Shown here: positions 1 to 64,000 of the stretch, piece by piece
Layout: every line of letters starts with the position of its first letter
Numbering within the stretch: the stretch's first letter is position 1
Assembly: GCF_004354985.1 (NCBI RefSeq)
Contig: NZ_SMSK01000007.1
Span: 1-64,000, forward strand
From: Segetibacter sp. 3557_3
GTDB lineage: Bacteria > Bacteroidota > Bacteroidia > Chitinophagales > Chitinophagaceae
Direction of reading: 5' to 3'
DNA: 64,000 bases
Translations under genes and position numbers: made by a program
Notes under the pieces: model-generated
The model's input: only the letters and a program-made list of their open reading frames with translations
Database searches by the model: none
What the model was told of the DNA's origin: nothing

Positions 1-217
1 AAGTAAGCATTCAATTTGCGTAACGGTCTTAATTGCAAAGGGTTTTTGGTTTTACAAATTACCCCAAAGTTGCAATCCAGGAAACATCAGCGTGCTTATA
101 AGGACACTCTTGTACCGCAAAATTTTCTTCAGCAATGTTTGTCCAGGTCTAAGGCAGTGACTTCGTATTTGGAAAGTTGATTTAGTGTTGATGTAAATGA
201 ACAGTAGCCATCTACCG

Positions 218-1348
218 CTAAATCATTTCCTTCAACTTTCTTACAACGGCGTCTACTTCCTCTTTTGTGTTGTATTTGCTAAACGAAAATCGAACGGTCA
301 TTTGGTTTTCGTTGTTGTTAATGGCCCTGATCACGTGGCTACCGGCATCTGCTCCGCTGGTACAGGCGCTGCCACCACTTGCACAGATATTGTTGATGTC
401 CATGTTAAACAGGATCATCTCGCTTTTATCCGTTTTAGGAAAGCTAACGCTGAGCACCGTATACAGCGATGCCCCAAAAGGATCGCCGTTGAACGATACC
501 CCGGGAATATGCTGTTCGAGTTGCTCTTTCATATGAAGCCGGGTGGCCTGGATTTTCTGCCGGTCCATTTCGTGATTGGCCGTTGCAAGTTCAAGCGCCT
601 TTGCAAAACCAACGATGCCATATAGATTTTCGGTTCCTGCACGCATGTTCCTTTCCTGAGAGCCCCCATGAACGAACGGGGTAATCCTGACATTTTCGTT
701 GATATATAGTATGCCGACACCTTTAGGACCATGGAACTTGTGGCCTGCACCTGTAATAAAATGAACGGGAGTATTCCGGAGGTCGAAAGGAAAATGACCT
801 ACTGTTTGAACAGTATCACTATGAAAGATGGCATTGTACTTTTTACATAGTTCACCTGTTGCCGAGATGTCCAACATATTGCCGATTTCATTATTTGCGT
901 GCATCAGGCTAACGAGGCACCGCTCATTGCTGCCGGCGAGCAGTGACTCCAGGTCGCTCATATCGATATGACCATTTGGCAACAATTTTACATAACTCAG
1001 TTGTACATCACCGGTTCGATGCAGGTACTCTACGGTATGAAGGGTTGCATGGTGCTCAATTTCCGACGAAATGATATGCTTACAACCAAGGTCGCGAACT
1101 GCTGCACTGATCGCCGTGTTACTGCTCTCCGTTCCGCCACTCGTAAAGAAGATTTCCGCCGGGTGCGCATTGAGGATCTTTGCAACACTTTTTCTTGCAT
1201 TTTCAATTGCAAGCCGGCTTTCTCTTCCATAACTGTAGATTGACGATGGATTGCCATAAGAAGAAGTGAGATACGGCATCATGGCTTCCAGTACCACGGG
1301 GTCAAGACAAGTAGTTGCGGCATTATCAAAGTAAATACGATCGGTCAT
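218..1348 (-). CDS. Cysteine desulfurase, NifS/IscS-like (class V aminotransferase fold)
   Basis: Removes sulfur from L-cysteine as an enzyme-bound persulfide, giving alanine, for Fe-S cluster or tRNA thiolation. The protein is 376 aa from the start MTDRIYFDNAATT, which is the usual start of the family; an ATG eight codons upstream would add a non-family extension. The PLP-binding lysine is in GAGHKFHGPKG (K204) and the persulfide cysteine in ASGGSACTSG (C329). Length is normal. No isc/suf scaffold genes are adjacent, so it could serve general Fe-S assembly or tRNA modification; the exact paralogue class is inferred, not seen. Confidence 0.93.
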   Translation of the reverse strand: MTDRIYFDNAATTCLDPVVLEAMMPYLTSSYGNPSSIYSYGRESRLAIENARKSVAKILNAHPAEIFFTSGGTESSNTAISAAVRDLGCKHIISSEIEHHATLHTVEYLHRTGDVQLSYVKLLPNGHIDMSDLESLLAGSNERCLVSLMHANNEIGNMLDISATGELCKKYNAIFHSDTVQTVGHFPFDLRNTPVHFITGAGHKFHGPKGVGILYINENVRITPFVHGGSQERNMRAGTENLYGIVGFAKALELATANHEMDRQKIQATRLHMKEQLEQHIPGVSFNGDPFGASLYTVLSVSFPKTDKSEMILFNMDINNICASGGSACTSGADAGSHVIRAINNNENQMTVRFSFSKYNTKEEVDAVVRKLKEMI

Positions 1349-1547
1349 ACATGGTTGTTTGTAGCAAAGCAATCGTTTTCAAAGAATGCCTACGGGCTAC
1401 CATTAAGTAAAGCGGCTTTATACGAGCCATCAAAATCATAGCTTCGCTGCAGTATTTGCTACAGTGGGTTTCAGGCAGAGCAAGTGCGGTTTTGTTGAAC
1501 CAAATTAGCGGGTACAAATGTAAAAAAACACGGGCACTTTAGCGAAC

Positions 1548-1573
1548 TAAAAAGGCTGCGCTTAGGGCAGCCT
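1548..1573 (-). terminator. Rho-independent terminator-like hairpin
   Basis: A 7-bp stem (AGGCTGC / GCAGCCT) with a 7-nt loop is followed on the minus strand by a T-run. It lies about 235 bp beyond the glmM stop and upstream of the cysteine desulfurase, so it probably ends glmM transcripts. Confidence 0.6.
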
Positions 1574-1603
1574 GGTTATGATAGCTTCAAGTTCCCGGTA
1601 CAC

Positions 1604-1751
1604 TTATATAATCCGATGTTGTACGGAGAAGCCTTCGGTGATGATGATATATTCACTCAGTGATGCGTTGAAAGCGGGCCTGGCAAAGCCATTGGTAGAA
1701 GTGCCACCATATAATAAATTGTAAGCACCGCCAAGACGTTCCGCAAACGCA
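1604..1751 (-). pseudogene. Possible remnant of a lost coding sequence
   Basis: Between glmM and its probable terminator the minus strand reads about 48 codons with protein-like composition (from AERLGGAYNLLYGG to an ILE-ILE end and a TAA stop). A stop lies directly upstream in the same frame, and the neighbouring frame looks coding just before it (SDQAEVRL), as expected of a frameshifted 3' gene end. No start codon or family is recognised. It may equally be chance. Confidence 0.25.
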
Positions 1752-1808
1752 CTTCAGCCTGGTCAGAAGAAAATGCCTTCAGTAAGTTGAATGTTTGTGT
1801 AAGTTAAT

Positions 1809-3188
1809 CTATAAGCTTTCCCGAATGTCTTTCATCATGCGCATAGCGATATTCTCAGCTGTTGTTTCAAAATTGCTCTCAGCATAAATCCTGATAATCG
1901 GTTCGGTATTGCTGGTTCGAAGATGAACCCAATCCTTCTCAAACTCGAGTTTTAAGCCATCTTCGGTATTTGCCGGATGGTTCTTATACTTGCCCTGAAT
2001 TTTGTCGAAGATCAATTTTACATCAACACCTTTTTCAAGTTCAATCTTGTTTTTGCTGATAAAGTAATCGGGATAAGTTCCCCGAAGTTGCTTGATGCTT
2101 TTTTCGGTAAGTGCGAGGTACGAGAGAAAAAGTGCAATGCCTATAAGTGCATCACGACCATAATGCAGGTCGGGAACAATGATCCCACCATTGCCTTCAC
2201 CACCAATTACCGCGTTTACTTCGCGCATTCTGTTTACAACATTTACTTCTCCTACGGCACTGGCAAAGTATTCGCCACCGTGTTTCAGGGTAATGTCTTT
2301 TAAGGCACGGGTACTCGACATATTACTTACCGTATTGCCCTTTCTGTGTTGCAAGACATAATCAGCTACGGCAACCAGGGTATACTCTTCGCCAAATAGG
2401 GTTCCGTCTTCACATACAAAACAAAGCCTGTCCACATCCGGATCTACGGCAATTCCAAGATCGGCCTGGTGCCTGTTTACTTCGGTGCATAATTGGGTCA
2501 GGTGCTGTGGAAGCGGTTCAGGGTTGTGCGCAAATTTTCCGTTAACCTCACCATTTAACACGGTTATCGATTTCACGCCAAGTGCATTTAATAGAGCAGG
2601 TACTGCAGTCGCCCCGGTACTATTAATGGCATCGAGCACAACCTTAAACTTCCTGTTCCTGATTGCTTCAACATTTACAAGGGGGTATTGCAGTATGGCT
2701 TCGATATGCCGGTCTAAAGCATCTGTTTTGGTTGTCGTAATGCCGAGTTTGTCTACCCCAACATAATTGAATTGTTCAGAAGCAGCAAATTCAAGCACCT
2801 TAGCCCCATCTTCTGCACTAATAAATTCACCCCTGCTGTTCAGCAGTTTTAAGGCGTTCCATTCTTTAGGGTTATGGCTCGCAGTAAGAATGATTCCACC
2901 GGCAGCATTTTCAAATTGAACAGTCATCTCGACTGTTGGTGTTGTGGTCAGACCAAGATCAATTACATCCAGTCCCAGTGCATTAAGGGTGCTTACAACA
3001 ATTCCCTGAACCATTTCTCCACTTATTCTCCCGTCCCGGCCAACTACCACCTTTGTTTTTGATCCCTGGGTTTGCAACCACATGCCATAAGCTGATGTAA
3101 ATTTCACAATATCGAGCGGGCTTAGCGTGTCCCCTGGCTTACCGCCAATTGTGCCCCTTATACCCGAAATGCTCTTGATCAATGCCAT
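1809..3188 (-). CDS. glmM: Phosphoglucosamine mutase
   Basis: Converts glucosamine-6-phosphate to glucosamine-1-phosphate on the way to UDP-GlcNAc for peptidoglycan and lipid A. At 459 aa it has the full four-domain alpha-D-phosphohexomutase architecture: the phosphoserine loop TASHNPKEWN (S104), the metal loop DPDVDRL (D249, D251, D253), the sugar-binding GEGNGG segment, and the phosphate-binding RTSNTEPIIRIYAE near the C terminus. Start MALIKSISGIRGT matches the family. It could also act on other hexose phosphates (phosphomannomutase), since the family is hard to split by eye. It is monocistronic-looking, with over 200 bp on each side. Confidence 0.9.
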   Translation of the reverse strand: MALIKSISGIRGTIGGKPGDTLSPLDIVKFTSAYGMWLQTQGSKTKVVVGRDGRISGEMVQGIVVSTLNALGLDVIDLGLTTTPTVEMTVQFENAAGGIILTASHNPKEWNALKLLNSRGEFISAEDGAKVLEFAASEQFNYVGVDKLGITTTKTDALDRHIEAILQYPLVNVEAIRNRKFKVVLDAINSTGATAVPALLNALGVKSITVLNGEVNGKFAHNPEPLPQHLTQLCTEVNRHQADLGIAVDPDVDRLCFVCEDGTLFGEEYTLVAVADYVLQHRKGNTVSNMSSTRALKDITLKHGGEYFASAVGEVNVVNRMREVNAVIGGEGNGGIIVPDLHYGRDALIGIALFLSYLALTEKSIKQLRGTYPDYFISKNKIELEKGVDVKLIFDKIQGKYKNHPANTEDGLKLEFEKDWVHLRTSNTEPIIRIYAESNFETTAENIAMRMMKDIRESL

Positions 3189-3441
3189 CGCCGGTTATTT
3201 GTTAAGCTGCAAACATAATTGAAAAAAAGATAAAAGTCCCCGGGTTGTCTATAGGCAAATAACCGGCTGATCCGACCCCATTTTGCTGCTGTTGGCTTGT
3301 TAATAAATCGCCTTTCTGCTATTACAGGTTAACGGGAATTCACCGCATAGCCATTTCGTGCCACAAGAGCTACAAAATAAAACACCCCGAAAGGCTATAA
3401 AAATAATCGCGGTGCTTAGCCCGGTTTATACAATAAATCCT

Positions 3442-3475
3442 TTTGTACGCAGTTTATATAGACACTTACCTTTGC
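3442..3475 (+). promoter_or_regulatory. Bacteroidota-type promoter for the methyltransferase gene
   Basis: TTTG at 3442-3445 and TACCTTTGC at 3467-3475, 21 bp apart, match the Bacteroidota primary sigma pattern TTTG / TAnnTTTG. The predicted transcript starts only about 10 bases before the ATG at 3492. Confidence 0.6.
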
Positions 3476-3491
3476 CTTTTCAATTAATCCT

Positions 3492-4238
3492 ATGCCCGAA
3501 GTAGCCTGGTTCGAAAATTGGTTTAGTTCTCCCTACTATCATTTGCTGTACCAACATCGTGATGATGATGAAGCATTTCTCTTTATTGGAGAGCTTATCA
3601 GGCGCCTTTCTCCACTCCCTGGCAGCAGGATGTTAGACGTTGCATGCGGCAAGGGCAGGCATAGCAAAGTGCTGGCAGAACATGGTTTCGACGTAACCGG
3701 TATAGATCTCTCTTTCGAGTCGATCCAGGAAGCACTTGAGTCAGAAGACGACAACCTTCACTTCTACCAACACGATATGCGTCTTCCGTTCTGGATTCAC
3801 TACTTCGATTATGCGTTTAACTTTTTTACCAGCTTCGGCTACTTCAAAACCCGGAGAGAAAACGACAATGCAGTCAGAACAATTGCCCAGTCGCTTAAAA
3901 GTGAAGGCTACTTAGTAATGGATTACCTGAATGTTCACTATGCGGAGGACCATCTTGTGAAGGATACCATCAAAGAAATAGATAACGTAAAATTTCACAT
4001 TACCAAATGGGACGATGAGGACCACTTTTACAAACAGGTTCAAATTGAAGACAATGGCGTTTTGATGGAACACAAGTTCACAGAAAAGGTGGCCAAATTC
4101 AGCCTTGGTGACTTCAATGACATGTTTGCTTACCAGGGCCTTCAAATCCAGGAGGTTTTTGGCGACTATCATTTCGGGCACTATGATGTACGTAAGTCGC
4201 CCCGGCTAATCATGATCGCGAAAAAGATCAGGGACTAA
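3492..4238 (+). CDS. Class I SAM-dependent methyltransferase
   Basis: 248 aa with a Rossmann-type methyltransferase core: motif I is MLDVACGKGRHS (residues 47-58), followed by an acidic end of strand 2 (GIDLS) that should hold the SAM ribose. A second acidic segment (QHDMRLPF) fits the adenine-binding motif. The C-terminal third is beta-rich, as in small-molecule methyltransferases of the UbiE/Tam group. The substrate cannot be told from sequence. It stands alone, convergent with the sulfatase-like pair downstream, and has its own promoter. Confidence 0.85.
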   Translation: MPEVAWFENWFSSPYYHLLYQHRDDDEAFLFIGELIRRLSPLPGSRMLDVACGKGRHSKVLAEHGFDVTGIDLSFESIQEALESEDDNLHFYQHDMRLPFWIHYFDYAFNFFTSFGYFKTRRENDNAVRTIAQSLKSEGYLVMDYLNVHYAEDHLVKDTIKEIDNVKFHITKWDDEDHFYKQVQIEDNGVLMEHKFTEKVAKFSLGDFNDMFAYQGLQIQEVFGDYHFGHYDVRKSPRLIMIAKKIRD

Positions 4239-4405
4239 TCACCAGCATTACAGACGTTTACCTGCGTGTACTTGCGCAGCCAGTGACCCTTTGAACATTG
4301 TTTTCAATACACTAACCATTTCTGCCTGCCACTCACTTGCGATATTTTGCTATAATTTCCGGACTAGCGTAAGGCTACTCACTTGACGCTGAGTGTTGAT
4401 CTCTG

Positions 4406-6382
4406 CTACTTCTTATTGTTTACCAACATCCATTTAGCAGTTTCATACAAGGCACTGGTAAGTGAAGACGATCGCTTTTTAATTAATACTTCTTCCTCTT
4501 TATTCCACCACGGTATATTGCTTTTCACAGGCAAAAGTGTTTCCTGTTCGAACCTGATGTTTTTCGTATAATAAAACGAGTCTGTTACGATACCAATACG
4601 CCCCTCATCATGATGGATAATGAAGGCGACATTGTTTTTCTTAGCCGGGTTTAACAGGTCTCGACCAAGTGTTGTATTTACATATGGATTGTGGACGAGC
4701 CCCGCAATTGTAGGCAGCACATCAATTTGCGAAACCACCTCGTCCCTTCTGGCGGGCACAAGCAGTTTAGGTGCATAAAGTAGTAAAGGGATGTGCTCAT
4801 CACCCAGCCTTTGATCAGTCCAGGCGTCGGGGTAAATAGCCGTTGCGTCTCCAGCCACACCATGATCCCCAACGAAAACAAAGATCGTGTTATCAAACCA
4901 GGACTCCTTTTTTGCATCTTCGATAAACGACTTAAAAGCAAAGTCGGTATAACAAAACGCATGAAACTCGTCAATAGATAAAAAGCCATATTTCTCAAGC
5001 GTATCCTTGGGAACGTCCCGTTTTACAAAGTCGCTGTCTTCAACAGGGATAGTAAAAGGCCGATGATTATCCGATGTTTGAATAACCGCAAAAAACGGGT
5101 TCTTTTGTTCGCTTAGTGTTTTTGTTGCTTCCTTAAACAGGTTTTTATCGCTTATGCCCCAAACATTAACCTTTGGCGAGGTATAGCTACCCTCTTCATA
5201 CAGCCTTAGGTCTTTTATGTTGTTCAACAATCGTTTCAGGTTGTTGAATTCGCTGCTTCCACCCATGAAATAAAACTTACTGTAATCTTCGAAGTTGTTG
5301 ATGATGGTATGTTGTTGCAACGACTCTTCGTTACGGCTCGAAAACTTCGACAACTGAACATCAGGTATGCCGGTGAGCGTTGCGAATACACCACGTGCAG
5401 TTGCAAAATGCGGTGAAAAACACCGGCTAAAGAATATACCTTCTTTGCTCAACTGGTCGAAATAAGGTGTGGTGTTTAAAGGATTGCCGCTCATGGTACT
5501 TTTGTACATGCTAAACGATTCACAAATCACCAGCACGATGTTGGGCTTGCTTTCCAGGCCGCGGCTATCCGGTAAAGTAAGCCGGCGAAAGTTGAGTGAA
5601 GCAGTTGTGCTATCCAGCTGCAGGTAATCTCTGATAATCGGAAAGTTGTCTTTGGCTCTCTCGTCGTCAACAACTGGCTTTCTGAAACGCAGGGTTGTTG
5701 CAAAGTTCTGAAGAGGGTTTAAAGCCAGGTATGACTTGAAATTATCTTTGAACACAAACGCATCTTTCCAAACAAGCGGCCTGGTGGTGAAGCTGCCATA
5801 TATGCCAAACAGGAACAATACAAGCGTAAAAAAGTACCATCTTGTTCTGTATTGTATTTCCTGAACGCTGTTTTCTTTTTCTATGCGAATATGTGCTCTG
5901 CGGTATAACCAATAGAAAAGGTACACTACAGCGATCAATGCAAGACTAATCCAGAGCAATGGATAACTCTGCCATAACATCTCCATAGAAATCTTCGCAT
6001 CTTCTACAAAGTTTAAGGCGCTTGCATTAAGCCTGGTGCTGACATAGGCAAAATGGCCATAATCAGCGCCAAAGAAAAACATCATGATAAACGTAGAGAG
6101 GGAAAGATATGAGGTCCAGAACCTGCGCGCAGATATCGAACTATAAGGTGTAAAGTTGGGAATAAAGCCACTACACAATACAGGCAATAGAATGATGCAA
6201 ATCCACCTGATATCAAAAAGACAACCCAGCAGGAAAGATGGGAATATCTCGAAAAAATTAAGACCTTCCGGCCGGAATGCCAGGTAGGTGGACAGCCTGA
6301 ACAGGGTAAATATGAGAAGGAAAATAAAAAACAATTTTACCGTCCATTGAATAGTCTTGGGCACTCTCCATTCGCGCAGCAT
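4406..6382 (-). CDS. LTA synthase-like sulfatase-fold membrane enzyme (second of a pair)
   Basis: 658 aa. About five N-terminal membrane segments (residues 15-210) anchor a periplasmic alkaline-phosphatase/sulfatase-fold domain. Visible metal and catalytic motifs are NIVLVICESFS (~residue 285), TARGVFATLTG and FVFVGDHGVAGD. The family transfers phosphoglycerol or phosphoethanolamine to lipid or glycan acceptors. Bacteroidota do not make lipoteichoic acid, so the role is probably modification of an envelope lipid or polysaccharide. The start ATG overlaps the TAA of the upstream paralogue by one base (TAATG), so the two are translationally coupled. Confidence 0.85.
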   Translation of the reverse strand: MLREWRVPKTIQWTVKLFFIFLLIFTLFRLSTYLAFRPEGLNFFEIFPSFLLGCLFDIRWICIILLPVLCSGFIPNFTPYSSISARRFWTSYLSLSTFIMMFFFGADYGHFAYVSTRLNASALNFVEDAKISMEMLWQSYPLLWISLALIAVVYLFYWLYRRAHIRIEKENSVQEIQYRTRWYFFTLVLFLFGIYGSFTTRPLVWKDAFVFKDNFKSYLALNPLQNFATTLRFRKPVVDDERAKDNFPIIRDYLQLDSTTASLNFRRLTLPDSRGLESKPNIVLVICESFSMYKSTMSGNPLNTTPYFDQLSKEGIFFSRCFSPHFATARGVFATLTGIPDVQLSKFSSRNEESLQQHTIINNFEDYSKFYFMGGSSEFNNLKRLLNNIKDLRLYEEGSYTSPKVNVWGISDKNLFKEATKTLSEQKNPFFAVIQTSDNHRPFTIPVEDSDFVKRDVPKDTLEKYGFLSIDEFHAFCYTDFAFKSFIEDAKKESWFDNTIFVFVGDHGVAGDATAIYPDAWTDQRLGDEHIPLLLYAPKLLVPARRDEVVSQIDVLPTIAGLVHNPYVNTTLGRDLLNPAKKNNVAFIIHHDEGRIGIVTDSFYYTKNIRFEQETLLPVKSNIPWWNKEEEVLIKKRSSSLTSALYETAKWMLVNNKK

Positions 6383-8364
6383 TATTTTGCGGATGTCTTT
6401 TTATTGTTAAGCAAAAGATACCGTGACGTTTCATAATAAGCATCAGTAATTGCGCGGTACTTCGACCGGGAAGCTTTTGTAAGCTGCACGGGGTTATTGT
6501 TTAAGATAGATGAGAGCTGCTCATTTTGCCCGGACATATTGTAGCTGTAAAAGCAACTATCCGTTACCACCCCGATTGTCCGGCTGTCAACATCGATAAT
6601 AAACGACACTTTCTCTGACCATGTGCTATCGGCAGCTAACAGGTCTTTCCCGAGGGTGGTATTTGTGTAATTAACTTTGGCGAGCCCGGCAATCGTGGGC
6701 AATATATCTAGTTGCGACGCCGGGTAGCTGTAGCGCGCAGGTTTCATCATCGAGGGTGCATAAAACAACAAGGGTACGTGTTCACTGGTAAGACTTTGTG
6801 TGGAGAATGCGCGTGGTAACATGGTACCTGCATCACCCTTTATGCCATGATCGCCCACAAAAACAAAGATGGTGTTACTATAGTACGACTCTTTTGCAGC
6901 AGCTTCCATAAACTTGCGGAAACTGAAATCCGTATACCGGAAAGCATTATACTCGTCCACTTCTCCAAAGCCGTATTTCCGGAGTGTATCCGCAGGTACA
7001 CGTTTTCGTTCAAACTCGTCCAGGTCCTCCTCCGGTATGGTATAAGGACGATGATTGTCTGCGGTTTGTATCACTGCAAAAAAAGGTTGAGAACGACTCG
7101 CCAAAACTTTGTTTGCTTCAAGGAAAAGGTTTTTATCACTAATCCCCCAAACATCTATTTTGGCTGCCTGATAACTTCCCTCTTCATATAAGTTTAATCC
7201 GGCTATATTGTTGGTAAGCAGTCCCCTGATATTCGCCCAACTTGTACTGCCACCAAGAAAGTAGAACTTTTCGTAACCTTCAAAATCGTTGATGATCGTA
7301 TGCTGATCTACTGCAGCAGGATTGCGACTAGATGTTTTTTGAAGCTGTACATCCGGTATACCGGTGATGATTGCCCATACTCCGCGAGCAGTACCATAAG
7401 ATGGTGAAAAACATTTATCGAAATAAACACCTTTTGCCACCATCTGGTTAAAAAACGGAGTGGTATTTAACGGGTTGCCCATCATAGAGCTTTTGTAGGC
7501 ACTAAACGACTCGCAAATCACCAAAACAATATTGGGCTTTGGTGCCTTTGCATCATGGGTAACAAAGCGTTTATAGTTTAGTGCGATCGAGTCAGGAGTT
7601 GTTACGTTCAGGTGATCGGCCATGTAAGGATAATGGCGGCGAACTTTTTTCAGATCATAGGTTGCATGGCGATAACTCAACGAACTGAAAAACGATTGAA
7701 AAGGATTTAAGGCTACCTGTGATTTGTAATCGTCGGCAAGACTGAAAGCATCACTCCAGCGTAGTGGAAACTGGCCCACCCTTCCGAATATGCCTACCGA
7801 TAGCAAAAGAAAAAAAGTAATACCCCAAACAATCCTGCTGTTACGATTACTCTTTATGGGTTTAGATAGTATGTAATTGTATATGGTTCGAACCAACCCG
7901 ATGAGCAAAAAAATGGATGAGGCCAGGGCAATCAGAATCCATATCACAGGGTACGACTGCCAAACCATCCCTAATGAAAGCTTTGCATCTTCGAGGTAAT
8001 TGAGCACACTTCCATTCAGGCGTTGTGCCAGGTATGCATAATGCGCAAAGTCGAACACATAAAAGCTAACAAACACGATGATAAAGATGGACCATAACAG
8101 GAGGCTTAGCCAATTGCCACGCCGGGTTTGAAACGGGTGTAAAAACTTAAGAGAACCCAACAGGAATGAAAGCATAGCCACGATGCAAACAACCCTGAGA
8201 TCATAACGGATCCCAAGCACAAAAGCAGGCAACAAACCGTTGGACGATCTATGGTGGTCACCTGTGTAAACAAGGGCAATGCGAAGCAACGTCATTAAAA
8301 GCAAAAAAAATAAACCCGTAAGAATTAACCATTGTATATATCTTGGAATTTTTAATTTTTGCAT
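6382..8364 (-). CDS. LTA synthase-like sulfatase-fold membrane enzyme (first of a pair)
   Basis: 660 aa, closely similar along its length to the gene that follows it (same SMxGNPLNTTPxF, RGVxAxxTGIPDVQL and HRPxTIPxED segments), so the two arose by tandem duplication. It has five N-terminal membrane segments and a periplasmic sulfatase-type catalytic domain with NIVLVICESFS, TARGVWAIITG and FVFVGDHGIKGD. It is predicted to move a phospho-alcohol headgroup between lipids or onto a glycan; acceptor unknown. It is divergent from a PAP2 phosphatase across only 65 bp, which suggests a shared phospholipid or undecaprenyl-phosphate pathway. Confidence 0.85.
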   Translation of the reverse strand: MQKLKIPRYIQWLILTGLFFLLLMTLLRIALVYTGDHHRSSNGLLPAFVLGIRYDLRVVCIVAMLSFLLGSLKFLHPFQTRRGNWLSLLLWSIFIIVFVSFYVFDFAHYAYLAQRLNGSVLNYLEDAKLSLGMVWQSYPVIWILIALASSIFLLIGLVRTIYNYILSKPIKSNRNSRIVWGITFFLLLSVGIFGRVGQFPLRWSDAFSLADDYKSQVALNPFQSFFSSLSYRHATYDLKKVRRHYPYMADHLNVTTPDSIALNYKRFVTHDAKAPKPNIVLVICESFSAYKSSMMGNPLNTTPFFNQMVAKGVYFDKCFSPSYGTARGVWAIITGIPDVQLQKTSSRNPAAVDQHTIINDFEGYEKFYFLGGSTSWANIRGLLTNNIAGLNLYEEGSYQAAKIDVWGISDKNLFLEANKVLASRSQPFFAVIQTADNHRPYTIPEEDLDEFERKRVPADTLRKYGFGEVDEYNAFRYTDFSFRKFMEAAAKESYYSNTIFVFVGDHGIKGDAGTMLPRAFSTQSLTSEHVPLLFYAPSMMKPARYSYPASQLDILPTIAGLAKVNYTNTTLGKDLLAADSTWSEKVSFIIDVDSRTIGVVTDSCFYSYNMSGQNEQLSSILNNNPVQLTKASRSKYRAITDAYYETSRYLLLNNKKTSAK

Positions 8365-8429
8365 ACTGCCGCAAGTTAATAATTAATTAACTGAGCCTTA
8401 GTATTCTAACAACTCTTTAAAGATCGCCG

Positions 8430-9071
8430 ATGACCTTTTTGAATGCTGATCCAACGATGTTTAATCACCTGCCGGAGTGGTTAATAAAGTTTGATCAGCA
8501 GCTATTTATCCTTATCAACTCAACATGGACGAACACAACATTCGACAGCTTTTTCCCGATTTGGCGTGAGTCCATTACATGGGCGCCTTTGTATCTTTTT
8601 TTGCTGCTATTTTCAACAATGAACTTCGGTTTAAGGGCCCTGCCATGGATCGTATTCCTGTTATTCACAGCAACCCTGACTGACCAGTTCAGCAGCAATT
8701 TGCTCAAAGACCTAATTGGTAGAACCCGCCCATGCCGCGACCCGGACTTTATGCAATACGTAAGATTGCTGATGAACAGGTGCCCATCCAGTGGGAGCTT
8801 CACATCTTCGCATGCGATGAGCCATTTTGGAGCAGCAGTTTTTCTGTCGATAACGCTAAAGGAATACTTCAAAAAGTGGACGATACTGTTTTATGTATGG
8901 GCTTTTAGCATATCATATGGGCAGGTATATGTTGGGGTACACTACCCGCTCGATGTAATCGGAGGGGGTATCCTGGGTGCAGGTATTGGTTTTATCATGG
9001 GAGACATTTTTAACCGAAGAGTGGGTTTACCCAGCTTGAAATCGCATAAAAACACAACAGTTAAAATGTAA
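8430..9071 (+). CDS. PAP2-family membrane phosphatase
   Basis: 213 aa (204 if the second ATG at 8457 is used, which gives the usual short N terminus before FDQQLFILIN). The three PAP2 signature motifs are present: KDLIGRTRPCRDP, SSGSFTSSHAMSH and YVGVHYPLDVIGG, containing the catalytic histidines. Four to six membrane helices surround them. The family dephosphorylates undecaprenyl pyrophosphate, phosphatidic acid or phosphatidylglycerophosphate in the inner membrane or periplasm. Its divergent neighbours are lipid-headgroup transferase-like enzymes, so an envelope-lipid role is reasonable but inferred. Confidence 0.88.
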   Translation: MTFLNADPTMFNHLPEWLIKFDQQLFILINSTWTNTTFDSFFPIWRESITWAPLYLFLLLFSTMNFGLRALPWIVFLLFTATLTDQFSSNLLKDLIGRTRPCRDPDFMQYVRLLMNRCPSSGSFTSSHAMSHFGAAVFLSITLKEYFKKWTILFYVWAFSISYGQVYVGVHYPLDVIGGGILGAGIGFIMGDIFNRRVGLPSLKSHKNTTVKM

Positions 9072-9160
9072 AGATGCCATTCATCCGAGTTTTCGGAACG
9101 CATTTTGCAAAGCCGCGGCGTAAACAGTACATTTTAGATAACTTTAAAAAAAACAAAATC

Positions 9161-9676
9161 ATGAAAAAGTTCTTTTTTCTTTCGCTACTAACGGCGATCC
9201 TGTTCAACTTTCAGGCTGGTGCCCAGGCCGACAAATCCAAGCGTCCAAGCCCACCTGCAGCTGACTCTGCTACCACAACAAGCGGACTTAAGATTAAAGT
9301 TGAATACAGCCAACCAAGTGTTAAAGGCCGCACCATGGGTAAAGACATTGCCCCTTATGGAAAAGTTTGGCGCACCGGTGCTAACGAAGCAACTACGTTT
9401 GAAATCAGCAAAGATGCAATGGTACAAGGCAAGAAATTACCAGCCGGCAAATATGGCCTGTACACCATCCCAGGTGAAAAAGAATGGACGATCATCTTCA
9501 ACAAAACGTGGAAACAATGGGGTACAAACTATACCGAAGGTGACGACGCGCTTCGTGTAACGGCCGTTCCCGCTAAAGCTGATAAAGCGTACGAACAAAT
9601 GATGATTGACGTTGACCAGTCTGGTGCTGTTACCCTTTCATGGGCAGATACCCAGGTTAAGTTCGATGTTAAATAA
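9161..9676 (+). CDS. Secreted DUF2911-domain protein
   Basis: 171 aa from MKKFFFLSLLTAILF, chosen because it begins a clear signal peptide ending near QAGAQA; a longer reading frame from 9074 would bury the signal sequence. The mature part matches the DUF2911 type common in Bacteroidota: KVEYSQPSVKGRTMG, GKVWRTGANEATTFEIS and LPAGKYGLYTIPGEKEWTIIF. The fold is probably beta-rich and periplasmic or outer-membrane associated. No enzymatic function is established for the family. Confidence 0.85.
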   Translation: MKKFFFLSLLTAILFNFQAGAQADKSKRPSPPAADSATTTSGLKIKVEYSQPSVKGRTMGKDIAPYGKVWRTGANEATTFEISKDAMVQGKKLPAGKYGLYTIPGEKEWTIIFNKTWKQWGTNYTEGDDALRVTAVPAKADKAYEQMMIDVDQSGAVTLSWADTQVKFDVK

Positions 9677-9739
9677 ATTTGTGTTTGATTGGCACCAGGT
9701 GTAGTTGTTTGCAGCCACTCTGTTGCCGGCAGGTTTACT

Positions 9740-9780
9740 GTACAAGTGTGCGACGCAAGGATGAATCATCTCAGCCCTAT
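9740..9780 (+). repeat. Dispersed intergenic repeat, copy 1
   Basis: GTACAAGTGTGCGACGCAAG begins a degenerate copy of the repeat whose core elsewhere reads GTACAAGTGAGTGACACAAC. It lies between the convergent DUF2911 and UbiD genes. Confidence 0.55.
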
Positions 9781-9860
9781 CGCCTGGCCCATAAAAAAAA
9801 GCCCTACTTGTTGCGGGAGTTTCTCCTGGAGTGATAAATCAAAATCACCAGATCATAAAG

Positions 9861-9892
9861 AAAGCCTTGCGTTTACGCGCAGGGCTTTTTTT
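9861..9892 (+). terminator. Bidirectional terminator between convergent genes
   Basis: A 9-bp stem (AGCCTTGCG / CGCAGGGCT with one G-T pair) is flanked by an A-run on the left and eight T on the right. It can end both the DUF2911 gene on the plus strand and the UbiD gene on the minus strand. Confidence 0.75.
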
Positions 9893-9927
9893 ATGTCGGC
9901 TACTTTGAAGATCGATTCTGCCCGGCA

Positions 9928-11766
9928 TCAGGCAATCCCGTGCAGGCTACCCCCTTTTGCAAACAAGCGATCCACCTTTTTTTCAACTCCGGGATCTTTC
10001 TCCAGTGGAGGTGCATGGTGTGGTTTAATCCTGGCGTCTAATACCAGTGGTCCCTTGCAACCCCAGTGTTTAAACTGTACGAAGCTGCCTATTCCATATA
10101 TATCGTGAGACGGGTTACACCTCGTATAGGTTACCCAGAGATAGTTACCGAGGCGATCGGAAACAAAACTACTATCGTCGCAGACTACAATAAACACAAC
10201 TCCTTTGTCCCCGGTTCCACCAGGCAATACCTGTTCATCAAGAACCTTCATTTCGCGTTCTGCCTGGGCATAATCTGTAAACCTGGCTGCTTGTACAGCG
10301 ATAACGCCTGGCATTACCAAACGCGGATTTGTAAAGTGTTTAAGTGTTTGCAACACTTGCGGAACTTCGGTACAAAGCTGCCTTTTCACCTCGCCAAATG
10401 CAGCAAATACAACCTTGCTACCGGTGTTTAGTCCGGTACCGGAATAGTCAAGTGTGTCGATACTCGTGTTGGTGTAGAAGTGGACGTCGCGGCTGAGATC
10501 AATACGCTCAAGCATAAACCGCATAAATTCGGGTATGTCGTGGGTGGTTAAACTGCCTGACTCGTCGGCTGTGATAAACAAAAATTTAGCAAGGCTCAAC
10601 TGGCCCGTACCCAGGATATGGTTGGCGATGGTTAAGATTTCTGCAGGTTGTTTGGCAGGCATGTAGGGGGTATATCGTTCGCTGCCAATTGCCAGTAGCA
10701 ATGGGTGCACACCTGCTGCGTCTACCGCATTTACCTCGCGTAAACCAGGGATCTCTTGTTTGATGGCGTCACCGGTAAGTTCATGAATGAGCTCACCAAA
10801 ACTGGTATCTTCCTGCGGCGGACGGCCGACTACGGTAAACGGCCAAATGGCGTTTTTGCGGGCATAAACCTTGTTCACTTTCATCAGTGGAAAAGGATGG
10901 GTGAGGCTGTAGTAACCCAGGTGATCGCCGAACGGCCCCTCTGGTTTGTTCTCTCCCGGGTATACCTCACCGGTAATCACGAAGTCGGCATCGGTGCTGA
11001 TACAAAAACCATCTTCGTAGCTATAATGAAAGCGGCGCCCGCCTAAAACACCGGCAAAGGTCATTTCGCTGATGCCTTCGGGTAAGGGCATTACCGCAGA
11101 GAGACTATGCGACGGAGGTCCGCCAACAAAGCAACTCACCTTTAAGGGCTGGCCTTTCTTGTTTGCCTTTGACTGGTGCACCCCGATACCGCGATGCAGT
11201 TGGTAATGCAAGCCAATTTCTTTGTCGCGCAGGTAATCGTTTCCGGTTAATTGTATACGATACATGCCAAGGTTTGCATGCATGATGCCTGACTGGTCAG
11301 GATCCTCGGTATATACCTGTGGTAAGGTTACAAAAGCACCACCATCGTTTGGCCAGTGTTGTATAAGTGGCAGGTCGCTGACACGGATCTCCTGTGAAAG
11401 CACCGGCTTTATAGTAGGGTTCTTTAAAGGGAGTGCTTTCAATGCTGCAAGGCCGGAACTGAGATTTTTGATCGGCTGCTTAATGGCTGCAACAGGATCG
11501 TTTTTGAGTTGAATTAATTTTTGTACCGCAGCAAAGGTCTTCCGAAACATAAACTTGCTGCGTTCGAGCGAGCCGAAAATATTTGATGCGGCCCTGAAAC
11601 GGGAGCCCTTAACACGTTCATACAGCAAAGCCGGTCCGCCTGCTTCGTAAACCCTCAGGTGTATTGAAGCCATTTCCAAATAGGGGTCTACCTCTTCTTT
11701 TATCCTTAGCAGGTGGCCATTCTTCTCCAGGTCGGTGAGGCATTCTTCCAGCGATGAATAGTTCAT
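9928..11766 (-). CDS. UbiD-family decarboxylase (menaquinone-type)
   Basis: 612 aa from MNYSSLEECLTDLEK; the family begins this way, and the ATG 13 codons upstream is not needed. UbiD enzymes use prenylated FMN to remove carboxyl groups from aromatic acids. The family core is clear: VKGSRFRAASNIFGS near the N terminus, the cofactor-site region around MYRIQLTGNDYL, RPPQEDTSFGELIHELTGDAI and GVIAVQA near the end. The length (over 600 aa) fits the subtype annotated as menaquinone biosynthesis decarboxylase rather than the ~490-aa UbiD. No prenyltransferase (UbiX) gene is nearby. Substrate assignment is inference. Confidence 0.85.
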   Translation of the reverse strand: MNYSSLEECLTDLEKNGHLLRIKEEVDPYLEMASIHLRVYEAGGPALLYERVKGSRFRAASNIFGSLERSKFMFRKTFAAVQKLIQLKNDPVAAIKQPIKNLSSGLAALKALPLKNPTIKPVLSQEIRVSDLPLIQHWPNDGGAFVTLPQVYTEDPDQSGIMHANLGMYRIQLTGNDYLRDKEIGLHYQLHRGIGVHQSKANKKGQPLKVSCFVGGPPSHSLSAVMPLPEGISEMTFAGVLGGRRFHYSYEDGFCISTDADFVITGEVYPGENKPEGPFGDHLGYYSLTHPFPLMKVNKVYARKNAIWPFTVVGRPPQEDTSFGELIHELTGDAIKQEIPGLREVNAVDAAGVHPLLLAIGSERYTPYMPAKQPAEILTIANHILGTGQLSLAKFLFITADESGSLTTHDIPEFMRFMLERIDLSRDVHFYTNTSIDTLDYSGTGLNTGSKVVFAAFGEVKRQLCTEVPQVLQTLKHFTNPRLVMPGVIAVQAARFTDYAQAEREMKVLDEQVLPGGTGDKGVVFIVVCDDSSFVSDRLGNYLWVTYTRCNPSHDIYGIGSFVQFKHWGCKGPLVLDARIKPHHAPPLEKDPGVEKKVDRLFAKGGSLHGIA

Positions 11767-11841
11767 GGTGTAAAGAAACAAATATTCTGTCCAAAGGTTG
11801 GGCACGGATACCCGCCAACCCGCTGCAATTACAAATGGGTT

Positions 11842-11849
11842 TATCTTTG
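11842..11849 (+). promoter_or_regulatory. Probable -7 element of pdxJ
   Basis: TATCTTTG matches TAnnTTTG and ends four bases before the pdxJ ATG at 11854. If used, transcription would begin at or next to the start codon, giving a nearly leaderless mRNA. No clear -33 TTTG is seen at the right distance. Confidence 0.4.
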
Positions 11850-11853
11850 AAGC

Positions 11854-12570
11854 ATGACAAAGCTTAGCATCAACATCAACAAATTCGCCACGCTGCGAAA
11901 CAGCCGTGGTGGAAATAATCCTAATGTTTTAAAGGCTGCCCTCGACGCAGAAAGGTTTGGTGCAGATGGGGTAACCGTTCACCCGCGACCGGACGAGCGG
12001 CACATCAGGTATAGTGATGTTCGCGAAATTAAAGCCGCTATTACAACAGAGTTTAATATTGAAGGCAACCCACGCGAGCAAAAGTTTGTAGACCTCGTTT
12101 TAGAAGTAAGGCCGGAGCAGGTAACGCTTGTGCCTGATGCCCTCGGTCAAATTACCTCTGACCACGGTTGGGATACCTTGAAGCATCGGGACTACCTTGT
12201 AGAAATTATTGGTGTTTTTAAAAATGCCGGCATTCGTACTTCCATATTTGTAGACCCGGTAATTGAGATGATCAGGGGTGCAGCGGAAACAGGCACCGAC
12301 CGGGTAGAACTTTATACCGAAGGTTATGCAAAACACTTTTACGACAATAAAGAACAGGCAGTTTTACATTATGTAAATGCAGCCAAAGAAGCCAACCACC
12401 TTAAATTGGGTATAAATGCCGGGCATGATCTCGACCTGCAAAACCTGAAATACTTTGCTGCCCATGTGCCCGGACTGCTTGAGGTTTCCATTGGACATGC
12501 GCTGGTTTGTGATGCCATATACCTGGGATATGAAAACGCTATCCAGATGTATAAGCGACAGCTCCGGTAA
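11854..12570 (+). CDS. pdxJ: Pyridoxine 5'-phosphate synthase
   Basis: Condenses 1-deoxy-D-xylulose-5-phosphate with 3-amino-2-oxopropyl phosphate to form pyridoxine phosphate, the last ring-closing step of DXP-dependent vitamin B6 synthesis. At 238 aa it is the normal length. Recognisable segments are the opening LSININKFATLRNSRGG, the phosphate/active-site VTVHPRPDERHI, FNIEGNP, and the C-terminal GINAGHDLDLQNL followed by VSIGHALVCDAIYLG. It is divergent from the UbiD gene across 87 bp. Confidence 0.95.
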   Translation: MTKLSININKFATLRNSRGGNNPNVLKAALDAERFGADGVTVHPRPDERHIRYSDVREIKAAITTEFNIEGNPREQKFVDLVLEVRPEQVTLVPDALGQITSDHGWDTLKHRDYLVEIIGVFKNAGIRTSIFVDPVIEMIRGAAETGTDRVELYTEGYAKHFYDNKEQAVLHYVNAAKEANHLKLGINAGHDLDLQNLKYFAAHVPGLLEVSIGHALVCDAIYLGYENAIQMYKRQLR

Positions 12571-12636
12571 GTTGATGATTTCACAGGTCTACTGGCTCTG
12601 ACGAGAAGCTGTTGAGCTCAATTGCATCAAAAGATA

Positions 12637-12677
12637 AATAGGTTGAAGTACCAATGATGTCAGCACTTCAACCTATT
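12637..12677. terminator. Large inverted repeat between convergent pdxJ and glgP-like genes
   Basis: Two 13-base arms (AATAGGTTGAAGT at 12637-12649, ACTTCAACCTATT at 12665-12677) are perfectly complementary around a 15-nt loop. No T-run follows, so it is not a classic intrinsic terminator, but its place between convergent genes suggests 3'-end formation or mRNA protection on both sides. Confidence 0.5.
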
Positions 12678-12712
12678 ACAGGTCAACTTTTCAACTTGTC
12701 AACCTCAAACCA

Positions 12713-14365
12713 TTACTTGTATAACTTCTCGTAATACTCGTGTGCCATCCGGTTACTATCAAATTGGAAACGCACATCGCGCATACCATTTTTTACCACC
12801 TGGCGCCAGGTATCGGGAGTATCGTAGTACAATGGCAGGATCTGGTTCTCGAGAATATCGTAGAGGTAGTTAAGATCGTATTCATCCTGCTCCTGCACGT
12901 GCATATTTGCATAATCGGCCTGTGGCACCACGAAACCATTGTTACCATGGTTGATGAACTCCGGTATCCATCCGTCATCGGTACTAAAGTTAACAGAACC
13001 GTTCATTGCTGCGGTCATACCACTCGTTCCGGAAGCTTCGCGGGGTACCCGTGGATTGTTCAACCAAACATCGGAGGCTTGTTTCAGGCGTTTGCTTAAT
13101 GCCAGCTCATACCCGATTAGTACCGCTACATTCTTATAGCTTTTGCTCAGGTGAACAAGGTGGTTAAAATCGGTGATCGCCGGGTAATCCAATGGGTAAG
13201 GCTTACCTGCCCATATAATCTGAACCGGGTGTTTGGTATTGCTTGTGAGCTTATTGAAACGCTCCAGATCACGGGTAAGCAGTTCTGCCCTTTTATAACC
13301 AGCGAAGCGGCGGGCCCAAACAATGGTGAGCACGTTCGGATCAAATAATTTACCGGTTTGATCGGCAACAATTTCGAACGCCCTTTTCTTCAGGTACTTC
13401 TTACGGTCGTCAAATGCATAATGGTTTGCCTCTTCGCTGAAGTGGTACAATTGCTTATCGGCCCAGTATCTCCAGTTTTGGGCATTTGTTATGGAAATGA
13501 TCGGGCAGATATTCTCATAGTGTCCCCACATTGCCCTGCTCACATGACCATGAAGCTGGGATACACCATTTGCAATGCGTGCAAATCGGAGTGCAACAAG
13601 GGAGTGGTTGAATTGATCATCTTTTAAACCTGTGAGGCGCCTTACTTCATCGAGGCTCATGCCGCAGAAGTAACTCATCTTATGACACAGGTAGATGTCG
13701 TGCTTTTCGTTGCCAGCTTCCTCGGGTGTGTGTGTAGTAAATACGAGGCGCTCTCTCAGTTTTTCTACACTCTGAAGCTTGTTCAACAGGTAAAAAGCAG
13801 CAGATACACCGTGGGCCTCGTTAAGGTGATAACGATCAGGATTAAAACCAAGCTCGTCTACCAATTTGGCTCCGCCAACGCCTAGCAGAATAAATTGCGC
13901 GACTTTGGTAGCCACGTTGCCATCGTACAACCTGTGAGAAATCGTTTGCGAAACATAGTCGTTTTCCGGAACATCGGTGCTGAGCAAAAACAAGGGAGCG
14001 CTGTTGAAAGTAGTTGGATTCAGGTAATACACCTTTACCCAAACCGGGTGGTCGTGAATATTGATCTGAAATTTTATATCGGTTTCTTCCAGGAACGTGG
14101 CATATTTCTCCATCCATGTTACCTGCAATGTCTGATCAGCATTTCTAGCCTGGTCGTAATAACCGAACTTCCACAAAATACCAATTCCAATCATGTTCTG
14201 GCGCAGTTCATATGCGCTCCGAAGGTGAGATCCTGCAAGAAACCCCAGACCACCGCTATAAATTTTCAATGGCTGGTGAATAGCAAACTCCATTGAGAAG
14301 TATGCAGTTTTGGAAGCATAGCGTTCACTCACCTCGTAAGGAACATTGTAATTTTTGAAACTCAT
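12713..14365 (-). CDS. Short alpha-glucan phosphorylase homologue (GT35-like)
   Basis: 550 aa from MSFKNYNVPYEVSERY. It resembles the short alpha-glucan phosphorylases that split alpha-1,4-glucans with phosphate: FSMEFAIHQPLKIYSGGLG near the N terminus, THTPEEAGNEKHD in the middle, WARRFAGYKRAELL, then the active-site stretch beginning EASGTSGMTAAMNG. In PLP-dependent phosphorylases this stretch has lysine after GM; here the codon is ACC, giving Thr451. Either the protein has lost PLP catalysis, or the lineage uses a modified mechanism. No other glycogen genes are near. Confidence 0.8.
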   Translation of the reverse strand: MSFKNYNVPYEVSERYASKTAYFSMEFAIHQPLKIYSGGLGFLAGSHLRSAYELRQNMIGIGILWKFGYYDQARNADQTLQVTWMEKYATFLEETDIKFQINIHDHPVWVKVYYLNPTTFNSAPLFLLSTDVPENDYVSQTISHRLYDGNVATKVAQFILLGVGGAKLVDELGFNPDRYHLNEAHGVSAAFYLLNKLQSVEKLRERLVFTTHTPEEAGNEKHDIYLCHKMSYFCGMSLDEVRRLTGLKDDQFNHSLVALRFARIANGVSQLHGHVSRAMWGHYENICPIISITNAQNWRYWADKQLYHFSEEANHYAFDDRKKYLKKRAFEIVADQTGKLFDPNVLTIVWARRFAGYKRAELLTRDLERFNKLTSNTKHPVQIIWAGKPYPLDYPAITDFNHLVHLSKSYKNVAVLIGYELALSKRLKQASDVWLNNPRVPREASGTSGMTAAMNGSVNFSTDDGWIPEFINHGNNGFVVPQADYANMHVQEQDEYDLNYLYDILENQILPLYYDTPDTWRQVVKNGMRDVRFQFDSNRMAHEYYEKLYK

Positions 14366-14556
14366 AAGTTGTAGATGTGTAATTTTTGCGATGGGCTGCA
14401 AGATAAATGGAAATAATTAACGATCGACAGTTGTCAGAATTCTAATATTCTCCATAAATATTGAGCGTTAACGAATTTGCGGTTAAAATATGCTACTAAA
14501 CGGGAGCTAATAACTACCGACGTCCAGTGGATTTTGAACATGCAATTAAGCAAGTG

Positions 14557-15528
14557 CTATTTTCTTTTTTTCGCGGGGGTATCTTTTTTTGCTGGTTTAG
14601 GTTCCTTCTTTCGGGTATAGGTATCGTTGAAAAAACATTTTATTCCCCGGTGGCTACCGCAACTGCCCTGTTCTTTTACTTTAACCTTATTGTCGTCAAA
14701 AGTAAAGTCGATAACACATGGATCGCCTTGTTCTGAAAATACACCTGAGGTCGGGGTTTTCAAAAATACTTCTCCTTTTACTTCACCATTACAAGGCTCA
14801 TCATCATCATTTTCGAAATGCACAAAAAACAGATATGAGTCAGGGGTACTTCCATCACGCAGGGTAAGAAAATTCGTTTTTGATTTCACATAATCGCCAC
14901 TGTACTTATTCTTCTTTGGTAAGGTATCCAACGGGTTATTTATATCGTTGGCTACACGGCTCTGATCGTTTGTTTCCGTCATTACAACGGTAAACAAACC
15001 GGCATTATTATAGCCGTAAATGGTACGGCTAAATAACAAATCATTGTTGGAAGTCCACTCTTTTTGCACAGAGATGTTCAGCCGGTTATCGATTGTTGAC
15101 GTGTAATAAGTTTCCGCTTCATCCGATGTGGAGAGCAATGGCATACCTGTAGAAAACACATTTTTCCTGGTAAAAACAAGCAGGTAAACCACCTCTTTGG
15201 TCTTCGACCTGGCCAATAGCGTCAGGTATGTTTCTTTACCTTTTTCTCCAAACCGCGCAAGCGGCTGAAGCGTGAGCCGACGCTCTTTTTTAAAGGAACT
15301 CGTCAACAATGTGTCGGGTACAAACTGGGTAAAAACACTGTGACTGATGGTATCAGTGGTCGAGAGTTTTTGTATCCCGGTATCTGAAAGTGTGTACGGC
15401 AACCTCGTTACCGCAAATGCCTCTATAAAATCATTCATGGCAACCTTTTCATCACCAGCCAAAGGGCTTTTGTTTTTACATGCAAAAAGGGACATACAAA
15501 ACAAAAGTACCAGCAGGCAATTCTTCAT
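14557..15528 (-). CDS. Hypothetical lipoprotein
   Basis: 323 aa. A 16-residue signal peptide with lipobox LFAC predicts lipidation at C17 and attachment to the envelope. The body is polar with beta-strand character and no family I recognise. Two late cysteine pairs (DDEPCNGEV, GDPCVIDF, QGSCGSHRGIKCFF) may form disulfides. The C-terminal tail (TRKKEPKPAKKDTPAKKRK) is strongly basic and unstructured, odd for a surface lipoprotein and possibly a nucleic-acid or peptidoglycan contact. It lies 191 bp upstream of the phosphorylase homologue in the same direction. Confidence 0.75.
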   Translation of the reverse strand: MKNCLLVLLFCMSLFACKNKSPLAGDEKVAMNDFIEAFAVTRLPYTLSDTGIQKLSTTDTISHSVFTQFVPDTLLTSSFKKERRLTLQPLARFGEKGKETYLTLLARSKTKEVVYLLVFTRKNVFSTGMPLLSTSDEAETYYTSTIDNRLNISVQKEWTSNNDLLFSRTIYGYNNAGLFTVVMTETNDQSRVANDINNPLDTLPKKNKYSGDYVKSKTNFLTLRDGSTPDSYLFFVHFENDDDEPCNGEVKGEVFLKTPTSGVFSEQGDPCVIDFTFDDNKVKVKEQGSCGSHRGIKCFFNDTYTRKKEPKPAKKDTPAKKRK

Positions 15529-15828
15529 AATATCGGGTTTGATTCTCTGATAAAAATAGGATTTAATGCACAGAACGGTAAAACTGTTCTCCTCTGCTCA
15601 GCGTTGTAAACACGTGATTCTGTTAGCTATAACGCATGCAAAAAGTGTGCGCCATCCGCCCTGAAGCGGTAATTGACCCTTGCTGCTTATGCCGTTTATT
15701 AAGATGCTGCTTTCTCAAATAAGTCGATATCGGGCGGTATGCCCGCCAATTAAAACCGCATTCATAAGTGGTGAACCCGCCATGGGCCGCCATTCTGAGC
15801 AGCATTGCATACTTCCGAGCAGAAGAAA

Positions 15829-15857
15829 TTTGTTGAAAGTTATCAAATCTACTTATT
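15829..15857 (+). promoter_or_regulatory. Putative promoter of the mntR-mntH operon
   Basis: TTTG at 15829-15832 and TACTTATT at 15850-15857 (17-bp spacer) fit the Bacteroidota promoter loosely. The palindrome that follows would cover the transcription start. The 362-bp gap from 15529 to this point otherwise holds nothing I can name. Confidence 0.4.
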
Positions 15858-15873
15858 TTTAGGCCTGCCTAAA
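15858..15873. promoter_or_regulatory. Probable DtxR/MntR-type operator
   Basis: TTTAGGCCTGCCTAAA is a perfect inverted repeat (7-bp arms, 2-bp centre), 17 bp before the regulator ATG. The half-site TTAGGC closely resembles known DtxR/IdeR/MntR operators (TTAGGTTAGCCTAA-type). Position over the likely start site fits metal-dependent autorepression of the whole operon. Confidence 0.7.
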
Positions 15874-15890
15874 CTTTAATTTAGAAGCAT

Positions 15891-16550
15891 ATGAACTTCT
15901 CAACAAGTGAAGAAAATTACATTAAGGCGATATATCACTTACAACGCGACGATGGCATGGTTAACACCAACGAGCTTGCTGCAGAACTAAAGACAAAAGC
16001 TGCTTCGGTTACGGATATGCTCAAAAAGCTAAAGTCTAAAAAGCTGCTACATTATGAGCGGTACAAGGGATTTAAGTTGAGTATCGACGGCAAGAAGTTA
16101 GCCTTGGCTATTGTAAGAAAACACCGGTTGTGGGAATATTTCCTGGTTCATAAACTCGAGTTTGGCTGGGATGAAGTACACGAGATAGCGGAACAGCTCG
16201 AGCACATCGATAGTAAATCGCTTGTTGAAAAACTGGACGCCTATTTACAACATCCAAAGTTCGACCCCCATGGCGACCCCATCCCCGATGTAAACGGAAA
16301 GATGGAGATGACCCGGCAAATCAACCTGATCGACCTTGAGCTTAACCGTATGGCTGAGGTTTGTGCCGTAGGTAGTCAATCCAGCGAATTGCTTGAACTG
16401 TTGCGCCACAGGAACATCCAGATCGGCAGCCGGATAGAAGTAAAACGCAAGTTTTCATTCGACCATTCACTCGAGATCAAACTAAAAAACGAAGCACCAT
16501 TTACGGTTAGCCAGCAACTCGCACAAACATTATTTGTAAAACCAGTCTAA
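15891..16550 (+). CDS. Metal-dependent transcriptional regulator, DtxR/MntR family
   Basis: 219 aa. N-terminal winged helix (residues 1-60, with VNTNELAAELKTKAASVTDMLKKL as the recognition region), a dimerisation/metal-binding domain with the typical EHIDSKSLVEKLDAYL and HPKFDPHGDPIPD segments (65-135), and a C-terminal SH3/FeoA-like domain (~150-219). The family binds Mn2+ or Fe2+ and then represses metal uptake. Its stop is one base from the start of an Nramp transporter, so the pair is an operon, and a matching palindrome precedes it. Mn versus Fe specificity is not decided. Confidence 0.9.
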   Translation: MNFSTSEENYIKAIYHLQRDDGMVNTNELAAELKTKAASVTDMLKKLKSKKLLHYERYKGFKLSIDGKKLALAIVRKHRLWEYFLVHKLEFGWDEVHEIAEQLEHIDSKSLVEKLDAYLQHPKFDPHGDPIPDVNGKMEMTRQINLIDLELNRMAEVCAVGSQSSELLELLRHRNIQIGSRIEVKRKFSFDHSLEIKLKNEAPFTVSQQLAQTLFVKPV

Positions 16551-16551
16551 T

Positions 16552-18429
16552 ATGTCAGGAACACCGGCAAGTGAAGCATCGCTGAGCGAAGTACATGAAA
16601 GCATAGATGTTACCAAAAGTAAAAGGGGGTGGAAAAGGTTATTGGCTTATATGGGTCCTGCCTACCTTGTTAGTGTAGGTTATATGGATCCGGGCAATTG
16701 GGCCACCGATCTGGCGGGAGGTGCGAAGTTTGGTTATACACTCATCTGGGTATTATTAATGAGCAACCTGATGGCTTTGTTGCTGCAGGGTTTAAGTGCA
16801 CGGCTTGGGATTGTGCGAAGAAGAGACCTGGCGCAGGCCAATCGCGAGGTTTACCCGAGGTTTGTCAACTTTTGTCTTTACATCCTCGCAGAATTGGCCA
16901 TTGCGGCTTGCGACCTTGCCGAGGTATTGGGTATGGCAATCGGGCTGCAACTGTTAACCGGCTTACCACTTATCTGGGGTGTTGCAATTACCGTAACCGA
17001 TACTTTTTTGCTGCTTTACCTGCAACGCCTGGGCATGCGCAAAATGGAAGCCTTTATCATTTTCCTGGTAGCAATTATCGGCGGTTCGTTTTTAATCCAG
17101 CTTTTTTTCGCACAACCAAGTCCGGGTGAAATCGTCAAGGGTTTTGTGCCATCCATTCCCAACGATGAGGCCCTGTATATTGCAATCGGCATCATTGGTG
17201 CAACCGTAATGCCCCATAATCTTTACCTGCATTCTGCGCTTGTGCAAACCCGAAAAATTGCGAACAACCCGGTTGCCATTAACCAGGCCATCCGTTACAA
17301 CCGGGTTGATAGCGCGATCGCCTTAAATGCGGCTTTCTTTGTAAATGCAGCTATCCTCATCCTGGCCGCCTCGGTATTTTACAAAGCAGGTGTTGAAGTG
17401 GTGGAACTAAAAGAAGCACACCGCTTGCTGCCCTCATTTTTGGGTTCGCAGGTTGCCCCTGCCCTATTCGCTATTGCTTTGATCGCAGCCGGGCAGAGTT
17501 CAACCGTAACGGGAACGCTCGCCGGCCAGATCGTTATGGAAGGCTACTTAAACCTTCGCATCAACCCCTGGATACGGCGGTTGATTACCCGCTTAATTGC
17601 CATCGTGCCCGCGGTACTGGTGATCCTGATTTTGGGCGAAGATGAGGTGGACAGGTTGCTTGTTTTTAGCCAGGTTATCCTGAGCCTGCAACTGGGTTTT
17701 GCAATCATCCCGCTCATTCATTTTGTAAGCGATAAGCAAACCATGGGCGAATTCGCCATAAAGTTGCCGACAAAAATCGTTGCATGGATCATCGCAGGGG
17801 TACTCATTTACCTAAACGTTCGGATGGTTAGCAACGAATTATCATCAGTCTTCAACAACCCTGGCATGTTTACCTGGAAGGTCGTGATTATTGCGGCGGC
17901 GTTATTTTTTGTCTTACTGTTTTTGCTGATGACCATACTTCCGATCACGCGCAAAAAAGCAAAAACCAATCAGATGCGGCTACATGGTGCAACCAGGACC
18001 CTGCAAAAGTTCGATATACCACAGCTCGACTGCATTGCTGTAGCACTTGACTTTAGTAACAATGATGAAAAGCTTATTTCCAATGCCATCGCGCAGGGAA
18101 ACAAAGCCACCAGGTACCTGCTCATACACGTTGTTGAAAGTGCTTCGGCAAGAGCCCTTGGCCCCGCCTGCGACGACTTTGAAACACGAAACGATAAAGA
18201 ACATCTTGACGGTTATGTGGATCAGTTAAAAGCGCTGGGCTACCAGGCAGAAAGCTACCTTGGCTATCAAAACCGGATTAAAGAGATCATCCACATCGTG
18301 CGAAAAAGCAATGCCAACATGCTGGTAATGGGTGCTCACCGGCACAGTGGTGTTATGGATTACCTGTATGGTGAAACCGTGGAAAAGGTAAGGCACCAGC
18401 TCAATATACCGGTGTTGATTGTTAACTGA
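16552..18429 (+). CDS. Nramp-family divalent metal transporter fused to a universal-stress-protein domain
   Basis: 625 aa. Residues ~30-465 form a LeuT-fold Nramp transporter with about 11 membrane helices and the metal-site motifs DPGN (D46-N49) and MPH (M220-H222), importing Mn2+ or Fe2+ with protons. Residues ~480-625 are a cytoplasmic UspA-like domain (DCIAVALDFSNNDEKL, LLIHVVESASARALG, VMGAHRHSGVMDYLYGETVE), which may bind ATP and gate transport. Single-domain MntH is about 400-450 aa, so the fusion accounts for the extra length. Co-transcribed with the metal regulator one base upstream. Confidence 0.92.
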   Translation: MSGTPASEASLSEVHESIDVTKSKRGWKRLLAYMGPAYLVSVGYMDPGNWATDLAGGAKFGYTLIWVLLMSNLMALLLQGLSARLGIVRRRDLAQANREVYPRFVNFCLYILAELAIAACDLAEVLGMAIGLQLLTGLPLIWGVAITVTDTFLLLYLQRLGMRKMEAFIIFLVAIIGGSFLIQLFFAQPSPGEIVKGFVPSIPNDEALYIAIGIIGATVMPHNLYLHSALVQTRKIANNPVAINQAIRYNRVDSAIALNAAFFVNAAILILAASVFYKAGVEVVELKEAHRLLPSFLGSQVAPALFAIALIAAGQSSTVTGTLAGQIVMEGYLNLRINPWIRRLITRLIAIVPAVLVILILGEDEVDRLLVFSQVILSLQLGFAIIPLIHFVSDKQTMGEFAIKLPTKIVAWIIAGVLIYLNVRMVSNELSSVFNNPGMFTWKVVIIAAALFFVLLFLLMTILPITRKKAKTNQMRLHGATRTLQKFDIPQLDCIAVALDFSNNDEKLISNAIAQGNKATRYLLIHVVESASARALGPACDDFETRNDKEHLDGYVDQLKALGYQAESYLGYQNRIKEIIHIVRKSNANMLVMGAHRHSGVMDYLYGETVEKVRHQLNIPVLIVN

Positions 18430-18445
18430 AATTAGGTATCCAGGG

Positions 18446-18502
18446 ATTCGGTTTTAAGGTATTAAGGTATTGAGGTATTGAGGTATTAAGGTATTAAGGT
18501 AC
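18446..18502 (+). repeat. GGTATTRAG simple tandem repeat
   Basis: Several imperfect copies of a 10-base word (GGTATTAAGG / GGTATTGAGG) directly follow the mntH stop and open an 870-bp non-coding region that runs to the icd gene. Confidence 0.7.
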
Positions 18503-18534
18503 AAAGAGTACCAGTACCTGGCGTACGAACCCCG

Positions 18535-18570
18535 TTTTACATTTTGCATTTTACATTTTGCATTTTTTTT
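18535..18570. repeat. TTTTACATTTTGCA repeat, gene-less copy
   Basis: Two tandem copies of TTTTACATTTTGCA followed by a T-run. The same words form the ends of the four-helix-bundle cassette at 58.5-58.9 kb, but here no gene is attached. It abuts a copy of the dispersed intergenic repeat. Confidence 0.65.
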
Positions 18571-18574
18571 GTGA

Positions 18575-18621
18575 CCGGCAGTAGTTCCTCCTTCGGCTCC
18601 GGTTGTGTCACTCCCTTGTAC
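18575..18621 (-). repeat. Dispersed intergenic repeat, copy 2
   Basis: On the minus strand this reads GTACAAGGGAGTGACACAAC and continues; the first 30 bases match the copy at 57.18 kb in 28 positions. Its 47-bp length and its CCGGCAGTAG end are shared with the copy at 55.87 kb. Confidence 0.75.
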
Positions 18622-18669
18622 TTGCAAATCTTTACTCGGCGACTGCTGTTGTTCCACCTTAACCCACCG

Positions 18670-19010
18670 CAAATGGGAGAAGCCGCGTTGCTACAGGTAA
18701 GCGGATCCATTGCGCATTACGGATTGCGGATTGGCGAATTGGATAATCGCTGCAAATGGAAGAACCCGCGATGCTACAGGGAAGCGGATCTATCATCGAA
18801 TTACGGATTGCGGATTGGGGAATTGGATATTCCCTGCAAATGGAAGAACCCCCGTTGCCACAGAGAAGAGGATCCATTGGCGGGTTAGGGATTGCGGATT
18901 GGCGAATTGGATAATCGCAGCGAATGGGAGAAGCCGCGTTGCTACAGGTAAGCGGATCCATTGCGGATTACGGATTGCGGATTGGCAAATTAGATAGTTG
19001 CATCAAATGA
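18670..19010. repeat. Tandem array of ~84-bp units
   Basis: Four imperfect direct repeats begin near 18669, 18752, 18836 and 18920 (period 83-84 bp), with a decayed fifth from about 19003. Each unit carries AATGGGAGAAGCCGCGTTGC, a GGATCC-containing stretch and GGATTGCGGATTGGCGAATT. No credible protein is encoded; open frames across it only reflect the repeats. Confidence 0.8.
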
Positions 19011-19139
19011 GAAGCGGAATTGCGTGCGGAAGAGGATCATTGAGCGGATTAGGAAATACGGATCCTACTCGAAAAAACAATTCATTAAGCTCAGTAAGCT
19101 GTAGAGCAATGCACGTCATCCTGAACCACGTCTGAGTTC

Positions 19140-19200
19140 ACATGTTCTCACTTTTGAATTTTTACTTTTGACTTTTTACTTTTGCCATTTGACTTTTGCC
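19140..19200 (+). repeat. ACTTTTGAC-type simple repeat
   Basis: A T-rich low-complexity run with repeated ACTTTT words closes the repeat island before the icd promoter. Confidence 0.5.
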
Positions 19201-19235
19201 TTTATAACCGGCCGCCTCAAAGAAAGTTTCTTCCA

Positions 19236-19268
19236 CTTGATCGTGAAATAACCAAAACCTTACATTTG
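19236..19268 (+). promoter_or_regulatory. Bacteroidota-type promoter for icd
   Basis: CTTG at 19236-19239 and TACATTTG at 19261-19268, 21 bp apart, match TTTG / TAnnTTTG with one mismatch. The 5' leader would be about 25-30 bases. Confidence 0.6.
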
Positions 19269-19300
19269 TGAACGTTTATAAAAAAATTAAATAATATACC

Positions 19301-20527
19301 ATGGCAGAAAAAATTAAGGTAGCCAACCCGGTTGTTGAGCTGGACGGCGACGAAATGACCCGGATCATCTGGAGGTTTATCAAAGACAAATTAATTCTCC
19401 CTTACCTTGATCTGGACATCAAGTATTATGATCTTGGCATTCAGTACCGCGATGAAACAAATGACCAGGTAACTATCGATTCTGCAAATGCGATTAAACA
19501 ATATGGCGTCGGTATCAAATGTGCTACCATCACCCCCGACGAAGAACGCGTAAAAGAGTTTAACCTTAAACAAATGTGGAAGAGCCCCAATGGCACAATC
19601 CGCAATATTCTTGATGGTACCGTTTTCCGTGAGCCTATTGTAATGAGTAATGTTCCAAGGCTTGTTCCAAACTGGACCGCACCCATCTGTATCGGTCGTC
19701 ATGCATTTGGCGATCAGTACCGGGCAACCGATTTTGTAACAAAAGGTAAAGGCAAACTCACGGTAAAGTTTGAAGGCGAAGATGGTACCGTGCAGGAGTT
19801 TGAAGTATACAACTTTAAAGGTGATGGTGTAGCACTTGCAATGTACAATACCGACGAAAGCATCCGCGGTTTTGCCCGTGCATGTTTTAACCAATCACTG
19901 ATGAAAGGCTGGCCTTTATACCTTTCAACCAAAAACACCATCCTTAAAAAATACGACGGTCGCTTTAAAGACATCTTTGAAGAAACTTACCAGCAGGAGT
20001 TCAAACAACAGTTTAGTGAGAAAGGACTTACCTATGAACACCGCCTGATCGACGACATGGTTGCCAGTGCACTTAAATGGAATGGAAACTTTGTATGGGC
20101 CTGTAAAAACTACGACGGCGACGTACAAAGTGATACCGTTGCACAGGGCTTTGGCTCACTCGGCCTAATGACCTCTACCCTGGTTACACCCGACGGAAGA
20201 ACCATGGAAGCTGAAGCAGCGCATGGCACCGTTACCCGTCACTACCGCGAACACCAGAAAGGTAAACCAACGTCAACAAATCCAATTGCATCAATATTTG
20301 CGTGGACAAGAGGCCTTGAGTTCCGCGGTCGGCTCGACAATAACCAGGAGCTGATCAACTTCTGTCAAACCCTTGAGCAGGTTTGTATCGAAACCGTTGA
20401 AAGCGGCAAGATGACCAAAGACCTTGCGATTACGGTTAAGCCAAATGTTGAACACGGTACCGACTATCTTTATACCGAAGAATTCCTCGATGCGCTTGAC
20501 GAAAACCTGCGGGCAAAATTGGGTTAA
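19301..20527 (+). CDS. icd: NADP-dependent isocitrate dehydrogenase (eukaryote-like dimeric type)
   Basis: Oxidises isocitrate to 2-oxoglutarate in the TCA cycle, making NADPH. 408 aa. It belongs to the subgroup related to animal IDH1/IDH2 rather than E. coli Icd: [14 protein letters not shown] at the N terminus, the substrate loop [40 protein letters not shown] with metal-binding aspartates, and [15 protein letters not shown] for NADP binding. Full length, own promoter and a strong terminator make it a single-gene unit. Confidence 0.95.
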
Positions 20528-20548
20528 GCACACCTTATTATTTCTTCT

Positions 20549-20578
20549 AGTGCCGGGCAATACCCGGCACTTTTTTTT
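20549..20578 (+). terminator. Rho-independent terminator of icd
   Basis: A perfect 9-bp GC-rich stem (AGTGCCGGG / CCCGGCACT) with a CAATA loop is followed by eight T, 22 bp after the icd stop. Confidence 0.92.
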
Positions 20579-20728
20579 GTGACAGGTTGTATAGCAAACT
20601 GCAGGTATCTTTTACTCGAAGGCTGATTGTGGCTCACGCGAAGGACAACGGTGCAGCCCTTTTCCTTATGTCTATTGGCTCCCCCTTTTTCAAGTTCGGT
20701 TTAAAAGCAGTTGAATAGCCTTGTTACC

Positions 20729-20770
20729 GTACAAGTGAGTGACACAACGATGTTGAAAAGAGTTCCCGGC
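20729..20770 (+). repeat. Dispersed intergenic repeat, copy 3
   Basis: GTACAAGTGAGTGACACAAC, identical over its first 20 bases to the copy at 57.18 kb. It lies in the ~395-bp gap between icd and aspartate kinase. Confidence 0.75.
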
Positions 20771-20892
20771 GATGGTCCCACAAACTAAATTTTTCCAGTA
20801 AGCAGAACATTCTTCGATAGTGTAAATCAAGTTTCCTTACCCCTGTTTACCACTGCCTTTCACCGTCAATTCAGTAATTGAACAGCTTCTGT

Positions 20893-20900
20893 TATATTTG
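20893..20900 (+). promoter_or_regulatory. Probable -7 element of the aspartate kinase gene
   Basis: TATATTTG matches TAnnTTTG 22 bp before the chosen ATG at 20923. It lies inside the reading frame of an upstream ATG (20878), which argues against that longer start. Confidence 0.45.
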
Positions 20901-20922
20901 CACTCCTTTAAAAACAAGTATA

Positions 20923-22242
20923 ATGAAAGTAATGAAGTTTGGCGGAACAAGTGTAGGCAAACCAGAGCGGATGCGTGATGTTGCTTCCCTGATCACCAAA
21001 GATAACGATGCCAAAATTGTAGTGCTCAGCGCCCTAAGCGGCACTACCAATGCACTTGTTTCCATTAGCGATTCGCTTGCCCGTGGAGAACGAAGTGGCG
21101 CTTTGCAAACCGTTGACCAACTGGAGGCACACTACCAGACTTTCATAATCCAATTGTTGAGCACACCTGAAGCAATTGACAAAGCAAAGCAAGTGATCTC
21201 AGAACACTTCGAGTTCCTGAGAATCATTTTTAAAATTTCGTTTAGCGAAGCCCTCAACAAAGACATTCTTGCACAAGGTGAACTGCTGAGCACAAAACTG
21301 TTTTCGGTTTACCTTGATGAAAAAGGTATTGATCATATGTTGTTGCCTGCATTAGATTTTATGCAGATCGATAGCTATGAAGAACCCCGGATTGGAAGCA
21401 TTAAAGTAAAGCTCAGCCAGATACTTACCGCTAACCAGCACAAAACCCTGTTTATTACGCAAGGTTATATCTGCCGTAACGATAAGGGGGAAGTGGACAA
21501 TCTCAAACGCGGCGGAAGTGACTATACCGCCTCTCTGATCGCTGCCGCAATCAAAGCCGATAGTTGCGAAATCTGGACGGACATTTCTGGAATGCACAAC
21601 AACGATCCACGTGTTGTAGAAAAAACAAGGGCGATTGATCAGCTTAGTTTCGACGAGGCTGCCGAGCTTGCTTATTTTGGTGCGAAAATCCTTCATCCTG
21701 CATCCATATGGCCGGCACAACACTACAATATTCCAGTTAAGTTGCTGAACACGATGGAGCCTGAAGCATCGGGAACCATCATCTTGCAGGAAGCAGGAAG
21801 CACCGGGGTAAAAGCAGTTGCTGCCAAAGACGGCATCATTGCCATTAAGATCAAGAGTAGCAGAATGCTGCTTGCCTATGGTTTCTTGCGTAAGGTGTTC
21901 GAGGTTTTCGAAAAGTACCGCACACCTATCGATATGATCACCACATCAGAAGTGGCGGTATCATTAACCATCGACAACAGGGATAACCTCGACAGTATAT
22001 TACAGGAACTTGAAGCTTATGGCAACGTGGAAATTGACGACAACCAAACCATCATCTCTATCGTGGGCAACGAAATCGTGCAAACAACTGATGTTATGAA
22101 GCGGTTGTTCGAAGCCATTAACAACGTTCCCGTACGTATGGTGAGCTATGGAGGAAGCAAGCACAACATTTCGTTGTTGATACCTGCGAGTTATAAAACA
22201 GAAACACTTAAGCTTTTAAACAAAGGCATATTTGGATTATAA
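20923..22242 (+). CDS. Aspartate kinase (monofunctional)
   Basis: Phosphorylates aspartate at the entry to lysine, methionine and threonine synthesis. 439 aa from MKVMKFGGTSVGKPERM, the conserved kinase N terminus; the upstream ATG at 20878 would precede the likely promoter element. Kinase domain residues 1-~290 include KFGGTS and KRGGSDYTASLIAAAI; the last ~140 residues hold two ACT regulatory domains (TSEVAVSLTIDN; ISIVGNEIVQTTDVMKRLF). There is no homoserine dehydrogenase domain. Feedback by lysine or threonine is probable but not decidable. Confidence 0.93.
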   Translation: MKVMKFGGTSVGKPERMRDVASLITKDNDAKIVVLSALSGTTNALVSISDSLARGERSGALQTVDQLEAHYQTFIIQLLSTPEAIDKAKQVISEHFEFLRIIFKISFSEALNKDILAQGELLSTKLFSVYLDEKGIDHMLLPALDFMQIDSYEEPRIGSIKVKLSQILTANQHKTLFITQGYICRNDKGEVDNLKRGGSDYTASLIAAAIKADSCEIWTDISGMHNNDPRVVEKTRAIDQLSFDEAAELAYFGAKILHPASIWPAQHYNIPVKLLNTMEPEASGTIILQEAGSTGVKAVAAKDGIIAIKIKSSRMLLAYGFLRKVFEVFEKYRTPIDMITTSEVAVSLTIDNRDNLDSILQELEAYGNVEIDDNQTIISIVGNEIVQTTDVMKRLFEAINNVPVRMVSYGGSKHNISLLIPASYKTETLKLLNKGIFGL

Positions 22243-22283
22243 AATTGATGACGGGTTTGCGAACGCGAGCCGTTATTCGTATC

Positions 22284-22320
22284 AAAAGAGAAAGGAGGCC
22301 CCGGCCTCCTTTCTCTTTTT
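22284..22320. terminator. Strong bidirectional terminator
   Basis: A 17-bp perfect inverted repeat whose GC core is GGAGGCC / GGCCTCC, flanked by A-rich and T-rich arms, lies between the convergent aspartate kinase and PorP/SprF genes and can terminate both. Confidence 0.9.
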
Positions 22321-22361
22321 CGTGTTAAGTATAATCAGATCGATATGGTTATTTTATAAGA

Positions 22362-23396
22362 TTAAAATCTTGGACAAAGCACTGCATTTTTTGAACTGTT
22401 GTCGCGGTCGAAGAAACCCGTATAAGAAACAGACATTTCGAAACCTCCCCTGCTCATTGACGCGGTGTTTAATTGCGAAACGTTCACGTCATAACTAAAC
22501 CCAAGTGAAAACGGGTGATAATCGATTTTAACCATGGGTATAAAGGCGTCTTTCCAACGTAAAAACCCGCCGAGGTGAAGTGTATACATGGGGTTATCAT
22601 AATCATCCCCGATCTTGTGCGAATACATTGCACCAGCCATACTTTCTTTGCTCGAGCCCTGGCTTGTTTGGTCGGCTTGTATGGTGATATAAGATACCTC
22701 ATCAACAGTAAGCCGAACACCTGCAGAAAAAACCAGTTTTGGTTTTAATTCAACAGGAGGATTTGAATAGAAGGAATTTCGTGGACGATTGAAATGGTGA
22801 TAAGCAAGACCAACAAAATAGTTATCCTTTTCGCGTGTACCTAACTGCGAGTTGAACGACATTCCAACGCTACCATCAAGGTAAGCAAAGTTCGTATTGG
22901 TAAAAGACTCCCCGTCCGCAAGCGCGGGGTTATACCCATTGCCATCGAAGTGGCTGTTCGTGGTCATCTTAGTTCTGTCTATCGACCGTTGTACCAGCCC
23001 GCACATAAAACCCAATGACAGGTACGAAGTTTTTTCTGTGCTTAACGACTTATGATAGTTTAGTGCGGGAAGCAGGTTTGTAGTTTTAAAATTTGTAGAA
23101 CCCGCTTTGTCGTATAATACCTGTAAACCTGTTGTTAAGAAGTCGTCGCCCTGCCCTACCGGCTTCTTGTATTCAAAATCGAATGAACCCGTTTGGTAAG
23201 GAACCGACACACTGCCCCATTGGCTCCTGTATACTCCCTGGAACCTGATGTCGCCTGTATAAATACCAGCCAGTGAAGGATTACGTAATAAAGGTGCTTC
23301 GAAGAATTGTGAAAAATGAAGATCCTGTGCCGTACAGGACAGACCTGCGGCAACAAAGATGACTGCATAAAAGCATGCACGAATTAGGCTTTTCAT
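22362..23396 (-). CDS. PorP/SprF-family type IX secretion outer-membrane protein
   Basis: 344 aa with a signal peptide (MKSLIRACFYAVIFVAAGLSCTAQ) then the family hallmark DLHFSQFFEAPLLRNPSLAGIYTGDIRFQGVYRSQW. The rest alternates short beta strands, as expected of an outer-membrane barrel, ending in a short C-terminal strand. SprF in gliding Flavobacteria is needed for export or surface attachment of the giant adhesin SprB, and proteins with type B sorting domains usually have a PorP/SprF partner. It follows two such giant proteins by about 50 bp, so it is the probable dedicated partner. Confidence 0.9.
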   Translation of the reverse strand: MKSLIRACFYAVIFVAAGLSCTAQDLHFSQFFEAPLLRNPSLAGIYTGDIRFQGVYRSQWGSVSVPYQTGSFDFEYKKPVGQGDDFLTTGLQVLYDKAGSTNFKTTNLLPALNYHKSLSTEKTSYLSLGFMCGLVQRSIDRTKMTTNSHFDGNGYNPALADGESFTNTNFAYLDGSVGMSFNSQLGTREKDNYFVGLAYHHFNRPRNSFYSNPPVELKPKLVFSAGVRLTVDEVSYITIQADQTSQGSSKESMAGAMYSHKIGDDYDNPMYTLHLGGFLRWKDAFIPMVKIDYHPFSLGFSYDVNVSQLNTASMSRGGFEMSVSYTGFFDRDNSSKNAVLCPRF

Positions 23397-23448
23397 GTTG
23401 GATTAATTGGATAGATTGGATATATCATATAACGCATACCTGTACAGA

Positions 23449-26400
23449 TTATTGAATCAAAGTGATATTTCCTGTATATTTCAGCGGCTTGCCAGCTGAG
23501 CAACTAACCGTTACAACATAGATAAATACGCCCGCATCTGCTTTTCTTCCCTTGAACGTGCCATCCCACCCATCGGCTGCGTTGTTAACGGAAATGTTCT
23601 TGCGATCAAACACGAGCTCACCCCATCGGTTAAATACCTGCATCGATTGTATACTCATACTCCTTCCGCGAACATAGAAAACATCGTTAGCACCATCCCC
23701 ATTTGGAGAGAAGGTATTTGGAATAAACAGGGTTGAATTTTCGTCGCAGAGTACCAGCACCTTCACAGAATCTTCCGCAGTACAGCCGCCCCCGTTTTGA
23801 ACGGTCAATTTATAAGTTGTGGTTGTTTTAGGTGTGGCAACCGGGTTGGCACACCCACTACAACTCAAGCCTGCAACGGGCGTCCATTGGTACCGGGTAA
23901 CATCTGTTGACACAACCGGAGTTAAAACTGAATTGCCTCCTGAAAGCAGGTTGATGTCGGGCCCAAGACTTACCGTTGGCTTGCTGGTAACATTGATGGA
24001 AACAAAACCGGTGTCATTGAAACAACCCAGCGTATCGTATCCCAATACTTTATAGCTGATCGATGAGTCAGGCGTGGCAACCGGGTTTGAAATCATGTTT
24101 GCATTCAGTCCCCTGTTTGGTGTCCAAAGGTAGTTTGGCGCACCTGATGCATTTAGTTGCACTGCTGTCCCAGCGCATATTGCTGTTGCGCCGGACTGTA
24201 CGGCAACCTTATAAGGCTGCTGAACTTTCACCAGGATGGAATCTTCACTGGAGCAAAAACCCGACATTGCTTTCACTCGATAGATTCTGTCTTCAGAGGG
24301 GTATGCAAATGGCTCCAGACACGTTGTACAACTTAAGTTATCAGCTGGCGACCAGCTAACGGTTGTTGCCCCTGTTGAACGAAGCCTGATACTATCACCC
24401 CTACAAATGGTGGTGTCGGTACCTAGCGAGATTGAGGGAAGTACGTTGATCACGATAGCTTTCTCAACCGTAGAACTGCAGCCCCGGCTGTTCGTAATCG
24501 TTAACCGGTTTACCAGGGTGCCCGCAGCATTAAACGTTTGACCAGGCGGATTTTGAAGGTTGGAAGTTTGCCCGTTAGCGAACGACCATTGCCACCTCAC
24601 GATAGCCGAAGTATCAGTTGCAACTACTGAGTTGAATGTAATTGTGGCTGGAGCACAGGCAATTGAGTCGGCCAGGATGCTGGCTGATGGAGACTTAAAA
24701 ACCCGGATAAGTGATGAGGATATTACAGAATCCGTACAACCATAGGAAGATATAACCAGCTTTACCGAGTATACTCCCGGTAGCAAGTATCGATGTACCG
24801 GGTTGCTGGTGGTTGAGCGATTACCGTCGCCAAAGTCCCAGAGATAAGAAAGCCTTCCAACAGAGGTACTCTGGTCAGTAAAAACAACAGTACCACTGTC
24901 GCACAACTGTGTTTTGTCCACGGTGAACCTGGGCAATAATCTTTCCGCGAAAATGGTATCCGTTCCTGAAAAGGCTATTGTACAACCGGAATTATCCTTG
25001 AGTAATACCCTCGGCAGATAAGTACCACCGGAGCTGTAGGTATGAACGATGGTGGAATCATTGCTTGCTACTACTACGCCATCATCAAAGTCCCAGGTGA
25101 AATTAGCAGCACCATTGGTTTCTGCCTTAAAGGACACCTCAACGGGCGAGCAGCCAATTTTTGGTGAATAAGTAACAACGCCATACGGACCCGCAATTTT
25201 TAAGGTTTGAAAAGCCGAGTCTTTGCAACCATTGGCACTTATTACAACAAGCTTTGCAATAAAGTCGCCGGGAACCGCATATACCTTAGCGGGGTTTTTA
25301 ACGGCAGCAAATGAACCATCCCCGAATGACCAGTTCCAGCTAACATTTCCAACGCTACTATCCCGGAAGTTAACCTGTAGGGGTGCGCAGGTGGTCATGC
25401 TATCGCTCACCCGGAAGCGGGCAAGCGGCCTGTTGGTTTTGATGTAGTTTGTACGGGTAAACGTATTTGCACAGCCTGTTGCAGTTGTTACAGTGAGCCT
25501 GACAGAGTAAGAGCCGGTATCGCTATACCGATGAAGCGGGGTTCTGGCATTGCTGGTGGTGCCATCACCAAAATCCCACGCATAGCTGGCGATCGATCCT
25601 GAAGAAAGATTGGAAAAGGCAACTTCTTCACCAGGGCAGCTTACCGTATCAATCGAAGAAAAGTTAGCCTTTGCTTCAAATGATCCAACAACATTTATTC
25701 GGCTCACAGTGTCGGAACAGCCACTTTGGTCCTGCACCCTCAACTTCACACGATAGCTACCTGTTGACGCGTAAACATGCCTGAATGGTCCAGCGGTTAG
25801 GGTTTCAATCGATCCGTCACCATAATCCCAGGTCCACCTGTTTACGCGGTTAACGCCGTCGTTAACTGTCGAGTCCAAAAAGTCGATGGTTGTTCCCGAA
25901 CAGCCATTGATATCGCTTGAACCAAACCATGGAGTTGGGCCATTAACGCGTACAAAGTTTGGTTTGATTATCGTGTCTGTACAACCGGCGCGGTCTACGG
26001 TGTAGGCTTTGAACGTGTAAGTACCCGAGGTGTTAAACTGCCGGTTGTAAGTAGCGCCTGAACTCTGATAAACGTTGCTGCCATCAAAGTTCCAATAATA
26101 ACCGGCGATCAGTTCAGGATGAGGATGAATTATACTAATAATTGCACTTTCGCCCTTACATAGCGTGTCCTTCGATATGGTAACGTTTACAGGCACGGAG
26201 GAGGCAACAACATTTTGATACGAGGTATCGTTGCATGAATTATTTGTGGTTATCAGCCGAACCTGGTAAACTCCGGGGGTTGAATAGGTATGTACCGGAT
26301 TTACAGCTGTTGAGGTAACTCCATCGCCAAAATCCCAATGCTGCGTTACGGCAGATATAGAATTATTTTTGAAGTTTATGGTGCGTCGTTGAGCACATTC

Positions 26401-28224
26401 GGGCTGCGCAGTAAACCGCGACACAGTTCCCCTCACCGTAATAAACCCAGGTTTTGTTAAGCTCGAAACGCAGCCGCTAGAGGTAACCACGAGCCTTACG
26501 TCAAACTTCCCGGTATCCTTATACTGAGTAACAGGGTTGGATGTAAACGCATTTTTGCCATCACCAAATTCCCATGCATAAGTTAACGATGGGCCGGAAA
26601 CAGCAGCTGCAAAAGAAACGGGACTTCCCGCGCAAACCATTGTAGGATTTGCGGTGAAGTCCACCACAACAGGTAAACCCACTCGTATGGAATTCGGGAA
26701 CACCAGGGAGTCGGTACATCCACTATTTGTTACCAAACGGACTCTAAACGTATAAACCCCAGGTGTCGTATAAGTGTGAGATGGATTTTGGCCGGTGGTT
26801 GTATAGCCATCACCAAAATCCCAGGCTATCGATGCTATTCCATCAAGCGAAGTAAAGGAAGCTATCGGGCTAAATGTATAAGGGGCACATCCATTCGATG
26901 GCAGGTTGAAAACACCCAATGCTGCTGGTATTATCTGAACAAATGAGTCGATCTTCTGTACAGATGAACAACCATTGGCATTCGTGGCAACCAACCTGAC
27001 GTTGAAATAACCTGCTTTTGTATAGGTATGAGCCGGGTTCTGCTCTGTCGAAGTGGCCCCATCACCAAATTCCCATTGCCATTTTACGATACCTGAACCG
27101 CTTGCCTGGAAGTTTACCGTGAGTGGGGTCTTACAACTTTTTGTAACCGGGGCAGTGAAGCTCACTGCCGGGCTATCGATGATGACCACATTCTTGAATG
27201 CAGAATCACTGCAACCAATAAAATCGTTTGTCATGCTAACCCTATAGGTTCCGGCGGTTTTGTAGGTATGCCGCACGGTAGAACTGGTGGAAGTGGACCC
27301 GTCACCCAGGGTCCACAATATATTAACCGGTGTTGGGGTAGATGTTACATTAAAGGTGGCAACCTGGCCGATACACAAGCTATCGGGCCCGCTAAACCGG
27401 GTAACCCTGTTGGGCAGCGAAACAGTTTTCCTGATTGTATCGCTACAACCATTACCTGCTGCTACAATGAGGGCTATGGTATAATTGCCAAAGTTGGTGT
27501 AATTGTGCACCGGATTGGCGTCGTTGCTTACGGGGGTACCGTCGCCAAAATCCCAGCTATAACTTACGTTGCCACTTGCAACCGTTTCGTTTTTAAAAGG
27601 GATGGAAACAGGAAAGTTGCAATAAACCGGGGCGTTAAAAGAGAAGGCTGCTTTGGCACCGCCAACAGTTATATAATTCGGCCGGAACAGCACATTGGAA
27701 CAGCCTACATTATTCGTTACCTTAAGATAGATGCCATATGTTCCCGGTGACGCATAAAGGTGCGATGGATTCTTCTGGGTGCTTGTGGTACCGTCACCGA
27801 AGTTCCATTCCCACTGGGTTACGTTTCCACCGGAGGCATCGGTAAACCGCGCCTCAAATGGCAGACATCCGGACGTATCCGTTGATGAAAAATCTGCAAT
27901 AGGCACCGGATGTGCCGTGATATAATCTGTTTTGATGACCGTTGATGAGCCTGCAGCGTTTGTAACTGTAAGCGTAACGGTATATAACCCGGGAAGGAAA
28001 TAAGAAGTAACAGGATCTTTTACATTGGAAATGGTTCCGTTGCCGAGGTCCCAGTTCCAGGAAGTTGGATTATTGGTCGACCGGTCAGAAAACTTCACAA
28101 TTAGCGGGGTGCAGCCTGAAACTACATCTGCTGAAAACTGTCCGACGGGCTGTTGTGTATAGGCGAAGAAAGGGGCCAGAAGACAAATCAGGAAACCAAT
28201 TAAACCATGTAAACCTCTGCCCAT
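23449..28224 (-). CDS. Giant PKD-repeat surface protein with T9SS type B C-terminal signal (copy A)
   Basis: 1591 aa from MGRGLHGLIGFLICLL, which begins a signal peptide ending near AYTQQ. About 15 PKD-type Ig-like repeats (WDFGDG-type motif in each, ~85-90 residues) fill residues 30-1260; most carry a Cys near each end (SGC-P... and NGCS/GCTD), likely a disulfide per domain. Three related beta modules follow (LGTDTTICRGDSIRL and similar, with paired Cys), then a ~95-residue gliding-motility-type sorting domain (IPNTFSPNGDGANDVFYVRG, FNRWGELVF, GWDGTFKGR). It should be exported by T9SS and held on the surface through the PorP/SprF protein. Repeat size may make length variable. Confidence 0.9.
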   Translation of the reverse strand: MGRGLHGLIGFLICLLAPFFAYTQQPVGQFSADVVSGCTPLIVKFSDRSTNNPTSWNWDLGNGTISNVKDPVTSYFLPGLYTVTLTVTNAAGSSTVIKTDYITAHPVPIADFSSTDTSGCLPFEARFTDASGGNVTQWEWNFGDGTTSTQKNPSHLYASPGTYGIYLKVTNNVGCSNVLFRPNYITVGGAKAAFSFNAPVYCNFPVSIPFKNETVASGNVSYSWDFGDGTPVSNDANPVHNYTNFGNYTIALIVAAGNGCSDTIRKTVSLPNRVTRFSGPDSLCIGQVATFNVTSTPTPVNILWTLGDGSTSTSSTVRHTYKTAGTYRVSMTNDFIGCSDSAFKNVVIIDSPAVSFTAPVTKSCKTPLTVNFQASGSGIVKWQWEFGDGATSTEQNPAHTYTKAGYFNVRLVATNANGCSSVQKIDSFVQIIPAALGVFNLPSNGCAPYTFSPIASFTSLDGIASIAWDFGDGYTTTGQNPSHTYTTPGVYTFRVRLVTNSGCTDSLVFPNSIRVGLPVVVDFTANPTMVCAGSPVSFAAAVSGPSLTYAWEFGDGKNAFTSNPVTQYKDTGKFDVRLVVTSSGCVSSLTKPGFITVRGTVSRFTAQPECAQRRTINFKNNSISAVTQHWDFGDGVTSTAVNPVHTYSTPGVYQVRLITTNNSCNDTSYQNVVASSVPVNVTISKDTLCKGESAIISIIHPHPELIAGYYWNFDGSNVYQSSGATYNRQFNTSGTYTFKAYTVDRAGCTDTIIKPNFVRVNGPTPWFGSSDINGCSGTTIDFLDSTVNDGVNRVNRWTWDYGDGSIETLTAGPFRHVYASTGSYRVKLRVQDQSGCSDTVSRINVVGSFEAKANFSSIDTVSCPGEEVAFSNLSSGSIASYAWDFGDGTTSNARTPLHRYSDTGSYSVRLTVTTATGCANTFTRTNYIKTNRPLARFRVSDSMTTCAPLQVNFRDSSVGNVSWNWSFGDGSFAAVKNPAKVYAVPGDFIAKLVVISANGCKDSAFQTLKIAGPYGVVTYSPKIGCSPVEVSFKAETNGAANFTWDFDDGVVVASNDSTIVHTYSSGGTYLPRVLLKDNSGCTIAFSGTDTIFAERLLPRFTVDKTQLCDSGTVVFTDQSTSVGRLSYLWDFGDGNRSTTSNPVHRYLLPGVYSVKLVISSYGCTDSVISSSLIRVFKSPSASILADSIACAPATITFNSVVATDTSAIVRWQWSFANGQTSNLQNPPGQTFNAAGTLVNRLTITNSRGCSSTVEKAIVINVLPSISLGTDTTICRGDSIRLRSTGATTVSWSPADNLSCTTCLEPFAYPSEDRIYRVKAMSGFCSSEDSILVKVQQPYKVAVQSGATAICAGTAVQLNASGAPNYLWTPNRGLNANMISNPVATPDSSISYKVLGYDTLGCFNDTGFVSINVTSKPTVSLGPDINLLSGGNSVLTPVVSTDVTRYQWTPVAGLSCSGCANPVATPKTTTTYKLTVQNGGGCTAEDSVKVLVLCDENSTLFIPNTFSPNGDGANDVFYVRGRSMSIQSMQVFNRWGELVFDRKNISVNNAADGWDGTFKGRKADAGVFIYVVTVSCSAGKPLKYTGNITLIQ

Positions 28225-28315
28225 AGGCGGTGAAATTATCAGAAAACTACAAAAAAGCAATAAGCTACCAAAAGATAACTTATTGCCTTTTTGTTATGTA
28301 TTCTGACTCAATCGT

Positions 28316-31300
28316 TTACCTCAAAAGCGTAACATTTCCTTTAATCGGGAAAATAGCCCCATTCTCACAAATTACATCCGCAATAAACAGGAATACATCT
28401 GCATTTTGTTTAACACCGTTAAAGGTGCCATCCCAACCCTGTGAAGCATCATTTGCATTTGTTGCTCCTCTTTCGAATACTACCTGGCCCCAACGGTTAA
28501 ATACCCTGAACGACTTAATGCTGAAAACACCTTTACCACGTGGGTAGAAAACGTCGTTTGCACCATCGCCATTCGGTGAGAAGGTATTTGGCATAAAGAT
28601 GTTTGCGTTGTTACAAAGCACCTGTACAGTTACCTGATCCCGTGCGATACAATTACCATCATTTGCCGCGATAACCGTGTAGGTAACGTTTTGCGTAACG
28701 GATGTGGTAGGGGAAGCGCAGGTAATACAATCCAACCCAAGGGAAGGCGACCATTTCCATTTAGTGATATCGGATGATGCGGTAGTTCCTAACTTAAGTG
28801 TACTTCCAACATTTAAAGTAAGTACACTGTCGCCATTGATTTCAACTTTTGGCATGCTGTACACCTTCATATCTACGTAACCGGTATCGGTAAAGCAGTT
28901 TTTATCGTCCGTTCCGATTACCTGGTACCTGACACTTGACTTTGGGGTTGTTGTAGGAGTAGCTGCTGTTGGATTATTGAGGTACAGTGCCGGTGTCCAC
29001 TGGTAGCTGCTTGCTCCCGATGCGCTTAATTTAAAACTTTGGTTGTCGCAAAGGGTGTCGCCACGCCCCACTGTCATCTTAAATGGTTGCTTTACCTGAA
29101 CAGTAATCGAGTCTTCACTGGTACATCCAAATATAGTCTTCCCGGTTACCCGGTAGGTTATTGCACTCAGCGGCCTGGCAGTTGGTGTGTTACAATTGTT
29201 ACAATTAAGTGTAAGGTGTGGTGCCCATAAATAGGTATCGGCGCCTGTTGGGTTAAGCTGCAGTGTTTGTCCACGGCAAATCTCTGTGTCAGCACCCGCA
29301 TCAACAACAGGTTTTGGTTGAACAGTGATGGCCAACAACGATGTATCGCTGCAACCATCCATGTTGGTGGCAATAGCCCGAACATTATAGTTTCCGGCGG
29401 CTGAGTAATACTGTGCAGCGGGGTTTGCCAATGTTGAGGTTTGTCCGTTATCGAAACTCCAGCTCCATGAAAGCGAGGCAGTATCTTTTTTAACAACAGT
29501 GCCCTGGAAAGGAAATGCAGCCGGCTCACACGCAGAAGTATTACCCGTGATTCGGATATCCGGGCTGCTAACCACTTTGATGTACTTCTGTTCTGTTGCG
29601 GTTGCCACACAGCCCGTTTGGGTGGTTGTGGTTAGTGTCACCGGGTACCAGCCAGTAGCTTTATAATTGTGAACAGCCGATTGCTTTGTTGATGTAGTTC
29701 CGTCACCAAAGTCCCATTTATAAGAAGTAATAAGGTCATTTGAAATTGTAGAGTCGGTAAAAGAAACCAGACCGCTGTCGCACAATAATCGATTGTTTGA
29801 TGTTACGAAAGTTTCTACGCCCATTACCCTGATGGTGTCGGTTCCTGTTACCGGAACTTTGCAACCTGATGCATCTTCAAGAATGATCTTGGGTATGTAC
29901 ATCCCGGTTGAACCGTAAACGTGTGACATAGCCGTTTTGGTGGAGAACACTGTTGTTCCGTCGTCGTAGTCCCAAACATAGTTCACGCAATTTTCTGTGG
30001 TAGCAGTAAAATCAACCTTGGCAGGGTTACAGGAAACCAGCGGATTATAGCTGATTTTTCCTCTTGGGCCCTGGATAACAATCTTCTGAATGACAGTATC
30101 GGTACATCCGCCGTTATTGATCGCCCACCTTTTTACATAATACGTTCCAGGATAGGTATACAAGTGAGATGGGCTCAATAAGGTAGATACACCTCCGTCG
30201 CCAAAGTCGTAGCCATGGTTGGTAAAGTTGTTGGTTGTTGAAGAAAAGTTAACGAGCAATGGTGGACAGGTTGAAAATGAGTCGCTCATTGCAAAAGCGG
30301 CGTTTGCCTTAAAAACACTCACCTTACTGCTCATTGAGTCTGTACAACCATAAATGTCGGTTACTCTCAGGCCAATGGTGTAGTTGCCGTCAGCAGCATA
30401 ACTGTGCAGAGGCTGATTGGTTGTTACAACATTGCCGTCGCCGAAGCTCCAAACCTGCTTAAGGTTCATGCCCCAGGATTTATTCGTAATGTCCAGGGTT
30501 GTTGCAGGGCAAAGCATGCTGTCCCTGATGGTGAAAGATGCAAGAGGACGGGTGATGTTCAGTACATTACTTTTGAATATGCTATCGCGGCATCCCCGGC
30601 TATCAGTAACTACAAGACTGATGCTGAATGTACCCGGGTTTCTGAAGCTGTGCAGAAACGTACCACCATTATTTCTTACGGTAGTGTCGCCATAGTTCCA
30701 TGTCCACTGGCTTATTGGATGAAGGCCATCGCTTGAAGATGTATCCGTAAATGTAACCCCGGTGTTTACGCAGGTTCCGGGAATGAAGGTTTGAAATCCT
30801 GCAGTAGGACCATATACGCTCACCGGTGCACTACTGTAAAGGGTGTCCTTACAGCCAAGCAAATCAGTAATTATTACAGCAACCTGTTTAGTACCCGAAG
30901 TGGTGTAACTGTGCGTTACCGGGGTTTGATTGGTGGTTCTCATGGCATTTCCAAGACCTTCAAAATACCAGTTGTACGAGGCGATATTTGAAGTATTGAT
31001 ATTTGCAACGTTAAACGTTAGTTGTCCGTTTCGGCATACGACGGCATCACTGATGCTTAAGTTACCTTTTTCATTAATTAATGTAACGGTTTGGGTGCTG
31101 CTGTGCTCACAGGTTGCATTGGTAACTTTAAGTGTTACAAAGTATGCTCCTGCTTTTGCGTAAGTATGGGTTGGGCTGGGAACGGTTGATGTTGAACCAT
31201 CACCAAAATCCCAAAACCAGGTAGTCGCCCCAATAGATTTGTTTTTGAAAGTACGCGTAAGACGGTCAGTACAATCAAATTGTGTTTCAAACACAGCCAC

Positions 31301-33130
31301 CGGTGGCCTTACCCGTATGTATTCGACTTTCTTTACGGTATCCATACAGCCGAAGTTTGAGGTAATCAACTGAACATCAAACTTGCCCGTATCAGCATAA
31401 TTATGCACCGGGTTTTTCAAAGCAGAAGTACCACCATCACCGAAGCTCCAAAGCCAGGAGTGAACTTGGGGGCCGGTTGTCTCGTCTTTAAAAACTACGG
31501 CCACCTGGGCACATACATCGCGTGGTACAGCTGAAAAAGCAGTCAGGGGTTTATGACCAACCTGCACGGCCTTTACCTGCACAAGTGAGTCAACACAACC
31601 CGGAGCAGTCGTAATTCTAAGCTTTACCGTAAAGTCGCCTGCGGTTGTATAAGTATGATTTGGTGTAGCCAGGGTTGAAGTAAAGCCATCTCCAAAATCC
31701 CAGAAGTAGCTGGTAACAGGTTCGTTGGTTTCGATCACCGGTTGCACCGATAAAGTGTACGGTAAACAAGCCTTCGCCGGAAAGTCTCCAAGCTTTTTTA
31801 TGGATGGCGGAACGATTTTAACGAAGTTGAATTTAACCGTTGACTCAGAACAGTTTTGGGAACTTGTTGCGGTCAGCGTAACGGTAAAGGTGCCGGCACG
31901 TGTATAGGTATGTACCGGGTTTACATCATTGGAAGTAACACCATCACCAAAGTCCCATATGTACTTGCTTCCACCAACAGATTTGTTGGTAAAGCTTACT
32001 ATCAGAGGTGTTCCACAACTGTTGTTATTTACCGCGGTAAACGCGGGTACCGGCTTAGCTATAATAACGATTGTTTTGGTAACGGTATCCTTACATCCTC
32101 CGAAATCGTTAATAAGCGTAATTTGATAAGTACCACCGGTTCTGTAATCTTTTGATGGATTTATGCTGGTAGAAGTAGTACCATCGCCAAAGTCCCATTT
32201 GGAGGAAACAGTAGTTGGATTTGAGGTGTTGGTAAGGACAAACGTTTGGCCGGCACAGATGGTATCAGGTTTGGTAAAGTTTGCCTGCACAACACCAATG
32301 TTTATGGCATTGGTTTTTACCAGCGTATCGGCGCAACCAGTACTGTTTGTTACAATCAGGGTAACCGTATAGGTACCTGCCTTTTGGTATAAGTGATTTG
32401 GATGTTGGAGCGTGGAGGTGCTACCGTCACCAAATAACCATTTATAGTTTACTGACCCTGTTCCGATCGACGTGTTATTAAAGGTTACTGCTGCCGGTGT
32501 TGAACAACCGGAAGTAGTGGAATGACTGAAAGCAGCCTGAACACCTGTTTGTAACCTGATAAATGCGGGCCGTGTAAACAACTTTACACAACCATTTGAA
32601 TTGGTTACCCTTAACGTGACTGTGAAATTACCGGGGCCGGTATAAGTATGTTTTGGATTTTTGAGCGACGATAAAGTACCATCTCCAAAGTCCCACTGCC
32701 AGTTTGTTAACGTACCCGAACCGGCAACACTGCTGTCTGTAAACTGTACAGGTAAAGGAAAACATCCTGTTGAATCGGACGCTCCAAAGTTTGCTTCCGG
32801 ATTAGCATTTACCACGATATATTGGGTGCGTACTACTGAATCAACCCCACTGGCATTGCGTGCCACCAGTTTAATGGTGTATGCACCAGGATTGAAATAA
32901 GTTGCTGTAGGATTTTGTAACGACGAGAGTGTCCCGTTTCCGAGGTTCCATCTCCAGCTGGTAGGGTTACCGGTGGAAAGGTCTTTGAAATTGACCACCA
33001 TGGGAGAGCAACCGGAACGCAGATCTGCAGAGAAATCAGCCGTAACCTGCTGTGCTTTGGCTGCATGGACAAGGAGGAGCAGTGTACACAGTTGGCATAA
33101 TTTGAACACTGCCGTTTGGAATGGTTTCAT
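28316..33130 (-). CDS. Giant PKD-repeat surface protein with T9SS type B C-terminal signal (copy B)
   Basis: 1604 aa from MKPFQTAVFKLCQLCTLLLLVH (signal peptide to AKAQQ); an ATG nine codons upstream is possible. Same layout as the gene after it: about 15 PKD repeats, three Cys-containing beta modules (CRGQTLQLNPTGADTYLWAP and two more), and the type B sorting domain (MPNTFSPNGDGANDVFYPRG, FNRWGQVVFERG, GWDGTFNG). The two proteins align repeat for repeat, including degenerate units 9, 13 and 15, so the whole gene was duplicated in tandem and then diverged. Likely roles are adhesion, gliding or prey/polymer binding; the ligand is unknown. Confidence 0.9.
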   Translation of the reverse strand: MKPFQTAVFKLCQLCTLLLLVHAAKAQQVTADFSADLRSGCSPMVVNFKDLSTGNPTSWRWNLGNGTLSSLQNPTATYFNPGAYTIKLVARNASGVDSVVRTQYIVVNANPEANFGASDSTGCFPLPVQFTDSSVAGSGTLTNWQWDFGDGTLSSLKNPKHTYTGPGNFTVTLRVTNSNGCVKLFTRPAFIRLQTGVQAAFSHSTTSGCSTPAAVTFNNTSIGTGSVNYKWLFGDGSTSTLQHPNHLYQKAGTYTVTLIVTNSTGCADTLVKTNAINIGVVQANFTKPDTICAGQTFVLTNTSNPTTVSSKWDFGDGTTSTSINPSKDYRTGGTYQITLINDFGGCKDTVTKTIVIIAKPVPAFTAVNNNSCGTPLIVSFTNKSVGGSKYIWDFGDGVTSNDVNPVHTYTRAGTFTVTLTATSSQNCSESTVKFNFVKIVPPSIKKLGDFPAKACLPYTLSVQPVIETNEPVTSYFWDFGDGFTSTLATPNHTYTTAGDFTVKLRITTAPGCVDSLVQVKAVQVGHKPLTAFSAVPRDVCAQVAVVFKDETTGPQVHSWLWSFGDGGTSALKNPVHNYADTGKFDVQLITSNFGCMDTVKKVEYIRVRPPVAVFETQFDCTDRLTRTFKNKSIGATTWFWDFGDGSTSTVPSPTHTYAKAGAYFVTLKVTNATCEHSSTQTVTLINEKGNLSISDAVVCRNGQLTFNVANINTSNIASYNWYFEGLGNAMRTTNQTPVTHSYTTSGTKQVAVIITDLLGCKDTLYSSAPVSVYGPTAGFQTFIPGTCVNTGVTFTDTSSSDGLHPISQWTWNYGDTTVRNNGGTFLHSFRNPGTFSISLVVTDSRGCRDSIFKSNVLNITRPLASFTIRDSMLCPATTLDITNKSWGMNLKQVWSFGDGNVVTTNQPLHSYAADGNYTIGLRVTDIYGCTDSMSSKVSVFKANAAFAMSDSFSTCPPLLVNFSSTTNNFTNHGYDFGDGGVSTLLSPSHLYTYPGTYYVKRWAINNGGCTDTVIQKIVIQGPRGKISYNPLVSCNPAKVDFTATTENCVNYVWDYDDGTTVFSTKTAMSHVYGSTGMYIPKIILEDASGCKVPVTGTDTIRVMGVETFVTSNNRLLCDSGLVSFTDSTISNDLITSYKWDFGDGTTSTKQSAVHNYKATGWYPVTLTTTTQTGCVATATEQKYIKVVSSPDIRITGNTSACEPAAFPFQGTVVKKDTASLSWSWSFDNGQTSTLANPAAQYYSAAGNYNVRAIATNMDGCSDTSLLAITVQPKPVVDAGADTEICRGQTLQLNPTGADTYLWAPHLTLNCNNCNTPTARPLSAITYRVTGKTIFGCTSEDSITVQVKQPFKMTVGRGDTLCDNQSFKLSASGASSYQWTPALYLNNPTAATPTTTPKSSVRYQVIGTDDKNCFTDTGYVDMKVYSMPKVEINGDSVLTLNVGSTLKLGTTASSDITKWKWSPSLGLDCITCASPTTSVTQNVTYTVIAANDGNCIARDQVTVQVLCNNANIFMPNTFSPNGDGANDVFYPRGKGVFSIKSFRVFNRWGQVVFERGATNANDASQGWDGTFNGVKQNADVFLFIADVICENGAIFPIKGNVTLLR

Positions 33131-33359
33131 AGAAATTCTACTGGATTGGTTATTCAAAATTGGATATCGGAAAACAACGCTTCCTGATCAATTACTATAA
33201 ACCCGTTTCCAGGAATTTTATTTTATACCATTGTCTTTTTACGGGAATTTTTAGCAGATATTAAGCTATACCAGCGCAAAACGCAGGTTTACAGCACCAT
33301 CGAACCGTCCAATTTCCGGAAAACTTTTCCAATAGTTGGATTGGGGGTCTGCATTGAAG

Positions 33360-33560
33360 GCATGGCGGATTGTGGATTGGCGGATTGCGGATTGGAGAAA
33401 GGTGGTAAGGGTATTGGGTATTGAGTGATTGGGTATTGAGGTATTGGGGATTGAGACAATGGCGGATTACGGATTGGCGGATTGCGGAAAGGTAGTATGG
33501 GTATTGAGGTATTGGGTATTGGGTATTGGGTATTGGGTATTGGGTATTGAGGGGTTGAAG
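33360..33560 (+). repeat. GGATTGCGGATTGGCGG and TATTGGG repeat island
   Basis: Interspersed copies of GGCGGATTGCGGATTGG-type words and GGTATTGAGG-type words, ending in five perfect tandem TATTGGG units at 33510-33544. The same words make up the repeat island at 18.4-19.0 kb. It fills most of the 543-bp gap between the PKD gene and the carboxypeptidase; the first ~230 bp of that gap holds nothing I recognise. Confidence 0.75.
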
Positions 33561-33673
33561 AAGAAATTTGAAGGCTGCTGTTTCGGGTAGCAACGGGGTG
33601 AATTCCGGGTATTACCAGGTTAGTTGAGGGTTTACGTATGATATGGTAGTGGGGTTTTGGCTGTCATTTGTTT

Positions 33674-35176
33674 TCAAGAGCGTAGTTTGGAGCGCAAGTA
33701 GTCCACAAAAACAGTGCTGTCGAGCCCTTTGCCGGTTACCATCTTGCAAAGTTCTTCGCTCGTATACCTGCGGCCATGTACATGTATGCGGGTGCGTAAC
33801 CAATCGAGCAGCAAGGCGCTTGAACCGGTTGTGGAGAGTTCATTTGTTAAGGCCGGGATGTCGTCGTTTACCTGTTGCCAGAATTGTGCGGCGTAAAAGC
33901 TGCCCAGGCTGTATGTAGCAAAATAACCAAAACTGCCATGGCTCCAGTGAACGTCCTGCAACGCACCTTGCCTGTCATCGGGAACCTTTAGCCCAAGTAG
34001 CTTTTCGTATTGCTCATTCCAAAACCCCGGAACATCAGCGGCATTCAGGCTGCCTGCAATAAGTTGTTTCTCGAGTTCGTAACGGATCATGACATGGAAG
34101 TGGTATGTAAGCTCATCTGCTTCGGTTCGTACAAGCGATGGTTTAACCTTATTGACTGCGTTGATGAATTGCAGTATACCCACATTGGCAAACTGGGCAG
34201 GAAATCTATGTTGTAAGATGGGATAATACCAGGTCCAGAAAGGCAATCCCCTTGCGACATTATTCTCCCACAATCGCGATTGGGATTCGTGAATACTTAA
34301 CGAGGTATATTCTCCCAAAGGAAGCCCGTACTGAATTGATGGTAGTCCCTGCTCATATAAAGCATGACCAACCTCGTGGATGGTACTCCAGGTCATGTTA
34401 TAGAAGTCATTTTCACTTATCCTGGTGGTAATTCGTACATCCCGGTTATTGAAGTTGGTGCAAAACGGGTGCTCTGCAATATCCTGCCGGCCAGCTCCGA
34501 AACTGAACCCAAGTTGTGTTGCAAGGTATTGACCCCATGCCCACTGCTCGTCTTTTGGAAAGTGCTGTTGCATGAAACTGTCGTCCGCTTCGGGCCGTTG
34601 TTGTACTTCGTTCAGCAAGGCCCGAAGCGGACCTTGTACATCAGCGAAAATCTTGTCGGCCAAATCAACCGTACTGCCCTTTTCATATTCATCCATCAGT
34701 GCATCGTAGGGGTGTTTTTCGTAGCCCAACAGTTCTGCCTCCTCTCGTTTAAACCGGATCACTTCTTCCAGGTAGGGCTTGAATACCGCGTAACTGTTTT
34801 CTTTGCGGGCAAGTAGCCAATGGTGAAACGATGCCGAAATGGCTTCGCTCCTCGCGCGCACAAATTCAGGAGTGAACTTTTTTGACTTTGTATAGTCTTC
34901 CAGCGAAAGTTCAACATTCCTGCGTTCTTCGGGAGTTAATTCTGTTCTTTCAACGAGATTGCTAAGCAGATCGCCAAACGAATGGCTGGTGAACATCTCG
35001 TGTGCGATTTCGGTGAGGGTAGCAATCTGCCGACCCCGGATGTCTGCTCCGAGTGGCGGCAGGTAAGTTTCCTGATCCCACTGCAATACAGCCAATGAAT
35101 ACCGGACGTCGGCGATCTTTCTCATCTGATCGCAATAGCTGTTATAGAGGTCTGTTGTGGCAGTACGAATGTTCAT
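33674..35176 (-). CDS. M32-family metallocarboxypeptidase (thermostable carboxypeptidase type)
   Basis: Releases C-terminal amino acids from peptides in the cytoplasm using a divalent metal. 500 aa, the normal length for M32. The zinc motif is HEVGH (H267, H271) in STIHEVGHALYEQGLP, followed by the family signature HESQSRLWEN and, later, the invariant IRYELEKQLIAG segment. No signal peptide is present. It is transcribed alone with a long upstream region containing a repeat copy and a tRNA. Confidence 0.95.
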   Translation of the reverse strand: MNIRTATTDLYNSYCDQMRKIADVRYSLAVLQWDQETYLPPLGADIRGRQIATLTEIAHEMFTSHSFGDLLSNLVERTELTPEERRNVELSLEDYTKSKKFTPEFVRARSEAISASFHHWLLARKENSYAVFKPYLEEVIRFKREEAELLGYEKHPYDALMDEYEKGSTVDLADKIFADVQGPLRALLNEVQQRPEADDSFMQQHFPKDEQWAWGQYLATQLGFSFGAGRQDIAEHPFCTNFNNRDVRITTRISENDFYNMTWSTIHEVGHALYEQGLPSIQYGLPLGEYTSLSIHESQSRLWENNVARGLPFWTWYYPILQHRFPAQFANVGILQFINAVNKVKPSLVRTEADELTYHFHVMIRYELEKQLIAGSLNAADVPGFWNEQYEKLLGLKVPDDRQGALQDVHWSHGSFGYFATYSLGSFYAAQFWQQVNDDIPALTNELSTTGSSALLLDWLRTRIHVHGRRYTSEELCKMVTGKGLDSTVFVDYLRSKLRS

Positions 35177-35268
35177 GAGCTGATAATGTGGGAGCGCAAA
35201 GATATTGATAATGATTTTTTCGTTTATGCCCGTTAATTACCGGAAACATTGCTCAACAGTGGTTTGCC

Positions 35269-35310
35269 GTACAAGCGAGCGTGGCAACGATGTATCATCA
35301 ATGAACCTCT
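35269..35310 (+). repeat. Dispersed intergenic repeat, copy 4 (divergent)
   Basis: GTACAAGCGAGCGTGGCAAC then GATG: the core with four changes and the same GATG follow-on as copy 3. Confidence 0.5.
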
Positions 35311-35385
35311 GCTCGTAACAAAAAAAAAACAACCTGGAAGAGTGAAAGTGTTAAATGTGCACAGGAATACAGTTCAGGAGAGGGC

Positions 35386-35415
35386 ATAAAAAAAGGCCAC
35401 CTTGTGAGTGACCTT
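35386..35415 (-). terminator. Terminator of tRNA-Met
   Basis: On the minus strand AAGGTCAC and GTGGCCTT pair over 8 bp (one G-T) around a 7-nt loop and are followed by a T-run, just after the tRNA 3' end. Confidence 0.8.
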
Positions 35416-35418
35416 GTG

Positions 35419-35492
35419 TAGCGAGGAGCAGACTTGAACTGCCGACCTTCGGGTTATGAATCCGATGCTCTAACCAGCTGAGCTACCTCGCC
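35419..35492 (-). tRNA. tRNA with CAT anticodon (probably tRNA-Met)
   Basis: 74 nt on the minus strand: acceptor stem GGCGAGG / CCTCGCT with a G-U end pair, D arm GCTCAGCTGGTTAGAGC, anticodon CAT at 35456-35458, and T arm GGCAGTTCAAGTCTGCT. A73 is the discriminator and CCA is not encoded. The first base pair is a G-U, unlike the mismatched initiator type, so elongator Met or the lysidine-modified Ile(CAT) are the alternatives. Confidence 0.9.
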
Positions 35493-35628
35493 ATTTTGGG
35501 CTGCAAATATATGGGTTTCGATTAAAAAACCGGGCGCGGGTACTAAGTTTGTTTTTTATGCTTGAAAACGTTGCTTTCCCGGCAGGCCAGCTCTTGATCA
35601 TCATTCGAATTAAGCTCTTCAATTTTGC

Positions 35629-35946
35629 TCAATTCCATACAATGCTGTACACAAAGTCGTACGGGCATATTGATAAATGACGTTCATTCGGAATCGGATA
35701 ATCACAAAGTTCAACTTCTACGATCTCATCGCCCTGGCGAACGTTCGACAAGCCCAGGCGTTTACCACTTGCCGATCGCTCAACAACGCTGCCCAACATT
35801 ACTTCGAGCATACCGTTCCAACATGCCTCTTCCAATTCATCTGCTTTCGAAAGCTTACGGCTGTTCTTGCCATTGGAGTTATAAAATCGCGTTTGTTCAA
35901 ATGCGGCTGTCACCAGAACAATTTCCTGTTTGAGAATACTTTGCAT
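35629..35946 (-). CDS. Small conserved-looking hypothetical protein
   Basis: 105 aa, MQSILKQEIVLVTAAFEQ... It is soluble and acidic with no signal peptide. The segment KADELEEACWNGMLEVML followed by ...GDEIVEVELCDYPIPNERHLSICPYDF resembles small uncharacterised proteins I associate with Bacteroidota (an EACWNGML-like block then an ISPY-like C terminus), but no function is known to me. Two open frames on the opposite strand overlap it; the minus-strand frame has the more natural composition. Confidence 0.6.
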   Translation of the reverse strand: MQSILKQEIVLVTAAFEQTRFYNSNGKNSRKLSKADELEEACWNGMLEVMLGSVVERSASGKRLGLSNVRQGDEIVEVELCDYPIPNERHLSICPYDFVYSIVWN

Positions 35947-36298
35947 GACATCAACTTAAAAGTGAGCGTAGTGTGAACAGAGAAAGCCCAGATTCGTAAA
36001 CAACTACCTTCCGGGGTGATTTATAGGTTGAAAGTACATTCACCCTATGCCGGTAGCAAGCGTATAAACACCTGAAAATGCCAGAGCTTTTTGAGAGGTA
36101 AGCGCAGTATTGCTAACACATTGAGGCGTAAAAAGCAGCAAGAAGGCCTAAAAATATATGAGCAGAATTGGTTTGCCGATAGAACAATGTCGAAGAGACG
36201 GCACCGGCAACTATAGGGCAAAACGTGGAAATCGGGATTAAACTATTGAAGCGTTTTCGTGTTTTGTTTTGTAAAAGGATTGAATTTGCAGCGCTTAC

Positions 36299-36706
36299 CT
36301 AACCGGCTATTGTTTTGCCTGCCACCTTAAGTATGCTATTGATGGTGTAGTTCCAATCTTCAATTGTGGCGGGTTTGGTAAGAAACTTATTTGCTCCCAG
36401 GCTGTAACAATAATCTATATCTTCTTTGGCGCTAGAGGTTGTTAATACCAGTAAGGGAACATCTTTGAAAGTGGACGCTTTGATTTCTTTAAGGATCTGC
36501 TTGCCATCGGTTTTTGGTAGATTTAAGTCCATGATGATGATTTCGGGAAATGAAGCTCCTGAATGTAAATAATCATATACCTTGTCGCCGTCCATAATTA
36601 CCTGCATATTATAAACAACTTCATTATCCTGAAGTGCATCATTTAGAAGATCCACATCATCAATATCATCTTCAATTAACAAAATCCTGATTGTTGTTTC
36701 TTCCAT
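36299..36706 (-). CDS. Single-domain response regulator (CheY-like)
   Basis: 135 aa from MEETTIRILLIEDD; a longer frame to 36739 adds nothing family-like. It is a receiver domain only: acidic pocket E12-D13-D14, phospho-acceptor D60 in IIIMDLNLP, T89/T90 switch region and K111 in FLTKPAT. It resembles the Rcp1 subgroup that works with bacteriophytochrome-type or hybrid kinases. It is divergent across 68 bp from a CheB-CheR-PAS-histidine kinase fusion that lacks a receiver, so this is its most probable phosphorylation partner. Confidence 0.92.
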   Translation of the reverse strand: MEETTIRILLIEDDIDDVDLLNDALQDNEVVYNMQVIMDGDKVYDYLHSGASFPEIIIMDLNLPKTDGKQILKEIKASTFKDVPLLVLTTSSAKEDIDYCYSLGANKFLTKPATIEDWNYTINSILKVAGKTIAG

Positions 36707-36763
36707 AAAACGCCCTTGTATTAACCTATGGGAAAACAATTATAAATAATTTTATCGTAACAG

Positions 36764-36769
36764 AAGGAG
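36764..36769 (+). promoter_or_regulatory. Strong Shine-Dalgarno site
   Basis: AAGGAG sits five bases before the ATG at 36775. Such sites are rare among the genes of this window, and this one fixes the start of the kinase fusion. Confidence 0.6.
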
Positions 36770-36774
36770 AACCG

Positions 36775-39700
36775 ATGCCAAATACAAAAAACAAAGCCGA
36801 TGAACCAATAGAAGCAGACAAATACCTGGTGGCAATAGGTGCATCTGCCGGGGGGCTGGAGGCCATTCACGAACTTTTTGAAAACATGCCCCCGGATACC
36901 AATTTCTCCTTTGTAATTATTCAACACCTGTCGCCTGATTATAAGAGCCTGATGCCTGAACTGCTTGCAAAGCATACGCAGATGCAGGTTTTTGAAGCGG
37001 TAGATGGTATGCGGTTGCAGCCCAATTGTATATACGTTTTACCCAGCAAGAAGTTGATGACGGTTCGCAATGCCAAATTGGTGTTAACCACGAAAACAGG
37101 GTCTAACTCACCGAATACTGCAATCGACACGTTCTTTTACTCGGTTGCTGAAAATCACGGTAAGAAGGCCGTTGCTATCATTCTGTCGGGGACCGGTTCT
37201 GATGGCACAAAAGGAATAGAGGCGATTAAAAACAGTGGAGGTATCGTGATCGTACAAGATCCGCTGACTGCCAAGTTCGACGGAATGCCAAACAGCGCAA
37301 TTGCCACCGGTGTAGCTGATCTAATCCTTTCTCCTGATATGATTCCGGAGGAGCTTAGTGAGTTCCTGAAAGAGAGCCCCCTGGTGAAGTCGTTCAACCA
37401 GGCCAATCAAAAGGATGAAGCTGTGGTGAACAGTATACTGGAATTGGTGCTAACAATTACATCACACGACTTTCGCAATTACAAACGGCCGACCATTTAT
37501 CGCCGCCTGGTGAAAAGGATGGCTTTGAAAAACCTCAGCCAAATAAACGATTACTTCAGGCTACTAAAAGAAGATAGCTCAGAGATAAAACAATTAAGCA
37601 AGGAGTTCCTGATTGGGGTAACAAAGTTTTTCAGGGACATGGAAGCCTTTCGGGAAATTGAAAAACATGCCATTGATCATGCCTGGAAACGTGCCAGCAA
37701 CGGCACGCTGAAAGTGTGGGTTGCTGCCTGCAGCACAGGTGAAGAAGCATATTCGCTTGCAATGTTGTACCAGGAGATGCTGGAGCGAAGCCAGCAACAA
37801 CACATTGTTGTGAAAATCTTTGCGACAGACATTGACCAGGCTGCGCTCGAGATTGCGTCGAGAGGTGTTTATGGCACACACATCGAAAACGATGTACCGA
37901 GGAACTACCTGGAAAAATACTTTAAAAAGGAGGACAACAAATACCGGGTACTTCCTATCCTTAGAAAAATGGTGGTGTTCGCTCACCATGATATTCTGAA
38001 AGATCCGCCGTTTAGCAAGCTGGACCTGATCACCTGCAGGAACATGCTCATTTATATGAGCGCTGAGCTACAGAAAAAAGTGCTCAGAACTTTTCATTTT
38101 GCGCTGAATACGGAGGGAACACTCGTACTTGGACCCAGCGAAAATGTTGGGAACCTAAAGGATTATACGATAGAACTAAATAAGAAATGGAAGATTTACC
38201 GTAACCTCGAAAAGTCCGGCACCTATTCTCAGGAAGAATTTATCACTCCATTAGACAAATTCATTTACCCACAATCAGCAACCGTAAGCAAGGCAAAGAA
38301 TGCATTGCACAACTTACCGGAGATATTTAAAGAGACCCTTGTTGAGGAGTTTAATTATGCCGGCATCTACATCGACCGTGAACTTGAGGTTAAGCAAGCA
38401 GTTGGCAACTTTAAGCAGTTCCTCGATTTTCCCGAGAACAATTTCAATTTTAATCTACTAAAACTGGTTACGCCTGAACTGTCGATCGCGTTAAGCACGT
38501 GCGTGCGAAAAGCAATCAAAACCAATGAGCGAACCAGCATGAAGCGGGTTAAGATACGAACGTTGAACAATAAGTTGCGGTATGTTAACATCGTTGTTAA
38601 ACCCTATCTCCAGCAGAAAGCTTATTTGCAGCCTTTCCTTTTCGTGGTATTAAATGAAGAGCCCGAGGACAACGTTCCCGCGGCTCGCCTACCTGATGAT
38701 CCCAGTTCAATTTCTCCAAACAAGCTATCTGAACTTGAACAAGAACTCAAAGAAACAAAGCTGAATTTACAGGTTGTAGTTGAAGAGTTGGAGTCTTCAA
38801 ATGAAGAATTACAGTCGAGCAACGAGGAAATGATCTCGGCGAATGAGGAGCTGCAGAGCACAAATGAAGAGCTCCAATCGTTAAATGAAGAACTCCATAC
38901 CGTTAATGCCGAACACCAGCTGAAGATTAAGGAATTGGTTGAATTGAACGATGACATGAATAACTATTTCAGGAACACTGAAATTGGGCAGGTGCTCATC
39001 GACAACAAGTTGATCATTAGAAAATTTACCCCGTCAGCTCAAAAACAAATCAACCTTATTGAAACCGACATCGGCCGATCCATTGTAGACATTTCGAACA
39101 ATTTTGAACGACTTGACTTCACGAACAATATCAAGCAGGTGATTAAAACGGGTAAGCTGATTGAAAAGGAAGTTACACTTACCAATGGGCAGATTTACCA
39201 AATGCGAATAAACCAGTATATAAAGCTGGACCAATCTGTTGGCGGTGCGGTAGTAACCTTTGTCAACATTTCGCAAATCAAACAACTCAACAGTATTATC
39301 GAGGGGATCTTCAATAGCTCGTTGAATGGGATTCTCGCATTTAAGGCTGTGAGGAACGAAAAAAATGAAATTATTGACTTTGAATGGCTGGCCTCAAACA
39401 AAGCCGCTGACAAATTGATTGGGGTTAAAGAGCGCATGAACGGCAAAAAGCTTCTGAAGCAATTTCCGTTTTTTGACACCAATGTTTTTGAAGAATACGT
39501 GAAAGTGGTGCAAACAGGAGTTGGTCTTCATATGGAGTATCCTGAGAAGAACACCCGCAATTGGTATGAGATTGTGGCGGTAAAAAGAGCCGACGGCCTG
39601 GTGATTACCTTTTCTGATATAACGGAGAAGAAGAATTCCTACGAGCACCTTAAGAGCACTTCCGATCAGCTGCAATCTTCCAATTACGAATTGGAAAGGT

Positions 39701-40425
39701 CTAATTATGACCTTATGCAATTTGCATCGGTTGCCTCGCACGACCTTAAGGAACCACTACGGAAGATCCAGACCTATGGCAACCTGCTAAATGCCAAAAT
39801 GCATCTGCAGTTAAAGCCGGGGGAAAAAAATTACCTGGAGAAGATTATCAAGTCATCGCAGCGGATGCAGGTACTAATCGATGATGTACTCACGTTCTCG
39901 AAGTTGTCGAATAAACAAACACATTTTACGATCACTGATCTGAATAATGTGATTGACCGCATTATCGACGACCTCGAGATCATCATAAAAGAGAAGAATG
40001 TACAATTTCATATCGATAGACTTCCGAACATCGAGGCGATACCAGGACAAATGAACCAATTGTTCCAAAACCTAATCAGCAATGCGTTAAAGTTCAACAG
40101 GAGTCCAAACCCGCAGATTAGCATACACTCCAATGGTATTTCGCCGGAGGAAGAAAAGGCGCTTAAGATCATTGCACAGGACTACATCCGCTTTGCAGTT
40201 GAAGATAACGGAATTGGATTCGAGGACCGGTTTAAAGAGAAGATCTTTGGAATCTTTCAACGATTACACAGCAGTAACGATTATGAGGGTACTGGGATTG
40301 GGCTGGCGATATGCAAGAAAATAGTTGAAAATCACCATGGTTTCATCACTGTGGAGAGTACACCTGAAAAGGGTTCAAAATTTATTATAACTTTTCCGCT
40401 TAAAAGCCAATTCGTAGAAGATTAA
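36775..40425 (+). CDS. CheB-CheR-PAS-histidine kinase fusion protein
   Basis: 1216 aa cytoplasmic sensor. Order: CheB methylesterase (~15-205) with S24 in GASAGG, H51 and D143 intact; CheR methyltransferase (~215-480, SAM motif [14 protein letters not shown]); a strong coiled coil (~655-725) of repeated [12 protein letters not shown] heptads; PAS domains (~730-850 and ~860-970); HisKA with H989 in ASHDLKEPL; and HATPase_c (~1090-1210; [25 protein letters not shown]). There are no membrane segments and no chemoreceptor genes in view, so it probably does not serve flagellar taxis. The likely output is the divergent single-domain regulator. Confidence 0.93.
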
Positions 40426-40515
40426 CTCCTCAGAAATTAGGAGTTTATGAGTCAGAACCGAGGATAATAATCCTCAAAGTTGATCAGAAAATATTAATTA
40501 GATATCACTATTTAC

Positions 40516-40869
40516 TTATGGCTTCCAGGAACCATTGTTTGTGCGTTGGTTTTTTGAACCAGGCTCTGGAGAATTTTCTAAGCCATTTAGCATAAGTGAT
40601 CCGTACCTGGTGGTATAATCTACAGTTGGATGCAGGCGGGTTGACTCTGGCACGACTCCCCTTGTTCCACCCTGAACCTGCTGAGGGGCAGCATTTTGAT
40701 GATCTTTGATTTCTTTAGCCTGGTCTTTCTCTGCTGCAATCCTACCCAATTTTGCGTTTGCTCTTGTCTGGTATTTTGGCCTGTCTGAAGGTGTTCCTAA
40801 GCCATTATACGCATCCTGGATCAGTACATCTGGCATAAGCTCTTCAATAGTTGCAGCAGGATAGAACAT
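40516..40869 (-). CDS. Hypothetical protein, low-complexity
   Basis: 117 aa from MFYPAATIEELMPDVLIQDAYNG (134 aa from an upstream ATG at 40920). It is hydrophilic, rich in Gln, Asn, Pro and Arg in the second half, with no signal peptide or membrane helix. The reading frame is plausible but unsupported by any family I know. It lies downstream of the kinase fusion on the opposite strand. Confidence 0.4.
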   Translation of the reverse strand: MFYPAATIEELMPDVLIQDAYNGLGTPSDRPKYQTRANAKLGRIAAEKDQAKEIKDHQNAAPQQVQGGTRGVVPESTRLHPTVDYTTRYGSLMLNGLENSPEPGSKNQRTNNGSWKP

Positions 40870-40920
40870 AGTAGAATGGTTTTGAACTTTAATAAGAGAA
40901 ATATTATGCCAGTATAACAT

Positions 40921-41349
40921 ACTGGAAAACCAACAGGATCAATCACATACAAAGATGTGTAATAAGAAGAAATTACCTCATCAGATTGTATTAACGAATA
41001 ATCGGAAGATACGAATAGACGGCAAATAAAACAAATAGCAGTTAAACTCCCTTGAAGATCAGCAAAGTTCAAAACAGGAAAACTTGTTATGTGTAGGCAT
41101 TGAAGGAACTCTATTAGCCAGGATATAAGTCGCCAGCTCCGGTTCCCGATCGGACGCGAACACACCATCTGGCGGAACATGTAGGGTCAATCAAGCCTGA
41201 CCATCCTCCCGACACCAGCAACAAGCGCACGATAAAGTATATAAACCGGTTCAGAAGAGCTATCCGGTAAATTTAAAGGAACTCAAAAAATGTGGATTAA
41301 CAGCATTAAGTTTAGTCAATGTTTCCCTGTGCAAACCATACCCGTCGTA
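40921..41349. other. Intergenic stretch without recognised features
   Basis: About 430 bp, AT-rich, with only short frames in all six readings. I see no RNA gene, repeat copy or terminator. Confidence 0.5.
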
Positions 41350-43425
41350 TTATGCCTGTAACAATAGCTTAATTTTGCTTTTTACTTTGTTTACAGTAGG
41401 CAGCATTTGGGCCTCAAGGGCAAGATTAATGGGTACGGCTGGCAGATCCAATGCCCCAAGCACTTCAACTTCTTTGTCGAGGAACTGGAAGCAGCTCCTC
41501 ATAATGCGGTAGGCGAGCGACTCTGCAAAGGAATTTAACACCTGCTCTTCTGTAATAACGAGGCATTTACCATGGGCCTTAACCCTTGCATATACCAGTT
41601 CTTCATCAAGGGGAAAAAGAGTGCGAAGGTCGATGATCTCTACCCTGCCAGGAAATTCCAATGCCGCTGCTTTGGACCAGTAAACACCTATTCCATAAGT
41701 AACAATGCAAATTGTTTCTCCTTGTTCTAATGCTGCCGCATCTGAGCACAATACAATGTTTGCCTTTCCCAGTGGCAACCGGTAACTTCTTGCCGGCTCT
41801 ATTGTTTTTGCATCTTCAGTGCCTGGCACCTTGCTCCAATAAAGGCCCTTATGTTCAAGCATGATCACCGGGTTAGGGTCATAAAATGCTGCTTTCATCA
41901 GCCCTTTCATATCAGCACTGTTGGAGGGATAACACACCTTGATGCCTTTTATTGTTAGCAAAGTGCTTTCTATGCTGCCGCTATGATATGGGCCACCTCC
42001 ACCATAGGCGCCAATTGGTACCCGAAGTACCATGCTTACCGGAAACTTGCCTCCTGACAAGTAGCACGATTTGGAAATCTCTGATGCGAGTTGGTTGAAG
42101 CCCGGGTAGATGTAATCGGCAAACTGAACCTCTACAATCGGCCGAACCCCTACTGCTGATAACCCGATAGTAGAGCCGATTATATAGGCTTCCTGGATTG
42201 CGGTATTGAATACGCGGTGCTCACCAAATTTTTCTGACAGTGTTGCGGCTTCCCTGAAAACCCCACCTAATCTTTTGCCAACGTCCTGTCCATATAGTAT
42301 ACACTCGGGGTGGTCCTGCATGATCTCTTCGATCGCAAAAAGGGCGGCATCAACCATAAGTACTTTACGTCCGTTTTCAGGTGCCCTTTCTCCTTCTTCG
42401 TGTATCACCGTTGCCGGTGCGAAAACATGTTCTGTTACGGTGGAGGGAAGTGGTTCTTCTGCTGCACATGCGTTCTCAAATGCATGCTGCACCTCAGATC
42501 CAATATTTTGTTCTAAGGAGACTAAATTGGTTTCGGATACGCCATGTTGTAATAATACCTTTCTTAACCTGGGTATCGGATCGTTGATTGCGTGTTGTTC
42601 CAGGTCGTCAGTTGTTCTGTAGAATTCTTTTCGTACCCCACTGGTATGATGACCAAGCAGCGGAACCCGGGCATGAACCAAAACCGGTTTACGTGCATCC
42701 CTTACATATCGGATTGCCTCGTACATACAGGTATAGCTTTCGATGAAATTGCTTCCATCACATGTAAAAGGTTTAAGCCCCTTGAAGCCGGCTGCGTATT
42801 CATACGCGTTCATTGCCCTGGCTTCTGGTGCGGATACGCTTATCCCCCACTGGTTGTCCTGCACCAGGTAGATGATAGGTAGTTGCCATAGTACGGCCAC
42901 CTGCAGCGCCTCGCTAACCTCACCTTCGGTTACACTATTGTCGCCAAGAGAACACAATGCAAATGGCTGTTCATTGTTGTCCCCTTTTCTAAGCAGCGGC
43001 GAATTGGTTGCGGCGAGAAATTTTAAACCCTGGGCAATGCCGGTCGTGGGAATTGCCTGCATCCCGGTTGCGCTACTTTGATGAATTATGCCGGGTTTAT
43101 CAGTTGCTTTGCTACTGGGGTGGCAGTAATACGACCGGCCTCCGCTAAATGGGTCGGCCGCTTTTGCCAACAACTGTAGCATTAATTCTTCTGGCTTAAA
43201 GCCGGCGGCCAGCATCATTGAGTCGTCGCGGTAATATGGACTGAAATAGTCACAAGGCAGCAATTGCATTCCGGTAGCAATTTGAATTGCTTCATGCCCC
43301 CTCGATGTGGAATGCACATACTTACAAATGGACCTGTTTGCCTCGTAAGTTTCCGCCATTGTTTTAGCCGTAATCATCAGGCCATAAGCTCTAAGAAGAA
43401 TATCGTTGGTCAACATGGAAAGCAA
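41350..43425 (-). CDS. Fused E1 alpha/beta 2-oxoacid dehydrogenase (branched-chain type)
   Basis: 691 aa. Residues ~1-330 are the thiamine-diphosphate-binding E1 alpha domain (STSRGHEAIQIATG; TPP motif GDNSVTEGEVSEAL...NQWGISV), residues ~350-691 the E1 beta domain (VGKRLGGVF, FNTAIQEAYIIGSTIGLSAVG, RVPIGAYGGGGPYHSGS). It decarboxylates branched-chain 2-oxoacids or a related substrate, passing the acyl group to an E2 lipoyl protein. Alpha and beta are separate genes in most bacteria; the fusion is seen in some Bacteroidota. No E2 or E3 gene is adjacent. Pyruvate or acetoin as substrate cannot be excluded. Confidence 0.88.
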   Translation of the reverse strand: MLSMLTNDILLRAYGLMITAKTMAETYEANRSICKYVHSTSRGHEAIQIATGMQLLPCDYFSPYYRDDSMMLAAGFKPEELMLQLLAKAADPFSGGRSYYCHPSSKATDKPGIIHQSSATGMQAIPTTGIAQGLKFLAATNSPLLRKGDNNEQPFALCSLGDNSVTEGEVSEALQVAVLWQLPIIYLVQDNQWGISVSAPEARAMNAYEYAAGFKGLKPFTCDGSNFIESYTCMYEAIRYVRDARKPVLVHARVPLLGHHTSGVRKEFYRTTDDLEQHAINDPIPRLRKVLLQHGVSETNLVSLEQNIGSEVQHAFENACAAEEPLPSTVTEHVFAPATVIHEEGERAPENGRKVLMVDAALFAIEEIMQDHPECILYGQDVGKRLGGVFREAATLSEKFGEHRVFNTAIQEAYIIGSTIGLSAVGVRPIVEVQFADYIYPGFNQLASEISKSCYLSGGKFPVSMVLRVPIGAYGGGGPYHSGSIESTLLTIKGIKVCYPSNSADMKGLMKAAFYDPNPVIMLEHKGLYWSKVPGTEDAKTIEPARSYRLPLGKANIVLCSDAAALEQGETICIVTYGIGVYWSKAAALEFPGRVEIIDLRTLFPLDEELVYARVKAHGKCLVITEEQVLNSFAESLAYRIMRSCFQFLDKEVEVLGALDLPAVPINLALEAQMLPTVNKVKSKIKLLLQA

Positions 43426-43746
43426 TCGTAAAATTTAATAAACACTATGGACGTGTTGTACAGGTACACTTTTGTGTATGCGGACACCAGCCTTACAAAT
43501 GTGAATTAAACATTTGACAAGGGCTAAAATTTAACGTGTTGAACAAAGATTCACCGGCTTGTTGCGGTATTCAGCGAAGCGGTGAAGAACAATATCCGGT
43601 ACATGATAATAACACCTGTCAGAACCAGTGGTCAAAGCCTGGCAGCCAAACCGACGTTCGAAAAGCCCGTGCAAAACAAAACTCCCGGCCAGGAGCGAAT
43701 ACACCTATTTGTTTTCTCAGGATTTTAAAGATGCTGATGCACTGAT

Positions 43747-43782
43747 AACAAAAACGCTGTTCCTGGTGTGGAACAGCGTTTT
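43747..43782 (-). terminator. Terminator hairpin downstream of the E1 fusion side
   Basis: Perfect 13-bp arms (AAAACGCTGTTCC / GGAACAGCGTTTT) with a 6-nt loop and T-rich flanks. Transcripts entering from the right on the minus strand would end here only if they come from the promoter region of the E1 gene, which itself starts at 43425 and runs away to the left; more likely it serves plus-strand or FAH-upstream readthrough control. The surrounding 384-bp gap has no gene. Confidence 0.55.
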
Positions 43783-43809
43783 GGCAACTACAAGTTCATT
43801 GTAGAAAGA

Positions 43810-44421
43810 CTATTTAATTTCGAGTTCAAACATTTTTTCAGCTTCAAAAAAGCCCTGAAGTATATCTCCGACAACGCACTCACCAACACCCGCAGGTGTA
43901 CCGGTGTAAACGAGATCGCCGATGTTTAACGAAAAATAGTTTGAAATGTGGGTGATGATTTCGTCAAACGAAAACATCATGTCGGAAGAAATTCCTTGTT
44001 GTACCAATTCACCATTTTTCGTCAGCGAGAAATTAATTGGCTTTTTTTGGATATCCGGTGTCACTTCCTTCCAGGTTCCGATTACTGCGGAATTATCCCA
44101 CGCTTTGGCCTTTTCCCACGGCAGGCCCTTGGCTTTTAATTCCGCCTGAACGTCCCTTGCTGTAAAATCGATACCTACGGTTATTGCGTTGTAATATTTA
44201 GAGGCCTGACGTTCGGGTATGTATTTGCCATTTTTAGAGATCCGCAAAACCAGTTCAGCTTCATAGTGTAATTCATTGCTGAACTCGGGATAGTAAAAAG
44301 GACTATGCGATTGAAGCAAAGCGCTTTTTGGCTTCATGAATACAACGGGTTCATCCGGTATTTCATTTTTTAGCTCTTTGGCATGGTCAGCGTAATTTCT
44401 ACCAATGCAGAAGATTTTCAT
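43810..44421 (-). CDS. Fumarylacetoacetate hydrolase (FAH) family protein
   Basis: 203 aa, the compact FAH fold. It hydrolyses or decarboxylates small 2-oxo acids using Mg2+ or Mn2+. Motifs: MKIFCIGRNYADHAKEL, the metal-binding ELHYEAELVLRI glutamates, DFTARDVQ, and the closing PAGVGECVVGD. The short form is closest to acylpyruvase/oxaloacetate decarboxylase-type members rather than tyrosine-pathway FAH. No catabolic partner genes are adjacent. Confidence 0.88.
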   Translation of the reverse strand: MKIFCIGRNYADHAKELKNEIPDEPVVFMKPKSALLQSHSPFYYPEFSNELHYEAELVLRISKNGKYIPERQASKYYNAITVGIDFTARDVQAELKAKGLPWEKAKAWDNSAVIGTWKEVTPDIQKKPINFSLTKNGELVQQGISSDMMFSFDEIITHISNYFSLNIGDLVYTGTPAGVGECVVGDILQGFFEAEKMFELEIK

Positions 44422-44539
44422 TTGTTGATCAGTTTTCGTAAGACTATCTAAGTATCAGGATAGATGTAGTATCAACAGTAAAGGTTGACTACTTAGCTAA
44501 AATTTATTTCTTCGTGTTGAACGTTTTAATTCCGGAAAA

Positions 44540-45115
44540 CTATACAAATTCAACGCTGTTTATTGCATTCATTGCCTTCTCAATGCCTTCGGTTGAGAAG
44601 TTCTCAATTACCTCGACGCATTTGTCGATCTTTTGATTTACTATCGGCTGTTCCTCTTTGGTCCACCTGGCCAATACAAAGTCTACCTGCATTCCCTTCG
44701 GGTAGTTATTCCCTATGCCAAACCTCAGTTTAGGGTACTTGTCGGTTGCAAGGGTTGCCTGTATATCTTTCAGACCATTGTGACCGGCATCGCTGCCACT
44801 AGGGCGCAACCTGATTTTGGAAAGCGGAAGCGCAAGGTCATCAACAATGGTCAGGCTGTTTTCAATTGCTACTTTTTCTTTATCCATCCAGTACTTAAAC
44901 GCCTTCCCGCTGAGGTTCATGTAAGTTGTAGGTTTTATGCAAACGAACAATCTTCCTTTCCATTTCACTTCAGCTACTTCCGCAAGGCGCCCCATTGTAA
45001 AGATTCCGCCATGTACCTCGCAGAACCGATCTACCACATCAAACCCGATGTTGTGCCGGGTGTGAACATATTCGGCTCCTATGTTTCCCAGACCAACAAT
45101 CAAATATCTAGTCAT
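44540..45115 (-). CDS. pth: Peptidyl-tRNA hydrolase
   Basis: Frees tRNA from peptidyl-tRNA that drops off ribosomes. 191 aa, standard length. It begins MTRYLIVGLGNIGAEYVHTRHNIGFDVVDRF with the catalytic His at residue 21, and has the tRNA-site segments KPTTYMNLSGKAF and RPSGSDAGHNGLKDI. The rplY-pth order is common in bacteria and is preserved here, with a 398-bp gap between them. Confidence 0.96.
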   Translation of the reverse strand: MTRYLIVGLGNIGAEYVHTRHNIGFDVVDRFCEVHGGIFTMGRLAEVAEVKWKGRLFVCIKPTTYMNLSGKAFKYWMDKEKVAIENSLTIVDDLALPLSKIRLRPSGSDAGHNGLKDIQATLATDKYPKLRFGIGNNYPKGMQVDFVLARWTKEEQPIVNQKIDKCVEVIENFSTEGIEKAMNAINSVEFV

Positions 45116-45466
45116 TCGGCAAAAATAGGATTCAGCTTATCAAGTAAAAATTTAATGCTTAATTGTAAGTCGTCCGGTACATACAATAGCCGTGCCGTAG
45201 CAAAACATTGATCAGCTTTCCGGCTTGCTCAAGCGAAATAAACAAGAAATCTGACCGTTGGTGAGGTCTGCAGTTCAAGTAGCGAAACGTTAACCAGCCG
45301 GGCGTACAGGTGAGCATCAACAAGGGCTCAAGAAGGTCAAAGCAAATGTGAATCAACAGGTTACGGTCCTTGTACAGGAGCAGCGTTATGCAAGGCTCCT
45401 AATCAATATGGCCGGTACAAACGGTTATGATTCAGTATGAGCAAGGTCGTTTGCTTTAAGGAACGC

Positions 45467-45494
45467 AAAAAAAAACCCGGGAATTACCCGGGTT
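45467..45494 (-). terminator. Rho-independent terminator of rplY
   Basis: AACCCGGG / CCCGGGTT stem with a 5-nt loop, followed on the minus strand by nine T. It lies 20 bp past the rplY stop. Confidence 0.92.
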
Positions 45495-45513
45495 ATAAGT
45501 GGTACTATATTAG

Positions 45514-46128
45514 TTACTTTTTAGGAGCGGCAGCTTTCGGAGCGGCAGCACCAGCTTTTGGAGCAGTTGCTTCCTCCTGCTTTAACTGGCGGGTCATTAC
45601 TACAGATGCGATTGGAATACGGGGACTATTCAAAATCTCCATATTACCTGCTACTACATCCTGTACGCGAATGTTGCCATTCAGTTCAAGATTGGTAACA
45701 TCTACAGTGATGGACTCCTTCAAATCTTTTGGAAATGCTTTCACTTTTAAAGACTTCATTTTAGTTACCAGCTTACCACCTGCTTTAACACCTACGGAAG
45801 TTCCTGTAAGGTGAAGGGGCAGGGTTGCGACAACTTTTTTATCTTCCACCAGTTCTAAGAAGTCGATGTGCAGCAGCTCATCGCTAACGCGGTCGAACTG
45901 CAGATCTTTAAGGATGCACTGGTAAGTGCTACCATCTACCTGTATTTCTGCCTGCATAAATTCAGGTGTATAAACGATTGGCCTTAGCGCTTTTGCTGAT
46001 GCAACAAAAGTGATTTCTTTAGCACCCCCGTAAATTACACCAGGCACAAGTTCCTGAGAGCGAAGTTGGCGGGTGGCTTTTTTGCCCATTTCGGTCCTCA
46101 GTTGTCCTTCGATTGTAATTGATTTCAT
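45514..46128 (-). CDS. rplY: 50S ribosomal protein L25, Ctc (general stress) type
   Basis: 204 aa. The N-terminal ~90 residues are the 5S-rRNA-binding L25 domain (MKSITIEGQLRTEMGKKATRQLR, LVPGVIYGG); the rest is the TL5/Ctc extension (LEVEDKKVVATLPLHLTGTSVGVKAGGKL). It ends in an Ala/Lys/Pro tail (APKAGAAAPKAAAPKK) typical of Bacteroidota. The order prs-rplY-pth is kept, as in many bacteria. Confidence 0.94.
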   Translation of the reverse strand: MKSITIEGQLRTEMGKKATRQLRSQELVPGVIYGGAKEITFVASAKALRPIVYTPEFMQAEIQVDGSTYQCILKDLQFDRVSDELLHIDFLELVEDKKVVATLPLHLTGTSVGVKAGGKLVTKMKSLKVKAFPKDLKESITVDVTNLELNGNIRVQDVVAGNMEILNSPRIPIASVVMTRQLKQEEATAPKAGAAAPKAAAPKK

Positions 46129-46166
46129 GATTGCTTATTGTTAATTAAAAAACCGTTTTGAAACTT

Positions 46167-47147
46167 TTAACCCCTTCTTCCCGGATCCTGTTCTGCACGC
46201 TTTGCTTTTAGCTGAGAATGTATAAACAGATTGGTTATACTTCTGTTCTCATATGCATTGCGAATGGCTATTGCAAAAAGATCCGCTACTGAGAGTACCT
46301 TAATTTTTGGTGACTCGTGCTTAAGCGGAATGGTATCGCAAACAACGAGTTCCTGTAAAACGCTGTTGTTGATGTTTTCGTACGCCTTACCACTTAACAC
46401 CGGGTGTGTACACAATGCGCGAACACTTAGTGCTCCTTTCTCCATCAGCAAGTTGGCTGCTTTCGCAAGTGTTCCGCCAGTGTCGCAGATGTCGTCGATC
46501 AAGATGATTTCTTTATTGGCAACATCACCAATAACAACCATGCTTGCAATCTCGTTAGCCCGCTTCCTGTGTTTATCGCAAATGACCATTTCAGAACTGA
46601 AATAGCTCGCAATTTCACGCACCCTGTTGGTACTTCCCACGTCGGGGGCGGCAAAGGTAAGGTTTTGCAGTTTAAGTTGCTCTATGTAGGGGATGAAAAT
46701 GGCAGAACTGTCAAGGTGGTCCACCGGGATATCGAAATAACCCTGTATCTGAGGCGCATGCAAATCCATGGTGATAATCCGGTCCGCTCCTGCTGCAACC
46801 AACAAATTCGCAATCAACTTGGATCCGATTGCCACCCTGGGTTTATCCTTTCTATCCTGCCGTGCATAACCATAATAAGGCATTACCACTACAATCTTAT
46901 ATGCACTGGCTCTCCTTGCAGCGTCAATCATCAACAGCAGTTCCATTAGATTGTCACTGGGAGCACAGGTACTTTGTATTAAAAAAACATAGTCACCCCT
47001 AATACTCTCCATAAAAACCGGCTGAAACTCGCCATCGCTAAACTTTTGAATGTCGATCTTCCCGAGAGGGGCACCGAAACGCTGAGCTATTTTGGTAGAT
47101 AGCGGCTGGGAGTCTGTTCCGGAGAAAATTTTAATCGACGGGTTCAT
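46167..47147 (-). CDS. prs: Ribose-phosphate pyrophosphokinase
   Basis: Makes PRPP from ribose-5-phosphate and ATP for nucleotide, His and Trp synthesis. 326 aa from MNPSIKIFSGTDSQPL. The reading frame is open 150 codons further upstream, but that part is the antisense of radC, so the shorter start is right. Motifs: catalytic flexible loop region PYYGYARQDRKDKPR, ATP/R5P site DLHAPQIQGYFDIPVDHL, and PRPP loop IDDICDTGGTL. Next gene downstream is rplY, 38 bp away, probably one operon. Confidence 0.95.
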   Translation of the reverse strand: MNPSIKIFSGTDSQPLSTKIAQRFGAPLGKIDIQKFSDGEFQPVFMESIRGDYVFLIQSTCAPSDNLMELLLMIDAARRASAYKIVVVMPYYGYARQDRKDKPRVAIGSKLIANLLVAAGADRIITMDLHAPQIQGYFDIPVDHLDSSAIFIPYIEQLKLQNLTFAAPDVGSTNRVREIASYFSSEMVICDKHRKRANEIASMVVIGDVANKEIILIDDICDTGGTLAKAANLLMEKGALSVRALCTHPVLSGKAYENINNSVLQELVVCDTIPLKHESPKIKVLSVADLFAIAIRNAYENRSITNLFIHSQLKAKRAEQDPGRRG

Positions 47148-47223
47148 AAATAAGCTTGGAAATGAGCGGCGAAGATAGAAATAAGCACCAGAAATTTTTA
47201 TATTGGTTTTACGAATATTTAGC

Positions 47224-47913
47224 ATGGAAAAGCAAACCATAAAAAACTGGGCGGCTGATGACAGACCCCGGGAAAAACTAATGCAGAAAGGTTCCGGCGC
47301 GCTCAGTAACTCGGAGCTGCTGGCCATATTGATCTTAAACGGATCAGTAGATAAAAGTGCAGTTGACCTGGCAAAAGAACTGCTCGGCGCTGTGCAAAAC
47401 GACCTGAACAAACTTGGAAGACTGTCGGTGAAAGACATGGTTAACCTGAAATTGAAGGGATTGGGACCGGCTAAGGCGGTAAGTATAGCCGCAGCCCTCG
47501 AGCTTGGCATTCGACGCAAGATGGCGGAAACCAAAAAGGAGGTGATCCTATCCAGTCGCGACCTTGCGGAATACCTCCGGGCACAGTTTGAATACAAGAA
47601 GCACGAGATCTTTGCAGTGGTATTCCTGAACCGGGCAAATAAGATCCGGCACTTCGAAGTAATTAGTGAAGGCGGTATTACCGGAACCGTAGCAGATCCG
47701 CGAATAATTTTAAGAAAAGCGCTGGAACACGATGCCGTGAATATTGTTCTTTGTCATAATCACCCAAGCGGAAGTTTAAAACCGAGTCGCCAGGATGAGG
47801 AGCTCACCCAAAAGATAAAGGAGGCAGCCCGCTATTTCGATATCAGGGTGATGGATCACCTGATTGTTAGTGATGAGGGTTATTTCAGTTTTGCTGATGA
47901 TGGCATTCTGTAA
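47224..47913 (+). CDS. radC: RadC-family JAB-domain protein
   Basis: 229 aa from MEKQTIKNWAADDRP. An N-terminal helix-hairpin-helix region (~20-90) precedes a JAMM metalloprotease-like domain with H178, H180, S188 and D191 (HNHPSG...S-x2-D). The name RadC is historic; a direct repair role is doubted and the biochemical activity is unresolved. It is divergent from prs across 76 bp and convergent with the ABC permease gene. Confidence 0.9.
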   Translation: MEKQTIKNWAADDRPREKLMQKGSGALSNSELLAILILNGSVDKSAVDLAKELLGAVQNDLNKLGRLSVKDMVNLKLKGLGPAKAVSIAAALELGIRRKMAETKKEVILSSRDLAEYLRAQFEYKKHEIFAVVFLNRANKIRHFEVISEGGITGTVADPRIILRKALEHDAVNIVLCHNHPSGSLKPSRQDEELTQKIKEAARYFDIRVMDHLIVSDEGYFSFADDGIL

Positions 47914-47930
47914 AGGTAATTGTCGGGGTG

Positions 47931-49205
47931 CTACTCATATCGTAAAGCCACAATAGGATCGAGCTTTGACGCCTTTATCGCTGGCCATAGTCCAGCGGCC
48001 AAACCTACAACCGTACATATGATTATACCCGTTACCACCCACGCCCAGGGGACAACAAAACCTGTTCCCAAGAGGGAGGAGAAAAGATTGCCAACCAAAA
48101 CACCAAGCACAATCCCGAATACGGCGCCAAGCAAACTAATGATAATCGACTCGAACAGGAATTGATTTCTTACGCTGCTCCGGGTTCCGCCGAGCGCCTT
48201 TATAAGCCCAACTTCTTTTGTTCTTTCCGTTACTGCTACGAGCATAATGTTCATAAGGCCAATTGCGGCGCCGATCAGGGTTATTAAGCCAATTACCCCG
48301 GCAGAGCCCGAGATACCGCCCAATAAGTTGATCATCACCTCGGCAATACTATCGCTTCGATCAATAAAGAAATTTTCGTTATCCGTGGCCGTCAACAATC
48401 TAATGCCCCGGAACGTTCCGGTAGCTTCGCCTATGGCGGGATCAAGTTGTTGAATATCGTCGACCATGATGTTGATCGTAAACGACTTGGCAGCATTGTC
48501 GAGCCGTCGAACATTCGTGTGGCTGGTAACAATCACTTTATCCTGTTGCATCATGGCACTGGTTCCCTTAGCCTTTAAAAGACCTATCACCCGGTAGGGA
48601 AGATTTCCCACCCGGATCACTTTATCAACCGACGTTTCCGGTTTTCCCGGGAACAACCTTTTTGCAACATCCTGGCCCAGCAAGCAAACGTTCCTCCCGC
48701 TTTGCACATCCAAACTGCTGAAATTTCGGCCGGTTTGAAGTGTAAAGCCGTTGATCAATAAAAAGTTTTCGTCACCACCGGTTATTCGAACATCAGGATT
48801 GGTTTCAATACTTTCATACTTCACCTGGATTGAACCGGGCCCCCCGAGTTGAAGCCCAACAATAGCAGGAAAACGGTAATTGTCCTTGAACAGCTTAGCC
48901 TGCTCATAGGAAATCACTTTACCTACGTTTGAAGCCTTCTGTTTCTTTTCGCCTTTTTTTGATTGGTTAACATTGCTCCGGTTACCACCGATACGTATGT
49001 TCCGGTCCCTGTAGCGGATACTGAATGCATTTGCACCCAGAGAAGAGAAGCTTTCTTTGATGCTCTGGTTCATTGCCTGTATAGCCGTGATGATCCCGAT
49101 CAACGCCATGATACCAAAAGCAATGATTGCTACGGTAATGCCTGTACGCAACTTGTTACTGCGAACTGTTCGGTACGATAAAGAAAGCGTATCAGACAAC
49201 TTCAT
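47931..49205 (-). CDS. MacB/FtsX-type ABC transporter permease
   Basis: 424 aa: an N-terminal membrane helix (~20-42), a MacB-type periplasmic core domain (~45-270) with a basic linker KKGEKKQK, and three C-terminal FtsX-type helices (~300-424; ERTKEVGLIKALGGTRSS). Such permeases drive mechanotransmission or lipoprotein/peptide export with a separate ATPase. No ATPase gene is in this window. Its start is 60 bp downstream of nuoN in the same direction, so it may be cotranscribed with complex I by read-through. Confidence 0.9.
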   Translation of the reverse strand: MKLSDTLSLSYRTVRSNKLRTGITVAIIAFGIMALIGIITAIQAMNQSIKESFSSLGANAFSIRYRDRNIRIGGNRSNVNQSKKGEKKQKASNVGKVISYEQAKLFKDNYRFPAIVGLQLGGPGSIQVKYESIETNPDVRITGGDENFLLINGFTLQTGRNFSSLDVQSGRNVCLLGQDVAKRLFPGKPETSVDKVIRVGNLPYRVIGLLKAKGTSAMMQQDKVIVTSHTNVRRLDNAAKSFTINIMVDDIQQLDPAIGEATGTFRGIRLLTATDNENFFIDRSDSIAEVMINLLGGISGSAGVIGLITLIGAAIGLMNIMLVAVTERTKEVGLIKALGGTRSSVRNQFLFESIIISLLGAVFGIVLGVLVGNLFSSLLGTGFVVPWAWVVTGIIICTVVGLAAGLWPAIKASKLDPIVALRYE

Positions 49206-49265
49206 ATACTGCGATTAAGGAGAAATGTACCTTAAAGATAAGCAGTTAACCCTTTTTTGGGAATA

Positions 49266-50639
49266 CTAAAAATACATGAATTGGAGAAGCAGGTTCGGGA
49301 AGATTCCAAGAATTACAATCACGGCAGCAACGGCGACCATAAGATACTTGAATCGCGATGTCACGGCCGGAAAGCTTACATCCCCGTCCTTGAAAAACAT
49401 AGCCTGGATGACCTTGAAGTAGTAGTAAGCGCTTACAGCAGCAAAAAGAACGGCGATAATAACAAGTCCGAGGTTGTTACCCGTTTTTACTACTGAGGCT
49501 AGCATATAATATTTAGCAAAGAAACCTGCAGTAAGTGGAATACCTGCAAGCGACAATAGGAAAATCGTGAGTACTCCGGCCAGTAAAGGCTGGCTTTTAC
49601 CAAAACCATTAAACCCCTCGAAAGTTCCGTCTTCCATTTTTACCAACACGGCAAAGATGCCGATAGTTGCCAGACAGTAGGCTGCCGCATAAAGTATAAG
49701 CCCCTCTTTGGCAGCATCGTTTAGTGAGAATAATGCGAAAAGCATAAATCCCGCCTGCGCAATGCTCGAGTAAGCCAACATACGTTTTACACTTTGCTGA
49801 AAGACGGCCGTCAGGTTACCAAAGGCAAGGGTAAGCACAATTACAATGGCGATCAACCTTTCCGTTTGCGACCCCATGCTGCCATAACGGCTCTCAAATA
49901 ACCTGATGAAAGCGGCAAAGCCGGCAACCTTTACGATGGTGGCCATAAAAGAAGTAAAAACCGTGGGTGCACCGTCATAAACATCTGGTGTCCAAAAGTG
50001 AAATGGTGCCAGGGAAACTTTAAAAGACAAGGAAATAAACAACAGGAGCAAACCCATTGCTTCAAGGTAGGAAATCGATGGTGTTTGGGCAGCAGCACGT
50101 TCCACAAGGAAGGTTCCGCTGGTTCCGTATAAAAGGGCAATACCCATCAGCATGATGCCGGTAGAAAATGCGCCCATCAGGAAGTACTTCAGCGAGGCCT
50201 CATTACTCTTCAGGTTTTTCTTATCACTACCCGTAAGAATATACGACGGAATAGAAATAATCTCGATACCGATAAACAGCATCATCAAATTCACATAGGA
50301 TGTAACAATTCCAATTCCACAAAGAATAAAGAATATAAGCGCAAAGTATTCAGCCGTATAATTTCCGACTTTTTCAACATCCTTCCCGGATAGCATGACA
50401 AACAACAGGGTCGAAAAAATGCAGATGCTGTTAAAAAGCAAACCAAACCGCTCAAAATGCAACATGTTCGTCGTGTTGATATCGAACAAGGCAAAGCCGT
50501 AGTTCTCACCTACATTTAAACCCAGTAACACCAACAAGCCGGCAATCGCGATATTTTTAAGTGCAGCATGGTGCTTAACCAAAATGCCGCTGAACATCAT
50601 CACCACTCCTAATATTGCCGAGACTATTATCGTATTCAT
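49266..50639 (-). CDS. nuoN: NADH-quinone oxidoreductase subunit N
   Basis: 457 aa, about 14 membrane helices, one of the three antiporter-like proton-pumping subunits of complex I. Conserved charged residues are visible in the mid-membrane segments (FIGIEIISIPSYILTG, KVSLAPFHFWTPDVYDGAP with the key Lys, VKRMLAYSSIAQAG). It ends the nuo cluster; nuoM is 21 bp upstream. Confidence 0.95.
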   Translation of the reverse strand: MNTIIVSAILGVVMMFSGILVKHHAALKNIAIAGLLVLLGLNVGENYGFALFDINTTNMLHFERFGLLFNSICIFSTLLFVMLSGKDVEKVGNYTAEYFALIFFILCGIGIVTSYVNLMMLFIGIEIISIPSYILTGSDKKNLKSNEASLKYFLMGAFSTGIMLMGIALLYGTSGTFLVERAAAQTPSISYLEAMGLLLLFISLSFKVSLAPFHFWTPDVYDGAPTVFTSFMATIVKVAGFAAFIRLFESRYGSMGSQTERLIAIVIVLTLAFGNLTAVFQQSVKRMLAYSSIAQAGFMLFALFSLNDAAKEGLILYAAAYCLATIGIFAVLVKMEDGTFEGFNGFGKSQPLLAGVLTIFLLSLAGIPLTAGFFAKYYMLASVVKTGNNLGLVIIAVLFAAVSAYYYFKVIQAMFFKDGDVSFPAVTSRFKYLMVAVAAVIVILGIFPNLLLQFMYF

Positions 50640-50660
50640 AAGTATTCCGCGTTCAGGCTG

Positions 50661-52100
50661 CTATTTAAGTTGAGCTAAAATTTTTGTTGCATCATTCGTC
50701 AGGTTTATCAATGGTTGTGGATATACCCCAAATACGATAACAACCAGCACAAGTGTGATCAGCATATATTTTGCACCTGGTGAAACATCTGCAATCATCT
50801 CAACACCTGTTCGGGCCTCACCATAAAATACTTTCTGAACCATCCAGAGTGTATAAACCGCAACCAGAATAATGCTGATACCTGCAATTCCCGCCATCCA
50901 GTGGTTGTAACGAAATAAGCCATTAAACATCAGGAATTCACCTACAAAAGCATTCGTTAAGGGCAATGCTACATTTGCTAAAGCCATTACTACAAATAAG
51001 ATCGCCAGGGTTGGTGCTTTTTGTGCAAGCCCCCCCAGTTCACTAAACTTACGGGTGCCAAGCTGTTGTTCAATCAGGTCGGCAACGATCCACAATCCTA
51101 TTACATTAATGCCATGGCTGAACATCTGTATAACCACGCCCTGGGTTGCAACACCTTCATCGGCAAACATTGCTGCGCTCATTAAACCAATGTGAGCGAT
51201 AGAAGAATAAGCAATTAACCGTTTGATGTCATCCTGCCTGATAGCGATTAAAGACGCATACAGCATTCCGATGATTGAAAAGATTATTACAACATCCGAC
51301 ATACGAACGGCCGCATTTGGAACAATTGGGATAAGCCACCGTAGCACCGCAAACACACCCATCTTTACCATTACTCCGCTTAACACCATTGTAACGGCAG
51401 TTGGAGATTGTTCATAAGTATCCGGTTGCCAGGTATGAAAAGGAAAAACCGGCATCTTAATGGCGAAAGCGATAAAGAGTGTCCAGAACACAAACAACTC
51501 ACCCCGTTGCGTAAGCTCAATATTATATAGCGAGCGCATAGCAAAAGAATGATCCGGAGTTTGATAGTAGAGGTATAAAATGCCGGCTAACATCAGGAGT
51601 GAACCCGCAAAAGTGTAGATAAAGAACTTCCAGGTAACCGCAATCCTGCGCTCACCACCCCACCTTGAACAAAGAAAGTAAACAGGTATCAATGCCAGCT
51701 CCCAGAAAAAGTAAAAGAGCAACAGATCCATTGCCAGGAAAACACCCATTAAACCCGCCTGGGAAAACAACATCAACCCGTAAAATGCATTTGAACCGGA
51801 ATACCGGTTTTTGAAAGTGGAGGCAAAAATAACGGGGAAGGCAATTGCAGTCAATAGGGTTAGCACCTTGCCCATACCATCAAGTCCAAAGGTAAAACGC
51901 GCACCCAGCGTTGGTACCCAGCTGGCATCAAACGCCAACAAGTTACCGCTGGTGTTGGCAGAAGCCGCTCCGAAAATGGCGATCGCCAGTGTTATGACGG
52001 AACTAAATAAAGCCCACGTTTTTGACACTTTTTCCTGCCTGAGAAATAAGGTGACAAGGCCACTGATCAACGGAACTAATATCAATAAAACAGGAATCAT
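50661..52100 (-). CDS. nuoM: NADH-quinone oxidoreductase subunit M
   Basis: 479 aa antiporter-like membrane subunit. The proton-channel motifs are clear: FFWELALIPVYFL (Glu), FAIKMPVFPFHTWQPDTYEQSP (Lys), IKRLIAYSSIAHIG. About 14 helices. Tightly spaced between nuoL and nuoN (19 and 21 bp), so it is cotranscribed. Confidence 0.96.
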   Translation of the reverse strand: MIPVLLILVPLISGLVTLFLRQEKVSKTWALFSSVITLAIAIFGAASANTSGNLLAFDASWVPTLGARFTFGLDGMGKVLTLLTAIAFPVIFASTFKNRYSGSNAFYGLMLFSQAGLMGVFLAMDLLLFYFFWELALIPVYFLCSRWGGERRIAVTWKFFIYTFAGSLLMLAGILYLYYQTPDHSFAMRSLYNIELTQRGELFVFWTLFIAFAIKMPVFPFHTWQPDTYEQSPTAVTMVLSGVMVKMGVFAVLRWLIPIVPNAAVRMSDVVIIFSIIGMLYASLIAIRQDDIKRLIAYSSIAHIGLMSAAMFADEGVATQGVVIQMFSHGINVIGLWIVADLIEQQLGTRKFSELGGLAQKAPTLAILFVVMALANVALPLTNAFVGEFLMFNGLFRYNHWMAGIAGISIILVAVYTLWMVQKVFYGEARTGVEMIADVSPGAKYMLITLVLVVIVFGVYPQPLINLTNDATKILAQLK

Positions 52101-52119
52101 ATCTTCTTTTTACCGGCGA

Positions 52120-54039
52120 CTATTTAAATACTTTATTCAGGATAGGTGTAAGGTTATGACCATAAAAGATTAGTAAGATCATCAGCACCATACTCAATAC
52201 CATCATCAGTATATAATTACCTACCTGCCCACTTTGCAAGAGTCGTATTTTGTTAGATGTGTATTGCACTCCTTTACCAACCCCGTTTACTACAGCGTCG
52301 ATGCCGCTCTTTTCAACAAAACGGTTTAGAAATCCACCAAAAGCCACCAGTGGACGCGCAATTGCCGCGTCATATAATTCGTCGATATACCACTTGTTGG
52401 CAAGCATCTTTCCAGCTCCTGTTGCATCGGCAATCTCCGGACGTTTACTAAACCGGGTCCATGCATAAAATATAGCGATGGCGGCAAGTCCCACAGAAAC
52501 CCCCATCAACATATATTCAGTAGCATGCGATAAGTGATGCGATTCCGCGGGCGCAACGATCACCGGCGATAAAAAATTCGCAAGTGCATGCGCATTGGGA
52601 GCAAATACCTCTGGTATGCCCACAAAGCCACCGATAACACTCAGCACAGCAAGTACAATCAACGGTATGGTCATTGCCGACGGACTTTCATGCAAATGAT
52701 GCTCCTGATCGTGCGTTCCCCTGAAGGTTCCCAGGAACGTCATTGCATACAGCCGGAACATATAAAACGCTGTCAGGGCTGCTGTAATTACCCCCACGAT
52801 CCACAACACCGGATTGTGCGCATAGGCTGCCGCAAGTATTTCATCTTTCGAAAAGAACCCGCTAAATGGTGGTATGCCCGATATGGCAAGGCAAGCCAGC
52901 AAAAAGGTTATGTGTGTAATGGGCATATGCTTTTTTAATCCACCCATATACCGTATGTCCTGTTGGTTATGTACCGCGTGTATAACACTACCCGCACCAA
53001 GAAACAACAGGGCTTTGAAGAACGCATGGGTCATTACATGAAACACCGCTCCTGTATATGCCCCTACCCCAAGCCCCAGGAACATATATCCGAGTTGGCT
53101 TACGGTTGAATATGCTAAAACTTTTTTGATATCGTTTTGCTTTATTGCAATAGTAGCAGCAAGTAAGGCAGTAACTAAACCGATGATTGTAATAAAGCCC
53201 AGTGTTCCGGGAGCCATGCTGTATAACACATTGCTGCGAACAATCATATATATACCTGCAGTTACCATTGTTGCGGCATGGATCAATGCCGACACCGGGG
53301 TTGGACCTGCCATCGCATCCGGCAGCCAGGTGTAAAGAGGTATCTGTGCACTTTTACCCATTGCTCCAACAAATAACAACATGGTAATGCCGGTAACTTC
53401 AGCCGTACTAAAGTTCGCAGCATTTGCAAAAACTTCACTATAAGTGCTGGTGCCGAGCTTTTGTAAAATCCAGAATACCGCTAATAAAAAGCCAAGGTCA
53501 CCAATCCGGTTCATCACAAAGGCCTTACGCGCAGCATAATTGTATTCATTATTTTTAAACCAATAACCGATCAGCAGGTACGAACACAATCCAACACCTT
53601 CCCAGCCGATGAACATGATGACATAGTTGGCGCCAAGTACCAATAAAAGCATCGAAAACACAAATAGGTTCAGGTAAGCGAAATACCTTCCATAATGTTG
53701 CGGAGCTTCTTCTTTCATGTAAGCCGAAGAATACACATGAATTAAAAAACCAACACCGGTTATGATCAGGAGGAACAACGAAGAAAGCTGGTCGATTTGA
53801 AAATCGAAGGGGATATTAAATGCAGGAACCCTAATGAAGTCGAACAAGTGTACCGTTACAGCACGGAAACCGGGCTGTTTTACTTCAAAAAAAATAAGTA
53901 AGCTTACTATGAATGACGCGAGTATCGTACCGCAACCGATAATGCTGATCAGCGATTTCGAAAGTTTATTGCGACCCAATCCGTTTATCAGGAAACCGAT
54001 CAGGGGAAACAACGGAATTAAATAAGCGAGTTGACTCAT
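52120..54039 (-). CDS. nuoL: NADH-quinone oxidoreductase subunit L
   Basis: 639 aa, about 16 membrane helices; the distal proton-pumping subunit with the long lateral helix expected in its C-terminal third. Motifs: GWEGVGLCSYLLIGYW, KSAQIPLYTWLPDAMAGPTPVSALIHAATMV, IKKVLAYSTVSQLGYM. Full length. Confidence 0.96.
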   Translation of the reverse strand: MSQLAYLIPLFPLIGFLINGLGRNKLSKSLISIIGCGTILASFIVSLLIFFEVKQPGFRAVTVHLFDFIRVPAFNIPFDFQIDQLSSLFLLIITGVGFLIHVYSSAYMKEEAPQHYGRYFAYLNLFVFSMLLLVLGANYVIMFIGWEGVGLCSYLLIGYWFKNNEYNYAARKAFVMNRIGDLGFLLAVFWILQKLGTSTYSEVFANAANFSTAEVTGITMLLFVGAMGKSAQIPLYTWLPDAMAGPTPVSALIHAATMVTAGIYMIVRSNVLYSMAPGTLGFITIIGLVTALLAATIAIKQNDIKKVLAYSTVSQLGYMFLGLGVGAYTGAVFHVMTHAFFKALLFLGAGSVIHAVHNQQDIRYMGGLKKHMPITHITFLLACLAISGIPPFSGFFSKDEILAAAYAHNPVLWIVGVITAALTAFYMFRLYAMTFLGTFRGTHDQEHHLHESPSAMTIPLIVLAVLSVIGGFVGIPEVFAPNAHALANFLSPVIVAPAESHHLSHATEYMLMGVSVGLAAIAIFYAWTRFSKRPEIADATGAGKMLANKWYIDELYDAAIARPLVAFGGFLNRFVEKSGIDAVVNGVGKGVQYTSNKIRLLQSGQVGNYILMMVLSMVLMILLIFYGHNLTPILNKVFK

Positions 54040-54142
54040 GCCACTTATCCGCCGCAGCGGTTACGTTTTGGTCTTCAGTCTTAAAAAGATCCGAAAGACG
54101 ATTAAAGATTATATCGAAGCCGGTTGCCGCAAGCGGAAACGA

Positions 54143-54478
54143 CTAGTTCTTCAGCCTGTTTAAGAAATTTACATCAACCGAATGCGTATTCCGGTACAAC
54201 ATAACGATAATTGCCAGTCCTACACTTACCTCGGCAGCAGCAACCACCATAATAAAAAACACAAATAATTGGGCGTCTGTGCCCGCTGTAGAGGTCGGAT
54301 TAGTCAGGTACTCTGCACCGTGGTGCATCTTTGAAAATGCAACCAACATCAGGTTCACCGCATTTAACATCAATTCTATACACATAAAAATGATGATCGC
54401 GTTACGCCGGGTTAATACACCAACAACCCCAATGCAAAACAACACCACTGAAAGCATTATATAATATTCTATCGGCAT
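54143..54478 (-). CDS. nuoK: NADH-quinone oxidoreductase subunit K
   Basis: 111 aa, three membrane helices, with the proton-path glutamate in [13 protein letters not shown] and a second in [12 protein letters not shown]. Gaps of 103 and 140 bp to its neighbours are larger than usual for nuo genes and hold no recognised element. Confidence 0.95.
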
Positions 54479-54618
54479 TTCGCTGGTCCGTTTTTACGGC
54501 AGTTTTTTGTTTCAAACAATGAGTTTGGAACGATGATGAAATATAGTAAACCATTAAGGGCTCCGGTTCTTGCGCCAACTGTTCACGCATCAGCACGCTC
54601 ACACATGATTAAACGTCC

Positions 54619-55137
54619 CTACTGGTTTGGCGCTTCGCCTTTTTTACCAATAACCACTGCACCAACCATCGCACTTAAAAACAATACACTCGTAATTTCA
54701 AAAGGAATCAGGTAATCATTATACAGTACGCGCCCAAGATTTTTTATCAAGCCAATATTACCTTCTTTAATCAGGGCAGTTTTGGTCTGCATGTCTTTTG
54801 CGTCAATCAGCACATCTATCATGATAAGCATAAAGCTGCCTCCGGCGATTGCGCCGGCAACCTTAAGCCATGTATTTTTTTGAGGTTCAGTATTGCTGTT
54901 CAGGTTCATGAGCATTATTACGAACAGGAACAGTACCATAATCGCCCCGGCATAAACAATCAGGTTTACGATTGCCAGGAACTGTGCATTTAGCAGAAGA
55001 TAATGACCGGAGATGGCAAAGAAAACGACAATAAGCCATAACACACTAAAAACCGGGTTTTTACTTATAAGCACCATCATTGCGCCCAGCAGGGCAAGTG
55101 CCGATAAGAACCAAAACAAAATCACAGTTGTACTCAT
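54619..55137 (-). CDS. nuoJ: NADH-quinone oxidoreductase subunit J
   Basis: 172 aa, five membrane helices. The hallmark segment is FLAIVNLIVYAGAIMVLFLFVIML. It forms part of the membrane-arm E-channel with NuoA and NuoK. It starts 23 bp after nuoI. Confidence 0.94.
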   Translation of the reverse strand: MSTTVILFWFLSALALLGAMMVLISKNPVFSVLWLIVVFFAISGHYLLLNAQFLAIVNLIVYAGAIMVLFLFVIMLMNLNSNTEPQKNTWLKVAGAIAGGSFMLIMIDVLIDAKDMQTKTALIKEGNIGLIKNLGRVLYNDYLIPFEITSVLFLSAMVGAVVIGKKGEAPNQ

Positions 55138-55160
55138 TGAAAGCAGTTGGTTGGCAGTAT

Positions 55161-55709
55161 TTATTTCGTCGTCGGAGCGTCGGCTCCTTTCGCTTTGGCG
55201 TATGCCTCGGGCTCGGTAATCGGGTTGGGTATCAATAAGTCCTCTTTACCATAAATAAAACCCTTACGTCCATAGTTTGGCGGTGCAAACGTTTCACTCA
55301 GGTATACCGCATCTTTTGGACATGCCTCTTCACACAATCCGCAGAATATACACCTCAGCATATTTACCTCGTATTTGGCTGCATACTTCTCTTCGCGGTA
55401 TAGGTTCTCCTCTCCCTTCTGCCGTTCAGCTGCTTCCATCGTAATGGCTTCTGCCGGACAAGCAACAGCACAAAGGCCGCAAGCAGTACAACGTTCCCTA
55501 CCTTCTTCGTCACGGTTCAACACGTGCAATCCCCGGAATACTTGTGAAAAGGCACGCTTCTGCTCGGGATACCTAATAGTAGGTGTCTTTTTAAAGATGT
55601 GACTGAACGTGATCATCATTCCTTTAAGGATACCCGGTAAATACAATTTCTCAAGCCACGTCATAGGCTTGCGAACTACCGGTTCTGATCTGTTGGTTAA
55701 TGATTGCAT
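55161..55709 (-). CDS. nuoI: NADH-quinone oxidoreductase subunit I
   Basis: 182 aa ferredoxin-like subunit carrying two 4Fe-4S clusters (N6a, N6b): C74-C77-C80-C84 in RCTACGLCAVACP and C120-C123-C126-C130 in RCIFCGLCEEACP. It passes electrons from the peripheral arm towards N2. The N-terminal amphipathic helices dock it on the membrane arm. Confidence 0.95.
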   Translation of the reverse strand: MQSLTNRSEPVVRKPMTWLEKLYLPGILKGMMITFSHIFKKTPTIRYPEQKRAFSQVFRGLHVLNRDEEGRERCTACGLCAVACPAEAITMEAAERQKGEENLYREEKYAAKYEVNMLRCIFCGLCEEACPKDAVYLSETFAPPNYGRKGFIYGKEDLLIPNPITEPEAYAKAKGADAPTTK

Positions 55710-55864
55710 GTTATAATATATGCCGGCAAAAAATGGTATTTGCCAGGCGCTAAAGGTTGCAAAAATATTTTTCTAGAGTTAACCCACCAATTTTAATAAT
55801 TGAAAAAGCAAAGACACGAAACAGGAGCAAGTGCCCGTACCAACCAGGTTCCTTTTTTTTGAAC

Positions 55865-55911
55865 CCGGCAGTAGCTCTTTTCCCGGCAGCCGTTGCGTCG
55901 CACTCTTGTAC
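55865..55911 (-). repeat. Dispersed intergenic repeat, copy 5 (inside the nuo cluster)
   Basis: Minus strand starts GTACAAGAGTGCGACGCAAC; ungapped over 47 bp it matches the 18.58-kb copy at 34 positions, including the CCGGCAGTAG end. It sits in the 303-bp gap between nuoH and nuoI; the rest of that gap holds nothing else I recognise. Confidence 0.7.
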
Positions 55912-56012
55912 TGGTGATGCGCTATTCGCCCAAACCATGTATAGACATAACGCAAGTGCTAAGTTGCCGCTCCTATTCTTCCTGCTTATTCTTTTATTAG
56001 ATTAATGTTCAG

Positions 56013-57071
56013 TTATCCCTGGCGCCAAAGGATAACTGCACCGGTTACAAACATATTGATGAGCGCAAGTGGTATTAAAACTTTCCAGCCAAGGTGCATC
56101 AGCTGGTCGTACCGGAAGCGCGGGATCGTCCACCGAACCCACATAAAAATGAATATAAAGATGACTACTTTAACCATTAAGGCTACAGCGCCCAACAGTG
56201 CAGCCATGTTCAACGATAAGTTCGCCTCGTTCACAAAGGGCATATCGTAGCCACCGAAGAACAAGGTAGCCATTATAACGCTGCTGATGAACATATTAAT
56301 GTATTCCGCAAACAGGTAGAAACCCAGCTTCATAGAAGAATACTCCTGGTGATAGCCAAAGTTCAGTTCGTTTTCAGCTTCCGGTAAGTCAAAAGGAGTT
56401 CTGTTACACTCGGCGAAAGAACAAATCAGGAAAATCAAAAAACCAACCGGCTGGTAAACTACGTTCCACCATCCGCCATTGACTTGCTGTTCCACAATGG
56501 TTTTCATGCTAAGCGAACCCGTCCACATCAACAGCGCGATTAATGAAATACCCATTGCAAGCTCGTAGCTGATGATCTGGGATGCTCCACGCATAGCCGC
56601 CATTAGCGAAAACTTATTGTTGCTTGCCCATCCGCCGATCATAATACCATAAATTCCCATACTCACCACCCCAAATACGTACAGTATGCCAATGTTTACA
56701 TCAGCAATCTGTAAGTCGATATACCGGTCGGCACCAAACAGGGTAAAGTGTATCTGGTCTCCCCAGGGAATAACTGCACTGGTCATCATGGCCGTCAACA
56801 TGGCGAGGCATGGACCTAGGATAAACAATAACTTACTCGACGAATTGGGAATGATTTCTTCTTTAAAAAACAGCTTTCCGCCATCCGCTAAAGGCTGAAG
56901 AATACCAAAGGGCCCGGCGCGATCTGGTCCAACCCTGTCCTGGAGTATGGCCGCAACCTTTCTTTCTGCATAAGTGCTGTACATAGCAATTATCAACGAA
57001 ACGCTGATAATGCCTCCAATCAGCACCAGTTTTTCTATCAGTAATCCCCAGTCAATAGCAAGTAAAATCAT
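56013..57071 (-). CDS. nuoH: NADH-quinone oxidoreductase subunit H
   Basis: 352 aa, eight membrane helices; forms the quinone tunnel and links the peripheral and membrane arms. Motifs: ERKVAAILQDRVGPDRAGPFGILQPLADG near the N terminus and the conserved acidic loops AECNRTPFDLPEAENELNFGYHQEYSSMK. Isolated from its neighbours by 265 and 303 bp, both gaps carrying a copy of the dispersed repeat. Confidence 0.96.
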   Translation of the reverse strand: MILLAIDWGLLIEKLVLIGGIISVSLIIAMYSTYAERKVAAILQDRVGPDRAGPFGILQPLADGGKLFFKEEIIPNSSSKLLFILGPCLAMLTAMMTSAVIPWGDQIHFTLFGADRYIDLQIADVNIGILYVFGVVSMGIYGIMIGGWASNNKFSLMAAMRGASQIISYELAMGISLIALLMWTGSLSMKTIVEQQVNGGWWNVVYQPVGFLIFLICSFAECNRTPFDLPEAENELNFGYHQEYSSMKLGFYLFAEYINMFISSVIMATLFFGGYDMPFVNEANLSLNMAALLGAVALMVKVVIFIFIFMWVRWTIPRFRYDQLMHLGWKVLIPLALINMFVTGAVILWRQG

Positions 57072-57178
57072 GTTTTATTTTCGTTTCTTTTGGCTGGCAA
57101 CTTTCGGTAAAGCTGCATTTAAAAATTCTACGACCGATGATCTTCGGCAATCTGCTTATAGCTGAATAAGGTTATAGC

Positions 57179-57220
57179 GTACAAGTGAGTGACACAACCG
57201 GAGCTGAAATACTTTCCGGA
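57179..57220 (+). repeat. Dispersed intergenic repeat, copy 6 (inside the nuo cluster)
   Basis: GTACAAGTGAGTGACACAAC, opposite in orientation to the nuo genes, in the 265-bp gap between nuoG and nuoH. First 20 bases identical to the 20.73-kb copy; 28 of 30 match the 18.6-kb copy. Confidence 0.75.
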
Positions 57221-57336
57221 GATCGTCAACAAAAAAAGACATATGTACAGTTAATCCGCTTCAATTCCAATGAACATCCAACCTGCCATTAACAATGCCC
57301 GGCACATAATGCTTAACGCATAACCGCACCTGTTGC

Positions 57337-58470
57337 CTACTCAGCCTGTTGGTTCGATCCGTTGTTGAATACCGCACCCGTTGCCGGACCCTCAATCCTG
57401 CTCAGTTCAATATGTGGTTCATTAATCTCGCTCACCTTATGTATGTCCATCAGCAACCTGGGTTTTCTACCGTCATGAACTGCCGAAAAGATTTCATTGG
57501 GTTTTTTTACTCCTACATAATGGCCCGCAGAAATCACGGATTGCCTGCTAATCTTGCGTGGTCCTTCAATAATCCAGTCGCTGGTTTTCTTTTTCTCGAA
57601 ACGGCACGTGTTACAGATCCAACCGGGCTTGCCATCATAGCTTTCCACTTCACCCCATTTGTCTTTCCGGGAAGTGACCCTGTACACTTCTTCCCCACGG
57701 TTCCAAAGGGTTACCTTTCCACAACATTTATCACAATCGCGGTGGGCATCGAGTGGTTTTAGGAACCACACCCTGTTTTTAAACCGGAACGTACGGTCTG
57801 TTAATGCACCAACGGGGCAAACGTCAATCATGTTGCCGCTAAAGTCGTTATCAATTGCTTTTGAGATATAGGTTGAGATTTCGGCGTGTTCTCCGCGATC
57901 CAGTATACCATGTACACGTTTATCGGTCAGCTGGTCGGCAACATAAGTACAACGGTAGCACAAAATGCAACGCGTCATATGGAGCTGGATATAGGGTCCG
58001 ATGTCTTCACGTTCAAAAAGCCGGCGTTGAAATTCGTACCGTGTTCCGATATCCCCGTGGCCATAACTCAAATCCTGCAGGCTGCATTCACCGGCCTGGT
58101 CGCATATGGGGCAATCAAGCGGATGGTTCAGCAATAGAAATTCAACAATGTGCTTCCTGGCATCAATCACCTTTTCACTGGTGATATTTTTTACAATCAT
58201 CCCGTCCATCACATTCGTGCGGCAGCTTGCCACGAGTTTAGGCATCGGCCTGGGATCAGCCGTAGAACCTGCTGCAACTTCCACCAGGCAGGTACGACAT
58301 TTACCGCCGCTACCTTCAAGCTTGCTGTAGTAACACATCGCCGGCGGTGCAACATCCCCGCCAATCGAACGTGCCGCATTTAATATCGACGTCCCCGGCG
58401 CCACCTCAACCGTAATGTTGTCGATGGTGACTTTAAAAAACTGGGGAGGGTCCTTTTTAGTTTCTTCCAT
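57337..58470 (-). CDS. nuoG: NADH-quinone oxidoreductase subunit G, short form
   Basis: 377 aa, against 700-900 aa for classical NuoG. It keeps the iron-sulfur part: 2Fe-2S ligands C46, C58, C61, C83; H116-C120-C123-C129; and C168-C171-C174-C218. Two further Cys clusters follow (C246-C249-C250; C286-C289), which may bind an extra metal. The large molybdopterin-oxidoreductase-like domain is absent. The gene ends with its own stop and no frameshifted remnant follows, so this is a natural short form rather than a broken gene. Confidence 0.92.
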   Translation of the reverse strand: MEETKKDPPQFFKVTIDNITVEVAPGTSILNAARSIGGDVAPPAMCYYSKLEGSGGKCRTCLVEVAAGSTADPRPMPKLVASCRTNVMDGMIVKNITSEKVIDARKHIVEFLLLNHPLDCPICDQAGECSLQDLSYGHGDIGTRYEFQRRLFEREDIGPYIQLHMTRCILCYRCTYVADQLTDKRVHGILDRGEHAEISTYISKAIDNDFSGNMIDVCPVGALTDRTFRFKNRVWFLKPLDAHRDCDKCCGKVTLWNRGEEVYRVTSRKDKWGEVESYDGKPGWICNTCRFEKKKTSDWIIEGPRKISRQSVISAGHYVGVKKPNEIFSAVHDGRKPRLLMDIHKVSEINEPHIELSRIEGPATGAVFNNGSNQQAE

Positions 58471-58473
58471 TTA

Positions 58474-58506
58474 TAATGAAAAATGTAAAATGTAAAATGT
58501 AAAATA
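58474..58506. repeat. Cassette end, left inverted repeat
   Basis: AATGAAAAATGTAAAATGTA then two more TAAAATG units, between the nuoG start and the four-helix-bundle stop. It is the inverted counterpart of the repeat at 58881-58907. Confidence 0.7.
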
Positions 58507-58890
58507 TTAGTTTTTTGCCCTGATCAGGATACTTGCAATGATCTTTGAAATTTCGTTTGCCTCACTTATCAACTCCATCACCTTCTTTTCATTTACATCT
58601 AACGTATCTTTTATCAGGCATAACCAATATTTTGTTTCGTTTGCTGACTTCAAACTAATATGCATAAAGTTAACGAAGTCCTTATGGCTACTTTCGGCAC
58701 CCCCTTCAACCATATTGGCTCCAATCGAAGTTGAACTCCTGAGCAATTGATCGAACATGGAGTGGTATAATGGTTCGTATCTACAACTTCTTATAAAATG
58801 AATAATTTCTTTTGAAAAGTGAAAACACCGATGGCGGATATTGTAAGGCTTTTCACCTTCCTGAACCGTCTCAATTTTTTCATTTTGCAT
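58507..58890 (-). CDS. Four-helix-bundle protein, 23S rRNA intervening-sequence (S23/IVP) family
   Basis: 127 aa. The family pattern is plain: YNIRHRCFHFSKEIIHFI (helix 1), FDQLLRSSTSIGANMVEGGAE (helix 2 with the SxGANxxE signature), SHKDFVNFMHISLKSANETKYWL (helix 3) and a last helix ending IIASILIRAKN. Such proteins form homo-oligomers related to the Avd accessory protein of diversity-generating retroelements and are encoded in intervening sequences of some 23S rRNA genes; function is unknown. Here it is alone, wedged between nuoF and nuoG with AAAATG-type inverted repeats at both ends; the right repeat supplies its start codon. Confidence 0.9.
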   Translation of the reverse strand: MQNEKIETVQEGEKPYNIRHRCFHFSKEIIHFIRSCRYEPLYHSMFDQLLRSSTSIGANMVEGGAESSHKDFVNFMHISLKSANETKYWLCLIKDTLDVNEKKVMELISEANEISKIIASILIRAKN

Positions 58891-58907
58891 TTTTCATTTT
58901 ACATTTT
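58881..58907. repeat. Cassette end, right inverted repeat
   Basis: On the minus strand AAAATGTAAAATGAAAAATG then CAAAATG, directly after the nuoF TAG stop and running into the ATG of the four-helix-bundle gene. Confidence 0.7.
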
Positions 58908-60254
58908 CTACGCTGTTTCCAGCGGCTCCGCATACCTTCCTATACCATAGTTGCTTTTAAGGCAATCCTCGGGGTTCAAGACATGCCATTCGAATTCATC
59001 CCGGAAGTGACGTATTGCGGCAGCTACGGGCCAGGCGGCGGCATCACCCAACGGGCAAATGGTATTGCCTTCGATGTTCCGTTGAATATCCCACAACAAA
59101 TCGATGTCACTCATTTTGCCCTTTCCATATTCGATATTGTGCAGGATGCGCTTCATCCAGCCGGTGCCTTCACGACACGGTGAGCACTGTCCACAGCTTT
59201 CATGATGATAGAACCTCGCCAGTGACAGGGTATGACGAACAATACACTGATCCTCGTCCAGCACTTCAAAACCACCCGAACCCATCATCGAACCGGTTGC
59301 GAAACCACCATCAGATAAACTTTCATAATTCATCATCCGGGGTTCACCTTTAGCTGTTTTCAGCAGTAAGTTGGCCGGGAGAATGGGTACAGACGAGCCA
59401 CCCGGTATACATGCTTTAAGCTGCTTACCATTGGCAATGCCGCCACAATACTCATCGCTATAAATGAACTCTTCGACACTTATGGTCATGTCGATTTCGT
59501 ACACACCAGGCTTATTGATGTTTCCGCAGGCACTAATGAGCTTTGTTCCGGTAGACTTTCCTACACCAATCCTGGCGTATTCGGTACCACCCATATTCAT
59601 GATCGGCACTACCGCGGCCAGTGTTTCAACGTTATTCACCACGGTTGGAGAGTCCCATAAACCCTTAACCGCCGGAAAGGGCGGTTTGATTCGTGGATTA
59701 CCCCTCTTGCCTTCAAGACTTTCGATCAATGCTGTTTCCTCACCGCAGATATAGGCGCCGGCACCACGTTGAACATAGATCTGGCAATCGAAGCCAGTTC
59801 CCAGGATGTTCTTACCCAGGAAGCCATTTTGGTTGGCTTCTGCAATTGCCTGTTCAAGTATATCAACGATCCAGGCGTATTCACCACGAATGTATATGTA
59901 AGCACGATTACTGCCCAGTGCATAAGAGGCGATGATCATGCCTTCAATCAGCAAGTGAGGAATGAACTCCATAAGATAGCGATCCTTAAAAGTTCCCGGT
60001 TCACTTTCATCAGCATTACACACCAGGTAACGGGGAACACCTTCCGGCTTAGCAAGAAAACTCCATTTCAACCCTGTTGGAAAGCCCGCTCCACCCCGTC
60101 CACGCAAGCCACTCTTTTTTACCTCTTCCACAATATCGCCCGCAGCCAACTTCAGCGCTTTTTCGGCTGCTGAGTAGCCACCATTTTTCCGGTACGCGTC
60201 GTAAAAACGGATACCTTCAATATGATCGTTTGCCAATAATAATTTTATACCCAT
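58908..60254 (-). CDS. nuoF: NADH-quinone oxidoreductase subunit F
   Basis: 448 aa. Binds NADH and FMN ([13 protein letters not shown], residues 49-61; [28 protein letters not shown]) and carries the N3 4Fe-4S cluster through [15 protein letters not shown] (~residue 355) plus a later Cys in [12 protein letters not shown]. It receives electrons first in complex I and pairs with NuoE. Full length. Confidence 0.97.
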
Positions 60255-60446
60255 GTTGTATATTCAATCAATATGCGAAGTTCAACAGAAAGCCGCAATG
60301 CCCGGCTATCGAACCCGTTAAAATGCACGTAATTTAAAGCGGCTCCTGCGTGATTTTCGTTTTTGAGCTATCGATGGGCCTTCTTTAACCGAGGTTGGAT
60401 CAGCTTGATGCTAACCTTTTCCTGTAATTAGTACACCCGTGTTGTA

Positions 60447-60866
60447 TTAATGGGTGGGATTGGGCTTCAACTGGTGATTCAACATCCAGTGAACACCAAA
60501 CTTGTCCTTTAACATTCCAAACCTTGCTCCCCAAAATGTGTTTTCCAGCGGCATCATTATGGCTCCACCTTCAGCTAATTTGCTAAAAAGCGCGTCGATT
60601 TTATCCTGGTCATCAACATCCAGCGAAAGATGAACATTTCCTTCGGTCGACACTGGTTGGCCTTTGAATACATCGGAAATCATGATCAGGTTGTTATCAA
60701 AACTCAACCTTGCATGCATAATCTTGTCTTTATAATCCTCATCTGCTGGTACAGGACTGTCGCCATACTGTTGAACATCGAGTACCTCGCCGCCAAGTGC
60801 CCCGGCATAAAAGTCGAGTGCTTCCCGCGCGTTGCCTGCAAAGTGTATGTAAGGTGTAAGTTGCAT
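60447..60866 (-). CDS. VOC-superfamily (PhnB/glyoxalase-like) protein
   Basis: 139 aa; two beta-alpha-beta-beta-beta modules: MQLTPYIHFAGNAREALDFYAGALGGEV, then MISDVFKGQPV and NVHLSLDVDDQDKIDALFSKLAEGG, ending FWGARFGMLKDKFGVHWMLNH. It matches the PhnB-like group with unknown substrate (dioxygenase, isomerase or resistance roles in the superfamily). It interrupts the nuo cluster between nuoF and nuoE and has no obvious link to respiration. Confidence 0.9.
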   Translation of the reverse strand: MQLTPYIHFAGNAREALDFYAGALGGEVLDVQQYGDSPVPADEDYKDKIMHARLSFDNNLIMISDVFKGQPVSTEGNVHLSLDVDDQDKIDALFSKLAEGGAIMMPLENTFWGARFGMLKDKFGVHWMLNHQLKPNPTH

Positions 60867-60934
60867 ATGAATGTATTTTGAACGAATGTTTTGATCTAAG
60901 AAGGTGTAAGGCTAGTGCAATGGCTATTGCAGGA

Positions 60935-61372
60935 CTACTTTGGGCTTACTCTCACTGCCTGCCGGGCTACCAGCTTCCATTTGTTTTTTTCTTTTGCCCA
61001 AACCTGCAACAAGCTAATATTCAGGGGTGCTTCGTTGCCGTTTTCAACTGAAGTAGCACGAAATATATAACGGACGATTGCGGTTTTGTCAACGAAAAAG
61101 AGCCCCAGGCGCTCAGTTGACTTATTGTTGTAAACGGCCTTGCTTTTGGAAGCATTTTGGATCATCGTTTGCTGATCCTCAATATTGCCTGCACTATGTC
61201 CATAAGTGAGTTTAGTGCTTACAAGTTCGCGGATCGTAGCTTCGTCCTTGGTACCGAAAACAGCATCATTCAAGGCTTCAACGCGGGCCCAAACCGCTTT
61301 CTCATCAGCCGACTGTGCAAGCGTAACATTAACTACGGCAAACAGGAGTATCGATAAAAAACATGCTTTCAT
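60935..61372 (-). CDS. Secreted NTF2-like (DUF4440-type) protein
   Basis: 145 aa from MKACFLSILLFAVVNVTLAQ, a clear signal peptide; an ATG 13 codons upstream would hide it. The mature part has the NTF2-like cone fold pattern: helix ADEKAVWARVEALNDAVF, TYGHSAG, RYIFRAT and a final strand NKWKLVARQAVRVSP. Substrate-binding or catalytic role unknown; it is probably periplasmic. It starts 8 bp after nuoE, so it is cotranscribed with the nuo genes. Confidence 0.85.
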   Translation of the reverse strand: MKACFLSILLFAVVNVTLAQSADEKAVWARVEALNDAVFGTKDEATIRELVSTKLTYGHSAGNIEDQQTMIQNASKSKAVYNNKSTERLGLFFVDKTAIVRYIFRATSVENGNEAPLNISLLQVWAKEKNKWKLVARQAVRVSPK

Positions 61373-61380
61373 AATTGCAA

Positions 61381-61884
61381 TTAATTGTTTATGGCTGAAA
61401 AGTTTCGACATTCTTCGATGATTGCATCAACCCGTTCGGGCGTCAAATGCTCTTTGTAATGTTTGCCCAGCTGCATCATTGGAGCATACCCGCAAGCTCC
61501 CAGACACTCCACGGTCTTTAAAGTAAATAACCCGTCCTGGGTTGTACCGCCAACATCAATGCCCAGCTTATTCTTGATATAGTCAATTATGCCATCACTC
61601 CCCCTCACCATGCAAGGTCCGGTCTGGCATACTTCGAACACGAATTTGCCAACCGGCTTAAGATTATACATGCTGTAAAAGCTGGCTACTTCATACACTT
61701 CTATGGGTGTAATTCCAAGCAACTCTGCCACATAATCCATCACAGGAACATCCAGCCAACCACCAAATTCCTCCTGAGCAATATGCAACACCGGAATTAA
61801 GGCACTTTTTTGGCGCCCTTCAGGATAACGTTGTATGATTTCCTGCACCTTGTCGAGTTGCAGTTGTGAGAATTGCAATGCCAT
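61381..61884 (-). CDS. nuoE: NADH-quinone oxidoreductase subunit E
   Basis: 167 aa thioredoxin-like subunit with the N1a 2Fe-2S cluster bound by C86, C91, C127 and C131 (CQTGPC; ECLGACG). It works with NuoF in the NADH dehydrogenase module. Confidence 0.95.
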   Translation of the reverse strand: MALQFSQLQLDKVQEIIQRYPEGRQKSALIPVLHIAQEEFGGWLDVPVMDYVAELLGITPIEVYEVASFYSMYNLKPVGKFVFEVCQTGPCMVRGSDGIIDYIKNKLGIDVGGTTQDGLFTLKTVECLGACGYAPMMQLGKHYKEHLTPERVDAIIEECRNFSAINN

Positions 61885-62034
61885 TAATATGATTTCTAAT
61901 ATTCAAAAAGGTACGATGTACTGTACAATACTTCATGTTCAACCGGATTGAAATAAGTTCAAATGCGACAACAGAAGACGTCTAAGTTGTCACGGTCCAT
62001 CCGGGTGTTAAGGCTACAAAAATGAACAGCTGAA

Positions 62035-63273
62035 TTAGCCATCCATTTCACCTGCTATCAGGTTGAGCGAACTTAAGGTGATGATTGCATCACTTAACAT
62101 ACTTCCTTTTACCAGTTCGGTATATGCCTGGTAGTATATAAAACATGGCCTGCGGAACCGGCAACGGAATGGAGCACGCCCGCCATCGCTTATCAGGTAA
62201 AACCCAAGTTCACCGTTTCCGCCTTCAACTGCGTTGTATACTTCACCTGCCGGCATGTCAATTTCACCCATGATGATTTTGAAATGCCAGATTAGGGCTT
62301 CCATTTTGGTGTAAACGTCTTTTTTTTCAGGCAGGTAATATTCCGGAACATCAGCATGGAAAACGTCAGCTTCAGCTCCCTTGAACTCCTGTACTTTTTG
62401 ATAAGCCTGCTGAATAATGTTCAGGCTCTGCCACATCTCTTCGTTTCTAACAAGAAACTTGTCATAACAGTCACCGGACTTACCAACCGGGATAGTAAAG
62501 TTCATGTCCTCGTAACTGCTATAGGGCGAATGAACGCGTACATCGTAATCCACTCCTGCAGAACGCAGGTTAGGACCCGTAAAGCCGTAGTTCAGTGCTC
62601 TTTCAGCGCTAATTCCACCAACCCCCTGGGTTCGATCCATAAAAATCCGGTTACGGCTAAACAGGTTCTCAAACTCCTTCAAAACCTTTGGATACTCTTT
62701 CAGGAATTTCTCCAACTTGCGGAATGCAACATCATTGAAGTTTCTCTCAAAGCCCCCAATCCTGCCTATGTTGGTCGTCAACCTTGAGCCACAAACCTCT
62801 TCGTATATTTCATAAATCAACTCGCGGTATTGCATCACATACAAGAAGCCGGTAAAAGCACCGGTATCAACCCCCACAACTGAGTTGCAGATGAGGTGGT
62901 CGGAGATGCGTGCAAGCTCCATGATAATGATACGGAGATAATCAACCCGCTTAGGTGTTTTTATACCCAATAGCTTTTCGCAGGTGAGGTGCCAGCCCAT
63001 ATTGTTGATTGGGCTGCTGCAATAATTTAAGCGGTCGGTGAGTGGGGTGATCTGGTAGAGTGGCCGGCGTTCGGCTATTTTCTCAAATGCCCGATGTATA
63101 TATCCGACGGTTTGCTCCGCGTCCACAATGCGTTCACCATCGAGCTCAAGTATATTTTGAAAAACCCCGTGTGTCGCCGGGTGTGTAGGTCCCAGGTTTA
63201 GGGTCGTTGTCTGCTTTTCAATGCTCCCATCAGGAAGCCGCACGTGATTTTTTTGATGTTCTACAAGAGACAT
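62035..63273 (-). CDS. nuoD: NADH-quinone oxidoreductase subunit D
   Basis: 412 aa, related to the large subunit of NiFe hydrogenases. It lines the quinone site: LNLGPTHPATHGVFQNILELDGE at the N terminus (quinone-contact His), RIGGFERNF, and the C-terminal APFRCRFRRPCF region. Separate from nuoC, unlike the E. coli nuoCD fusion. Confidence 0.96.
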   Translation of the reverse strand: MSLVEHQKNHVRLPDGSIEKQTTTLNLGPTHPATHGVFQNILELDGERIVDAEQTVGYIHRAFEKIAERRPLYQITPLTDRLNYCSSPINNMGWHLTCEKLLGIKTPKRVDYLRIIIMELARISDHLICNSVVGVDTGAFTGFLYVMQYRELIYEIYEEVCGSRLTTNIGRIGGFERNFNDVAFRKLEKFLKEYPKVLKEFENLFSRNRIFMDRTQGVGGISAERALNYGFTGPNLRSAGVDYDVRVHSPYSSYEDMNFTIPVGKSGDCYDKFLVRNEEMWQSLNIIQQAYQKVQEFKGAEADVFHADVPEYYLPEKKDVYTKMEALIWHFKIIMGEIDMPAGEVYNAVEGGNGELGFYLISDGGRAPFRCRFRRPCFIYYQAYTELVKGSMLSDAIITLSSLNLIAGEMDG

Positions 63274-63353
63274 TTAAAAAATTTTATTTAATCGCCGTTT
63301 CGGCGCCGTATTAATCCAATGGTCCTGGTCAGCATCACAAACCGTTTATAAAG

Positions 63354-63950
63354 CTAAACCGGGTAATTATGATCATGTCCTTTCTCACTTTCAGGTATAG
63401 TTGAGTCAGAGCGATCATCCCTGGTGTTCCCGAAATCTAACCTTGATCCACGACCAAACATTTCGTCATCTTTATCGATCCTTGTTTGGTCTTCCAACGG
63501 AAATTCTTTTCGCATAGGAAAGTAATCCATCTCCTCAACGTTCAAGATTCTCCTTAAGTTCGGATGGCCAACAAAATTCACCCCATAGTAGTCGTAGGTT
63601 TCACGCTCGAGCCAGTTAGCAGCCTCATAAATGTTGGTAAGCGTAAATACATCGGGCTCTTCGATATTGGTATATACTTTGAACCGAACCCGGATGTTAT
63701 CTGCGAGATTGTGCAGGTGATAAACAATGGCCAGCTCTTCTCCTACCCTTTCCGGGTAGTGAACAGCACAGAGGTCGGTAAGGAACTGAAAGCGTAATTC
63801 AGGATCATCGTATAAAAACTGAATGACCTTCAGGTTTAATTCTTTTGGCGCAGCAAAGGTTAAAAAGCCATAGGGTTCTTCAAAATTTGATACCTGCTCC
63901 GGAAACTTTTCCAGCAGGCGCTGCATAATATACTCGTTAGTTAACGCCAT
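63354..63950 (-). CDS. nuoC: NADH-quinone oxidoreductase subunit C
   Basis: 198 aa of the 30-kDa subunit family: FLTDLCAVHYPER, NIRVRFKVYTNIEEPDVFTLTNIYEAANWLERETYDYYGVNFVGHPNLRRIL is the diagnostic stretch (shown here as its parts NWLERETYDYYGVNF and HPNLRRIL). It joins NuoD near the quinone site. nuoB and nuoA are expected just beyond the right edge of the window. Confidence 0.93.
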   Translation of the reverse strand: MALTNEYIMQRLLEKFPEQVSNFEEPYGFLTFAAPKELNLKVIQFLYDDPELRFQFLTDLCAVHYPERVGEELAIVYHLHNLADNIRVRFKVYTNIEEPDVFTLTNIYEAANWLERETYDYYGVNFVGHPNLRRILNVEEMDYFPMRKEFPLEDQTRIDKDDEMFGRGSRLDFGNTRDDRSDSTIPESEKGHDHNYPV

Positions 63951-64000
63951 TTATCGCCTTTGATTAAACTTATTTTAGCTTCTCGCACCACTACCTACAC

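Follow-up and report, generated by a model that had tools for sequence, protein, structure and literature searches.

The block that separates nuoF from nuoG in the DNA analysed here (the window, 64,000 nt of contig NZ_SMSK01000007.1 of Segetibacter sp. 3557_3) is probably an IVS-type cassette, that is, an S23 gene bounded by inverted arrays of 7-bp repeats and placed in sense between the genes of an operon (Table 1). The observation behind this reading, made in a preliminary description of the window, is confirmed and is wider than first noted. The view that the arms form part of the cassette unit is fairly well supported.

Table 1. Positions in the window of the nuoF-nuoG block, its neighbours and the gene-less array
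Feature	Position	Strand	Remarks
nuoF	58908..60254	-	Complete; stop directly before the upstream arm of the S23 gene
Upstream arm, an array of the heptamer AAAATGN (read on the strand of the gene) that overlaps the start codon	58882..58907	-	Array 58876-58907
S23 / 23S-rRNA-IVP four-helix-bundle gene, 127 aa	58507..58890	-	Profile matches, model, PDB neighbours
Downstream arm, which repeats the upstream one in inverted orientation	58480..58505	+	Array 58475-58505
nuoG	57337..58470	-	Pfam-supported; start few bases past the downstream arm
Gene-less array of the AAAATG-type unit family	18535..18566	+	In composite repeat region 18450-19203

Read along the minus strand, nuoF comes first, then the S23 gene, then nuoG. 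All three ORFs are open and look complete, with the nuoF and nuoG assignments backed by Pfam, in agreement with the initial view that the insertion removes nothing from the nuo genes. The product of the middle ORF matched PF05635 (23S_rRNA_IVP, E = 6.5e-23) and TIGR02436 (four helix bundle protein, E = 2.8e-25), which identifies it as the single S23/IVP-like gene that had been proposed to lie there. A Pfam search of this protein at E 0.001 returned PF05635 alone, and no catalytic domain was found. An AlphaFold2 model based on 14 aligned S23 proteins consisted of four helices (mean pLDDT 89.5), and its nearest solved structures were 2rld and 2gsc, S23-type proteins represented by five chains each. 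The next structural neighbour was the phage-DGR Avd 4dwl_C (TM 0.71/0.80, 12% identity, E = 0.029), so that the suggested relatedness to Avd holds as a likeness of fold. The protein is under purifying selection, with a median pN/pS of 0.30 over 19 pairs; for the pair of S23 genes at nuoF-nuoG the value was 0.17, with synonymous sites near saturation. Rfam gave at the locus a single sub-threshold snoRNA match (25 bits against a gathering threshold of 47), which we took as chance.

When the two arms of the gene were aligned in inverted orientation, 24 out of 26 columns were identical (score 42), a score that was reached by none of 2000 dinucleotide shuffles, the largest of which scored 37. Hence AAAATG-type repeats do flank the gene on both sides in opposite orientation, and the right-hand array does overlap its start codon, as stated in the preliminary description. 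The sequence TAAAATGTAAAATG, allowing up to 2 mismatches, occurred 12 times in the window compared to 1.66 expected, in the + orientation at the left array and in the - orientation at the right array. RNA folding of the block predicts pairing between the two arms (z = -2.84).

The genome of the window (G000) contains five S23 genes, and by eye all of them have inverted short repeats on both sides, each with a unit of its own; the fifth (G000e) was weak by flank score (26). The check proposed in the preliminary description, for AAAATG-type inverted repeats at other copies, thus succeeds as regards the presence of inverted repeats and fails as regards the AAAATG unit, since the heptamers are locus-specific. 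AAAATG as a universal end is therefore ruled out. PF05635 matches were present in all 10 genus genomes searched, with 2 to 13 per genome and 67 rows in total, of which 56 were used and 11 were left out (contig edges, fragments or scores below the cut-off). We scored each locus by comparing the left flank with the reverse complement of the right flank. The mean same-locus score of the 56 loci was 36.5, compared to 19.9 when the right flanks were permuted among loci (sd 0.60; largest of 2000 permutations, 22.9). Inverted flank pairs beat at least 99 of 100 shuffles at 39 of the 56 loci and failed this test at 17, while among other small ORFs, called like the neighbouring genes by a simple script, 5 of 116 passed it. 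Counted by ortholog group, 28 out of 34 had at least one member scoring at least 28, and when loci were placed at random in these genomes and given longer flanks, a score of 30 was reached in 0.47% of 6000 trials. Taken together, the permutation, shuffle, random-placement and control-ORF tests rule out a chance origin of the arm pairs.

In the genus loci, left and right flanks alike had autocorrelation maxima at 7, 14 and 21 bp, and the median length of the arms scoring at least 28 lay between 29 and 31.5 bp in the three sets of loci analysed. Near-perfect arms were found at 5 of the 56 genus loci; elsewhere they were imperfect. Direct-orientation similarity between flanks also exceeded chance, at 12 of 56 loci and more weakly than the inverted one, which tandem arrays on both sides would be expected to produce. 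Arms of different loci scored at background in the genus set. In orthologs, the same-locus arm score was 33.1 compared to 28.3 across orthologs (26 of 35 non-independent pairs), a weak hint that both arms may change in concert. As a separate observation, arm mismatches at 134 S23 loci of the three sets lean to A on the coding strand in both arms (A/T 198, T/A 111). In three species, moreover, groups of two or three S23 genes spaced by 1-1.5 kb occupy corresponding positions (L046, G008:C90; L038, G002:C3; L039, G001:C8).

A gene-blind scan for inverted pairs spaced by 240-1500 bp and scoring at least 36 was run over 864 kb, comprising the window, 400 kb of the genome of the window and 400 kb of G002. 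It yielded 5 pairs, 4 of which enclose S23 genes; in the fifth, long composite arrays surround a gene that, by reading, resembles a GH43-type glycosidase. One of the five S23 genes in the scanned DNA (G002:C1:155772) fell below the threshold. Close gene-less hairpins gave 2 matches in the same 864 kb of G000 and G002, both devoid of heptamer arms by eye.

The S23 arm layout recurs beyond the phylum. PF05635 was present in 113 of 148 sampled Bacteroidota genomes, with up to 15 matches per genome, and among the 30 best loci of this phylum set 21 beat at least 99 of 100 shuffles; this set and a second one from named genomes (79 usable loci of at least 80) contain best-scoring matches and are accordingly biased to the canonical subfamily. 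Among the matches listed for the named genomes, the same-locus score of the 79 loci was 32.7 compared to 18.4 after permutation (sd 0.53), the shuffle test was passed by 58 of the 79, and autocorrelation at lag 7 amounted to 0.38-0.40, compared to 0.27-0.29 at adjacent lags. Thirteen of the 17 listed loci labelled as non-Bacteroidota scored at least 28, although these labels may be wrong because nearly all of them belong to MAG contigs. Those at or above this score include, among the matches listed, Acidobacteriales, Anaerolineae, Alphaproteobacteria and Desulfosarcina, and those below it, again among the matches listed, are the loci of SAR324, Fibrobacter, one Opitutia and Anaerolineales.

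S23 genes sit in sense within operons. In the genus, 49 of the 54 S23 genes for which both neighbours were called shared the direction of the two, and 53 of 55 that of the upstream neighbour; the corresponding figures were 61 of 70 and 70 of 75 for the named loci, among the matches listed, compared to 52 of 116 and 72 of 116 for the control ORFs. In the genome of the window, the hosts include, besides nuoF and nuoG, a PreT-like/PreA-like pair and paaB-paaC.

S23 presence is patchy, with short empty gaps in relatives. A nuoG search in 59 genomes, including that of the window, gave a match in 47, and 30 loci were read. An S23 gene occupied the nuoF-nuoG junction in three of them (G000, G002 and G012), 15 had short gaps of 8-157 bp (two read by eye), and 6 had another gene or a long interval. 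The short gaps include those of the congeners G001, G003, G004 and G006, which measure 45-75 bp and hold no S23 gene, and these are the empty sites that the preliminary description proposed to look for. Neither of the outcomes that it named as refuting was observed: some relatives lack the gene, and repeats flank other copies too. The remaining 6 loci (G005, G010, G018, G019, G030 and G035) carry a PF13366 gene (GxxExxY, PDDEXK_3), identified by coordinates in five and separately in G005 (L060:1924-2289, minus strand); by coordinates, G020, outside the 30, has one too. By eye, the gaps of G001, G003 and G006 resemble what is left of the right arm of a GxxExxY gene. In a set of 28 of 30 GxxExxY loci, inverted flanks beat 99 of 100 shuffles at 18 and direct flanks at 10, with a period that is not 7 and a small peak at 9. 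Possibly GxxExxY is the second cargo that a similar unit can carry; it may also be an insert of another type.

Phylogenies of the two genes were compared at this junction. The nuoG tree, in which weak forks are numerous, does not place G000 and G002 as sisters. In the S23 tree the order is G012 (nuoF-nuoG), then G001 (other locus), then G000 together with G002 (nuoF-nuoG), with forks of 99/95 and 100/92 in a midpoint-rooted tree of few columns. The G001 copy lies between the genes for the large and small subunits of acetolactate synthase, and the nuoF-nuoG gap of this genome is 67 bp. This pattern is compatible with relocation of the S23 gene, duplication followed by loss being the alternative. 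The reading of 12 loci upstream of preA gave a one-sided array in G013, gaps of 7 and 14 bp in G015 and G041, and by eye a one-sided array in G001, with preT not found there; G040 was unreadable. Gene-less hairpins with repeat arms were also seen at preT-preA in G044 (L277) and G045 (L276), where the genome of the window has an S23 cassette. Among 25 regions read upstream of paaC, an S23 gene was found at paaB-paaC in G000, G002, G004, G016 and G019, which span three genera; in G043 it is located further upstream of paaC, and G017 has a gene-less hairpin at paaB-paaC by eye. These junctions in G044, G045 and G017 were the only places where gene-less heptamer hairpins were seen.

The arms of related S23 genes at different sites are partly similar. 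Among S23 genes, 55 pairs reached 45% identity or more; 28 of them have both neighbours in common and 27 have neither, and many S23 copies are inherited in place. Arm sharing in relocated pairs averaged 0.345 of the maximum (n = 18). This exceeds the 0.255 recorded for unrelated loci in different genomes (P = 0.0008, n = 624), and the value for orthologs was higher still (0.486, n = 13); in this comparison the pairs are non-independent and the flanks can include some codons of the gene. Neither a recent insertion nor a base-exact border was seen in the genomes compared. Mobility of the S23 cassette is supported, not proved. The mobile cassette of the preliminary description stands as a unit made of a gene plus inverted repeats, with empty junctions and a related copy in another operon, and falls as an AAAATG-specific transposon end.

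Heptamer arrays also occur away from S23 genes. The AAAATG-type unit family is found elsewhere in the genome of the window without an S23 gene, and the array at 18535-18570, taken at first for a possible scar, does exist as a repeat array; its reading as a scar of the cassette is not established, because it lies in a composite repeat region and the unit family is present elsewhere without S23. Two composite intergenic repeat regions, 18450-19203 and 33362-33557, were noticed in the window, holding the 8-mer GGTATTAA in 6.5 copies, several 7-mers, an 84-bp unit in 3.9 copies and a 97-bp unit in 2. Another intergenic string, CGTTGCGTCGCACTCTTGTAC, occurs at 55891-55911 and 9740-9760 (0 and 2 mismatches, respectively; 0 expected in the window) and by eye also near paaB-paaC in L012 and L280, and is possibly one of the dispersed repeats of this genus.

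Several explanations compete with the cassette reading. An S23 gene might have been caught between pre-existing dispersed heptamer arrays, or moved by recombination between arrays, in which case the arms would be a property of the site and not of a moving unit. In the 864 kb scanned there are 25 period-7 arrays, just 1 of which was flagged near an S23 gene (other periods from 5 to 10 gave 0 to 7 arrays), and for 12 of 16 arms the match to arrays from the same genome was better than to arrays from two congeners (mean 36.1 compared to 28.2; P = 0.0045). Since period-7 arrays are common away from S23 genes and arms match those of their own genome, the site may contribute to the arms. As a full explanation we find it rather improbable, because inverted pairs at the spacing of the cassette are nearly confined to S23 genes, because relocated related genes share arms beyond unrelated loci, and because arms of different S23 loci resemble each other no more within one genome than across genomes (0.240 compared to 0.255; P = 0.97). 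Less probable again is a resident post-transcriptional element kept by the host, in which the S23 protein would bind the stem of its own mRNA and tune the operon. It would account for the purifying selection on the protein, for S23 genes at paaB-paaC in five genomes of three genera and for the sense placement in operons; it fits poorly with the patchy presence at the same junctions and with units that differ between loci, which leave no common binding sequence apparent. A selected mRNA stem should, in addition, show an excess of G.U pairs among arm mismatches, and none was found: such pairs numbered 166 in sense and 219 in antisense at 134 loci (P = 0.008), an imbalance that points the opposite way, so that the wobble-pair test does not support selection on the stem.

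The inverted ends around a short and patchily present unit would also suit an IS-derived MITE that carries a passenger gene and depends for its movement on an IS transposase acting in trans at the terminal inverted repeats. The ends are tandem arrays of a locus-specific unit and so share no terminal sequence, and the arms are seldom near-perfect, which makes this origin very improbable. That the gene encodes a DGR accessory protein (Avd) is something we hardly consider credible, even though PF05635 is described as resembling Avd in the available part of PMC10053308. The likeness to DGR Avd (4dwl, 8ub7) is that of a four-helix-bundle fold alone, at 12% identity, and the gene has heptamer arms in place of template and variable repeats. 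The RVT_1 profile (E 1e-6) gave no match in the genome of the window and was found in 6 of 10 genus genomes, compared to all 10 for PF05635; nor was a reverse transcriptase with template and variable repeats found beside the S23 gene.

Under the preferred cassette reading, the arms would be the ends of the moving unit, and the hairpin that they may form, as DNA or as RNA cleavable by RNase III, would permit harmless residence in operons. The S23 protein might act on its own hairpin ends, and the moving step would need host or helper enzymes, because no Pfam catalytic domain was found in the protein. We can also envisage, tentatively and as something on balance unlikely, a more ambitious version whose four parts are to be read jointly: S23 genes and heptamer arrays might constitute one widespread class of transposase-free elements; the S23 protein, a relative of the Avd that serves a reverse transcriptase, might help its own transcript or strand, with hairpin ends, to be copied into transcribed junctions; it might rewrite both arms as mirror copies and seed the dispersed heptamer arrays of the host; and the rRNA IVS might represent one particular instance, with an rRNA gene as the target. 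A route through reverse transcription would require an outside helper, given that no RVT_1 match was found in the genome of the window. In Bacteroidota, S23/IVP genes are frequent and still lack an explanation. Should they prove to be cassettes bounded by inverted heptamer arms, the rRNA puzzle of an S23 gene inside a heptamer-bounded hairpin would become general. If true, this reading would tie the fold of a DGR accessory protein to a mobile or selfish role in a genome without reverse transcriptase, and would explain gene-sized inserts that come and go in core operons such as nuo and paa.

Among known systems, the REPtron (RAYT) is a gene for an HUH/Y1 transposase that has on either side, in inverted orientation, members of a repeat family also dispersed without the gene. 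The S23 gene likewise lies between inverted repeat copies, whose family may also be dispersed without it in the same genome: most arms match arrays of their own genome best, yet arms of different loci are not alike within a genome. The S23 unit, however, is a 7-bp tandem array and that of the REPtron a fixed palindrome, and the S23 protein, in which PF05635 alone was found, has no transposase domain of the HUH/Y1 kind. Dispersed tandem TAACTGA heptamers occur in intergenic DNA, including that of some Bacteroidetes (PMC4679880, a text in which 'S23' is absent); unlike the S23 arms, these are, in the part of that paper available, one fixed unit in mostly direct repeats. Our literature search, with most subscription papers outside its reach, returned no account of inverted heptamer arms at free-standing S23 genes, and the accessible parts of PMC8934634 and PMC10910872 hold nothing decisive on them. 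IVP ORFs have been described in rRNA insertions of CPR bacteria (PMC11270868, in part). The closest parallel is the IVS of 23S rRNA, which, according to the available part of PMC4990558, contains an S23p ORF, has terminal inverted repeats that form a 28-bp stem and is excised by RNase III; tandem heptameric repeats, variable in number between strains, precede the ORF, and cleavage takes place at the start of the first heptameric repeat. The cassette of the window shares with it a gene of the S23 family (PF05635, TIGR02436) of sporadic distribution, terminal inverted repeats of comparable length (26 columns here) and tandem heptameric repeats, and differs from it in lying in a protein operon, outside an rRNA gene, and in a heptamer unit that varies between the loci of S23 cassettes. 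Membership of the IVS proper fails on location, while the build of the cassette, as far as its sequence can tell, closely resembles that of an IVS.
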